Source of the DNA: Candidatus Martarchaeota archaeon
GTDB lineage: Archaea; Micrarchaeota; Micrarchaeia; Micrarchaeales; Micrarchaeaceae
Direction of reading: 5' to 3'
Assembly (NCBI GenBank): GCA_023485505.1
Contig: JAMCZN010000005.1
Coordinates: forward strand, 1 to 36,666
Length of the DNA stretch: 36,666 bases
Below the pieces are notes generated by a model that ran no database searches, was not told the origin of the DNA, and saw only the letters and a list, made by a program, of their open reading frames with translations. Made by a program: the position numbers and the translations under genes. Below are positions 1-36,666 of the stretch, piece after piece (the first letter of the stretch is position 1; the number at the start of each line of letters is the position of its first letter).

Positions 1-279
1 CTTCTTGCTCTTGAAAATGCCGCTCCAATCGAAGACACTACAAGGGTCAGATACGGAGGCATAATATCAAACATACCTGTTGACGTAAGCGCAAGCAGAA
101 GGTTGGACATAGCGGTAAGGAACCTTGCTATGGCAACCGTAACCGGGTCGTTCAAGAGCAAGAAGGACGTCGTAAATGCGCTTGCAAATGAGCTCATTCT
201 TGCAGCAAGGAACGATGTGAACAGCTATGCCGTAAAGCGCAAGAACGAGATAGAAAGAATGGCGAGGAGCGCCAAGTAA
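1..279 (+). CDS. rps7: 30S ribosomal protein uS7 (S7), C-terminal part, cut by window start
   Basis: Frame 1 is open from the first base to a TAA at 277-279 and encodes the last 92 residues of a small-subunit ribosomal protein. The block RYGGIISNIPVDVSASRR followed by a helical stretch with RNLAMATVTGSF and a basic C-terminus fits archaeal S7, which binds the 3' major domain of 16S rRNA near the decoding region. EF-2 begins 18 bases downstream on the same strand; uS7 followed by EF-2 is a familiar archaeal arrangement, so co-transcription is likely. The start lies outside the window. Confidence 0.93.
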   Translation, partial: LLALENAAPIEDTTRVRYGGIISNIPVDVSASRRLDIAVRNLAMATVTGSFKSKKDVVNALANELILAARNDVNSYAVKRKNEIERMARSAK

Positions 280-297
280 GTGACAAGTTGATTTTCT

Positions 298-2490
298 ATG
301 GTACGAAAGGAGTTTGTAGTTGAGGAGATTTCGAAGATTATGGGCAACGTCAAGCAGATCAGGAACGTTGCGATAATTGCCCACGTCCACCACGGAAAGA
401 CCACTCTTACCGATTCGCTGCTCGCGAAAGCCGGCTTGATCTCAAAGCAGGTCGCCGGAGACGTACTTTACACTAACTACGAGGCGATTGAAAAGGACAG
501 AAGGATGACAATCAAGTCCGCTGCCATATCGCTGGGATTCACATACGAGGGCAAGGACTACATAATCAACCTTATAGATACGCCAGGCCACGTCGACTTC
601 GGCGGCCACGTCACAAGGTCAATGAGGGCTGTCGATGGAGTCATACTGGTTGTGGACCCCGTAGAGGGAATAATGCCGCAGACAGAGACGGTGCTCAGGC
701 AATCAATGAAGGAGAAGGCAAAGCCTATCCTTTTCGTGAACAAGACGGACAGGCTACTTACTGAACTCAGGCTCACTCCTGAACAGACATTCGAGAGGCT
801 TCTCAAGCTTATAGCGGATATTAACAAGCTCATAGAGCAGTATGCTCCTGAGGAGTTTGCGCAGAAGTGGAAGGTCAGCGTTGAAAATGGAAGCGTTGCC
901 TTTGGCTCTGCCGCAAAGAAATGGGCGATATCGAAGAGAACCATGGAAGCCCACAAGACAACGTTCAAGGATATTTTCACGCTTACTGAAAAAGGGGACG
1001 AAAAGGCGTTGCAGGAGGTGGCCCCGATAGACGAAACCGTCCTGACTATGATAATAGAGCACCTGCCGGATGCCGCAACAGCCCAGAAGTACAGGATACC
1101 GCACCTATGGCACGGCGACCTTAATTCTATTGCCGGTCAGGCGATGCTCAGCGTAGATGCAAAGGCAAAGACAAATGCCGTCATATTCGGAATAAATTAT
1201 GATCAACAGAGCGGAGAGATTGCCATAGCAAGGGTATTCTCCGGAGTGGTAAAGAAGGGAATGGAATTCTACATTTCTGGCCAAAACGACAAGCAAAGGC
1301 TCCAGCAGGTCGGCGTATTCATGGGTCCAGATAGGGTATTGGTAGACCAGATACCTGCCGGAAACATAGCCGCACTTATCGGCCTGAAGAATGAAGGAGT
1401 GGGAGACACGCTCAGCGAAGAGAGCATAGAGCCGTTCGAACAGATAACCCACTACTCGAAGCCAGTGGTCACAAAGGCGATAGAGGCAAAAGACACGAGG
1501 GACACCACAAAGCTCATAGAAGCGCTTAGGGAGATTTCAAAGACGGAATTCGGCGTAGAGGTAAGGATCGACAGGGATACCGGCGAGCACCTTATAAGCG
1601 GAATGGGAGAGCTGCACCTTGAAGTGATAGAGACAAAGCTCAAGGACGAGTTCAAGATACCGATCATAGCGAGCGAACCAATAGTCGTTTATCAGGAGAC
1701 CATAGAAAAGAAGGCAGGCCCAATAGAGGGCAAGTCTCCAAACAAGCACTCAAGGTTCTACGTGATAGTAGAGCCGATGCCAAAGACTGTTATTGACGCC
1801 ATAGAAGACGGCACAATAAAGGAGGGCAAGCCAAAGGGCCAGGCTGCAATAGAGGCGATGATAAAAGCGGGCCTTGAAAGGCCAGTCGCAAAGGGAGTAG
1901 TGGACATAAAGAACAGGAGCATGCTTATTGACATGACAAAGGGGGTCCAGTACATGAACGAGGTCATGGAACTCCTTATAGACGGATTCGAAGAGGCAGT
2001 GAGGGACGGCCCTCTTGCGAGGGAGAAGTGCAACGGCGTAATGGTGAACATAGTCGACGCCACAATACACGAGGATCCTGTGCACAGGGGTCCGGCTCAG
2101 ATAATCCCCGCAATGAGGAATGCGGTGTATGCGGGAATGCTTACTGCCGGTGTGTTGCTTGTGGAGCCAAAGCAGAACTTCACCATAAACATACCACAGG
2201 AATACCTGTCAGACATAATAACCCTGCTGCAAAGCAAGCGCGGACAGGTCCTGAACATAACCCAGGAGAGGGAACAGGTAACGATATTCGCGAAGATGCC
2301 AGTGGCCGAGGTCATAAAGGGATTCTCCAACGACATAAGGGGAGAGACGCAGGGAAGGGCGCTTTGGTCAATGGAGTTCGCCGGTTATGAGAAGCTTCCG
2401 ACAGAGTTGCAGAACAAGGTCGTAAGAGAAATAAGAAAAAGAAAAGGGCAGCCGGAGGAGCCGCCAACGCCGCAGATGTTCATGGAATGA
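298..2490 (+). CDS. fusA: Translation elongation factor 2 (aEF-2), ribosomal translocase GTPase
   Basis: A 730-residue EF-2 that drives GTP-dependent translocation on the ribosome; the length is normal for archaea. G1 is AHVHHGKTT at residues 28-36, where the family normally has Asp at position 31 (AH[IV]DHGKT); here it is His, encoded by CAC at 388-390. G3 DTPGHVDF and G4 NKTD are intact. Domain IV carries HRGPAQ with His596, the position modified to diphthamide in archaea and eukaryotes; the modifying enzyme Dph2 is encoded at 33562-34491. The start ATG at 298 follows uS7 by 18 bases. A T-rich tract after the stop may terminate the transcript. Identification is secure; the G1 substitution is the one odd feature. 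Confidence 0.97.
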   Translation: MVRKEFVVEEISKIMGNVKQIRNVAIIAHVHHGKTTLTDSLLAKAGLISKQVAGDVLYTNYEAIEKDRRMTIKSAAISLGFTYEGKDYIINLIDTPGHVDFGGHVTRSMRAVDGVILVVDPVEGIMPQTETVLRQSMKEKAKPILFVNKTDRLLTELRLTPEQTFERLLKLIADINKLIEQYAPEEFAQKWKVSVENGSVAFGSAAKKWAISKRTMEAHKTTFKDIFTLTEKGDEKALQEVAPIDETVLTMIIEHLPDAATAQKYRIPHLWHGDLNSIAGQAMLSVDAKAKTNAVIFGINYDQQSGEIAIARVFSGVVKKGMEFYISGQNDKQRLQQVGVFMGPDRVLVDQIPAGNIAALIGLKNEGVGDTLSEESIEPFEQITHYSKPVVTKAIEAKDTRDTTKLIEALREISKTEFGVEVRIDRDTGEHLISGMGELHLEVIETKLKDEFKIPIIASEPIVVYQETIEKKAGPIEGKSPNKHSRFYVIVEPMPKTVIDAIEDGTIKEGKPKGQAAIEAMIKAGLERPVAKGVVDIKNRSMLIDMTKGVQYMNEVMELLIDGFEEAVRDGPLAREKCNGVMVNIVDATIHEDPVHRGPAQIIPAMRNAVYAGMLTAGVLLVEPKQNFTINIPQEYLSDIITLLQSKRGQVLNITQEREQVTIFAKMPVAEVIKGFSNDIRGETQGRALWSMEFAGYEKLPTELQNKVVREIRKRKGQPEEPPTPQMFME

Positions 2491-2511
2491 TATTGTCAAG
2501 CCACATTTTCC

Positions 2512-2533
2512 ATATATATTCTGTTTATTTTTT
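2512..2533 (+). terminator. T-rich putative terminator after EF-2
   Basis: Just past the EF-2 stop the plus strand becomes T-rich, ending in a run around 2524-2533, as expected for archaeal oligo-T termination. It overlaps the 3' end of the convergent nadM gene. No strong hairpin is visible. Confidence 0.35.
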
Positions 2534-3037
2534 CCCACTGTCTTTGACTACGGTCAGATTATTTTCCAGTATAGCGCTTGCTCCGTCCGGGACAAGGTGC
2601 TTCCAGTCGCCGCCATTCCTTATGAGCTCCCGTATATGCGTTGCGGAGATGTGCTCCCTGTCAAGGAAGAATTCCTTCGTAAGTATTCCCTCTTTTTTGA
2701 ATATCCCGATAACCCATGGATTGTCTGAAAACACCACTTCTATGCCGGCGCTGTGGTGCATCACATATCCAAACCATTCATCGTCGGATTTGAAGTCAGG
2801 CAATGCGAGTATCGAGAATCTCTCATGATGTATCCCGGCCTTTTCCAGTGCTGCGCTTATCATCGCAGCCCTTGTGCGCTCGTCAAGCGGGTTTTTTTCG
2901 GTGCCGTGCTCCTGAGAGCTGCCTATCCCTATGACAATAGCGTCACATAATTTCAGCGCTTCCTTTATTGTATGCAAATGCCCTATGTGGAACGGCTGGA
3001 ACCTTCCTATAAAGATACCTTTCCTGTATTCATTCAT
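2525..3037 (-). CDS. nadM: Nicotinamide-nucleotide adenylyltransferase (NMN adenylyltransferase, archaeal NadM type)
   Basis: A 170-residue nucleotidyltransferase that makes NAD from NMN and ATP. The family marks are GRFQPFHIGHL at residues 11-21 (HIGH motif at 17-20), IGSSQ at 38-42, a DERTRAAMI helix, and ISATHIREL near the C-terminus in place of the ISGTxIR signature. The frame stays open 23 codons upstream to an earlier ATG at 3106. The ATG at 3037 is preferred because the extra residues are not family-like and the motif spacing then matches archaeal NadM. The gene converges on EF-2 and diverges from the L7Ae operon. NadM is a housekeeping cytoplasmic enzyme. Confidence 0.92.
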   Translation of the reverse strand: MNEYRKGIFIGRFQPFHIGHLHTIKEALKLCDAIVIGIGSSQEHGTEKNPLDERTRAAMISAALEKAGIHHERFSILALPDFKSDDEWFGYVMHHSAGIEVVFSDNPWVIGIFKKEGILTKEFFLDREHISATHIRELIRNGGDWKHLVPDGASAILENNLTVVKDSGKK

Positions 3038-3240
3038 AAATGCGCACCTATAACCTGGCGTTTGCCAAATATTTCTACGTTTTGGTTGCGGCAATTTCTC
3101 CGCCAAAAATTCCGCTATTTCCAGAAATCAATAGAGATATGACAACATTTAAATAGGTTTCAGACTAATAGCTATCACTGAATCTCTTGTATAGGCAACA
3201 CAGCCAAATACTGGATGAAGGTAAAACCGACGGTGTTATT
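3038..3240. promoter_or_regulatory. Divergent promoter region of nadM and the L7Ae operon
   Basis: A 203-base gap between divergent genes. On the plus strand a TATA-like TTTAAATA lies at 3148-3155, predicting a start of transcription near 3178 and a leader of about 60 bases before the L7Ae ATG at 3241. The nadM promoter on the minus strand is less clear; an AT-rich stretch lies near 3066-3076. No RNA gene was recognised. Confidence 0.45.
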
Positions 3241-3720
3241 ATGGCAAAGTCTTATGTAAACTTTAATGTATCCCAGGAAGTGGTAGCGAAGACCATAGAG
3301 GCTCTTCAACTAGCGAAGCAGTCAGGAACAGTGAGGAAAGGCGCGAATGAGGTAACAAAGAGCGTTGAACGCGGTCTTGCCTCTTTTGTGGTAATTGCGG
3401 AAGATGTAGAACCAGAAGAAGTAGTGGTCCACATACCAAAGTTATGCTCACAGAAGAACATCGCCTATTCTTATGTGCCGAAGAAAGAGGATCTAGGAAA
3501 GGCAATAGGGATGAACGTTCCATGCACCGCTGTCGCTATCGAAAACCAGGGCGGCGCTGCAAACGCCATAAAGGACATAGTGTCAAAGGTCACTGGCGTT
3601 TCAAGGAGCGAGAAGAAGGAATCAGCGGCTCCAAAAGAACAGAAGGAGCAGCCAAAGAAAGAGGCCAAGCCAAAGCAGCAACCACAAGCAGCGGCAAAGC
3701 CACAGGAGAACAAAGCCTAA
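3241..3720 (+). CDS. rpl7ae: 50S ribosomal protein L7Ae (eL8), kink-turn RNA-binding protein
   Basis: A 159-residue kink-turn binding protein. In archaea L7Ae is both a ribosomal protein and a core component of box C/D and H/ACA sRNPs and RNase P. The RNA-binding block KGANEVTKSVERG is at about residues 33-45, followed by VVIAEDVEPEE. The start is taken at 3241; an in-frame upstream ATG at 3187 adds 18 residues that do not resemble the family. The usual archaeal length is about 120-125 residues. The extra 38 or so residues from about 121 onward are a low-complexity K/E/Q/A/P tail. It is the first gene of a run with eS28 and eL24. Confidence 0.95.
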   Translation: MAKSYVNFNVSQEVVAKTIEALQLAKQSGTVRKGANEVTKSVERGLASFVVIAEDVEPEEVVVHIPKLCSQKNIAYSYVPKKEDLGKAIGMNVPCTAVAIENQGGAANAIKDIVSKVTGVSRSEKKESAAPKEQKEQPKKEAKPKQQPQAAAKPQENKA

Positions 3721-3736
3721 TCAAACGTGATATACA

Positions 3737-3967
3737 ATGGCAGAAGCACCACCTATGTTTGCCGGATTCCTTGCCGAAATAGTAGACGTAAACAGGCAGG
3801 TAAAGACCGGCATATACGGCGAGGTGTATGTCGTATCGTGCAAGATACTTGAGGGAAAGGACAAGGGAAGGATAATAAGGAGGAACATGATGGGTCCCGT
3901 AAAGAAGGGAGATGTCGTGCGCCTGCCAGATACAAGCAGAGAGGCGCGTGAGATAAGGGTAAAGTAA
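3737..3967 (+). CDS. rps28e: 30S ribosomal protein S28e (eS28)
   Basis: A 76-residue small-subunit protein found in archaea and eukaryotes, an OB-fold protein near the mRNA exit. The family core is obvious: VKILEGKDKGR-like wording (here SCKILEGKDKGRIIRRN), then GPVKKGDVV, and the terminal block EAREIRVK. The gene is 16 bases downstream of L7Ae and 21 bases upstream of eL24, all on one strand, matching the common archaeal L7Ae-S28e-L24e order. Confidence 0.95.
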   Translation: MAEAPPMFAGFLAEIVDVNRQVKTGIYGEVYVVSCKILEGKDKGRIIRRNMMGPVKKGDVVRLPDTSREAREIRVK

Positions 3968-3988
3968 AGTCAATAGCAAGGGTTTTTT

Positions 3989-4225
3989 ATGAAGTGCTCA
4001 AACTGCTCAAAGGAACTCGACAAGGGTACTGGTCTAATGTTCGTAAAGAAGACAGGAGACATCTATTACTACTGCTCAAGCAAGTGTTACAAGAACCATT
4101 ACATAATGGGCAGAAAAATAAATCCAAAGCTTGTAACGAAAGGCGTTAAGGTCCATACTGCTGCTTCTTCGGCAAAGGCGGAAAGCAAAGCGGAAGCCAA
4201 GAAGCCAGCCGAGCAAAAGAAATGA
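3989..4225 (+). CDS. rpl24e: 50S ribosomal protein L24e (eL24), zinc-binding
   Basis: A 78-residue large-subunit protein. It has a zinc site made from C3, C6, C29 and C33 (CxxC ... CxxxC) and the family phrase YYYCSSKCYKN, followed by a basic helix. The last 20 or so residues are an Ala/Lys/Glu-rich tail, similar in composition to the tail of L7Ae two genes upstream. An AAGGG element sits before the ATG. In many archaea Ndk and IF2 genes follow; here the operon ends and a new promoter drives the CYTH/kinase gene. Confidence 0.94.
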   Translation: MKCSNCSKELDKGTGLMFVKKTGDIYYYCSSKCYKNHYIMGRKINPKLVTKGVKVHTAASSAKAESKAEAKKPAEQKK

Positions 4226-4264
4226 ATCAATTTTTGAATTCATTTCACGCCTGCCACAATAACG

Positions 4265-4273
4265 TTTAAATAT
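4265..4273 (+). promoter_or_regulatory. TATA box of the CYTH/kinase fusion gene
   Basis: TTTAAATAT lies 36-44 bases upstream of the ATG at 4309. The predicted transcription start is near 4293-4295, leaving a short leader with GGTGG just before the ATG. This supports the ATG over the in-frame TTG at 4297 and GTG at 4300. Confidence 0.5.
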
Positions 4274-4308
4274 CTGAATCCAGTCACAATACGTGGTTGG
4301 TGGATCCT

Positions 4309-6045
4309 ATGCCCTTAGGCATTGACAAACCTATTGAAAGGGGATTAACATATAATCTCGAGAGAGAGCGCAAATTCTTGGTAAGGAACGTGCCCGACCT
4401 TACAAACCTCCCACATAAGATGATAAGGAGGGGTTATACGAGGATAAGCAGCGACGGGGCAGAAACGAGAGTAAGCCAGGAAGGGAACGAATTCTTCATG
4501 TACACAAAAAGCGGCACAGACATGCTTGAAGGCCGCAAGGAGTGGAAGCACCAGATAACTTATGAGGCGTTTGCGAAGAACATACTCGCCGCAAGAAGGC
4601 GCGTTATTGACAAGGAAAGGTACCTTGTTCCATACACTGATCCAAAAACTGGCAAGAACCACACTATAGAACTGGACATATTCAAGGGGAAGCTGTTTGG
4701 AATGGTAATGGCGGAAGTAGAGTTCGATACTCCGGAAGAAAGGCAGAAGTTCACTCCGCCGGAATGGTGTGAGGTGGAGGTCACGACAGACAGCAGGTAT
4801 CTTGGTCGCAGGCTTGCGGTAGAGGGGCTTCCGCAGGACAAGATGATATTTGGCCTGCTCAGGGATATAAGGGAAAAGAACAGGAAGGTAATGCCATTGA
4901 TGGATGGTGTCGCCGCGGCAGTAAGGCAAATAGACAGGTCGCGCGCTGAACTTGATCTTTATAACAGGAACATCCCAATAGTGATAGGGATAGCGGGAAA
5001 GACCGCCTCTGGAAAGTCTTCGGAGGTCGCCGCAAAATTAAATCATCTATACACAAACGAGATTGCCATAATATCAATGGACGATTTCTACAAATCAAGG
5101 CAGAAGAAGCTAGATTCGCCCGGAGCATTCAACCTTGAAAGGTTGGCAGAGGCAATCCGGCTGTTGAAGGAGGGTGAAACCGTAGAGATGCCCACCCATG
5201 ATTTCAACACACAACTTACCGAGTTCAAAGGGAAATTTGTGGGGCCAAGAAGGTTCATAGTGGTAGAAGGGCTGTTCACGCTCACCAGTGGCCTAAAGGA
5301 CCTTTTCGACGTGCGGCTTTTTGTAGACACCGGACTTTACGGGCAGTTGATAAGGCGGGTTCTTAGGGATAGGGTGCAAAGAACCGGACTTTTCACTCCT
5401 CAACAAAACATAAGGTATTTCCTTGAGACAATAGTCCCATACCAGAAAAAATACATAGAACCGACAAGGGAAGCGGCGGATGTTGTTATAATGAACAACT
5501 ACAATCCTTCGATAGAGGCGAAAACCGCAGGGAGTTTCGAAAACCAGGAAAAGTTCCGCACAACGCTCAGCCCGGAAAGGCTTGAGAAAATAGGCGCACA
5601 AAAGGCAAAGTCCGGGATACAAATAGATGAGTACTATTTCCCAGATGAGAATTGGCGCGAAAACCTCGGAGAGGGCATCATGGTAAGGACAGAAGGCAAC
5701 GATACTATCTTTGTTTACAAAGGGCCGAATACAAAAGGCGAGAGGGTAAGGTTCGAGGTTCCGATAGACCAGGAGATAAGGGAACTGATGTCAAAGGTAT
5801 TCGGGCGCCCGGCTGTCGTGATAAAAAAACACAGAATTGAATATTCATTTCCATTGGCAAGGGCAAAGCTGCTTGTCGATACCGACGTAAAAAGAGCCGT
5901 AAACGGAAAGGCAGAAGAGCTCGGTTCGTTTGTAGAGCTCAAGTTTGAAAACACGGATGATTATGGGCCAGAGACCAGAGCGCTTGAATTCGACCTTGGA
6001 TTCCGCGAGCAGGATACGGTGCACCATCCTTACATATTGATGTGA
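4309..6045 (+). CDS. CYTH - uridine-kinase-like P-loop kinase - CYTH triple-domain fusion protein
   Basis: A 578-residue cytoplasmic protein with three domains (numbering from ATG 4309). Residues about 14-190 form a CYTH / triphosphate tunnel metalloenzyme domain with the ExExK strand at E18, E20, K22 and later a WCEVEVT segment, closest in style to bacterial YgiF/NeuTTM proteins. Residues about 222-430 form a uridine kinase / phosphoribulokinase-like domain with Walker A GKTASGKS at 230-237, SMDDFYKS at 256-263 and VVEGLF at 318-323. Residues about 437-578 resemble a CyaB-type CYTH domain (VYKGP, IKKHRIEY, LGSFVELKF) but lack a clear ExExK strand. Plant TTM1/2 fuse a uridine-kinase domain to one CYTH domain and act on pyrophosphate; by analogy this could act on inorganic polyphosphates or nucleotides. 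The exact substrate cannot be read from the sequence. Confidence 0.85.
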   Translation: MPLGIDKPIERGLTYNLERERKFLVRNVPDLTNLPHKMIRRGYTRISSDGAETRVSQEGNEFFMYTKSGTDMLEGRKEWKHQITYEAFAKNILAARRRVIDKERYLVPYTDPKTGKNHTIELDIFKGKLFGMVMAEVEFDTPEERQKFTPPEWCEVEVTTDSRYLGRRLAVEGLPQDKMIFGLLRDIREKNRKVMPLMDGVAAAVRQIDRSRAELDLYNRNIPIVIGIAGKTASGKSSEVAAKLNHLYTNEIAIISMDDFYKSRQKKLDSPGAFNLERLAEAIRLLKEGETVEMPTHDFNTQLTEFKGKFVGPRRFIVVEGLFTLTSGLKDLFDVRLFVDTGLYGQLIRRVLRDRVQRTGLFTPQQNIRYFLETIVPYQKKYIEPTREAADVVIMNNYNPSIEAKTAGSFENQEKFRTTLSPERLEKIGAQKAKSGIQIDEYYFPDENWRENLGEGIMVRTEGNDTIFVYKGPNTKGERVRFEVPIDQEIRELMSKVFGRPAVVIKKHRIEYSFPLARAKLLVDTDVKRAVNGKAEELGSFVELKFENTDDYGPETRALEFDLGFREQDTVHHPYILM

Positions 6046-6050
6046 GACAG

Positions 6051-7139
6051 TCACTTCTTGAGCCCGTCCACTTCGAATATCTCGTCTAGCTCTATCTCGT
6101 CTACTTCCGCAATCCTCTTTGCAAGACCTGCTTCGGTATATTCCGGGAAGTCAACACCGCTTACGACTAACATCACCCTAAGCGAGTCCTTTTGCATCTC
6201 CCCATCTATCCTAGCTCCCCATTTCATAAGCGCATCTCCGCTTATCCTTCCGGATACGTCCTGGAATACTGTTTCGGCTTCCCTGAGCGTAAGGCTTTCG
6301 CCCCCTACTATGTTGACAAGCGCTTTCCTCGCTCTTGAGAAGTCCACGTCCAGCATCGGGCTCTTTATCGCGTTCTCAAGTGCGACCGTGGCCCTGCTGG
6401 CTCCATTTGATGTCGCTACGCCCTCTCCAGAACCGATTACTGCATAACCTCCGTCCTTGAGCACGCTTTTCAAATCAGCAAAATCTATATTGACCATTCC
6501 GGGCTTGGTGACCATTTCAACTATGCCCTTCGTAGCGCCGGCAAGGACCTCGTCTGACACCCTAAATGCCATGTTAAGCGGCAAATCCGGAGCAACAGAA
6601 AGCAGCTTGTCGTTGCGTATCACTATTATCGTGTCTGTTGTCTTCTTGAGCTTTGAAAGCCCCTCTAGCGCGTTCTTCATCCTTGTCTTCCCTTCACTGC
6701 TGAATGGAAGCGTCACTATGGCCACCGTAATGGCTCCTGCATCCCTTGCTGCCTGCGCAATCACGTTTATCGAGCCTGTGCCTGTTCCTCCGCCAAGCCC
6801 GCATGTGACAAATACGAGCTGTGCATCTCCTAGTATATGCTTTATCTCCTCCTTGCTTTCAACCGCCGCATCCTCTCCAACTCTTATGTCGCTTCCAGCT
6901 CCAAGTCCCTTTGTGATCCTCTTTCCAAGAAGAAGCTTTCTTTCGGCCTTTGTCTTTACAAGGTGTGATGCATCAGTATTCATTGAAACGAGAGTCGCTC
7001 CCTGTACTCCTATTGCCGAAAGCCTTGTCATGGTGTTGCTTCCACTGCCTCCTGTCCCAACAACATAAATCTTCGGTTTTGCGCTTTCGATAAAACGCAA
7101 TATCTCTTCGTCATCCTGGCTAATGCCTACAGCTGTCAT
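6051..7139 (-). CDS. ftsZ: Cell division protein FtsZ, first paralogue (tubulin-like GTPase)
   Basis: A 362-residue tubulin/FtsZ GTPase that should polymerise at the division site. The tubulin signature GGGTGTG is at residues 116-122. The T7 synergy loop NIDFADL, with the aspartates needed for GTP hydrolysis between subunits, is intact. The first glycine loop reads GTGGSGSN at 28-35 rather than the usual G[VC]GGGG[GS]N. The C-terminus is short and acidic (DEIELDEIFEVDGLKK) with no recognisable FtsA/SepF-binding peptide. The stop lies only 5 bases from the stop of the convergent CYTH/kinase gene. A second FtsZ is encoded at 31658-32707. An upstream GGTAG gives a plausible ribosome-binding site. 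Confidence 0.95.
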   Translation of the reverse strand: MTAVGISQDDEEILRFIESAKPKIYVVGTGGSGSNTMTRLSAIGVQGATLVSMNTDASHLVKTKAERKLLLGKRITKGLGAGSDIRVGEDAAVESKEEIKHILGDAQLVFVTCGLGGGTGTGSINVIAQAARDAGAITVAIVTLPFSSEGKTRMKNALEGLSKLKKTTDTIIVIRNDKLLSVAPDLPLNMAFRVSDEVLAGATKGIVEMVTKPGMVNIDFADLKSVLKDGGYAVIGSGEGVATSNGASRATVALENAIKSPMLDVDFSRARKALVNIVGGESLTLREAETVFQDVSGRISGDALMKWGARIDGEMQKDSLRVMLVVSGVDFPEYTEAGLAKRIAEVDEIELDEIFEVDGLKK

Positions 7140-7164
7140 AAAACTACCTGATATCTAACGGTCG

Positions 7165-7176
7165 CTATAATATATC
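7165..7176 (-). promoter_or_regulatory. TATA box of the first ftsZ
   Basis: On the minus strand GATATATTATA lies about 26-37 bases upstream of the ATG at 7139, the expected archaeal TATA distance for a near-leaderless message. The 127-base gap to the divergent gene at 7267 contains nothing else that I recognise. Confidence 0.45.
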
Positions 7177-7266
7177 CTCTACAAAAGGATAAAAATCTAT
7201 GTTGAATCCGTATGGAAGGCAACTCCTGCAAAAAATGAAAAGAAGCGCAGATGTATTCGTCACTAA

Positions 7267-8196
7267 ATGGCGCGTGCAGATATATTAAAATATCTTATCG
7301 GATCGAACGTAATCATGTCTGGTTCCTTGGCTGCAAGAGCCCTCCAGAAACCGCAAAGGCACTACATAGGAGTAAGCGGGATAGAGAACGGAGACCAGGC
7401 AATAGCTCTGTTGCGTTCATTCATGGACCAGGAATACCGTGGCCATGACCTGCTCCTTGGGTTGATTGTGTCCTACAAGAGCGTATCAAATATCAAGGGG
7501 CGCCCATTGACGCTTGATCTTGGCGAAATCAACCAGATAGCGATGGATATTGAAAGGGAGCTTGACGGCATGAGAGACCATCCTCCTCTTTTTCTGACAC
7601 TGCATTACTTTACCAAGAAACCGGAAGAGGTACAGCAGGAATTGCTCCAAAAGGTAAACGACATAGTGTCGCTTCCATTATGGATGCAGCTAAACAAGAT
7701 CGTGATGCGAATATATACCGAACATATATTCAGGGCAAGATACGGTTTCGGCGTGCAGGTAAATCAGAAATGGCCAGAGCAATCGTCACTCAACCTTGAA
7801 AGGCTAAAGTCCGAGTTTCCGAAGACCCAGACCATACTGCAAATATCCGATACGTTTGATTTGCGAAGGATAAAAAGATATGAGGGGCTTGATTACGCCC
7901 TGGTAGACAGGTCAAGGGGCGAAGGCGTACTCATGGATGTTGAAGAGTCGGTAAGGGTCGGAAAGGAGATAGCGTCGATAGCGCCAAACCTGTCTGTTGG
8001 TTATGCTGGCGGAATAAACGATGAAAACGCCTCTGAGGTTCTGAAAAGCCTTATAAGGAACAATGGCTCACCGAGCCTAAACGTCGACATGGAAGGCGGT
8101 GTAAGGACAAACGATTTTTTTGATGTAAGCAAAGCGACCAAGGCAGTATCTGCGATTATCGGTGTACTAAGGCAAAAGGAAGCGGACACGATCTGA
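7267..8196 (+). CDS. Unrecognised TIM-barrel-like protein with TrpF-like C-terminal motifs
   Basis: A 309-residue soluble protein that I cannot assign. The C-terminal half alternates strands and helices like a beta/alpha barrel: LQISDTFDLRR, DYALVDRSRGEG, LSVGYAGGINDENASEVL and LNVDMEGGVRTNDFFD. The last two resemble, in place and wording, the phosphate-binding end of phosphoribosylanthranilate isomerase (AGGLxPENV, DVSSGVE). No other tryptophan gene is nearby and the N-terminal half is not TrpF-like, so a different substrate is likely. An in-frame ATG at 7315 is an alternative start. The gene diverges from ftsZ and is followed after a T-rich gap by a membrane-anchored protein. Confidence 0.6.
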   Translation: MARADILKYLIGSNVIMSGSLAARALQKPQRHYIGVSGIENGDQAIALLRSFMDQEYRGHDLLLGLIVSYKSVSNIKGRPLTLDLGEINQIAMDIERELDGMRDHPPLFLTLHYFTKKPEEVQQELLQKVNDIVSLPLWMQLNKIVMRIYTEHIFRARYGFGVQVNQKWPEQSSLNLERLKSEFPKTQTILQISDTFDLRRIKRYEGLDYALVDRSRGEGVLMDVEESVRVGKEIASIAPNLSVGYAGGINDENASEVLKSLIRNNGSPSLNVDMEGGVRTNDFFDVSKATKAVSAIIGVLRQKEADTI

Positions 8197-8223
8197 ACGA
8201 AGCTATTTATTTTTTTACATATC
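8197..8223 (+). terminator. T-rich spacer after the TIM-barrel gene
   Basis: The 27-base gap contains a run of seven Ts around 8211-8217 that could terminate the upstream transcript. The AT-rich TATTTATT at its start could double as the TATA element of the next gene. Confidence 0.3.
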
Positions 8224-9018
8224 ATGCCATACGATCTAATGAAGCCCATAACGCTTATTGGGGCGGCAATTGCAGTGATAATCGTAATCGTTGCCTTGGT
8301 AGTGCTTGGCGGTTATACCTCATCGTATTCGAACAGCAGCAATGGTGCTGCGGCCAATCAGGGGGCGAGCAACCAAAGCGGTGGAAGCACCTCATTGCAA
8401 ACCACAGCAAACGCGCACGGACAAAACAACACAGGTACAAACACCAGCGTCAGTTCCTCTTCGACTCAAAGCACCACAACAAGCGCTAATAATCAAAACT
8501 GTACCGCAAACACGCAGGATCATCTAATATCAGAATGCGTAGCTGCGTTGATAGCGGGGTACGGATATGGAAATAGCACCACCATCGGCTCCTACACCGC
8601 TTTCAGTGCTGGATTCACAAATGCGTCAGATGTGCAGCAATCTCTTTTTTCGCAAGACTATTCGGGAAGGAATTATACCCCTTATGTGGTCGATAACATA
8701 ACTGGCGAATGGGGTCTTGGATATCATAACCCTATCGAATCGACTATCGTGGGGGAGAGCGTTTTTGTGCTGAACAGTCCGAATTTGGCAAAGGCATTGA
8801 ATAACGAGGTCCAATACGGATACGCATTTGGCGTGACAAACGCTACCACCGACGGCATGACCTACTCATACACATACTTTCAAAGTAACTCAACCAGTGT
8901 GGGCTCTTTGGAGATTGTTGGATACAAAGGGGATTATGTTGTAGATTTTAAGGTTACGGGCCCAATGTCCCAGTCTCTAGGAACGGTCGAATCGGAAGTG
9001 GCATCGGGCCTCGGTTGA
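8224..9018 (+). CDS. Membrane-anchored extracellular protein with S/T/N/Q-rich stalk, function unknown
   Basis: A 264-residue protein. Residues about 8-30 form one hydrophobic segment, so it is anchored by an uncleaved signal or exported by one. Residues 31-92 are a low-complexity Ser/Thr/Asn/Gln/Gly linker typical of glycosylated archaeal surface stalks. Residues 93-264 form a compact domain starting with a possible disulfide pair (C93, C105), rich in aromatic residues and N-x-S/T sequons. I do not recognise the domain family. Phrases such as GYGYGNSTTIGSYTAF and EIVGYKGDYVVDF suggest a beta-rich ligand-binding or lipoprotein-like fold, but this is only an impression. It appears to be a single-gene unit. 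Confidence 0.7.
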   Translation: MPYDLMKPITLIGAAIAVIIVIVALVVLGGYTSSYSNSSNGAAANQGASNQSGGSTSLQTTANAHGQNNTGTNTSVSSSSTQSTTTSANNQNCTANTQDHLISECVAALIAGYGYGNSTTIGSYTAFSAGFTNASDVQQSLFSQDYSGRNYTPYVVDNITGEWGLGYHNPIESTIVGESVFVLNSPNLAKALNNEVQYGYAFGVTNATTDGMTYSYTYFQSNSTSVGSLEIVGYKGDYVVDFKVTGPMSQSLGTVESEVASGLG

Positions 9019-9143
9019 TTTGTTCCTGCCGGGCAAGTGATCAATATACGTAAAGGCATTGATTTTCTTGCATTGGTAGTTAAATTCATACTAGACATAA
9101 CTATACTGCTTACTAAAAGCATCAAGCCCGTATCGATGATACT

Positions 9144-9935
9144 ATGTTCATAGTCTACTCTTTGGCCGATCCCGTATCAATGGAAGCGGGCAGGATAATG
9201 AGAGAGCTTCTCCAGCCGGAGGAAGCCAAGCCGATAAACGGCCTAAAACATTTTGTCAGCGATGAATTCGAGATGCTGGAACTCAAGGAATCACACATAT
9301 ATGCGGATTATCTTGACGATATGATAAGCACAGACTGCATAATATTCCTGAGCAGGCACAGCAGCAAAAGCGGAATAGCAAGCTTCACAGTCCATGCCGA
9401 AGGCAACTGGTCAAGCGAAGCGAAGCTTGGCGGGAAACCCGAGCAATTGAGCACTGCGGCTCCTGTCGAAATGCTGCGCGTGCTTTCGGCTCTGTCAAAG
9501 AACAACCATATTTCTGAGATAAATGTTACTTATGAAGCGACACATCATGGTCCATTGCTAAAGACGCCATCCCTGTACGCGGAACTTGGTGGAAATGAGA
9601 CCGTGATGAAAAACACGGATTACGTAAGGCTGCTTGTAGACTCAGTATTGGACTCTTTTGAAATAGAGCCGAATTTCAAGAGGGTTGCGATAGGAATCGG
9701 GGGCCTTCACTACGCCGACAGGTTTACGAGAAGGGCACTGGAAGGCGAATATGCGTTTGCGCACATATTATCAAAACATTATTCGGATAATGTGGACATG
9801 ATTCCGCAGGCGATAGAAAGATCAAATAAAAAACCGGAAGTCGCAGTAATAGAATGGTCAAGCCTTGGCGCGGCGCAAAGGAACGCCATAATAGACAAGC
9901 TTGACGAGATTGGAATCGACCATGTAAGGATGTGA
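9144..9935 (+). CDS. dtdA: D-aminoacyl-tRNA deacylase, archaeal DtdA/GEK1 type
   Basis: A 263-residue enzyme that hydrolyses D-aminoacyl-tRNA, a quality-control step protecting translation. Family blocks are SRHSSKSG at residues 70-77, FTVHAEGN at 81-88, EATHHGP at 131-137 and GIGGLHYADRFT at 184-195; the histidines in these blocks form the conserved metal/catalytic site of DTD2 proteins. Length is normal. It ends 9 bases before the Lhr helicase start, so the two are probably co-transcribed. The 125-base gap upstream contains a weak TATA-like TAGTTAAATT near 9077 and a small inverted repeat GTATC-GAT-GATAC at 9130-9142 next to the start. Confidence 0.93.
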   Translation: MFIVYSLADPVSMEAGRIMRELLQPEEAKPINGLKHFVSDEFEMLELKESHIYADYLDDMISTDCIIFLSRHSSKSGIASFTVHAEGNWSSEAKLGGKPEQLSTAAPVEMLRVLSALSKNNHISEINVTYEATHHGPLLKTPSLYAELGGNETVMKNTDYVRLLVDSVLDSFEIEPNFKRVAIGIGGLHYADRFTRRALEGEYAFAHILSKHYSDNVDMIPQAIERSNKKPEVAVIEWSSLGAAQRNAIIDKLDEIGIDHVRM

Positions 9936-9944
9936 TGCTCGGTA

Positions 9945-12716
9945 ATGACGATGCCAGATGTTTACAAGATATTCCTAGACAAGTACAAGAGCTACACTCC
10001 GATACAGGAGGTAGCGATGCCAATGGTCAGGGAAGGCAGGAACTGCGTGATAATAGCGCCTACCGGCGCTGGAAAGACCGAAGCGGCCGTGCTGCCGCTT
10101 CTTGACAAGCTGTCAAATGAGGAAGGCAAAACGGGGATACGGGTGCTTTACGTCACTCCTCTTCGCGCCCTTAACAGGGACATGATATCCAGGCTGGAGC
10201 AGCTGTGCAAGGCCATAGGCGTCACAATAGCAGTAAGGCATGGCGACACCACGCAGAGCGAGAGGGGAAAGCAGGCGAGGAGGGCTCCCCAGGTTCTCAT
10301 AACCACTCCTGAAACGCTTCAGAGCATGCTCCCTACAAAAACGATGGGTGCCCACCTAAGGAATGTGGCCGCCGTTGTCATTGATGAGATACACGAGCTC
10401 TACTCAAGCAAAAGGGGCGCACAGCTTTCAATTGCATTAGAAAGGCTTGAGAGGATAGCGAATGGCTTCCAAAGGATAGGCATAAGCGCGACAGTCGGGG
10501 ACAGGGAGCTTATCGGAAAGTTCCTTTGCAACCGCCGCGCTTTTTCAATAGCGTCTACCGGTTCCGGAAGGGACTTTTCAATTGATGTCGAGTTTCCGCA
10601 AACATACAAAAGGAACCTGTCACAGCTTGCTGACCGGTTCGGGCTTGACAATCAGGCGCTGGCAAGGCTCGAAGCGATAGCCGACCACATCGGCAAGTCA
10701 AAATCAACGATAGTGTTTGCAAACACAAGGCAGATAGTCGAGGCGCTTGGAAGCAGGCTTGTGCATCTCAATGGCATAGAGGACTTTGGCGGGATAGGGG
10801 TGCACCACAGCTCCCTTGATAGGGACGAAAGGATACGGCTCGAGAACGAGTTCAAATCAGGAAACGTCAAGAGCATAATAGCGACAAGCTCCCTCGAGCT
10901 TGGGATTGACGTAGGGGACGTGAACCTCGTAGTGCAGTATGGTTCTCCAAGGCAGGCGTTAAGGTTAATCCAAAGGGTAGGGAGAAGCGGACACTCGCTG
11001 ACAAAGGTGCCACGCGGAATAGTCGTGGCGCCAAACCTTGTTGATGCTCTTGAAGCGATATCGATATGCAGGAACGTGGGTTCATGGAATGTGGAAAGGT
11101 TCAACGTTCACAGGAATGCGCTCGATGTGCTGGCAAACCAGATATGCGGGATTGCGCTCGATACCGGCATTTGCGCATTTGATGAATTGTTAAGGATTGT
11201 AAATAGGTCATACCTTTACGACACGCTTGGCGCAAAGGAGCTGCGCGGCCTGCTTGAATTCATGGCGAAGCAAAGGATGGTGGGTTTTGACGGGAACAGG
11301 GTGACGTCCGGAGCAAAGACACGAATGTTCTATTATTCGCACTTAAGCGTAATACCGGACACGAAGAGATACGTAGTGAAGAACATAGCGGACAACAGGA
11401 TAATATCAAGCCTTGATGAAGGTTTTGTCGTAAGCTCTCTTGAGGAGGGCTCCGTTTTCATAACAAAGGGGCTTCCGTGGAAGGTCATAAGCATAGATGA
11501 AAATGTTGTCAGCATAGAGCCCAGCACAGACCTCGATGCCGCAGTCCCTGACTGGTCCGGAGAGGACATACCTGTGAGCAAAGAGGTATCGATGGGCGTA
11601 TTCGACCTTGTGAACAATCCGTCACAAATAGAAAAGGTCGGATGTGTGGGCAAGTCGCTCCTTGACGAGATAAAAAAGTTCATAATGGAACAAAAGGACG
11701 GCTGCGGGCTTCCTTCAAACGAGGCTGTGCTGATTGAGCAGGGCAACGACTACCAGATAATATACACGGGATTGGGGACCCTTGCGAATGAGGCGCTTTC
11801 AAGGATAATGGCGCACAGGCTGTCCACAAGGCTCGGAAGGAGCGTAAGCATAAAGGCATCCCCCTACATGATTTTCGTAGAGGTTCCGGAAAGCATCGAT
11901 ATTATCCAGCTCATAAAGCAGCTTTCATCATCAAACCTAAAGGAAGTCATTGAGGACATAATCACCGAAACGGAACTCTTCAGATACAAGTTTGTCGTAG
12001 TGGCAAAGAGGTTCGGCATAATAGACAGGGACAGCACGGTATCAAAGTCAACGGCAAAGAGGTTGATGAAGCTGATGGTGGATTCTCCGATATATCATGA
12101 AACCCTGAGGGAGCTTGTCGAGAACTATTTTGACATAAACACATTGACGCATTTCGTGGATGCCATCTCAAGGGGAAAAATAAAAGCGGGGGCGGTAAAA
12201 GCGGAGAAGCTGTCTCCGATATCGAAGATAATCCTGGATTCGGCATATTATACCAGAGAGCTGATAATGCCGCTGCTTCCAAGCGACGCCATATTGGAAT
12301 CGTTTTCAAAGGCCCTCTTCTCAAAGAACATAAAGTTGCTATGCACTTATTGCGGCTTTACATTCCAGAGGAGCATATCAAGCATAAAGGACGAAAGCGC
12401 AATCGAATGCCCTTCGTGTACGAGCCCCATGCTGGTAAGGTGCACAGATGCGCATAAAGAACTGGTGGAGGCGAGAAGAAGCGGCAAGAAGAAGCATAAG
12501 ACTTTGCAGTCTGATATCAATGAGATGATGAAGGAAGCCAGCCTTTTCCAGTCTTATGGGGGAAGGGCCGCAGTGGCTCTGTCCACATATGGCGTGGGCC
12601 CGACAAACGCCGCAAGGATACTGATGATGTTAAGAAGGGACGAGAAGCTTTTCCTGATGGACCTTATAGATGCGCAGAAGCAGTTCATAAAGAACAAGAA
12701 ATACTGGACCGTATGA
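9945..12716 (+). CDS. lhr: Lhr-type superfamily 2 DNA/RNA helicase
   Basis: A 923-residue ATP-dependent helicase. The Q motif is YTPIQ at residues 17-21, motif I APTGAGKT at 38-45, motif II DEIH at 147-150 and motif III SAT at 181-183. The second RecA domain has TSSLELGIDVGDV and QRVGRSGH (motifs V and VI). A long Lhr-type C-terminal region follows, ending with a four-cysteine zinc site (CTYC ... CPSC) at about residues 802-829. Archaeal Lhr proteins are linked to repair and replication-fork restart. ATGs at 9945 and 9951 are both possible starts. The stop is 4 bases from the stop of convergent tmk. Confidence 0.93.
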   Translation: MTMPDVYKIFLDKYKSYTPIQEVAMPMVREGRNCVIIAPTGAGKTEAAVLPLLDKLSNEEGKTGIRVLYVTPLRALNRDMISRLEQLCKAIGVTIAVRHGDTTQSERGKQARRAPQVLITTPETLQSMLPTKTMGAHLRNVAAVVIDEIHELYSSKRGAQLSIALERLERIANGFQRIGISATVGDRELIGKFLCNRRAFSIASTGSGRDFSIDVEFPQTYKRNLSQLADRFGLDNQALARLEAIADHIGKSKSTIVFANTRQIVEALGSRLVHLNGIEDFGGIGVHHSSLDRDERIRLENEFKSGNVKSIIATSSLELGIDVGDVNLVVQYGSPRQALRLIQRVGRSGHSLTKVPRGIVVAPNLVDALEAISICRNVGSWNVERFNVHRNALDVLANQICGIALDTGICAFDELLRIVNRSYLYDTLGAKELRGLLEFMAKQRMVGFDGNRVTSGAKTRMFYYSHLSVIPDTKRYVVKNIADNRIISSLDEGFVVSSLEEGSVFITKGLPWKVISIDENVVSIEPSTDLDAAVPDWSGEDIPVSKEVSMGVFDLVNNPSQIEKVGCVGKSLLDEIKKFIMEQKDGCGLPSNEAVLIEQGNDYQIIYTGLGTLANEALSRIMAHRLSTRLGRSVSIKASPYMIFVEVPESIDIIQLIKQLSSSNLKEVIEDIITETELFRYKFVVVAKRFGIIDRDSTVSKSTAKRLMKLMVDSPIYHETLRELVENYFDINTLTHFVDAISRGKIKAGAVKAEKLSPISKIILDSAYYTRELIMPLLPSDAILESFSKALFSKNIKLLCTYCGFTFQRSISSIKDESAIECPSCTSPMLVRCTDAHKELVEARRSGKKKHKTLQSDINEMMKEASLFQSYGGRAAVALSTYGVGPTNAARILMMLRRDEKLFLMDLIDAQKQFIKNKKYWTV

Positions 12717-12720
12717 CCCA

Positions 12721-13317
12721 TCATACATACATATCTAGGATCTTGGCGACATCCGCGCTCACAGAGCCCGCATCCATGCTTCCGTCAATGATGTGGTAGT
12801 TTTTGTACTGTTTTTTCAATCCTTTATATGCCATCCTCGCCTTTTCAAGGAACCTCTCATTTTCGAACATCGTCTTTTTCTTGCCCCCTTGGCTAACCCT
12901 CTCGTTCAATCGCTCAATTGCAAGATGCGGGTCTATATCAAAGACTATCGTAAGATCCGGAGGCGGAAAGACCCTGTTAATGCTTGTAAGCCACTCCCTT
13001 TCCAGCCCGGATGCGATACCGTAAGCTATGGTGGAAAATATGTATCTATCGCATATGACCGTTTTATTTAAGCGCAGCGCCGGTCCGACAAGCTTTGCGA
13101 TATGGTCTGCTCTGTCTGCGGCAAACAGAAGCTGTAACGCCCTGGCGTCTGCCGTTCCTTTGTCTTTCACAATCTTTTTTATCATGCTGCCTATCGGGCC
13201 GTCCGTAGCCTCGGAAGTAAGCATGCAATCCATTTTCCTGTCCTTTAGGTATGAATACGCGAGCTTCGACTGTGTCGTCTTTCCCGAGCCGTCTATCCCT
13301 TCAAGCACTATAAGCAT
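12721..13317 (-). CDS. tmk: Thymidylate kinase (dTMP kinase)
   Basis: A 198-residue P-loop kinase that phosphorylates dTMP to dTDP. P-loop GIDGSGKTT is at residues 7-15, the DRYIFSTIAYG block holds the substrate-binding DR(Y/H) motif, and a basic LID segment (RVSQGGKKK) follows. The start is placed at ATG 13317 rather than the in-frame TTG at 13332. The minus-strand TATA-like CTTTAAA at 13341-13347 sits about 27 bases upstream of this ATG, which predicts a leaderless message beginning at or near it. Confidence 0.93.
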   Translation of the reverse strand: MLIVLEGIDGSGKTTQSKLAYSYLKDRKMDCMLTSEATDGPIGSMIKKIVKDKGTADARALQLLFAADRADHIAKLVGPALRLNKTVICDRYIFSTIAYGIASGLEREWLTSINRVFPPPDLTIVFDIDPHLAIERLNERVSQGGKKKTMFENERFLEKARMAYKGLKKQYKNYHIIDGSMDAGSVSADVAKILDMYV

Positions 13318-13340
13318 AGTCAGGATTCTCAATGAAAGAC

Positions 13341-13347
13341 TTTAAAG
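13341..13347 (-). promoter_or_regulatory. TATA box of tmk
   Basis: CTTTAAA on the minus strand, preceded by a purine-rich element, is spaced for transcription to begin near the ATG at 13317. It supports that start over the upstream TTG. Confidence 0.45.
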
Positions 13348-13402
13348 CTTTTAATCTCTTTTAGTAAATGCATATCTGGTTTCGCTTTAACTGTGTGGTT
13401 AA

Positions 13403-14410
13403 TTGAAAATAAATGCAAACCCATTGGAAGTAAGGTCCGACTTGAGGATAATGATAATGTTCCTTATAGTGCAGTTCTTCGGCCTCCTTCTTGCCACCAG
13501 CGTGTACTCAATAAACGTGCCTATCTCCGCATACACGCAGGCGGTGCAGCCGGTATCGTCCGTGCAGGTTATCGTATTCTATATAATAGGCATAATCCTT
13601 TTCGCTGCGCTTATACTGTTCATCCTTAGGAAATACCACAGCGGAAGGTTCATGATACTGATGGAGACCATAGCGATATTCGGAGGGTCATTCATAACCT
13701 TCCTTTTCATAGTCGGTTCGCTTACCGGCTCCGTGGAGCAGATAATATTCCAGAATACCCTTTCGCTTCAGATGTCCATAGACTATCTCCTTGCCGCGAT
13801 ATTTGCCGTTACATTGATAGTGCTCAAAAACAAGAGGCAGAACCTAAGGAATGTGGCTTCGATAATAGCGAGCATAGGCATAGGCCTGTACATCGGGGTT
13901 TATCTTACATTCACCACTGTGCTTATTTTTATGGCGATACTTGCGGTATACGATTACATAGCCGTATTCATAACAAAGCACATGGTGGCCATGGGCAATG
14001 CCGCAATACAGATGAACCTTGCGCTCATTGTCGGCGCGAGCGATGCGGGGGCGTTTCCGCACAGCTATTTTACAAAAGCGCAGATAAAGAGCTTCGAGAA
14101 GCACAAGCCGCTGCTTGAGCGTTACAAAAGCGTATTCAACAAGATAGACAGGAAGCGCCTTATTCCTGTGATTGCACCTAGAGCTCTTGGAAACGGGGAC
14201 ATGGCTGTTCCGTTAATGGTGGCTGTCGGCGCTTACAAGGCATACCTGAACTTCACGGGAAGCCTTGTGGTGGTGGCAGGTGCGACGTTTGGCCTGGCAC
14301 TGACTTTCATGATACTTAGCAAATACAAGAGGGCGCTCCCGGCGATACCTCCGTTGTTCCTGGGCATACTGCTTGCGCTAGGGGTATATACTATCATAAT
14401 GGCGCTGTGA
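13403..14410 (+). CDS. Presenilin/signal-peptide-peptidase-like intramembrane aspartyl protease (family A22)
   Basis: A 335-residue polytopic membrane protein with about nine hydrophobic segments. The catalytic motifs of GxGD intramembrane proteases are present: YD at residues 183-184 (in AVYDYIAV) and LGNGD at 262-266, giving aspartates 184 and 266. LPAIP at 312-316 occupies the place of the PAL motif. Such enzymes cut transmembrane segments, including leftover signal peptides and membrane stubs. The first codon is TTG at 13403; the ATG at 13451, preceded by GAGG, is a shorter alternative that would still keep the first membrane segment. A membrane-anchored Lon-like protease is encoded nearby at 15159. 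Confidence 0.88.
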   Translation: MKINANPLEVRSDLRIMIMFLIVQFFGLLLATSVYSINVPISAYTQAVQPVSSVQVIVFYIIGIILFAALILFILRKYHSGRFMILMETIAIFGGSFITFLFIVGSLTGSVEQIIFQNTLSLQMSIDYLLAAIFAVTLIVLKNKRQNLRNVASIIASIGIGLYIGVYLTFTTVLIFMAILAVYDYIAVFITKHMVAMGNAAIQMNLALIVGASDAGAFPHSYFTKAQIKSFEKHKPLLERYKSVFNKIDRKRLIPVIAPRALGNGDMAVPLMVAVGAYKAYLNFTGSLVVVAGATFGLALTFMILSKYKRALPAIPPLFLGILLALGVYTIIMAL

Positions 14411-14416
14411 AGTTAT

Positions 14417-15007
14417 TCACTCCCTTTTTGCCTTTTTCCTTGTAAGCGTTCTTTTGTCCTCTTCTCCAAGGTCCTCCCAATAGCATCTTATTATCTCCCT
14501 GGTCTTCAGGTCGCGTATCTGGTTGCTATCAACCATGTCCTTCGCCTCCTTTGGCGTCACAAGGAAGCTCCTGGTGGATTTTTCCATTTCCTCCTGTTTT
14601 GTGCCGACATAATCGTCGCATTCCGCTATGAAGAAGTACATCTCTTCTGTAAGGATTCCGGGGCTGCTGAAAGCTCCCTTTTTTCCCGCCCCTATTGGTC
14701 TTAGCCTTTTCACCCTGTAACCCGTCTCTTCCGTTGTCTCCCTGGCCGCACAATTCTCCGGACTTTCGCCTTCATCAACGATTCCGGCCACTGCCTCTAC
14801 GATGCGCTGCTTTTTTACCCCTCTGAATATCTCCTCGAGCAGTATCTTCCCCTCAATGATTGGGAGCACAACTGCGACGTTTCCAGCTTCTATCTTATCA
14901 ATAGTGTGTTCGCTTCCGTCATCAAACTTTACCCTTTCCCTTACCACGTCGAACCTCCTTCCCTTGAACATCACTCCCGTAGTTTCCTTGTTTGCATCCT
15001 TTTCCAT
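14417..15007 (-). CDS. Nudix hydrolase, ADP-ribose pyrophosphatase-like
   Basis: A 196-residue enzyme with a complete Nudix box at residues 75-97 (G-x5-E-x7-RE-x2-EE-x-G: GIVDEGE ... RETTEETGY). The flanking pattern VAVVLPIIEGKILLEEIFR and SSPGILTEEMYFF resembles ADP-ribose pyrophosphatases, which hydrolyse ADP-ribose to AMP and ribose-5-phosphate. The frame stays open to 15427, but that extension is antisense to the Lon-like protease and is not protein-like. The ATG at 15007 has GGTGG 5 bases upstream and is the real start. The stop is 6 bases from the stop of the A22 protease gene. Confidence 0.88.
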   Translation of the reverse strand: MEKDANKETTGVMFKGRRFDVVRERVKFDDGSEHTIDKIEAGNVAVVLPIIEGKILLEEIFRGVKKQRIVEAVAGIVDEGESPENCAARETTEETGYRVKRLRPIGAGKKGAFSSPGILTEEMYFFIAECDDYVGTKQEEMEKSTRSFLVTPKEAKDMVDSNQIRDLKTREIIRCYWEDLGEEDKRTLTRKKAKRE

Positions 15008-15128
15008 ATAACCACCAATATGGCTGATAAAATTACCCCATACAGGTACATAATGGTTTCCATAGTGTTGCAAAGCTTGTTCTGCAAAACCAAAACCTGT
15101 TTTGTTGATACCGAAACAGCAGGAAAGG

Positions 15129-15138
15129 CTTAAAAAGG
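15129..15138 (+). promoter_or_regulatory. TATA box of the Lon-like protease gene
   Basis: CTTAAAAAGG lies about 21-30 bases before the ATG at 15159, compatible with a leaderless message. The rest of the 151-base divergent gap to the Nudix gene shows no RNA gene. Confidence 0.4.
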
Positions 15139-15158
15139 AAGCGTGACTAAGAGTTTCG

Positions 15159-17033
15159 ATGAGGAAATTCCTTTTTGCCACGATTTTATCATTAGCATTG
15201 CTTATCTCTTTTGCGGGAGCCGCAATAGTCGGTACCGCCTCGATAAATGCCCCTGCCGTAGTGATAGAGAACAACACCGGCGTGATAACGCAGATAAATC
15301 TCACAGTGGTCAATGGCAATGGGACTGTGGAAGTGATTGGCCCACAGGTTGTCGGGAACAGCACCCTGCAGTCTGCGGAAGCGGCCGCCATGTACGCGTC
15401 GCAATACCTGAACAAGAACGCAAGCAACTATAATTTCTATTACAACATATCAACCCTTGGGAATGTTTCCGGTCCTAGTGCGGGAGCCGCAATGACCATA
15501 GCTGCGATATCCGCGCTTTCTGGAAGGCCCCTTGTGAATGGATTCACGATGACAGGAACGATATCCGGCAATGGAAGCATAGGCCCGATAGGCGGAGTTT
15601 ACGATAAGATCGGCGCTGCAAGCGCGGACAAACTAAAGTTCATAATGGTGCCGAGGATAAACGGCGGCTTCTACAGCATGCTTTACCTGCTTTCTCAGGA
15701 CACATTCGGCATACCTGTGATACAAGTGTCAAACATAAGTGAAGCGTACCAGTTCGCATTCAACAAAAACGCGAACCTCGCTGCAAGCAGGAGCAACTAT
15801 TCGTTCTCAAACAACCTGAACACAGCAAACCTGCCCGGTGCGCCGCTTACATGCTCTAACAATTGCAGCGAAGACATATTCCAGGACCTTTCAGTCTCTA
15901 CGTTGAATTTTGCAAACGATTCCATAAACGCCCTTTCAGATAGCGGCAGGTTTAACGGAGTGATATCGCAGATGAAGGCTACAACGTTGCAGGACTCTGG
16001 CATTATTAGCAAGGGATATCTGTACACAGGATCTGACCTCGCATTCCGCACATATCTTGATTCATTCGTGTTCGACAATTACCTTTCAAACATAACCGTG
16101 GCGGAAACAGTGACGACAAGCATAAAGCAGTATTGCGATTCCCTGTCTCCACCGCAGCTTACAAAGTCAAACTATGAATACGTCCTTGGCGGAGAGCTAA
16201 GGCAGTCATGGGGCGAGATAACATCTGAAAGCACACTACAGTCGTTCAATTACACTTCGGAGCTTACGACCGACGATGCACTGTTCAACATAAATCAGGC
16301 GGCAGCGGCAAACGCATGGTGCACGGCTGCAGATACGATGTACAGGTTGTCAAACCAGACGAACGTCCAGACCGTAGTAACATCGCCAAGCCTGAGTTCC
16401 ATAGCATACACAAAGGTTAGCAGGCTTTCCACATATGGCACGAACCTCTACCTCACCGCGGCCAACGATGCCCTTTCCGCGAAGAACTATGCCCTTGCAA
16501 TGCTTGAGGCCGATTATGGATATGCGATAGAGAACTCAAGTGAGGCCGAACTTACGATGAACACGACACAGCTGCTAAGCAACTCGACGCGGCTGGCAAA
16601 GAACTCCACGTACGGCGCATGGGCAACGCAGTTCGCAAACGAGGCGATGTTCTATGTATACCAGTCAAACATGACCACTAACTCAACACTGAAGCTGGAG
16701 TATGCACAAGAGTCATATACTGCTGCCTTCCTTGCAAACCAGATGAGCTCAGACATGGCGCTTATCTATAACAGCATGGAGCCCGGAAACTCGCCACAGA
16801 CCACCGGAGTGCAGCAGACGCCAAGTTCAACAAGCGGATCCTACTACACGGATTTGGTGCAGATGCTGAACAACATAGTATACCTGGTAATAGTGATGAT
16901 AGTCATAAACGTGGTATTGCTTGGCGTGGTGCTTTACCTTTTGCTGCCTGCCACGAAGGCCGGAAGGGTACACCTGAGCCAGCAGCAGAAGAAGGGAAGA
17001 AAGGCATCCAACGGCAGCAACAGTAACGGTTAA
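15159..17033 (+). CDS. Secreted, C-terminally membrane-anchored Lon-like (S16-type Ser/Lys) protease
   Basis: A 624-residue exported protein. A signal peptide covers about residues 1-22 (hydrophobic run ending FAGAA). The Lon-type catalytic domain follows: Ser107 in SGPSAGAAMT and Lys150 in GPIGGVYDKIGAA, the Ser-Lys dyad of the S16 family. No AAA+ domain is present. A long Asn/Ser/Thr-rich, mostly helical region with many N-x-S/T sequons follows (about 200-560). A transmembrane segment at about 570-597 and a short basic tail end the protein. Predicted archaeal proteases of this form (COG1750-like) act outside the cell, probably in processing or quality control of surface proteins; that role is inferred. 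Confidence 0.85.
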   Translation: MRKFLFATILSLALLISFAGAAIVGTASINAPAVVIENNTGVITQINLTVVNGNGTVEVIGPQVVGNSTLQSAEAAAMYASQYLNKNASNYNFYYNISTLGNVSGPSAGAAMTIAAISALSGRPLVNGFTMTGTISGNGSIGPIGGVYDKIGAASADKLKFIMVPRINGGFYSMLYLLSQDTFGIPVIQVSNISEAYQFAFNKNANLAASRSNYSFSNNLNTANLPGAPLTCSNNCSEDIFQDLSVSTLNFANDSINALSDSGRFNGVISQMKATTLQDSGIISKGYLYTGSDLAFRTYLDSFVFDNYLSNITVAETVTTSIKQYCDSLSPPQLTKSNYEYVLGGELRQSWGEITSESTLQSFNYTSELTTDDALFNINQAAAANAWCTAADTMYRLSNQTNVQTVVTSPSLSSIAYTKVSRLSTYGTNLYLTAANDALSAKNYALAMLEADYGYAIENSSEAELTMNTTQLLSNSTRLAKNSTYGAWATQFANEAMFYVYQSNMTTNSTLKLEYAQESYTAAFLANQMSSDMALIYNSMEPGNSPQTTGVQQTPSSTSGSYYTDLVQMLNNIVYLVIVMIVINVVLLGVVLYLLLPATKAGRVHLSQQQKKGRKASNGSNSNG

Positions 17034-17086
17034 ATTAATATATGTTCATAATAAATCCTCTGTTATCAATCGATTATAGTGAGTCA

Positions 17087-17257
17087 ATGGTAGACGTCAT
17101 TCCAGGAAAAGTATGCTCATCATGCGGGCGCCTTAGTCACGAGTATACGGAATTCAAGTGCCCAAAGTGCGGAAAGGGCAAGATAATAAGGTGCAAGCAC
17201 TGCAGGGAAATAACAAACCAGTATAGATGCAGCGAATGCAAATTCGAGGGACCTTAA
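17087..17257 (+). CDS. Zn-ribbon RNA-binding protein (COG2888/DUF1610-like), translation-associated
   Basis: A 56-residue protein with four CxxC pairs (CSSC, CPKC, CKHC, CSEC), giving two zinc ribbons, and a terminal FEGP. This matches a small archaeal Zn-ribbon family proposed to function in translation and often found next to aEF-1B, as here. The ATG at 17087 is preferred over the in-frame ATG at 17042, whose 15 extra residues are not family-like. Its TAA overlaps the ATG of the aEF-1B gene (TAATG), indicating translational coupling. Confidence 0.85.
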   Translation: MVDVIPGKVCSSCGRLSHEYTEFKCPKCGKGKIIRCKHCREITNQYRCSECKFEGP

Positions 17258-17505
17258 TGGGAATGGTAGCTGTTGTATTCAAGATTTATGCCAAGGATGG
17301 CGAGTTCGAAAAGGCACTAGCCTCGGTCAAGACGATGAATCCCGCAGGTTCACAGGTGGAAGAGATCGGCTTCGGGATAAAAGTGATAAAGGCCCTTTTC
17401 AAGTTCGAGGACAAGGGTGGCGGCACCCAGAAGCTGGAAGAAGGCCTAAGGAAACTGGACGGAGTGAGCGAAGTCGAGGTCTATGAAGAAAGCCTTGTAG
17501 GCTGA
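17257..17505 (+). CDS. ef1b: Elongation factor 1-beta (aEF-1B), nucleotide exchange factor for aEF-1A
   Basis: An 82-residue protein of the aEF-1B/EF-1-beta family that recharges EF-1A with GTP. The family marks are the N-terminal strand VAVVFKIYAKD, the central EEIGFGIKVIKALFKFEDKGG and the terminal VSEVEVYEES. Length is slightly short compared with the usual 85-92. ATG 17257 overlaps the stop of the Zn-ribbon gene by one base; ATG 17263 is an alternative. It is followed by a TATA-like TTTATAT and the pilin gene. Confidence 0.92.
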   Translation: MGMVAVVFKIYAKDGEFEKALASVKTMNPAGSQVEEIGFGIKVIKALFKFEDKGGGTQKLEEGLRKLDGVSEVEVYEESLVG

Positions 17506-17510
17506 TAATA

Positions 17511-17517
17511 TTTATAT
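17511..17517 (+). promoter_or_regulatory. TATA box of the long pilin-like gene
   Basis: TTTATAT is centred about 25 bases upstream of ATG 17539, so the message is probably leaderless. It starts only 5 bases after the aEF-1B stop. Confidence 0.5.
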
Positions 17518-17538
17518 CTGCATTTCCTACTCCTTTTT

Positions 17539-18603
17539 ATGTTGTCCAAAACAAAAGGCATACGCAGCCAATCAGCAATGGAATACCTGATGACTTACGG
17601 TTGGGCTATACTTATCATTGCCGTAGTTCTTGGTGTTCTATTCCAGTTGGGTGTGTTTAACGCCGCTACATTTGAAGGCAATTCGTGCCTTGCGTATTCC
17701 GGATATCTATGTTCACAGCAGACTCTAAATACCGCAGGTACTCTATCATTCACGTTTGGATACCAAGGTGCCAATTTTACGGTGGACGGATTTGGCTGTT
17801 CCAGCAACTCCATAGAACCGTCATTTTCCATGGCTGGCATAAGCAATCTCCAGCCCGGGCAAGAAGAGAGCATAAGCGTTTCATGCCCTGTATCATCAGG
17901 TTCAATAGGTACTCCATTTTCCGGATACATCTGGATGGAATATGACCAGGCCGGCCATAACGGTCTGGTTGCAAAGATAGCTTCAATATCAACATCGGTG
18001 AGCGTCATCGGTTCATCCTCGTCTGTCCCAACGATTACCGATACCTATTTGGGTAATATCATCCCCGGCAGCAGCGGCCAGACGACCGCTTCAATCACAC
18101 TTACTAGTGGCTATTCGGAATATTTCTGTGAAGCAGTGCTTGGCTGGTTCTATTCAAGCACCTCTGTTTCAATTGATCAGCTTGCAGAAACCTCCGGCGG
18201 TGCAAAGTACGGGATAATAGGGCATCAGACTTCCAATACGTGCACCTTTACGCAGACCCAATCTGGTGCAGATATGGTGCTTGCAGGTATAGGTGTCAGC
18301 AGTTCCACCTACTCAATTCTCTCAAGCGGAACGTTAGCTGCTTCTCCAAATACCATAGCATATACTGTAAGCACCCCAAGCACCTTTGTCATAATAATGT
18401 TGATCAGCGTCTATTCCGGAACCTCTTTTTCAACCCTTCCTTCCGGATGCTCAATCGTAGTAAGCAAAGTGGATCCACCTATCTACAGTGATTATATATT
18501 GGCTTGCCCGCAGCAACCTACTGGTCCGTATTCAGTAGGGATTACAAATCCGAGCCTAACGAGCTCTTATCCCGATGGGTATGTCGTCTATGGTGTAACT
18601 TAG
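17539..18603 (+). CDS. Type IV pilin-like surface protein (class III signal peptide) with added C-terminal module
   Basis: A 354-residue protein. A short basic leader is followed by QSAMEYLMTYGWAI and a hydrophobic helix (residues 11-36), the class III signal peptide of archaeal pilins cleaved by prepilin peptidase before the helix. Residues about 40-155 match the body of the 199-residue pilin at 34582-35181, with shared positions such as CxxxxGxLC, GTLxFTFG and FSG[YF][IL]W. Residues about 184-354 are an extra domain with counterparts of STFVIIML, GC and a late cysteine found again in the 1465-residue surface protein (about residues 318-506). I infer a minor or tip pilin carrying an adhesive module. 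It forms a single-gene unit with its own promoter. Confidence 0.85.
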   Translation: MLSKTKGIRSQSAMEYLMTYGWAILIIAVVLGVLFQLGVFNAATFEGNSCLAYSGYLCSQQTLNTAGTLSFTFGYQGANFTVDGFGCSSNSIEPSFSMAGISNLQPGQEESISVSCPVSSGSIGTPFSGYIWMEYDQAGHNGLVAKIASISTSVSVIGSSSSVPTITDTYLGNIIPGSSGQTTASITLTSGYSEYFCEAVLGWFYSSTSVSIDQLAETSGGAKYGIIGHQTSNTCTFTQTQSGADMVLAGIGVSSSTYSILSSGTLAASPNTIAYTVSTPSTFVIIMLISVYSGTSFSTLPSGCSIVVSKVDPPIYSDYILACPQQPTGPYSVGITNPSLTSSYPDGYVVYGVT

Positions 18604-18614
18604 GAAAAGTCGAA

Positions 18615-18920
18615 TCAGGCAACATCTATGTTCGATTCCTTATAGCCGAGCTGGGAAAGCGCCTTCTTTACCGCAAGCTTGTGCTCCCCCTGGAGTTCTA
18701 TAGTGGTGCCCCTTACTGTTCCTCCGCAAGCAAGCGCATGCTTGAGCTCCTTGCTTGTCCTGTCTATCTCATCAGGGTTTATGCCTTCCACAATAGTGAC
18801 TACCTTGTCAAATTTCGCCTTTTTTGCATAAACCTTAATCTTGGATTCGGTTTCCCTGTCAAGCACTTTGCAGACGCAAAGTTCCAGTGGTAATCCGCAT
18901 CTAGGACAAGTATCTGCCAT
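18615..18920 (-). CDS. sui1: Translation initiation factor aIF1 (SUI1 family)
   Basis: A 101-residue SUI1-domain protein that helps start-codon selection on the small ribosomal subunit. An N-terminal cysteine pair set CPRCG ... CVC (C5, C8, C15, C17) could bind zinc, as in many archaeal aIF1 proteins. The SUI1 core follows: VVTIVEGIN, ELKHALACGGTV and IELQGEH. Its ATG overlaps the uL29 stop by one base (TAATG), so translation is coupled. Confidence 0.93.
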   Translation of the reverse strand: MADTCPRCGLPLELCVCKVLDRETESKIKVYAKKAKFDKVVTIVEGINPDEIDRTSKELKHALACGGTVRGTTIELQGEHKLAVKKALSQLGYKESNIDVA

Positions 18921-19126
18921 TAGATCTTTGCACCCCTCTCGTTAAGAATAGTCAGTATTCTGGCTCTGGTCCTCTTTATGTCCCTTGTCTTTACTACCTT
19001 GCTAGCGACTCCCGTGGAAGCTATCTTTCTCTTCTCTATTGCCAGTTCTAGAGTGAGCTCATTGAGCTTGCCTTTAAGTGTAGCATCAGGAAGCGCTCTC
19101 AGTTCTTTTAACTTTATATAAAACAC
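18920..19126 (-). CDS. rpl29: 50S ribosomal protein uL29 (L29)
   Basis: A 68-residue two-helix ribosomal protein near the peptide exit tunnel. Recognised by the KLKELRALPDATLKGKL opening, the LxLAIEKRKIA middle and the RARILTILNERG ending. The start codon is GTG at 19126. A minus-strand TATA-like CTTTTAATAT at 19171-19180 predicts transcription from about 19150, giving a leader of roughly 25 bases. The pair uL29-aIF1 is a fragment of the large archaeal S3-L29-SUI1 operon, standing alone here. Confidence 0.9.
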   Translation of the reverse strand: MFYIKLKELRALPDATLKGKLNELTLELAIEKRKIASTGVASKVVKTRDIKRTRARILTILNERGAKI

Positions 19127-19265
19127 CGTAAACGTTATCTTATCGTTACGATGGATATCTGCTGTTTAAGATATTAAAAGCTTTCTATGATGGCCGAATT
19201 TCTGGATTTCCGAGAAACCTTATTAATGTTGAATGTGCAATGGTACTGTAAATTTTGCGATTTTT
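19127..19265. promoter_or_regulatory. Divergent promoters of uL29-aIF1 and rad50
   Basis: A 139-base gap. The minus strand has CTTTTAATAT at 19171-19180 (uL29). The plus strand has TATTAAT at 19221-19227, predicting transcription near 19249 and a leader of about 17 bases before the rad50 ATG at 19266. Nothing else recognised. Confidence 0.45.
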
Positions 19266-21569
19266 ATGATTGATTCAATAGAGGTAACCAACTGGAAGAC
19301 CCACAAGAGCACAAAGCTTGAGTTCCAAAAGGGGGTAAATGTGCTTGTCGGTGTAATGGGTTCCGGAAAAAGCTCGATACTTGACGCAATATCATTCGCG
19401 CTTTTTGGCACCTTCCCCATACTCAACAGCAAGAGGACAAGCCTAAGCAACCTTATAACGAGCAGGCCCACCATCGAGAAGGAATCGGAAGTCAGTCTAT
19501 CGTTCACCGTTGACGGTGAAACATACGGGGTGACGAGAAGGATAAGCCAGCAAGGTTCAACGGCAAAGGTCACCAAGAACGGCGCATATCTGCAGGCCCA
19601 ACCCACAAAGGTCACGGAAGAGATAGCGAACGTGCTGAAGATAGACTACGATACATTTTCAAGGGTCATCTATGCGGAGCAGAACGAATTGGATTATTTC
19701 CTCAACCTGAACAAGGGCGAAAGGAAGCGCGTTGTCGACCATATGCTTGGCCTTGATACTTTTGCCACCGCAGAAGAGAACGCAACATCTCTGATAAACA
19801 GGCTAAAGGACACAATAGGCTCCGAGGAGGAGATGCTTGCCAGGATAGACATAAAGGAACTTAGGGAACAGACGACATCGCTAAAGTCCCAACTCCATAG
19901 TTTGGAAAGCGAACAGAAGAAGATGAAAGAGGCATACCTGCAATCAAGGAGTGCGTTCGACGAATCAAAGCAGAAACTGGAAAGTGCAAGGAAAGAGATC
20001 GAGAAAAGGAATGCCATAACGAAAAAGATAACGGAACTGGATGGAATGATAAACACATGGGAAAAGGAGGTAAAGAAGATAGAGGCCGAGCACATAGATG
20101 AAAAGGGCCTTGATGAGGCAAAGGACAGGCTCGACAAGGAATACGCCGAACTAGAGAAAAGAATAAACGATTCAAGGAAGGAAGAAACCAGGCTTTCAAA
20201 GGAGCTTTCCGCAAAAGAAACCGAGAAAAAGATGCACAAGCGGGACATCGACGAAAGGGAAAAGCTGAAAAAGGAGCTTGGCTCGGATAGTGAAGACAAG
20301 ATAAGGGACAAAATAAAGGAGGCAATCGCACTGCAAAAAGCAGAAAACGACCATCTTGCAGCGTCAAAAACCAGGATAGAGGAGCTGGAAAAGGTATCAA
20401 GGGACCTTGAGGGCCACGTCGGAAAGTGCCCGGTCTGCGAGCGGGAATTGGATGAAACTCACAGGAAGGGGCTATTGGAAGAGAGAAAATCAGCCATATC
20501 GAAACTGAAAGATGAAATCAAGGTCCACTCAAGAAAATCAGAGGAGCTCGCCAGTGAACTGGAGGCATTTAATAAATCATACATGAATGTGCATTCAAAA
20601 AACGAGACGATAAGGAAGTATAGCGGTCTTGACTCTATAGTGGAGCAGTTAGAAAAGGAATGCAAGCGCCTGGTTCCCGAGATCGAAAATGCCAGATCTG
20701 CAATAAAGGATATGGAAGGAAAGCAGAAGGTCACCGCGGATAAACTTAATTTGGCAAACCAGCACATCAAGACCGTTGAGAGAAAGAGAGGATACGAATC
20801 AGAGATATCAAAGGCAAAGAAACTAGTAGAAGATAAGCACGGCGAGCTATCCGGCATAAAAATAAACGAAAACTCCATGGGCCAATTGGAGGAGGAATTC
20901 GGAAGGCACAGCAAGCTTGTGGGTGAACTGGATTCTAGGATAAAAGAGAGCGAAAAGTATTTTTCATCGCTAAAGTCCCAACACGACGATAAACAGAAGC
21001 AGATAGACAGTTATGAGGCCACGTCCAAAAGGATAGAAAAGAAACAGGGCATAGTGTCAAACCTCAATAAATTCAAGACCGTGTTGCAGGAAACGGAAAC
21101 CACATTAAGGAAAAAGCTCAGCTTGTCCATAAACAACCTTATGGAGGAGCTGTGGATGCAGCTCTATCCATATTCGGATTATCAATCTATAAGGTTGACA
21201 CCAAAAGCGGACGACTACCTTCTTGAGATAAGGACCCAGGACGGCGACGATAACGAATCGTGGATGCAAGTGGATGGCACAGCGAGCGGCGGAGAACGCA
21301 GCATAGCGTGCCTCACCCTGAGGGTGGCCCTGGCTATGGTCGTCGTTCCAAACCTAAGATGGCTCATACTTGACGAGCCGACGCATAACATAGACGCGAA
21401 CGGGATATCCCAGCTCGTAGAGGTGCTTGGCGGCCCATTGCCGAACTTTGTCGAGCAGATATTCATAATCACCCATGAAGAGAGCATGAAACAGATCCAG
21501 AACGCAAAGACATTCATACTCGAAAGGGACAAATCTATAAACTCGTCGACAAACGTAAGTGCGCTGTAA
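19266..21569 (+). CDS. rad50: DNA double-strand break repair ATPase Rad50
   Basis: A 767-residue SMC-like ATPase, partner of Mre11 in end processing. Walker A GVMGSGKSS and the Q-loop YAEQNEL are in the N-terminal lobe. Two long coiled coils flank a zinc hook CPVC at residues 388-391. The C-terminal lobe has the signature ASGGERS, Walker B WLILDEPTHNID and a histidine switch IITHEE. The protein is somewhat shorter than typical archaeal Rad50 (about 850-900), meaning shorter coils. ATG 19266 is chosen over the in-frame ATG at 19233, whose extra 11 residues precede the conserved first strand. No mre11, herA or nurA gene is in the window. Confidence 0.95.
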   Translation: MIDSIEVTNWKTHKSTKLEFQKGVNVLVGVMGSGKSSILDAISFALFGTFPILNSKRTSLSNLITSRPTIEKESEVSLSFTVDGETYGVTRRISQQGSTAKVTKNGAYLQAQPTKVTEEIANVLKIDYDTFSRVIYAEQNELDYFLNLNKGERKRVVDHMLGLDTFATAEENATSLINRLKDTIGSEEEMLARIDIKELREQTTSLKSQLHSLESEQKKMKEAYLQSRSAFDESKQKLESARKEIEKRNAITKKITELDGMINTWEKEVKKIEAEHIDEKGLDEAKDRLDKEYAELEKRINDSRKEETRLSKELSAKETEKKMHKRDIDEREKLKKELGSDSEDKIRDKIKEAIALQKAENDHLAASKTRIEELEKVSRDLEGHVGKCPVCERELDETHRKGLLEERKSAISKLKDEIKVHSRKSEELASELEAFNKSYMNVHSKNETIRKYSGLDSIVEQLEKECKRLVPEIENARSAIKDMEGKQKVTADKLNLANQHIKTVERKRGYESEISKAKKLVEDKHGELSGIKINENSMGQLEEEFGRHSKLVGELDSRIKESEKYFSSLKSQHDDKQKQIDSYEATSKRIEKKQGIVSNLNKFKTVLQETETTLRKKLSLSINNLMEELWMQLYPYSDYQSIRLTPKADDYLLEIRTQDGDDNESWMQVDGTASGGERSIACLTLRVALAMVVVPNLRWLILDEPTHNIDANGISQLVEVLGGPLPNFVEQIFIITHEESMKQIQNAKTFILERDKSINSSTNVSAL

Positions 21570-21626
21570 TCGTGCCTCTTTTGATATCAATTTTGATACC
21601 ATTGCAAAGAACCCCTATTGTAAAGG

Positions 21627-21634
21627 TTTTAAAT
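21627..21634 (+). promoter_or_regulatory. TATA box of the 711-residue surface protein gene
   Basis: TTTTAAAT is centred about 26 bases before ATG 21657, so transcription probably begins at the start codon. This is the first promoter of the surface-protein cluster. Confidence 0.5.
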
Positions 21635-21656
21635 TACTTCCTTTTGAAAGAATATT

Positions 21657-23792
21657 ATGTCGACAAGGGGCTCACGCCCAAATTCAGCAGTAGCTATGCC
21701 TAGAACTTCTAGTTTTACCGGCAGCCTCCTTTTTGCGCTTTCAACGATTTCCGCAGTGTTGATGGTGCTGGCGTTTTCAATATCATTTTCCAATGCAACC
21801 TCATCAAATACCATTATGGCAAACGTCTACATAAATTGCCAATTTGGGACTTCGGTAACGGTAAACGCACCGGTATACCTGCAGCCGGCCGTTATCGGGG
21901 TAACGTACAGTGCAAATTCGATAAACCAATGCACGATACCAAGCATAACTGGCAACGTAGAGATATCCAATACTATAAGCGGTTATATCGCGTATACGAC
22001 TGCGGCATCCATATCAAACGTCGGGTCAAGCCCGGCAAGCGGATATTTGACCATTAATTCAAATGCGGTTCCGCAATCAACATACTACATCGCAACCCTT
22101 GCGCTCGCATCACCAAACATAACAGAATCGAGCACATCAAACATGTTTCAAGTGATATCCCCTGCAAACATATTGATAACATCTTTGACGGTATCCCCAT
22201 CATCTCCCTCGCAGGGCTCACAGATAACCATAACTACGAACATACTCAACAGTGGAAGCCTTGTATCGAGCAATGCATTCTTGAACCTTAAGATAACAGG
22301 ACCGAATGGCTTTTCTTATGTTTCAAACACGGCTGTTGCAAATCTGGCACCGCAGCAAAGCACAATAATATCCACGACACTCACTTCGGTGACACAGACG
22401 ACACAAAAATACACCGTTGTCGAAAACGTATCATACGTTAGCACGTACACGTATAATTCGGTAACCTACCAGACCCCCCTGCTATATTCAAACGCCGCTT
22501 CTACGACATATACCGTCCCTTCGACAGTGACGCAGTGCGGAAGTTGCGGTGTTGTTTACATACCTCCAGTGCCTGTAAGTATAACGATACCGTCTTCACT
22601 GCTTCAGTTCACCCAGATACCAATATTCTCTGAAGCGATTCTCGGAAGCACTACGATAGGGATAATGGGACTGGAAAACATGTATAATGACAATATAACC
22701 GTGAGCCTTTCAGTGCCAAAATATGCGTTCGGAACGCTGGAGCTGTCCAGCTCTACGGTTTACCTTACTCCAAAGACCACGCAGCTCGTCGATACCGTTT
22801 TTGAGCAAAACAGGAATACGACACCGGGCACTTACGTCGTACCGATAAACGTGACTACGAGAAGCATAAGCAATGGCAAACTGAATACTCAATCGAGTGT
22901 CGTATTTGCCGCATACAATGTCAAAACACAGCCAAACTATCCATACTATATAGAAAATGTGAACCTGTTCAACAACACCCAGACCGCAAAGATTGAGTTT
23001 TCCGTGTACAACCCGACCCCAAAGCCGCTTTATAACGTAAACCTTTCGTTCGAAGTCCCGCGTTTGTCCATGACCGAACTTACGAGCATAAAGGCATCAG
23101 GCCCGGTATACCACATATCAAACACTAGCGGAGAGACCATAGTAACATGGGTAATACCAAAACTGATCCAAAATAGCAGCGCTCTGCTAGAAACCTCTAT
23201 ATCGAATATAACATCCCCCTCGAGTTTCTACAATCTGCAGGCAAGCCTGGCATCGGCTTCCACGATAAACGCGACAAGCTTCAGCATATCTAGCATCAAC
23301 GCGCCGATATTCCTTGAAAACCAGTCTGGCGCTATTTCGGTAACTGCGTTGTATACGGGGACAAATGAAACCAACGTAACCATGACGCTGGTTCCGCCAC
23401 CAGGACTTGGAATAACCGTACAGAACAAGACCCAGAGGTTCCACGTGTTCCCGAACACGCTCGTCACTGCAACTTATAACGTAAGCGGCATAGGCACGCT
23501 TGGCACAAGCACGTTCCAACTGAGGGTGTTCGGCCCGTTCAGTGAACAGACATATTCAATACCTGTGTTAGTGGTCCCGCCTCCGGAACAGAGTCCGATA
23601 TCCCTGCCAAACCTTCCAAAGACGCCGCCAGAGCTTGTATTTTTGTTAGAAGTGATAGCTGCAATAATCATAATAATTGTGATGATAATAGAGGCCATAA
23701 AACATCTCAGGAACAGACCGAAATATGTAAAGTCGAGAGCAGAAGAGTTAAAAAGGGTGCGTCAGAGAGTTAACAGGACCATAGAGGACTAA
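21657..23792 (+). CDS. Large surface protein anchored at both ends, Ig/CARDB-like repeats, function unknown
   Basis: A 711-residue exported protein. Residues about 22-45 form an N-terminal signal/anchor helix and about 658-681 a C-terminal membrane helix, followed by a 30-residue basic cytoplasmic tail predicted to be helical. The extracellular part is Ser/Thr/Asn-rich beta-strand sequence with many N-x-S/T sequons. A segment near residues 170-290 looks like a CARDB/Ig-type domain (SPSSPSQGSQITITTNILNSG), and a QCGSCG motif precedes a proline-rich hinge at about 295-305. No enzyme motif is seen. It stands just upstream of the MinD-like ATPase, so the cytoplasmic tail could be a docking site; that is inference. 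Confidence 0.8.
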   Translation: MSTRGSRPNSAVAMPRTSSFTGSLLFALSTISAVLMVLAFSISFSNATSSNTIMANVYINCQFGTSVTVNAPVYLQPAVIGVTYSANSINQCTIPSITGNVEISNTISGYIAYTTAASISNVGSSPASGYLTINSNAVPQSTYYIATLALASPNITESSTSNMFQVISPANILITSLTVSPSSPSQGSQITITTNILNSGSLVSSNAFLNLKITGPNGFSYVSNTAVANLAPQQSTIISTTLTSVTQTTQKYTVVENVSYVSTYTYNSVTYQTPLLYSNAASTTYTVPSTVTQCGSCGVVYIPPVPVSITIPSSLLQFTQIPIFSEAILGSTTIGIMGLENMYNDNITVSLSVPKYAFGTLELSSSTVYLTPKTTQLVDTVFEQNRNTTPGTYVVPINVTTRSISNGKLNTQSSVVFAAYNVKTQPNYPYYIENVNLFNNTQTAKIEFSVYNPTPKPLYNVNLSFEVPRLSMTELTSIKASGPVYHISNTSGETIVTWVIPKLIQNSSALLETSISNITSPSSFYNLQASLASASTINATSFSISSINAPIFLENQSGAISVTALYTGTNETNVTMTLVPPPGLGITVQNKTQRFHVFPNTLVTATYNVSGIGTLGTSTFQLRVFGPFSEQTYSIPVLVVPPPEQSPISLPNLPKTPPELVFLLEVIAAIIIIIVMIIEAIKHLRNRPKYVKSRAEELKRVRQRVNRTIED

Positions 23793-23850
23793 TGTGCGTA
23801 AAAGGAATAGTATAATAAGATATATTGTACACGCATAAATAAATATAGAG

Positions 23851-23890
23851 GCATGTAAATGCGTATAAATGCGCGTAAATGCATTTAAAG
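23851..23890 (+). repeat. Four tandem 10-bp repeats overlapping the ATPase promoter
   Basis: Four consecutive decamers read gcatgtaaat, gcgtataaat, gcgcgtaaat, gcatttaaag. Looser copies of the core (GCGTAAAA at 23796, GCATAAAT near 23832) lie upstream. The 10-base period places each copy on the same face of the helix, as for cooperative operator binding. The last copy contains the TATA-like TTTAAAG at 23884-23890. Confidence 0.7.
23884..23890 (+). promoter_or_regulatory. TATA box of the MinD/ParA-like gene
   Basis: TTTAAAG is centred 25 bases before ATG 23912, giving a predicted leaderless message. It is embedded in the fourth decamer repeat, so a repeat-binding protein would compete directly with the basal factors. 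Confidence 0.5.
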
Positions 23891-23911
23891 ACCAGTTGGA
23901 AAGTTGGTATA

Positions 23912-24706
23912 ATGGTAGAAAGGACGTACCGTATAAGGGTATCCTCTCAAAAGGGCGGAGTCGGCAAGACAACTATTGCGGTCAACCTTGCGGTCTCTTT
24001 GAGCAACATGGGTTACAAGTGCCTTTTGATTGATGGGGATCCGATAAATCCATCGATAGAGTACCATCTCGGCCTTCCCGATGTTAACATAGGTTACAAA
24101 GACCTGCTTTTCGGAGATGTGTCTTCCATTCAAAAGGTCATAGTCAGGCATTCGGATACGGGGCTGCATGTCATTCCAGGTGTGCAGTACATGAAGCCAT
24201 ACACCCCAACAGACGCACAACTGATAAAATTTTCGCAGAAGCTGCATGAGCTAAATGGTTATGACTATATCATAGTGGACACCCCTCCGGGATTCTATTC
24301 GCCGGTGCTTGCGAAAGCGTATGATGAAGCGATTATAGTGACGACTCCAGACATGCCGTCAACGACCAGTGCGATAGTGCTAGACCATGTATACAAAAAG
24401 ACAAATCTTCCAAGGACAAGCCTTGTGGTGAACAAGGTGGCCGGAAAGAGATATGAGTTGAGCATAGGGGAGATAGAAGAGGCCTTTGGACAGAAAGTCA
24501 CAGGGGTGCTTCCAGAGGACGATGTGGTTCCGAAAAGCATATCTGAACACGTGCCTGCCGTACTGGCTAATAAGAAAAGCTCCTTTTCGACGAAAATGGC
24601 AAGAATGGCAAAAATGTACGCGAGCTATGTGACGCCTAAGGGCGAGATCTACAAGAGGGAAGGTTTCTGGACAAGATTCCTTGACATTTTCAGGAGACGC
24701 AGATAA
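23912..24706 (+). CDS. MinD/ParA-family deviant Walker A ATPase with putative membrane-targeting C-terminus
   Basis: A 264-residue P-loop ATPase of the SIMIBI class. The deviant Walker A KGGVGKTT is at residues 14-21 with the signature lysine K14; LLIDGDP is at 38-44 and VDTPPG at 122-127. The C-terminus WTRFLDIFRRRR alternates hydrophobic and basic residues and resembles the amphipathic membrane-targeting helix of MinD. Proteins of this family position division sites, chromosomes, or surface organelles such as archaella, pili and chemoreceptor arrays. It lies inside a run of surface-protein genes and no ParB, replication or MinC gene is adjacent, which points to positioning of a surface structure; that is inference. 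Confidence 0.88.
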   Translation: MVERTYRIRVSSQKGGVGKTTIAVNLAVSLSNMGYKCLLIDGDPINPSIEYHLGLPDVNIGYKDLLFGDVSSIQKVIVRHSDTGLHVIPGVQYMKPYTPTDAQLIKFSQKLHELNGYDYIIVDTPPGFYSPVLAKAYDEAIIVTTPDMPSTTSAIVLDHVYKKTNLPRTSLVVNKVAGKRYELSIGEIEEAFGQKVTGVLPEDDVVPKSISEHVPAVLANKKSSFSTKMARMAKMYASYVTPKGEIYKREGFWTRFLDIFRRRR

Positions 24707-24736
24707 ATCAGTAATAAATACCTATGCGTCAAAACT

Positions 24737-24765
24737 TTTTATATATGCAGATGCTTGTGCGTCTG
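24737..24765 (+). promoter_or_regulatory. TATA box and inverted repeat before the 165-residue surface protein
   Basis: TTTTTATATAT at about 24736-24746 is a TATA element. An inverted repeat CAGATGC-TTGT-GCGTCTG at 24748-24765 (one mismatch, G-T type) lies between it and the expected transcription start near 24766, where a repressor would block the promoter. Confidence 0.4.
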
Positions 24766-24781
24766 TATCGCGGGTGCATGG

Positions 24782-25279
24782 TTGGCTAGAAAGAGGGCAA
24801 CAACTTCCAATTACACGTTCGTCGTTTCGATGCTGATAATAGCAATACTGTTGCTCGCCATAGTCCTGATTTCGATTCCTATGGTGGAGAATTCTGGAAA
24901 TAATTTCAATGGATGTGCGATAAGCATACCGAACAGGTCAATGAGCTTTGGGGTGCTGAATCCTATGGAAACCACGCCTACGAATGTTTCGGTAGTGGAT
25001 TCGAATCCTGGAACAGATCCTGCTACTATAATGATGGCCGGAAGCAACTGGACGGACACCGACAACGACTCATTTTATGTTACTAATACCGAATGGAGCG
25101 CTTCGCCAATGCGCACGTATGGCGGAAATGCGCTTCAGCCTTATTCATCAGGATTGCAGAATACCAGCGTAAACATAGGAAACGATGCGTCAAAAACTCT
25201 TTATTTCGGCCTTAACATACCGCCAGCGCAGCCAAGTGGCGCATACTCGCAGACTATACTGATAATCAACAGCTGCTAA
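24782..25279 (+). CDS. Anchored surface protein consisting of one copy of the cluster-specific two-Cys domain
   Basis: A 165-residue protein if translation starts at TTG 24782; a TTG at 24755 would add nine residues. 24782 is chosen because GGGTG sits just upstream and the TATA box predicts transcription from about 24766. A basic start is followed by a membrane helix at about 11-33, then a single domain bounded by C45 and C165. The domain carries MSFGVLNP, AGSNW, FYVTNTEW, NALQ, LYFGLNIPPAQP and GAYSQTILI, which recur in the C-terminus of the next protein and twice in the 319-residue protein. The two terminal cysteines probably form a disulfide. Family unknown to me; it could be a filament subunit. 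Confidence 0.75.
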   Translation: MARKRATTSNYTFVVSMLIIAILLLAIVLISIPMVENSGNNFNGCAISIPNRSMSFGVLNPMETTPTNVSVVDSNPGTDPATIMMAGSNWTDTDNDSFYVTNTEWSASPMRTYGGNALQPYSSGLQNTSVNIGNDASKTLYFGLNIPPAQPSGAYSQTILIINSC

Positions 25280-25365
25280 TCCTAAATCTTCAAATCTTCC
25301 ATAAAAGGAATAAAGATTAATACATTGCTTTGGTTAATATATTGCTTACAAGGGGGTGTAATTTG

Positions 25366-28300
25366 GTGGATATCGATTCGTCCAGCGCGTTGAGGGGTTC
25401 TTTCAGCGGAAAGGCGATTTTCTCTTACTTCATTGTCTTTGCCGTAATGGCAAATGCCGTGCTTGTGTATACGCAAAGCACAAACTCTACCGCGCAATCA
25501 AACATCGTTCAAAACTGCACACTTACCATATTTACTGAAAGTGGGTTGCCAATGGACACAATGTGGAGCATAACATATGCCAATAGCGTTTCATCTTCCG
25601 CATCAAACAGCGTGATATTTTCTCCAATGCAAAGTGGCATATATATTTTCAACACGTCAAATATCATAGTAAACGGCATAAAATATACTCCAAACCCGTC
25701 AAATGGCTCGTTGCAATGTGGTTCATCGTTTAACATAGATTTCACCACTCCTGTTAATCAGGCACAAACGACCAACCATAGCACGGTGCAAGCAAGCCAA
25801 AGCGCACAATCCAATCCCAACACACAAACCATAGCCCTGAGTTACTCTAGAGGCAGAAATTTTGGCAACAATATAGTGGCCACATCAAACTCACTTTCCT
25901 TTATGCTGCAAAAGTCCCTGATAAGCAATATACTTGTGAACCTGAACACAAACAGCCTTAAATTCAATATATCCATAACAAACCAATCGACGCCAATCCC
26001 ACAAGCCAGCAATTCATATCTCGTAAATCCAAGATCCTACCAGTTCATAAGCATAGACAGCAGCGTAAATGGCGGCGGAAACATAGACAACTACGTAACG
26101 AACGTAACATATGACTTTTCCGTTCCATCAACGTGGGAAAGCGGTACAAATCCATATTCAATGACCCTTATGAAACAGGAAAACGGAGGATGGCAGCCAA
26201 TGCCAACCACGTACATCGGAAGCTCCGGTGGCTACTATGAATATTCAGCAATATCTAATTCCTTCTCATACTACACTGTGGGGCTTACCTCATCAAACGC
26301 GATAGCCACAAACCAGATAATCCTTACTTTGCCTACTGGATTTTCAACATATTTCTGGTCCGCCGCCATGCAGATCAGTTTCGGATCTGTAAATTGGACT
26401 ACGGATGCCGATGCATCTATAACATTCAGCCCAAACAATCCTCCCGGCTCTGATGTTGGTCATAATGCCATATACTCTACCGGAGACCTTATCGGGGCTG
26501 CCGGCTCTAGCGGTACGTCAGCCGCTGACAACGGACTTGTGCTTTCCGGAATGGGTGCGAACGTGCTAATCGGCAATGGCAACATGTTCACAAATGAGTC
26601 AAATCAGTTGGCAAGCGGCGCCCATGACGAGTTTTTCAATGTGCTTACCGCAAACAGCTTTGTGATACTGCTATTGGCTTCCGGTTCGGGGGATGCATCA
26701 AAGATATCATCCATAGCTTGGCCTACTGGTTGCAATGTGCAGCAAAACACAACCGATGCTACCTATTTCGATATTGCAGCTATAGCCACATGCGCCGATT
26801 ATCAGACCACTGGGCAAACCCTATTTACCTATACTGAAAGCTCATCTAAGGCAGGGGTATCTTACGCGGCATACGTGTTCCCGCCATATGGGGTGACGCT
26901 GGATGACAGCCCTTCCACTGGACAGATAACGACAAATGGAGGTACATGGGCAAGCGGAACAGTGGTGAACGTTATTGGTGAAGGGACCATAACTGCAGTG
27001 CCTCCTTCCGGTTATGCACTTAACTACTGGAGTGTCGACAATCCAAACAATGCGATAATAACGTCAAATACTGCAACTACTACAACCATAATAGTAATGG
27101 GCAATGTAGTGCTGACGGCAAATTATATACAGGCGAACATACCGACAAACTTCATAGAGACTGGCCTACCAAGCGGTACAACATGGAGCGTCACGTACAA
27201 GGGAAGTCCTGAAAGCGCCAGCACCTCAAACATATTGTTCATGACGGATTCTGGAAATTTTGCTTACTCTATTCCGAGCGTGCAAGTTGGCAGCAATACT
27301 TATGTGGCAAACACACCGTCAGGATACTGGGTTTCCGGAAATACGTTTGATGTGGAGTTCGGCATAGAGCCGCGCATGAACGTGCAGTTCAATCCAGTAT
27401 TCCTTGGCGTAAGCGACAACATAACCGCAAACGCGGTGCCGAGCAGCGACGGTATAGAGATACTTGCAAATGGGGTAGTTAAGCAGACTGGCAGCGGTGG
27501 AAATGTGCTTTTCAATGCAAACAGTCTAAGCACCGCAGCAGACTATCTTATCACTGCAAAAGACACGACCACTGGGGCTGCAAACAGCATAGTGTTGCAT
27601 GTAGAGCCCGACCCTACGAGCATAGACAATGTCATAGCAATAACATTTTCAATGCCTAATGTCACCGTATCATCAAGCGAGACCCTGAGCTCGGATCTTA
27701 TTGGCTACGATATTACTATAAATTCTGGAGTTACGCTCACGGCTAATGGCTATAGTATAATTGCTGCAGGCAACTTCATTAATGATGGAAATATAATAAC
27801 CGGCAATGTCCCAAACGGTGGACTTGGAGGAGTTGGTACTGCAGCGGGCGCTAATGGGGCATCTTTCCTCAGTTCATATGCGGGTTCTGGCGGTGGCGGC
27901 GGAGGGAATGATGGTGGTAAAGGACTAAGTGGTGGCAGCGGCGGAAACACTATAGCTTCAGCGGGTTCTGGTGGTGCATTCGATGCCGCAGGCGGCGCGG
28001 GTGCCACCCCTCCTTCTCCTCCCCTTAGCGATTCTACTATAGCGAATTGGTATAGCTCTGGCATCCAAAACCATCTGGAAAGCGCCAGTGGCGGTGGCGG
28101 TGCTGGTTACGGTACAGGCAATAACGGAGGAAATGGGGGAGGCAGCGCACTTGGCATGTTTATAGAAGCAGGCAACATAACCGTAGGGAATGTATATGCG
28201 GCTGGCGTGCCTGGAAATGCCGCTGTCGGGACAAAGAGCGCAGGAGGAGGTGGCAGCGGCGGCGGGTCTATACTTTTAGTGTATGGCACCAACTGTAATG

Positions 28301-29763
28301 GTTGTTCCGGAACTGGTTTGGTTGTGACAGCAGGTGCCGGCGGTGCAGGAGGCACCTCCACTAACGGTGGCGGAAATGGCGGCGCTGGCCGAATAATAAC
28401 ATATCAATACACCAATATTCCGGTCCCAGTAATACCCTCTCCTTTCCAGGTGCTTGTGCCAACAAACAGCGCGAAGTACAGTGGAATTGAAGCCAGCAAC
28501 CTTGATAATATAGAGTTCTTCCTTGCCAATACCATCATGCTATCATCCTGGCTGGAAACCAACAACATTAATACTGCAGCAAACTCGCTTTATTGGGTAA
28601 AATTGCCAGATGGGTTTAACAACAACCAGAGCATGACAATATATATGGGGTTCGCAAACCCATCAACAAACCTCATGAACCAGTACACTGGTGAATCTCC
28701 ATATCTGTCTACAAATTATGGCCAATACGATAGTGGTACGAACACTTTTGTCGCTTACGCCAACGGCACAATGAATACTATATTTACGCTGGATTCCAAC
28801 ATGCTTTCCATAAATACTATATCTGGAGTCACGCTTCCGACTGGCGCCACTGGAAATGTATTGGAACCTGTCACAGATAGCACTAACTCGATAGCGTGGG
28901 CCGGAATAGATATAGGTCTCTCAAGATACATAATCAACGGCTACATTATGCAGAACGCCGCCAATTACCAAGAAGCAGGTCTTGGCGGTGAGATGGGGTC
29001 GACACCACGGGGATACATATTTGGTGCGGGGGAGAGCGCAGGCCCTACGCCATATATCGTTTCGTTGGCAGAAGAAAGTAGCACAGCATCCACCGTTCTT
29101 GCCGGGGTAGGGACCGGCGGAGTGATAAACTCGTGGATGTATTTGCAAGGCATATACGATGATGGTACGATGACGGCAATAGAGGGAAGAAATGTTCTTC
29201 AGGCTGGCAACACTGTCACGGCTACTGATACCACATTTACAGGAAACTATGCTGGGATAGCTGCTGCAAATACGCTCTCATCAAGCACGCCCGAGGTAGT
29301 GGGATACATGTACGTACATACTTATCCATTGATTGGAGCCCAACCTCTACCTGTATTCAACGGCAACATAATGAACATACCTGTCAGCGCTACGTGTGGC
29401 ATATCTCTTAGCCCTGGCTCTTTCACGTTTGGCACGATGGGTCCCGGTGCTACGATATCTACGTCAAATGTGGTCACGGACACCAACTATGGTGGTGGGG
29501 TGCCTGCGACAGTATATTTATCAGGATCAAACTGGATATCTTCTGGCACGTCCAACTTCTATGTAACCAACACCGAATGGAATGGGGCGAAGCTTGGCAC
29601 ATATAATGGCAATGCATTGCAGCTCTTTCCGTCCGGGGCTACTTCCACAACTATATCTATAGGTGGAGGATTAAGCGCAAACGTATATTTCGGTCTTGCG
29701 ATACCGACCGCACAGCCACCTGCCACATACACACAAAACATAGTATTCGAGAACCAGTGTTGA
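25366..29763 (+). CDS. Giant multidomain cell-surface protein (1465 residues), adhesin-like
   Basis: An exported protein with one N-terminal hydrophobic segment (about 15-38) and no C-terminal membrane helix. Start GTG 25366 follows GGGGGTG by 7 bases; TTG 25330 is less likely. Apparent modules: ETGLP-type domain at about 54-130 (FTESGLPMDTMWSITY) and again from about 596 (FIETGLPSGTTWSVTY); PGF-pre-PGF-like domain at about 170-308; a module shared with the long pilin at about 318-506; InlB-repeat-like at about 510-591; an Ig-like part at about 669-752; a Gly-rich region at about 817-1009; DUF2341-like sequence at about 1024-1132 (SLYWVKLPDGF, MTIYMGFANPS); and a C-terminal two-Cys domain at 1344-1465. 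Many sequons suggest heavy N-glycosylation. Probably adhesion or surface-layer structure. Confidence 0.78.
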   Translation: MDIDSSSALRGSFSGKAIFSYFIVFAVMANAVLVYTQSTNSTAQSNIVQNCTLTIFTESGLPMDTMWSITYANSVSSSASNSVIFSPMQSGIYIFNTSNIIVNGIKYTPNPSNGSLQCGSSFNIDFTTPVNQAQTTNHSTVQASQSAQSNPNTQTIALSYSRGRNFGNNIVATSNSLSFMLQKSLISNILVNLNTNSLKFNISITNQSTPIPQASNSYLVNPRSYQFISIDSSVNGGGNIDNYVTNVTYDFSVPSTWESGTNPYSMTLMKQENGGWQPMPTTYIGSSGGYYEYSAISNSFSYYTVGLTSSNAIATNQIILTLPTGFSTYFWSAAMQISFGSVNWTTDADASITFSPNNPPGSDVGHNAIYSTGDLIGAAGSSGTSAADNGLVLSGMGANVLIGNGNMFTNESNQLASGAHDEFFNVLTANSFVILLLASGSGDASKISSIAWPTGCNVQQNTTDATYFDIAAIATCADYQTTGQTLFTYTESSSKAGVSYAAYVFPPYGVTLDDSPSTGQITTNGGTWASGTVVNVIGEGTITAVPPSGYALNYWSVDNPNNAIITSNTATTTTIIVMGNVVLTANYIQANIPTNFIETGLPSGTTWSVTYKGSPESASTSNILFMTDSGNFAYSIPSVQVGSNTYVANTPSGYWVSGNTFDVEFGIEPRMNVQFNPVFLGVSDNITANAVPSSDGIEILANGVVKQTGSGGNVLFNANSLSTAADYLITAKDTTTGAANSIVLHVEPDPTSIDNVIAITFSMPNVTVSSSETLSSDLIGYDITINSGVTLTANGYSIIAAGNFINDGNIITGNVPNGGLGGVGTAAGANGASFLSSYAGSGGGGGGNDGGKGLSGGSGGNTIASAGSGGAFDAAGGAGATPPSPPLSDSTIANWYSSGIQNHLESASGGGGAGYGTGNNGGNGGGSALGMFIEAGNITVGNVYAAGVPGNAAVGTKSAGGGGSGGGSILLVYGTNCNGCSGTGLVVTAGAGGAGGTSTNGGGNGGAGRIITYQYTNIPVPVIPSPFQVLVPTNSAKYSGIEASNLDNIEFFLANTIMLSSWLETNNINTAANSLYWVKLPDGFNNNQSMTIYMGFANPSTNLMNQYTGESPYLSTNYGQYDSGTNTFVAYANGTMNTIFTLDSNMLSINTISGVTLPTGATGNVLEPVTDSTNSIAWAGIDIGLSRYIINGYIMQNAANYQEAGLGGEMGSTPRGYIFGAGESAGPTPYIVSLAEESSTASTVLAGVGTGGVINSWMYLQGIYDDGTMTAIEGRNVLQAGNTVTATDTTFTGNYAGIAAANTLSSSTPEVVGYMYVHTYPLIGAQPLPVFNGNIMNIPVSATCGISLSPGSFTFGTMGPGATISTSNVVTDTNYGGGVPATVYLSGSNWISSGTSNFYVTNTEWNGAKLGTYNGNALQLFPSGATSTTISIGGGLSANVYFGLAIPTAQPPATYTQNIVFENQC

Positions 29764-29884
29764 TTATATATGGATAATATGATCAATAATGGTATCAAAA
29801 ATAGTACATCAGGCAGTTCCGCAAAATGCAAAGTGTTTTTAATGCTTACTGTAAATGTATTATGGGCGAACTTAAGGTGGAAAT
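29764..29884 (+). promoter_or_regulatory. Promoter and leader of the 319-residue surface protein
   Basis: A 121-base gap. TTTTTAAT at 29835-29842 is TATA-like with a predicted start near 29862. A strong AAGGTGG at 29874-29880 lies 4 bases before ATG 29885, so this message, unlike several neighbours, appears to use a Shine-Dalgarno leader. Confidence 0.45.
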
Positions 29885-30844
29885 ATGTTCAACAATAGAA
29901 AGTCGCAACATATCGCCGTAATAACTGGCGTTTTGCTGGCGGTCGTACTTGTTGCATCTGTCTTGATAGTTAGACAATCTTCCGCTACTTCAAGCGGAAA
30001 CGTAGTAGCGAATGTGGTTGTCGGTTCTGTTTGTTATATGGGGGTTAGCAATACTGCCATTACCTTCGAGAACCTCAACCCAAACTCGATAGGAGCCCTG
30101 GCTGCTCCTACAGCTAACCTGATAGTGGTTTCCGATAATGGAGGAAATGCCGCATACAACATAATAGTCAGCGGCGGAAACATGGTGTTCGATTCCAATT
30201 CCTTCTTTGTAGATAACACCCTTTGGAACCCAATATCTGCCGGCGCTGGCGTAGGAAACGGACTTACACTAACTGCTGTCACTACAAACATAATCATAGC
30301 CGCTCCAACAGAGAGCACTCCAACTACATCAAACAACATTTACTTTGGACTAGAGGTCCCTGCGGGTACTCCACAAGGCATATATACAAACACCATAACC
30401 CTGGGAAACACGTGTAACTCGGATACAAATGCAATAACTGAGACCGAAAACGTCCAGCCATACTGCTACATAAGCGTGCCAAGCACCATAACTTTCGGCA
30501 CGATGAACCCGGCAAGCGCACACAATACAAATGTGCTTGTCTTAGATACCGACCCAGGCGGCAACGTAAATGCCAACGCATATGTGGGCGCCGCGAACTG
30601 GATTAGCACTGGTTCAGCAAACTTCCTGGCTTCAAATACTGACTGGAATGCTGCAACGCAGTCAAGCTTCCTCGGTACGAATGTACTGTTGTATCCAAGC
30701 GTCGCAGACACTGCAATAACGGTGATAGCTCCAACGCAAGCCACCCCGGCCACAACAAATAACATATACTTTGGCCTATATGTGCCACAGGGCACCACAG
30801 CAGGTACATATACGCAGAATATTGTTATTGAAAACTCATGTTGA
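29885..30844 (+). CDS. Anchored surface protein with two tandem copies of the two-Cys domain
   Basis: A 319-residue exported protein. One hydrophobic segment spans about residues 10-30, followed by two copies of the cluster-specific domain: C50-C177 and C194-C319. Each copy runs from a Cys through a [FT]FxxxNP turn, a D[TN]xGG-type segment, NW or an equivalent, NT[LD]WN, and ends with NIYFGL, a VP turn, a G-x-YT block and N-[TS]-C. Copy 2 is closer to the C-terminus of the 1465-residue protein (FGTMNPAS against FGTMGPGA; YTQNIVIENSC against YTQNIVFENQC). The 16-residue linker is acidic. The stop overlaps the next start (TGATG). A structural fibre or stalk subunit is plausible. Confidence 0.78.
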   Translation: MFNNRKSQHIAVITGVLLAVVLVASVLIVRQSSATSSGNVVANVVVGSVCYMGVSNTAITFENLNPNSIGALAAPTANLIVVSDNGGNAAYNIIVSGGNMVFDSNSFFVDNTLWNPISAGAGVGNGLTLTAVTTNIIIAAPTESTPTTSNNIYFGLEVPAGTPQGIYTNTITLGNTCNSDTNAITETENVQPYCYISVPSTITFGTMNPASAHNTNVLVLDTDPGGNVNANAYVGAANWISTGSANFLASNTDWNAATQSSFLGTNVLLYPSVADTAITVIAPTQATPATTNNIYFGLYVPQGTTAGTYTQNIVIENSC

Positions 30845-31593
30845 TGGTTGATACGATGGATTTCGCGAGGGTATCTTCGGTATTGTTAATTTCGTTTGTG
30901 CTCATGTTCCTATTTGTGCACACTTCAAGCGCGCAGCTTGGTGAAGAGGCGGGCACGCTTGCATTTCAGGTGCCTATAGGCAGCAGCCAAACGATCCAAT
31001 GGCATCTCGCAAACGAGGGAAACTCATCATTGAACATATATATCTATGTCCCGTCATTGCAGAACGTATCAAATGAGGTAACGCCGACGATTATTGCATC
31101 TCCGATGAATTTCACGATTCCTCCATATTCAAGGTTCATAGTAAACATAACCGCAACAATGCCTGCAAACGACCAGCCAAATGTTGGCGGATGGTCCGGC
31201 ATGTTGCAAGCGGTTGAGACGTCCAATGCGTCAGCACCTGGCGGAGCAGTGATACTCGCAGGTGTCGGAAAGAAGTTTACTATATTCTCAGCACCTCCAA
31301 CCACCACTACTACATCTATACCTCCCGCATCTACCACAAGCAACACTCAGCAGCCAACAGTACCTACCGTTTCAGGAAACCTTGCAGCGATAGGGATAGT
31401 GGTGATAGTGGTCGTCGTTATCGCGATACTCGGTTTGCTCTATGTGATGGAGAAGAATAAGAGGGCAAAGGCAAAGAAAAAGAGGACAGCTGCAAGAGGC
31501 AAGCGCAGGCGTGCAACTCCGCAAAGGTCTAGTGCAAGAAATAGAAGGGCCCGCTCAAGACGCACAAGCGCTCGCCAAAGGAGGCGACGCTGA
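30844..31593 (+). CDS. Membrane protein with small extracellular beta domain and very basic cytoplasmic tail
   Basis: A 249-residue protein, start taken at ATG 30844 overlapping the upstream TGA; in-frame ATGs at 30838 and 30856 are also possible. The signal peptide covers about residues 10-31. An extracellular part (about 32-150) resembles a CARDB/NEW3-like beta-sandwich (QTIQWHLANEGNSSLNIYIYVPS). A Thr/Pro/Ser stalk lies at about 151-177 and a membrane helix at about 181-201. Residues 204-249 are a tail with 25 Lys/Arg among 46 residues and no acidic residue, facing the cytoplasm by the positive-inside rule. Such a tail could contact nucleic acid, acidic lipids or an acidic protein. Translational coupling ties it to the 319-residue protein. 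Confidence 0.78.
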   Translation: MVDTMDFARVSSVLLISFVLMFLFVHTSSAQLGEEAGTLAFQVPIGSSQTIQWHLANEGNSSLNIYIYVPSLQNVSNEVTPTIIASPMNFTIPPYSRFIVNITATMPANDQPNVGGWSGMLQAVETSNASAPGGAVILAGVGKKFTIFSAPPTTTTTSIPPASTTSNTQQPTVPTVSGNLAAIGIVVIVVVVIAILGLLYVMEKNKRAKAKKKRTAARGKRRRATPQRSSARNRRARSRRTSARQRRRR

Positions 31594-31607
31594 AGCCCAA
31601 GGCTCCC

Positions 31608-31626
31608 TATTTATAAAAAATAAAAA
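31608..31626 (-). terminator. T-rich terminator between convergent genes
   Basis: On the minus strand, downstream of the ftsZ stop, TTTTTATTTTTTATAAATA is a T-rich tract without a clear hairpin. It is a plausible terminator for ftsZ in the 64-base convergent gap. Confidence 0.4.
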
Positions 31627-31657
31627 CCCGGAAAATATAGAGTATAGAGGGACGAGT

Positions 31658-32707
31658 TTAAACTTCTCCAAGGCCGTATTCCTCCTCTCTCTTTCCGTCG
31701 GCTCCCCATTCGACGTGAGATCCGAGTATGGATGCGCTTTTTATCCCGGTGAATATCGCGATTACTGACACCTTGCTGTTGTAAGCCGGATCTATCCTTG
31801 CGCCCCAGATTACGTTTGCGTTCTTTGCCGTCATTTCGGATATCCTTCTTCCTATCTCATTGGCTTCTCCCAATGTCAGATCGTTGCCGCCTATTATGTT
31901 CATGAGCACTGAAGTGGCGCCTTCGTATTCAACATCAAGAAGCTTGTTCTTGAACGTGTCCTTTACCACCATGTTCACCTTGTCCGGGCCTTCTCCCTCT
32001 CCTATGCTTATGAATGCAAGGTCTCCTCCGGACATTATGCTTTTTACGTCCGCAAAATCAAGGTTTATCAGCGACGGAGTATTTATTGTCTCGGCGATGC
32101 CCCTTACTGCCCTCGATGTGACCTCATCAGCCACTCTAAAGGCCTGTTCCATTGTAAGATTTGGATATAGCTCATAGAGCCTTTGGTTATCGACTATTAT
32201 CAGGGTATCAACGCGCTTCCTAAGCTCTTCAATCCCCTCCTGCGCGATTTTTATCCTTACTCTCTCCAGCGCAAATGGCGTTGTGACTATGCCTATGACT
32301 ATGGCTCCCTGGCTCTTGGCTATCTCCGCCACTATCGGAGCAGCCCCTGTTCCTGTCCCTCCGCCCATGCCTGCTGTGACAAACACGAGATTGCAGTCCC
32401 TTATCGCATCCTCTATATCAGATCTGGAATACTGCGCTGCCTTCGCTCCTATATCCGGAAAACCGCCGGCGCCAAGGCCCCTTGTCAGGACTCCTCCTAT
32501 AAGCACCTTCCTTATCGTGGGGTCAAGCAGCTTCAAATGGTTAGAATCGGTGTTTATCGCCACAAGGGATGCTCCCTTTATGCCCATCCTCGATAGCCTT
32601 TGTATCGTGTTGCTTCCTCCCCCTCCGCAGCCGCAAACCGCTATCTTCGCCTGAAAAATATCGTTATCTACGCTAGAAGCGCTAAGCGCGCTATCTATAA
32701 GATCCAT
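31658..32707 (-). CDS. ftsZ: Cell division protein FtsZ, second paralogue
   Basis: A 349-residue FtsZ with the first glycine loop CGCGGGGSN at 25-33, the tubulin signature GGGTGTG at 115-121 and the T7 loop NLDFADV intact, so it should bind and hydrolyse GTP. ATG 32707 is used; the open frame reaches 32794 but the added residues are not family-like. A minus-strand TATA at 32734-32744 fits leaderless transcription from 32707. The short C-terminus (EEEYGLGEV) differs from that of the first FtsZ at 6051-7139. Two FtsZ proteins with different roles, one for ring assembly and one for constriction, are known from Haloferax. The gene converges on the surface-protein cluster. Confidence 0.95.
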   Translation of the reverse strand: MDLIDSALSASSVDNDIFQAKIAVCGCGGGGSNTIQRLSRMGIKGASLVAINTDSNHLKLLDPTIRKVLIGGVLTRGLGAGGFPDIGAKAAQYSRSDIEDAIRDCNLVFVTAGMGGGTGTGAAPIVAEIAKSQGAIVIGIVTTPFALERVRIKIAQEGIEELRKRVDTLIIVDNQRLYELYPNLTMEQAFRVADEVTSRAVRGIAETINTPSLINLDFADVKSIMSGGDLAFISIGEGEGPDKVNMVVKDTFKNKLLDVEYEGATSVLMNIIGGNDLTLGEANEIGRRISEMTAKNANVIWGARIDPAYNSKVSVIAIFTGIKSASILGSHVEWGADGKREEEYGLGEV

Positions 32708-32733
32708 GTTCTCAGCTATAATGGAAAAGTAGG

Positions 32734-32771
32734 TTATAAATATATGGCGTGAAACCCATGCGTTTACGCAT
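32734..32771 (-). promoter_or_regulatory. Promoter of second ftsZ with upstream palindrome
   Basis: TATA-like TATATTTATAA on the minus strand at 32734-32744 lies 27-37 bases before ATG 32707. Behind it a perfect palindrome ATGCGT-TT-ACGCAT at 32758-32771 could bind a dimeric regulator. The spacing upstream of TATA is suited to activation or BRE competition. Confidence 0.5.
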
Positions 32772-32969
32772 CTGGGCGAAACTGCACAAGACATTATACA
32801 TAGATGGGTATCTAGCTATGCCCTCCATAGAATCAATCACAAACAGCCGATAAAACCATGGAAAGAGCTTGGTTTATATATATTTCGTTTATAATAAGTA
32901 TTGCAAAGCCCTAATGGAACTAAGATAGGCTTATTTTATTCCTGGGCAACAGATAGACATTGTGATTTT
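32772..32969. promoter_or_regulatory. Intergenic region upstream of uL16
   Basis: Together with the ftsZ promoter this makes a 262-base divergent gap. Candidate plus-strand TATA elements are TTTATATATA at 32873-32882, TTTATAATA at 32888-32896 and TTATTTTATT near 32932-32941; the last would give a leader of only about 10 bases before ATG 32970. Which is used cannot be decided. No RNA gene recognised. Confidence 0.4.
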
Positions 32970-33488
32970 ATGGCAAGATTAAGGCCCGGAAGGACCTGCA
33001 GGAACCCGAACTCACAGGCATGGGCAAGGTACTCTATAAGGAAACCTAAAAAGAACTACATAAGGGCCCTTCCTCATACCAGCATACAGCTCTTCGATAT
33101 GGGTAAGGACAATGCAGTATATGACATCAAGGTGACGCTGGATTCGCAGCAGCCCGTGCAATTGCGCTCAAATGCGCTGGAAGCCGCAAGGCTTATGGCA
33201 GTAAAGCACCTTGAGGCAACAATACCTGGCGCGTTTTACCTAAAGCTTCTCGTATTCCCTCATAACGTGATAAGGGAGCACAAGATGGCAGCAGGTGCAG
33301 GAGCAGACAGAATTTCAAGAGGTATGAGCCAGGCCTTTGGAAGGCCAATAGCAGTAGCTGCAAGGATCCAGAAAGAGCAGCCTATATTCATGGTAAAGGT
33401 CTCAAAGCAGAACAGGTCTGCGGCAGTAAATGCGCTAAAGATGGCCGCGTACAAACTTTCCGGTGCATATAAGATAAGGGTTGCCTAA
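32970..33488 (+). CDS. rpl10e: 50S ribosomal protein uL16 (archaeal L10e)
   Basis: A 172-residue protein of the uL16/L10e family, located near the tRNA-binding corridor of the large subunit. Diagnostic blocks are MARLRPGRTCRNPNSQAW, YIRALPHTSIQLFDMGK, VIREHKMAAGAGADRIS and MSQAFGRPI. ATG 32970 starts exactly at the conserved MARLRP; an upstream in-frame ATG at 32901 adds 23 unrelated residues. The gene is followed by its own stop and a fresh promoter for dph2. Confidence 0.96.
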   Translation: MARLRPGRTCRNPNSQAWARYSIRKPKKNYIRALPHTSIQLFDMGKDNAVYDIKVTLDSQQPVQLRSNALEAARLMAVKHLEATIPGAFYLKLLVFPHNVIREHKMAAGAGADRISRGMSQAFGRPIAVAARIQKEQPIFMVKVSKQNRSAAVNALKMAAYKLSGAYKIRVA

Positions 33489-33520
33489 GGAAGGAAAGAG
33501 CATAACGCATAGGCAGAACC

Positions 33521-33528
33521 TATAAATA
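33521..33528 (+). promoter_or_regulatory. TATA box of dph2
   Basis: TATAAATA is centred about 37 bases before ATG 33562, predicting a leader of about 12 bases. It supports ATG 33562 over TTG 33553. Confidence 0.5.
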
Positions 33529-33561
33529 TCATCCTCGTTATCTCTCTCATAATTGATACCC

Positions 33562-34491
33562 ATGAGGATATTACTCCAGTTTCCTGAAGGTCTAAAGCAA
33601 AAGGCTCTAGAGTATGCAAAGTCCTTGGAAAAGAAAGGGGATGTTGTATTCGTATCTGCATCTCCTACGTTCGGTGCATGCGATCTCGCTATAGATGAAG
33701 CCAGGAACATAAAGGCAGACAAGCTAATACATTTCGGCCATTCCGAGTTCCACAAAGTGGACTTCAATGTCGAATACGTGCCTTATTACATAGATGCGCC
33801 TCTTGAGATACTTGAAGAGTCGCTGAAGGAACTCTCGGGCTTTGGAACAATATCCATAGTCACGACGGTGCAGCACATCCATCAGCTTGACAAGGTAAAG
33901 GGCTTTTACGAAAAGAACGGGAAAAAGGTCATCATTGGCAAGCCGTTTGGTTTTGCAAAGGCGAATGGGCAGATTTTGGGGTGTGATGTGGGGAGCGCAA
34001 GTAGTGTCGACAAGCTCGTAGACGCCCATGTGTATTTTGGCGGCGGATTGTTCCATCCTCTGGGCGCGCTTCTAAATACGACAAAACCATTCGTTGCCAT
34101 AGAGCCGTTTGAGAACAAGGTCGAAAGGATAGACGGGCTTCGCGAGACATACAGGAAGAGGAGCCGCGGGAAGATAATGAGGGCCATCGAAGCCCGTAGA
34201 TTCGGCATACTTGTAAGCACCAAGAACGGCCAGCACAACATGAACCTTGCAGCCATACTAAAGAAAAAGCTGGAAGGGAACGGCCTTGATGCCGCAATAT
34301 TGGTGGCCAACACCTTTGACTTCATGTCCCTGAACAACATGCTTGAATTTGATGCATTTGTCAATACTGCATGCCCAAGGGTCTCAATAGACGATATAGA
34401 AAGGACAAGAAAGCCATTGCTCAGCGCAAACGAGCTGATGGAAGTGCTGAAGATAAAGCAGGAGCTTGCCACCTCAAAAACCACAAAATGA
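33562..34491 (+). CDS. dph2: Diphthamide synthase Dph2 (2-(3-amino-3-carboxypropyl)histidine synthase)
   Basis: A 309-residue radical-SAM-type enzyme that transfers the 3-amino-3-carboxypropyl group of S-adenosylmethionine to the EF-2 histidine, the first step of diphthamide synthesis. Archaeal Dph2 is a homodimer holding a 4Fe-4S cluster on three cysteines from three domains. All three are present: C40 (TFGACD), C141 (ILGCDVGS) and C271 (NTACPR). The opening RILLQFPEGLK and IHFGHSEFH are also typical. Its substrate EF-2 is encoded at 298-2490 with target His596. Start ATG 33562 follows a good TATA box. Confidence 0.94.
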   Translation: MRILLQFPEGLKQKALEYAKSLEKKGDVVFVSASPTFGACDLAIDEARNIKADKLIHFGHSEFHKVDFNVEYVPYYIDAPLEILEESLKELSGFGTISIVTTVQHIHQLDKVKGFYEKNGKKVIIGKPFGFAKANGQILGCDVGSASSVDKLVDAHVYFGGGLFHPLGALLNTTKPFVAIEPFENKVERIDGLRETYRKRSRGKIMRAIEARRFGILVSTKNGQHNMNLAAILKKKLEGNGLDAAILVANTFDFMSLNNMLEFDAFVNTACPRVSIDDIERTRKPLLSANELMEVLKIKQELATSKTTK

Positions 34492-34553
34492 GCCGGCAAT
34501 TACTGGCGGAAAAAGGCTAAAGCTAATCCTCAAATAAAACAAAAATAAAATCA

Positions 34554-34593
34554 GAAAAAGAAAAAAAGAAAGTAACCTTAGTTAGGTTACTTT
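34554..34593 (-). terminator. Hairpin plus T-tract terminator of the short pilin gene
   Basis: On the minus strand a perfect 10-bp stem AAAGTAACCT / AGGTTACTTT with a 5-base loop (34569-34593) is followed by a T-rich tract (CTTTTTTTCTTTTTC). The pilin stop codon lies at the stem-loop boundary. It looks like a bacterial intrinsic terminator, uncommon in archaea, where T-tracts usually suffice. Confidence 0.6.
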
Positions 34594-35181
34594 TACTGTT
34601 ACTGTTGCTACCTTCTGTGTTACCCACGCGTTTGTTCCGCCAGGAGCTGAGTTGCTTGCTGTGTAGTTTAGCCATAGGAATCCACTGAATGACTGTCCTA
34701 TTGCCGCTGCACTTGAAGCAGTTGCGAGCTGTGTTCCTGTGCTACCATAGCATGACAATGCAGTTACTGATACTGTTTGTCCGCTGACCAGGTTTATGGC
34801 GTTGCCATAAGAGTTTGATGGTGCAGAAGAAATAGCTGTTGCTATTCCGTTACCATTGATATACATCCATGCAGCAGCATTTGATGGTAATCCACCAGCG
34901 TTGCTTGTTGCAGCGCATGCCATTTGCACGTCATATATCGAGTAACCTTGGTTTTCACCGAACGTGAACGCTAGGGTTCCGCTTGTGCCCAGAACTGGAC
35001 TGCTGCACAAGAATCCCGGCGATGCCACGCACGAAGTGCCAAGTAGGCTTCCACCGCTAAATACTCCCAGAGAGAACAATGCTCCCAGAACCACGGCTAT
35101 TATCAAGATAGCCCATCCATATGTCATCAGGTATTCCATAGCGCTTTGCGCACGGAAGGTCTTCGTTGTTTTTCCTAACAT
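34582..35181 (-). CDS. Type IV pilin-like protein (class III signal peptide), probable major pilin
   Basis: A 199-residue secreted pilin. The leader MLGKTTKTFRA is followed by QSAMEYLMTYGWAI and a hydrophobic helix (about 12-37); cleavage by an archaeal class III prepilin peptidase is expected near the QSAMEY block. The globular part has CxxxxGFLC, GTLAFTFGE and FSGFLWLNY, shared with the long pilin at 17539-18603. Small and Ser/Ala/Gly/Thr-rich, it resembles a main filament subunit. A strong AAGGTGAGAGG at 35184-35194 lies just before the ATG, a clear TATA box sits upstream, and a perfect hairpin terminator follows, all suggesting high expression. Confidence 0.87.
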   Translation of the reverse strand: MLGKTTKTFRAQSAMEYLMTYGWAILIIAVVLGALFSLGVFSGGSLLGTSCVASPGFLCSSPVLGTSGTLAFTFGENQGYSIYDVQMACAATSNAGGLPSNAAAWMYINGNGIATAISSAPSNSYGNAINLVSGQTVSVTALSCYGSTGTQLATASSAAAIGQSFSGFLWLNYTASNSAPGGTNAWVTQKVATVTVKVT

Positions 35182-35183
35182 AA

Positions 35184-35230
35184 CCTCTCACCTTAAAAGC
35201 TAATCTACTATTCAAAAGATAGGTATTTAA
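35184..35230 (-). promoter_or_regulatory. Promoter and ribosome-binding site of the short pilin
   Basis: Minus-strand TTAAATA at 35224-35230 is a TATA box with predicted start near 35203. The leader contains a strong AAGGTGAGAGG at 35184-35194, three bases from the ATG at 35181. This is among the best ribosome-binding sites in the window. Confidence 0.55.
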
Positions 35231-35330
35231 AGCTTTATTTGTGAGAGCACCGCGAAGTTGCAACCGTCAGATTACCTCGAAGCGCAAAATTTGCAAGCGA
35301 TATGTGCTTGTGGTGGGTTCTAGCAAACAA

Positions 35331-35446
35331 TATATAGATTGCTTTTTATGTAGTATCGGAATACGGTAGCTCAAGGCTGCCGTGTATCAATACCTACATG
35401 TGTTTGAGATTAGATATCTGATATTTGATATTGCATAGTGACCAAT
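35331..35446 (+). promoter_or_regulatory. Promoter and structured leader of glutamate dehydrogenase
   Basis: TATATAGA at 35331-35338 is a likely TATA box, giving a start near 35360 and a leader of about 87 bases. The leader opens with a 10-bp stem (35361-35370 with 35376-35385) containing two G-U pairs and a TCAAG loop. Overlapping GTAT/ATAC palindromes at 35353-35364 and 35384-35393 could form alternative pairings. The rest of the 265-base gap back to the pilin gene shows no RNA gene. Confidence 0.45.
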
Positions 35447-36666
35447 ATGGCTGAAGAATTGAATCCTTTCAAGATAGCGCAAAAACAGCTGGCTGAAGCC
35501 GCTGAGATAATGAAGCTGGACAAGCAGGCATATGAGATATTGAAGGAGCCCATGAGGAGCCTTACTGTCAACATACCTGTAAGGATGAGCAATGGGAGCA
35601 CCAAGACCTTTACCGGTTTCCGTGTGCAATATAACGATGCCAGGGGCCCAGCAAAAGGAGGCATAAGGTTCCATCCGAAGGAAAGCATAGATACGGTAAA
35701 GGCGCTTTCCGCATGGATGACCTGGAAGTGTTCGCTTGCAAACATACCTTTCGGGGGAGCAAAAGGGGGAGTGATCTGCGATACGAAGAGCATGGACGAG
35801 CATGAGATAGAGGCAGTGTCAAGGGGCTATGTGAGGGCGATAGGCGAGTTCATCGGCCCGGACAAGGACATACCTGCGCCTGACGTTTACACCACTCCTC
35901 AGATAATGGCGTGGATGATGGACGAGTACAGCAACATCGTAAGGCACAATTCATTCGGGGTCATAACCGGCAAGCCGGTAGAAGTATGGGGCTCAACAGG
36001 CAGGAAGGACTCCACCGCCATGGGCGGCATGTTTGTCATGAGAGAGGCCGCGAAGCTCCTAAAGATAAACCTGAAGAAGGCGAAGATAGCGGTCCAGGGT
36101 TTTGGCAATGCCGGAATGTATGCGTATACCCTTTCAAAGGAGATGTTCGGTTCTAACGTGGTTGCAATAAGCGACTCAAAGGGCGCAGTCTATGACCCTG
36201 ACGGGCTTGACCTTGCGAAGCTGCAAAAGGCAAAAGACACTGGCGGAAGCGTGGATTCTTACAGTAGCAAGAATGCGGAGAAGATAACCAATGAGGAACT
36301 GCTTGCCCTGGATGTGGATATATTGATACCTGCGGCTATAGAGAACCAGGTGAGGAAGGATAATGCCGACAAAGTAAAGGCGAAGCTGCTTCTCGAGCTT
36401 GCGAATGGCCCTGTTACGCCAGATGCGGACTCGATACTTTACGAGAATGGCGTCTTTGACCTTCCGGACTTCCTAGTCAACAGCGGCGGGGTGATAGGTT
36501 CATACTTCGAATGGGTGCAGAACAGGGAGGGTTATTACTGGGAGGAAAAGGAGTTCTACGACAAGCTGGACAAGATAATAACGAAGTCATTCGGCGACAC
36601 CATATCTACTATAAAGAGCTACAAGGAAAACAAGCAGAAGATACCGCCAAGGATGGCAGCGTGGGT
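35447..36666 (+). CDS. gdhA: Glutamate dehydrogenase, cut by window end
   Basis: The first 406 residues of a hexameric-type Glu/Leu/Phe/Val dehydrogenase, interconverting glutamate and 2-oxoglutarate plus ammonia. ARGPAKGGIRFHP at about 65-77 binds substrate; PFGGAKGG at 101-108 holds the catalytic lysine (K106). The nucleotide-binding GFGNAG motif is near residue 218, followed by VVAISDSKG. PAAIENQV and LLELANGPVTPDAD are also family blocks. The family is about 415-420 residues, so only a handful of codons are missing beyond the window. NAD or NADP preference cannot be settled by eye. Confidence 0.95.
   Translation, partial: MAEELNPFKIAQKQLAEAAEIMKLDKQAYEILKEPMRSLTVNIPVRMSNGSTKTFTGFRVQYNDARGPAKGGIRFHPKESIDTVKALSAWMTWKCSLANIPFGGAKGGVICDTKSMDEHEIEAVSRGYVRAIGEFIGPDKDIPAPDVYTTPQIMAWMMDEYSNIVRHNSFGVITGKPVEVWGSTGRKDSTAMGGMFVMREAAKLLKINLKKAKIAVQGFGNAGMYAYTLSKEMFGSNVVAISDSKGAVYDPDGLDLAKLQKAKDTGGSVDSYSSKNAEKITNEELLALDVDILIPAAIENQVRKDNADKVKAKLLLELANGPVTPDADSILYENGVFDLPDFLVNSGGVIGSYFEWVQNREGYYWEEKEFYDKLDKIITKSFGDTISTIKSYKENKQKIPPRMAAW

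Follow-up and report, generated by a model that had tools for sequence, protein, structure and literature searches.

Chaperone-usher pili, among them the type 1, CFA/I and archaic Csu/CupE forms, are built from Ig-like subunits whose N-terminal donor strand lies immediately ahead of the first cysteine; their adhesin ends in a subunit domain that lacks this strand, and the gene for a PapD-fold partner adjoins the subunit gene. The threads of Sulfolobus (Saci_0406) also consist of secreted archaeal subunits joined by donor-strand complementation, with one subunit and a putative cap, Saci_0405, and the excerpted account describes no giant adhesin or PapD-fold partner (PMC9715654). TasA/TapA and the AbpA bundling pili of archaea are likewise donor-strand filaments that do not belong to the type IV pili. 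In the WxL/WxLIP clusters of Gram-positive bacteria, small and large proteins share a C-terminal domain, and an Ig-fold partner with a transmembrane (TM) segment is predicted to insert a strand (PMC10599100).

Here we describe a gene cluster in a 36,666-nucleotide stretch of archaeal DNA (the window; contig JAMCZN010000005.1 of assembly GCA_023485505.1) that, judged from sequence and predicted folds, resembles chaperone-usher pili in all three of these respects, although strand donation and adhesion are putative in our case. The genome it belongs to is about 751 kb in size and 73% complete, from a phylum whose named members are Micrarchaeota. The features of the cluster are as follows.

21657..23792, forward strand: P5, in which a signal peptide and donor-like strand are followed by a Cys-containing domain and CARDB-like Ig domains, then by a C-terminal TM helix with a basic tail
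21807..21833, forward strand: donor-like strand of P5, NTIMANVYI, residues 51-59, between the signal peptide and C61
23879..24706, forward strand: P6, an ATPase of the MinD/ParA type whose C-terminal tail, GFWTRFLDIFRRRR, is basic and aromatic
24755..25279, forward strand: P0001, which lacks a donor strand and has a hydrophobic N-terminal segment and a single pilin-like domain (24911-25276)
25330..29763, forward strand: giant secreted protein of 1465-1477 aa that ends in the domain, a proposed tip adhesin
29392..29760, forward strand: pilin-like domain with two Cys at the C-terminus of the giant protein
29885..30844, forward strand: P0003, a proposed shaft pilin, in which a signal peptide and a donor strand precede domains 1 and 2, themselves joined by a linker donor strand
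29999..30022, forward strand: free N-terminal donor strand of P0003, NVVANVVV, residues 39-46
30032..30415, forward strand: domain 1 of P0003, C50-C177
30425..30454, forward strand: linker strand of P0003, residues 181-190, TNAITETENV, its predicted role being the completion of domain 1
30464..30841, forward strand: domain 2 of P0003, C194-C319, its groove predicted open
30838..31593, forward strand: P4, with a signal peptide, one PapD-fold Ig domain (30934-31311), a TM helix and a very basic tail

We propose, with a probability of about 0.6, that these genes encode an usher-less donor-strand fibre system made up of a tip adhesin, a shaft pilin, a membrane anchor, a PapD-fold helper and a MinD-like ATPase. 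The system is known here from sequence features, distribution, co-occurrence and predicted folds, from which we infer the strand partners, polymerisation, the tip and base roles, the chaperone role and host attachment. As we read it, the system works like chaperone-usher pili but falls outside their membership, and it belongs to an archaeal phylum. Neither the outer-membrane usher (PF00577) nor the chaperone family PF00345 (PapD_N) was found in any of 21 genomes, 14 of them at least 90% complete, in searches that detected their E. coli controls. We know of no counterpart in chaperone-usher pili to the membrane-anchored base P5 or to the MinD-like ATPase. Their periplasmic chaperone has two domains, whereas P4 has the fold but usually a single Ig domain and a TM helix, and the disulfide expected here joins the first and last residues of the domain, unlike that of CupE1, C41-C85 (PMC10104325).

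The domain itself had been recognized in a preliminary description as four copies of a two-cysteine unit of about 125 residues in three consecutive genes, and all four are where it placed them: residues 45-165 in the frame from 24782, the C-terminus of the giant protein, and residues 50-177 and 194-319 of the ORF at 29885-30844. A genome search returned these four copies and no others in the genome of origin. Alignment confirmed the quoted motifs in every copy: a turn of the form [ST]FxxLxP or [ST]FxxMxP, an NTxW motif (NTEW, NTEW, NTLW and NTDW), YFGLx[VI]P, and Y[ST][QN][TN]I. The copies share 20 invariant columns and 31-45% identity with the first copy as reference, and a profile built from any three recovered the held-out fourth at 82.8-122.9 bits, with shuffled sequences (n = 2000) reaching at most 13.5 bits. 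The extent of the cluster had been drawn too short at 24782-30844, since the genes at 21657-23792, 23879-24706 and 30838-31593 are conserved partners.

The domain occurs in 94 of 301 genomes of the phylum, and its named relatives are all from Micrarchaeota MAGs, Ca. Micrarchaeum sp. A_DKE or either of two Marsarchaeota-labelled records. A profile match to a well-described domain of unrelated role had been named as a refutation; that check did not refute the proposal, and no known family was found. Searches of Pfam, NCBIfam and PDB sequences gave no matches above their cut-offs, the sub-threshold tail consisting of weak matches to PF22680 (the N-terminal Ig domain of GH123) and PF14352, and hmmscan of 70 domain members gave none to pilin families such as PF00419 and PF05229. 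A genome search with PF05229 (SCPU) also returned nothing and is uninformative, as its control was silent too. Viral origin was considered and rejected, with no relatives in IMG/VR or phage records.

The last cysteine is the exact end of the protein in 111 of 112 domain ORFs, and the two cysteines are both present in 113 domains, both absent in seven and mismatched in one. A disulfide between the first and last residues may staple the fold. A polymer linked from the last cysteine of one subunit to the first of the next is less likely, because the cysteines of one domain are lost jointly (seven double losses, one single) and both are expected to lie at the same end of one domain.

Where the preliminary description fell short was in the boundary of the unit, which in shaft proteins and linkers omits about 12 residues ahead of the first cysteine. 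There stands an overlooked strand motif, NVxAxVxVxxxC, present in 46 of 54 small proteins, in 16 of 19 tandem linkers and in 2 of 47 domains assigned to giant proteins. Neither exception is a true giant, L045 being a linker between domains and L094 an ORF that fuses MinD to a pilin, which leaves the motif in 0 of 45 true giants. The giant protein of the window accords with this, its domain closing the protein with no donor strand before it. Mature N-termini have the form SxxNVxAxVxV. The P0003 linker strand of the window is polar (TETE) and scores below the motif threshold.

The same 9-residue motif recurs in P5, where in 14 of 23 homologues no other 9-mer of the protein scores higher (shuffle mean 0.045; none of 402 other ORFs and none of 23 giants passed the same threshold); in the P5 of the window the strand ranks 3 of 702. 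P5 homologues, found in 102 of 301 genomes, conserve C61/C92 and the TM segment in alignment, and the match of P5 to CARDB (PF07705) is weak (E = 5e-4, below cut-off). Across genomes, the P5 motif tracks presence of the domain significantly but modestly (p = 0.004), because several genomes in which the domain was not detected retain the motif. Some of these come from genera whose relatives have the domain, and others are incomplete drafts. In 12 of 17 loci both P5 and P6 lie upstream of the domain genes, and neither ever does so alone; P6 matches the NCBIfam model minD_arch at E = 6e-36, below its curated cut-off.

An AlphaFold2 model of P0003 (pLDDT 95.2, pTM 0.81) is consistent with donor-strand pairing. 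Its N-terminal strand is unpaired, and the linker forms a DSSP strand (model residues 147-156) five residues past the last strand of domain 1, whereas in domain 2, unlike domain 1, the first core strand is unformed and the last is broken. The linker strand is therefore predicted to complete domain 1, its partner being read from DSSP and topology in a monomer model. Against PDB structures, the three best Foldseek matches are CfaB-CfaB fusions, with FimH, LpfD and FimI lower; E-values are modest (about 1e-6) and TM-scores low, and generic Ig-like viral proteins reach equal E-values. A viral fold search gave mostly generic Ig-like proteins, which tempers the PDB result.

We suggest on these grounds that the domain is an incomplete Ig-like, pilin-like fold whose acceptor groove would be completed by a neighbor's donor strand. 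In two-domain subunits, the linker strand would fill domain 1 of its own chain, so that the N-terminal strand stays free for donation and domain 2 offers the accepting groove. Since small proteins combine a donor strand with one or two domains, they could polymerize head to tail as a shaft; the giant protein, with a groove and no donor strand, could occupy only one end, as a tip adhesin; and P5, with a donor strand, no domain and a C-terminal TM helix, could occupy only the membrane end, as a base. P6 probably positions the site of assembly on the membrane or drives it. P0001, whose donor-strand score of -12.2 equals background, has no place in this model. The suspicion that the domain is a building block of a polymer or complex is supported by the donor-strand-like motif, the tandem model, the distribution of the motif over tip, shaft and base, and the pilin matches. 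Of the two resemblances offered in the preliminary description, that to donor-strand subunits is supported by the strand motif, the P0003 model and the Foldseek matches to fimbrial pilins, and that to TasA-type fibers was not borne out: TasA/camelysin (Peptidase_M73, PF12389) was absent from 21 genomes in a search that detected its B. subtilis control, and no such protein is among the 50 Foldseek matches listed.

The start of P4 overlaps the end of P0003 by 7 bases, and 46 of 49 members of its family lie at most 200 bp downstream of a domain ORF. Among the 301 genomes, P4 and the domain occur together in 74, P4 alone in 4, and the domain with no detected P4 in 20. The AlphaFold2 model of P4 (pLDDT 90) has FaeE, the CEP192 PapD-like domain, MSP, CsuC, PapD and FimC as its top Foldseek matches, a fold also common to non-chaperones such as MSP and CEP192. 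At the C-terminus of complete P4 proteins lie a TM segment and a basic tail, and P4 also has a conserved segment, GGAVIxxGVAKI. We propose that P4, whose gene immediately follows that of the pilin, is a membrane-tethered chaperone or cap that probably covers the groove until assembly.

P4 is also the protein around which the most viable alternative turns, namely that the locus encodes a WxL-like display complex and no polymer, in which the C-terminal domain anchors and P4 inserts a strand to hold the small and giant proteins at the surface. The gene logic is the same, small and large domain proteins being clustered with an Ig-fold protein bearing a C-terminal TM segment (PMC10599100), and WxLIP (9i25) is among the Foldseek matches of P0003. 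We nonetheless regard this reading as unlikely, since it leaves unexplained a donor-like strand restricted to small proteins, linkers and P5, and the same-strand tandem linkers. The WxL tripeptide is absent from the four copies, WxL families gave no matches, and the domain, at about 125 residues, differs from the WxL domain of 160-190 residues with its dual Trp-x-Leu. Also counting against it, to our knowledge Micrarchaeota have no peptidoglycan for such a complex to bind.

Less probable still is that the strand before the first cysteine is simply the domain's own first strand, the domain being a common type of beta-sandwich at the C-terminus of S-layer or adhesin proteins, without strand exchange. 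Such Ig-like sandwiches are common in archaeal surface proteins, and the modest Foldseek E-values would accommodate one, but all 45 giant-protein domains lack the strand, the model leaves it unpaired, and P5 has it without the domain. A divergent form of threads or of the TasA-like AbpA pili, archaeal donor-strand filaments already known, would follow the same principle, in which a secreted subunit has a donor strand at its N-terminus and a head of Ig-like or jelly-roll fold, but is very improbable given the lack of PDB sequence or TasA-family matches, of either filament among the 50 Foldseek matches listed, of the thread-type YYY N-terminus and conserved isopeptide Asp in mature N-termini, and of any giant tip protein, PapD-fold partner or MinD ATPase in the excerpted description of the threads (PMC9715654).

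If correct, the donor-strand fiber reading would add an archaeal, usher-less and apparently chaperone-paired branch to donor-strand filaments and would supply a simple sequence rule, by which a groove alone marks a tip, a donor with a groove a shaft, and a donor alone a base. The fiber probably mediates attachment to a host archaeon, and it bears on the means by which DPANN symbionts keep hold of their hosts. The giant protein, which matches PF18998 (InlB B-repeat-like), PF10102 (DUF2341) and TIGR04213, is the putative adhesin. Cryo-ET of Ca. Micrarchaeum harzensis revealed filamentous structures at host contact sites, the proteins going unnamed in the excerpted report (PMC8975820). The cluster could explain threads between such archaea and their hosts, and we tentatively entertain the further possibility that a chaperone-assisted, usher-less archaeal donor-strand pilus would build the filaments between Micrarchaeum and its host, in which case chaperone-assisted donor-strand exchange would extend beyond the outer membrane of bacteria. 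The complete genome of Ca. Micrarchaeum harzensis (NZ_CP060530.1) carries the cluster twice, at 849,635-858,620 and 863,267-872,888, with a small pilin at 871,620-872,153, which makes the question of a fiber testable in a living co-culture.

All four copies of the two-cysteine domain claimed in the preliminary description are present at the positions it gave, and an HMM built from any three of them finds the fourth at 83-123 bits, with shuffled versions of the held-out copy reaching at most 13.5 bits (2000 shuffles). The genome of the window (751 kb, 73% complete; the window is its contig C23) yielded no further copies. Across the phylum the domain is present in 94 of 301 genomes, 80 of these 94 belonging to the same order, and all named matches come from Ca. 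Micrarchaeota MAGs or Ca. Micrarchaeum sp. A_DKE, except for two Marsarchaeota-labelled records. A match to a well-described domain, which would have spoken against a new family, did not appear, as Pfam, NCBIfam and PDB sequences gave no covering family; we also found no relatives among virus or phage records and no published description of this system in the open literature.

The domain forms the C-terminal end of its protein, with the last Cys as the final residue, in 111 of the 112 ORFs uncut by a contig end. Three protein types recur:

Giants: 800-2200 aa, C-terminal domain
Small proteins: about 175 aa, one domain
Tandem proteins: about 325 aa

Both cysteines occur in 113 domains, neither in 7 and the last only in 1; the seven Cys-less domains are first domains of presumably related tandem proteins and do not form an independent count (both cysteines are gone in the tandem first domains of relatives' loci L041, L042, L046, L051, L086, L105 and L116). 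Since the two are lost together, the sequences point to a disulfide between first and last Cys within a single domain.

The preliminary description missed a strand preceding the first Cys. Between signal peptide and first Cys, small proteins carry the motif N-V-x-A-x-V-x-V-x-x-x-C, in which positions -10, -6 and -4 are hydrophobic, the residue at -8 is small and the opposite face is polar. With leave-one-out scoring and the cut-off at the 99th percentile of random 12-mers drawn from the proteins themselves, 46/54 small proteins, 16/19 linkers joining tandem domains and just 2/47 giant-protein domains carry this strand. Both exceptions fit the rule: the motif in L045 lies in a linker between two domains, and at L094:472-1857, in a relative, a MinD-type ATPase and a small pilin are read as one in-frame ORF (461 aa), and therefore 0/45 true giants carry the strand.

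A second carrier is a conserved gene upstream of the domain genes:

21657-23792: P5, secreted; CARDB-like domains; TM helix at the C-terminus

In this family a pilin-type strand immediately follows the signal peptide, and a model trained on pilins only scores it as the top 9-mer of the whole ~690-residue protein in 14/23 homologues (shuffle mean 0.045); the same threshold is passed by 28/41 small proteins, 6/14 P5, 0/23 giants and 0/402 other ORFs. In domain-bearing genomes, the strand is mostly kept by P5 homologues that lack the Cys domain after it (L132, L133, L136). Relatives score lower where the genome has no detected domain (p 0.004), with clear exceptions, so that we count this difference as supportive only. 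The N-terminal module also occurs in other settings: at L153:2446-3159, from a genome where the two-cysteine domain was not detected, strand and Cys module are fused to part of the P4 Ig domain in one ORF of 237 aa; at L154:2446-2955 strand and Cys domain form a separate short gene near P4; and at L152:3246-3611 their ORF ends at the contig end and is possibly just a truncated P5.

An AlphaFold2 model of mature P0003 (29885-30844, two domains), built with 48 locus sequences (pLDDT 95.2, pTM 0.81), has a free N-terminal strand without partner, and its linker 181-190 is a strand, five residues past domain 1's last strand. In domain 1 the first core strand (24-30, model numbering) is formed and the last strand (131-141) runs without a break, whereas domain 2 has its first core strand missing and its last strand interrupted. 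This is how the model would look if the linker strand completed domain 1 as donor and the groove of domain 2 stayed open, a pairing that we infer. In a Foldseek search of the PDB the top matches, at E 2.9e-6 to 9.6e-6, are donor-strand-complemented fusions of CfaB (CfaB-CfaB and a CfaB trimer), and FimH, LpfD and FimI come lower; because TM-scores are at most 0.45 and generic Ig-like proteins in a viral fold library reach similar E-values, this match in fold does not decide the question by itself.

The adjoining gene P4 (30838-31593) was chosen through synteny alone: of the 49 distinct members of its family, 46 sit downstream of a same-strand domain ORF at a distance of at most 200 bp, this ORF being a small one in 44 of those 46, and in the window P4 and P0003 overlap by 7 bases. 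Among 301 genomes, 74 have both P4 and the domain, 4 only P4 and 20 only the domain. Its modelled ectodomain (pLDDT 90) matches FaeE, CsuC, PapD and FimC, and likewise CEP192 and major sperm protein; P4 thus has a predicted PapD-type fold, which does not itself prove chaperone function. A conserved GGAVIxxGVAKI, its Lys invariant and Gly nearly so, lies directly before and within the last strand, where model pLDDT is low (66 for residues 101-110). At the corresponding site, fimbrial chaperones have a donor strand of their own. P4 has a cytoplasmic, very basic, R/K-rich tail of ~40 residues, family-wide, and a relative with two Ig-like domains (L058:6563-7468) stands beside a one-domain P4.

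P5 and P6 (23879-24706), a MinD-type ATPase whose tail is basic and aromatic, lie upstream of the domain genes in 12 of the 17 loci with sufficient upstream sequence, never separately. Giants have a groove only, small proteins a donor and a groove, and P5 a donor only plus a TM anchor, a distribution that would leave a single possible order. In the polymer we propose, with all roles derived from anatomy, the giant would lie at the fibre's far end and bind the host surface, small proteins would fill the stretch between it and P5, and P5 would sit at the membrane end; P4 may occupy the groove up to the arrival of the next subunit, and P6 may place or power the assembly site. P0001 (24755-25279), a single domain with a hydrophobic N-terminal segment, is without donor strand and has no evident slot in this tip-to-base scheme.

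The main rival reads the cluster as WxL/WxLIP-like, and the Gram-positive WxL/WxLIP clusters do follow the same gene logic. Archaeal threads share the donor-strand principle, yet gave no PDB sequence match and no fold match among the matches listed. In principle the proposed fibre would work like chaperone-usher pili. The cluster is not a member of that class, because usher and PapD_N, both chaperone-usher families, were absent in family-model searches of 21 genomes, hmmscan of 70 members matched the domain to no pilin family, the predicted disulfide differs from that of CupE1, and the partner is different, P4 being a one-domain TM protein. The suggested TasA-type resemblance is excluded as a sequence family in a search of 21 genomes.

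Ca. Micrarchaeum harzensis A_DKE, which is in culture, carries the cluster twice:

849,635-858,620: cluster 1, P5-P6-giant-P4
863,267-872,888: cluster 2, P5-P6-giant-small-P4

Between Ca. M. harzensis and its host, Krause et al. (PMC8975820) observed filamentous structures; they suggest that small filaments make the symbiont-host interaction, and lean towards a host origin. The two clusters are symbiont-side candidates for filaments at this contact. A third P5 in A_DKE (L163:747-2753; genome 253,561-255,531) lies apart from both.

Three further window genes were noted:

19233-21569: Rad50/SMC-like ATPase with a zinc-hook match, frequently upstream of the cluster within the same genus
31658-32794, minus strand: FtsZ-like gene (named from sequence), immediately past the cluster and a neighbour in several relatives too
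13403-14410: protease of the presenilin/signal-peptide-peptidase family (PF06550)
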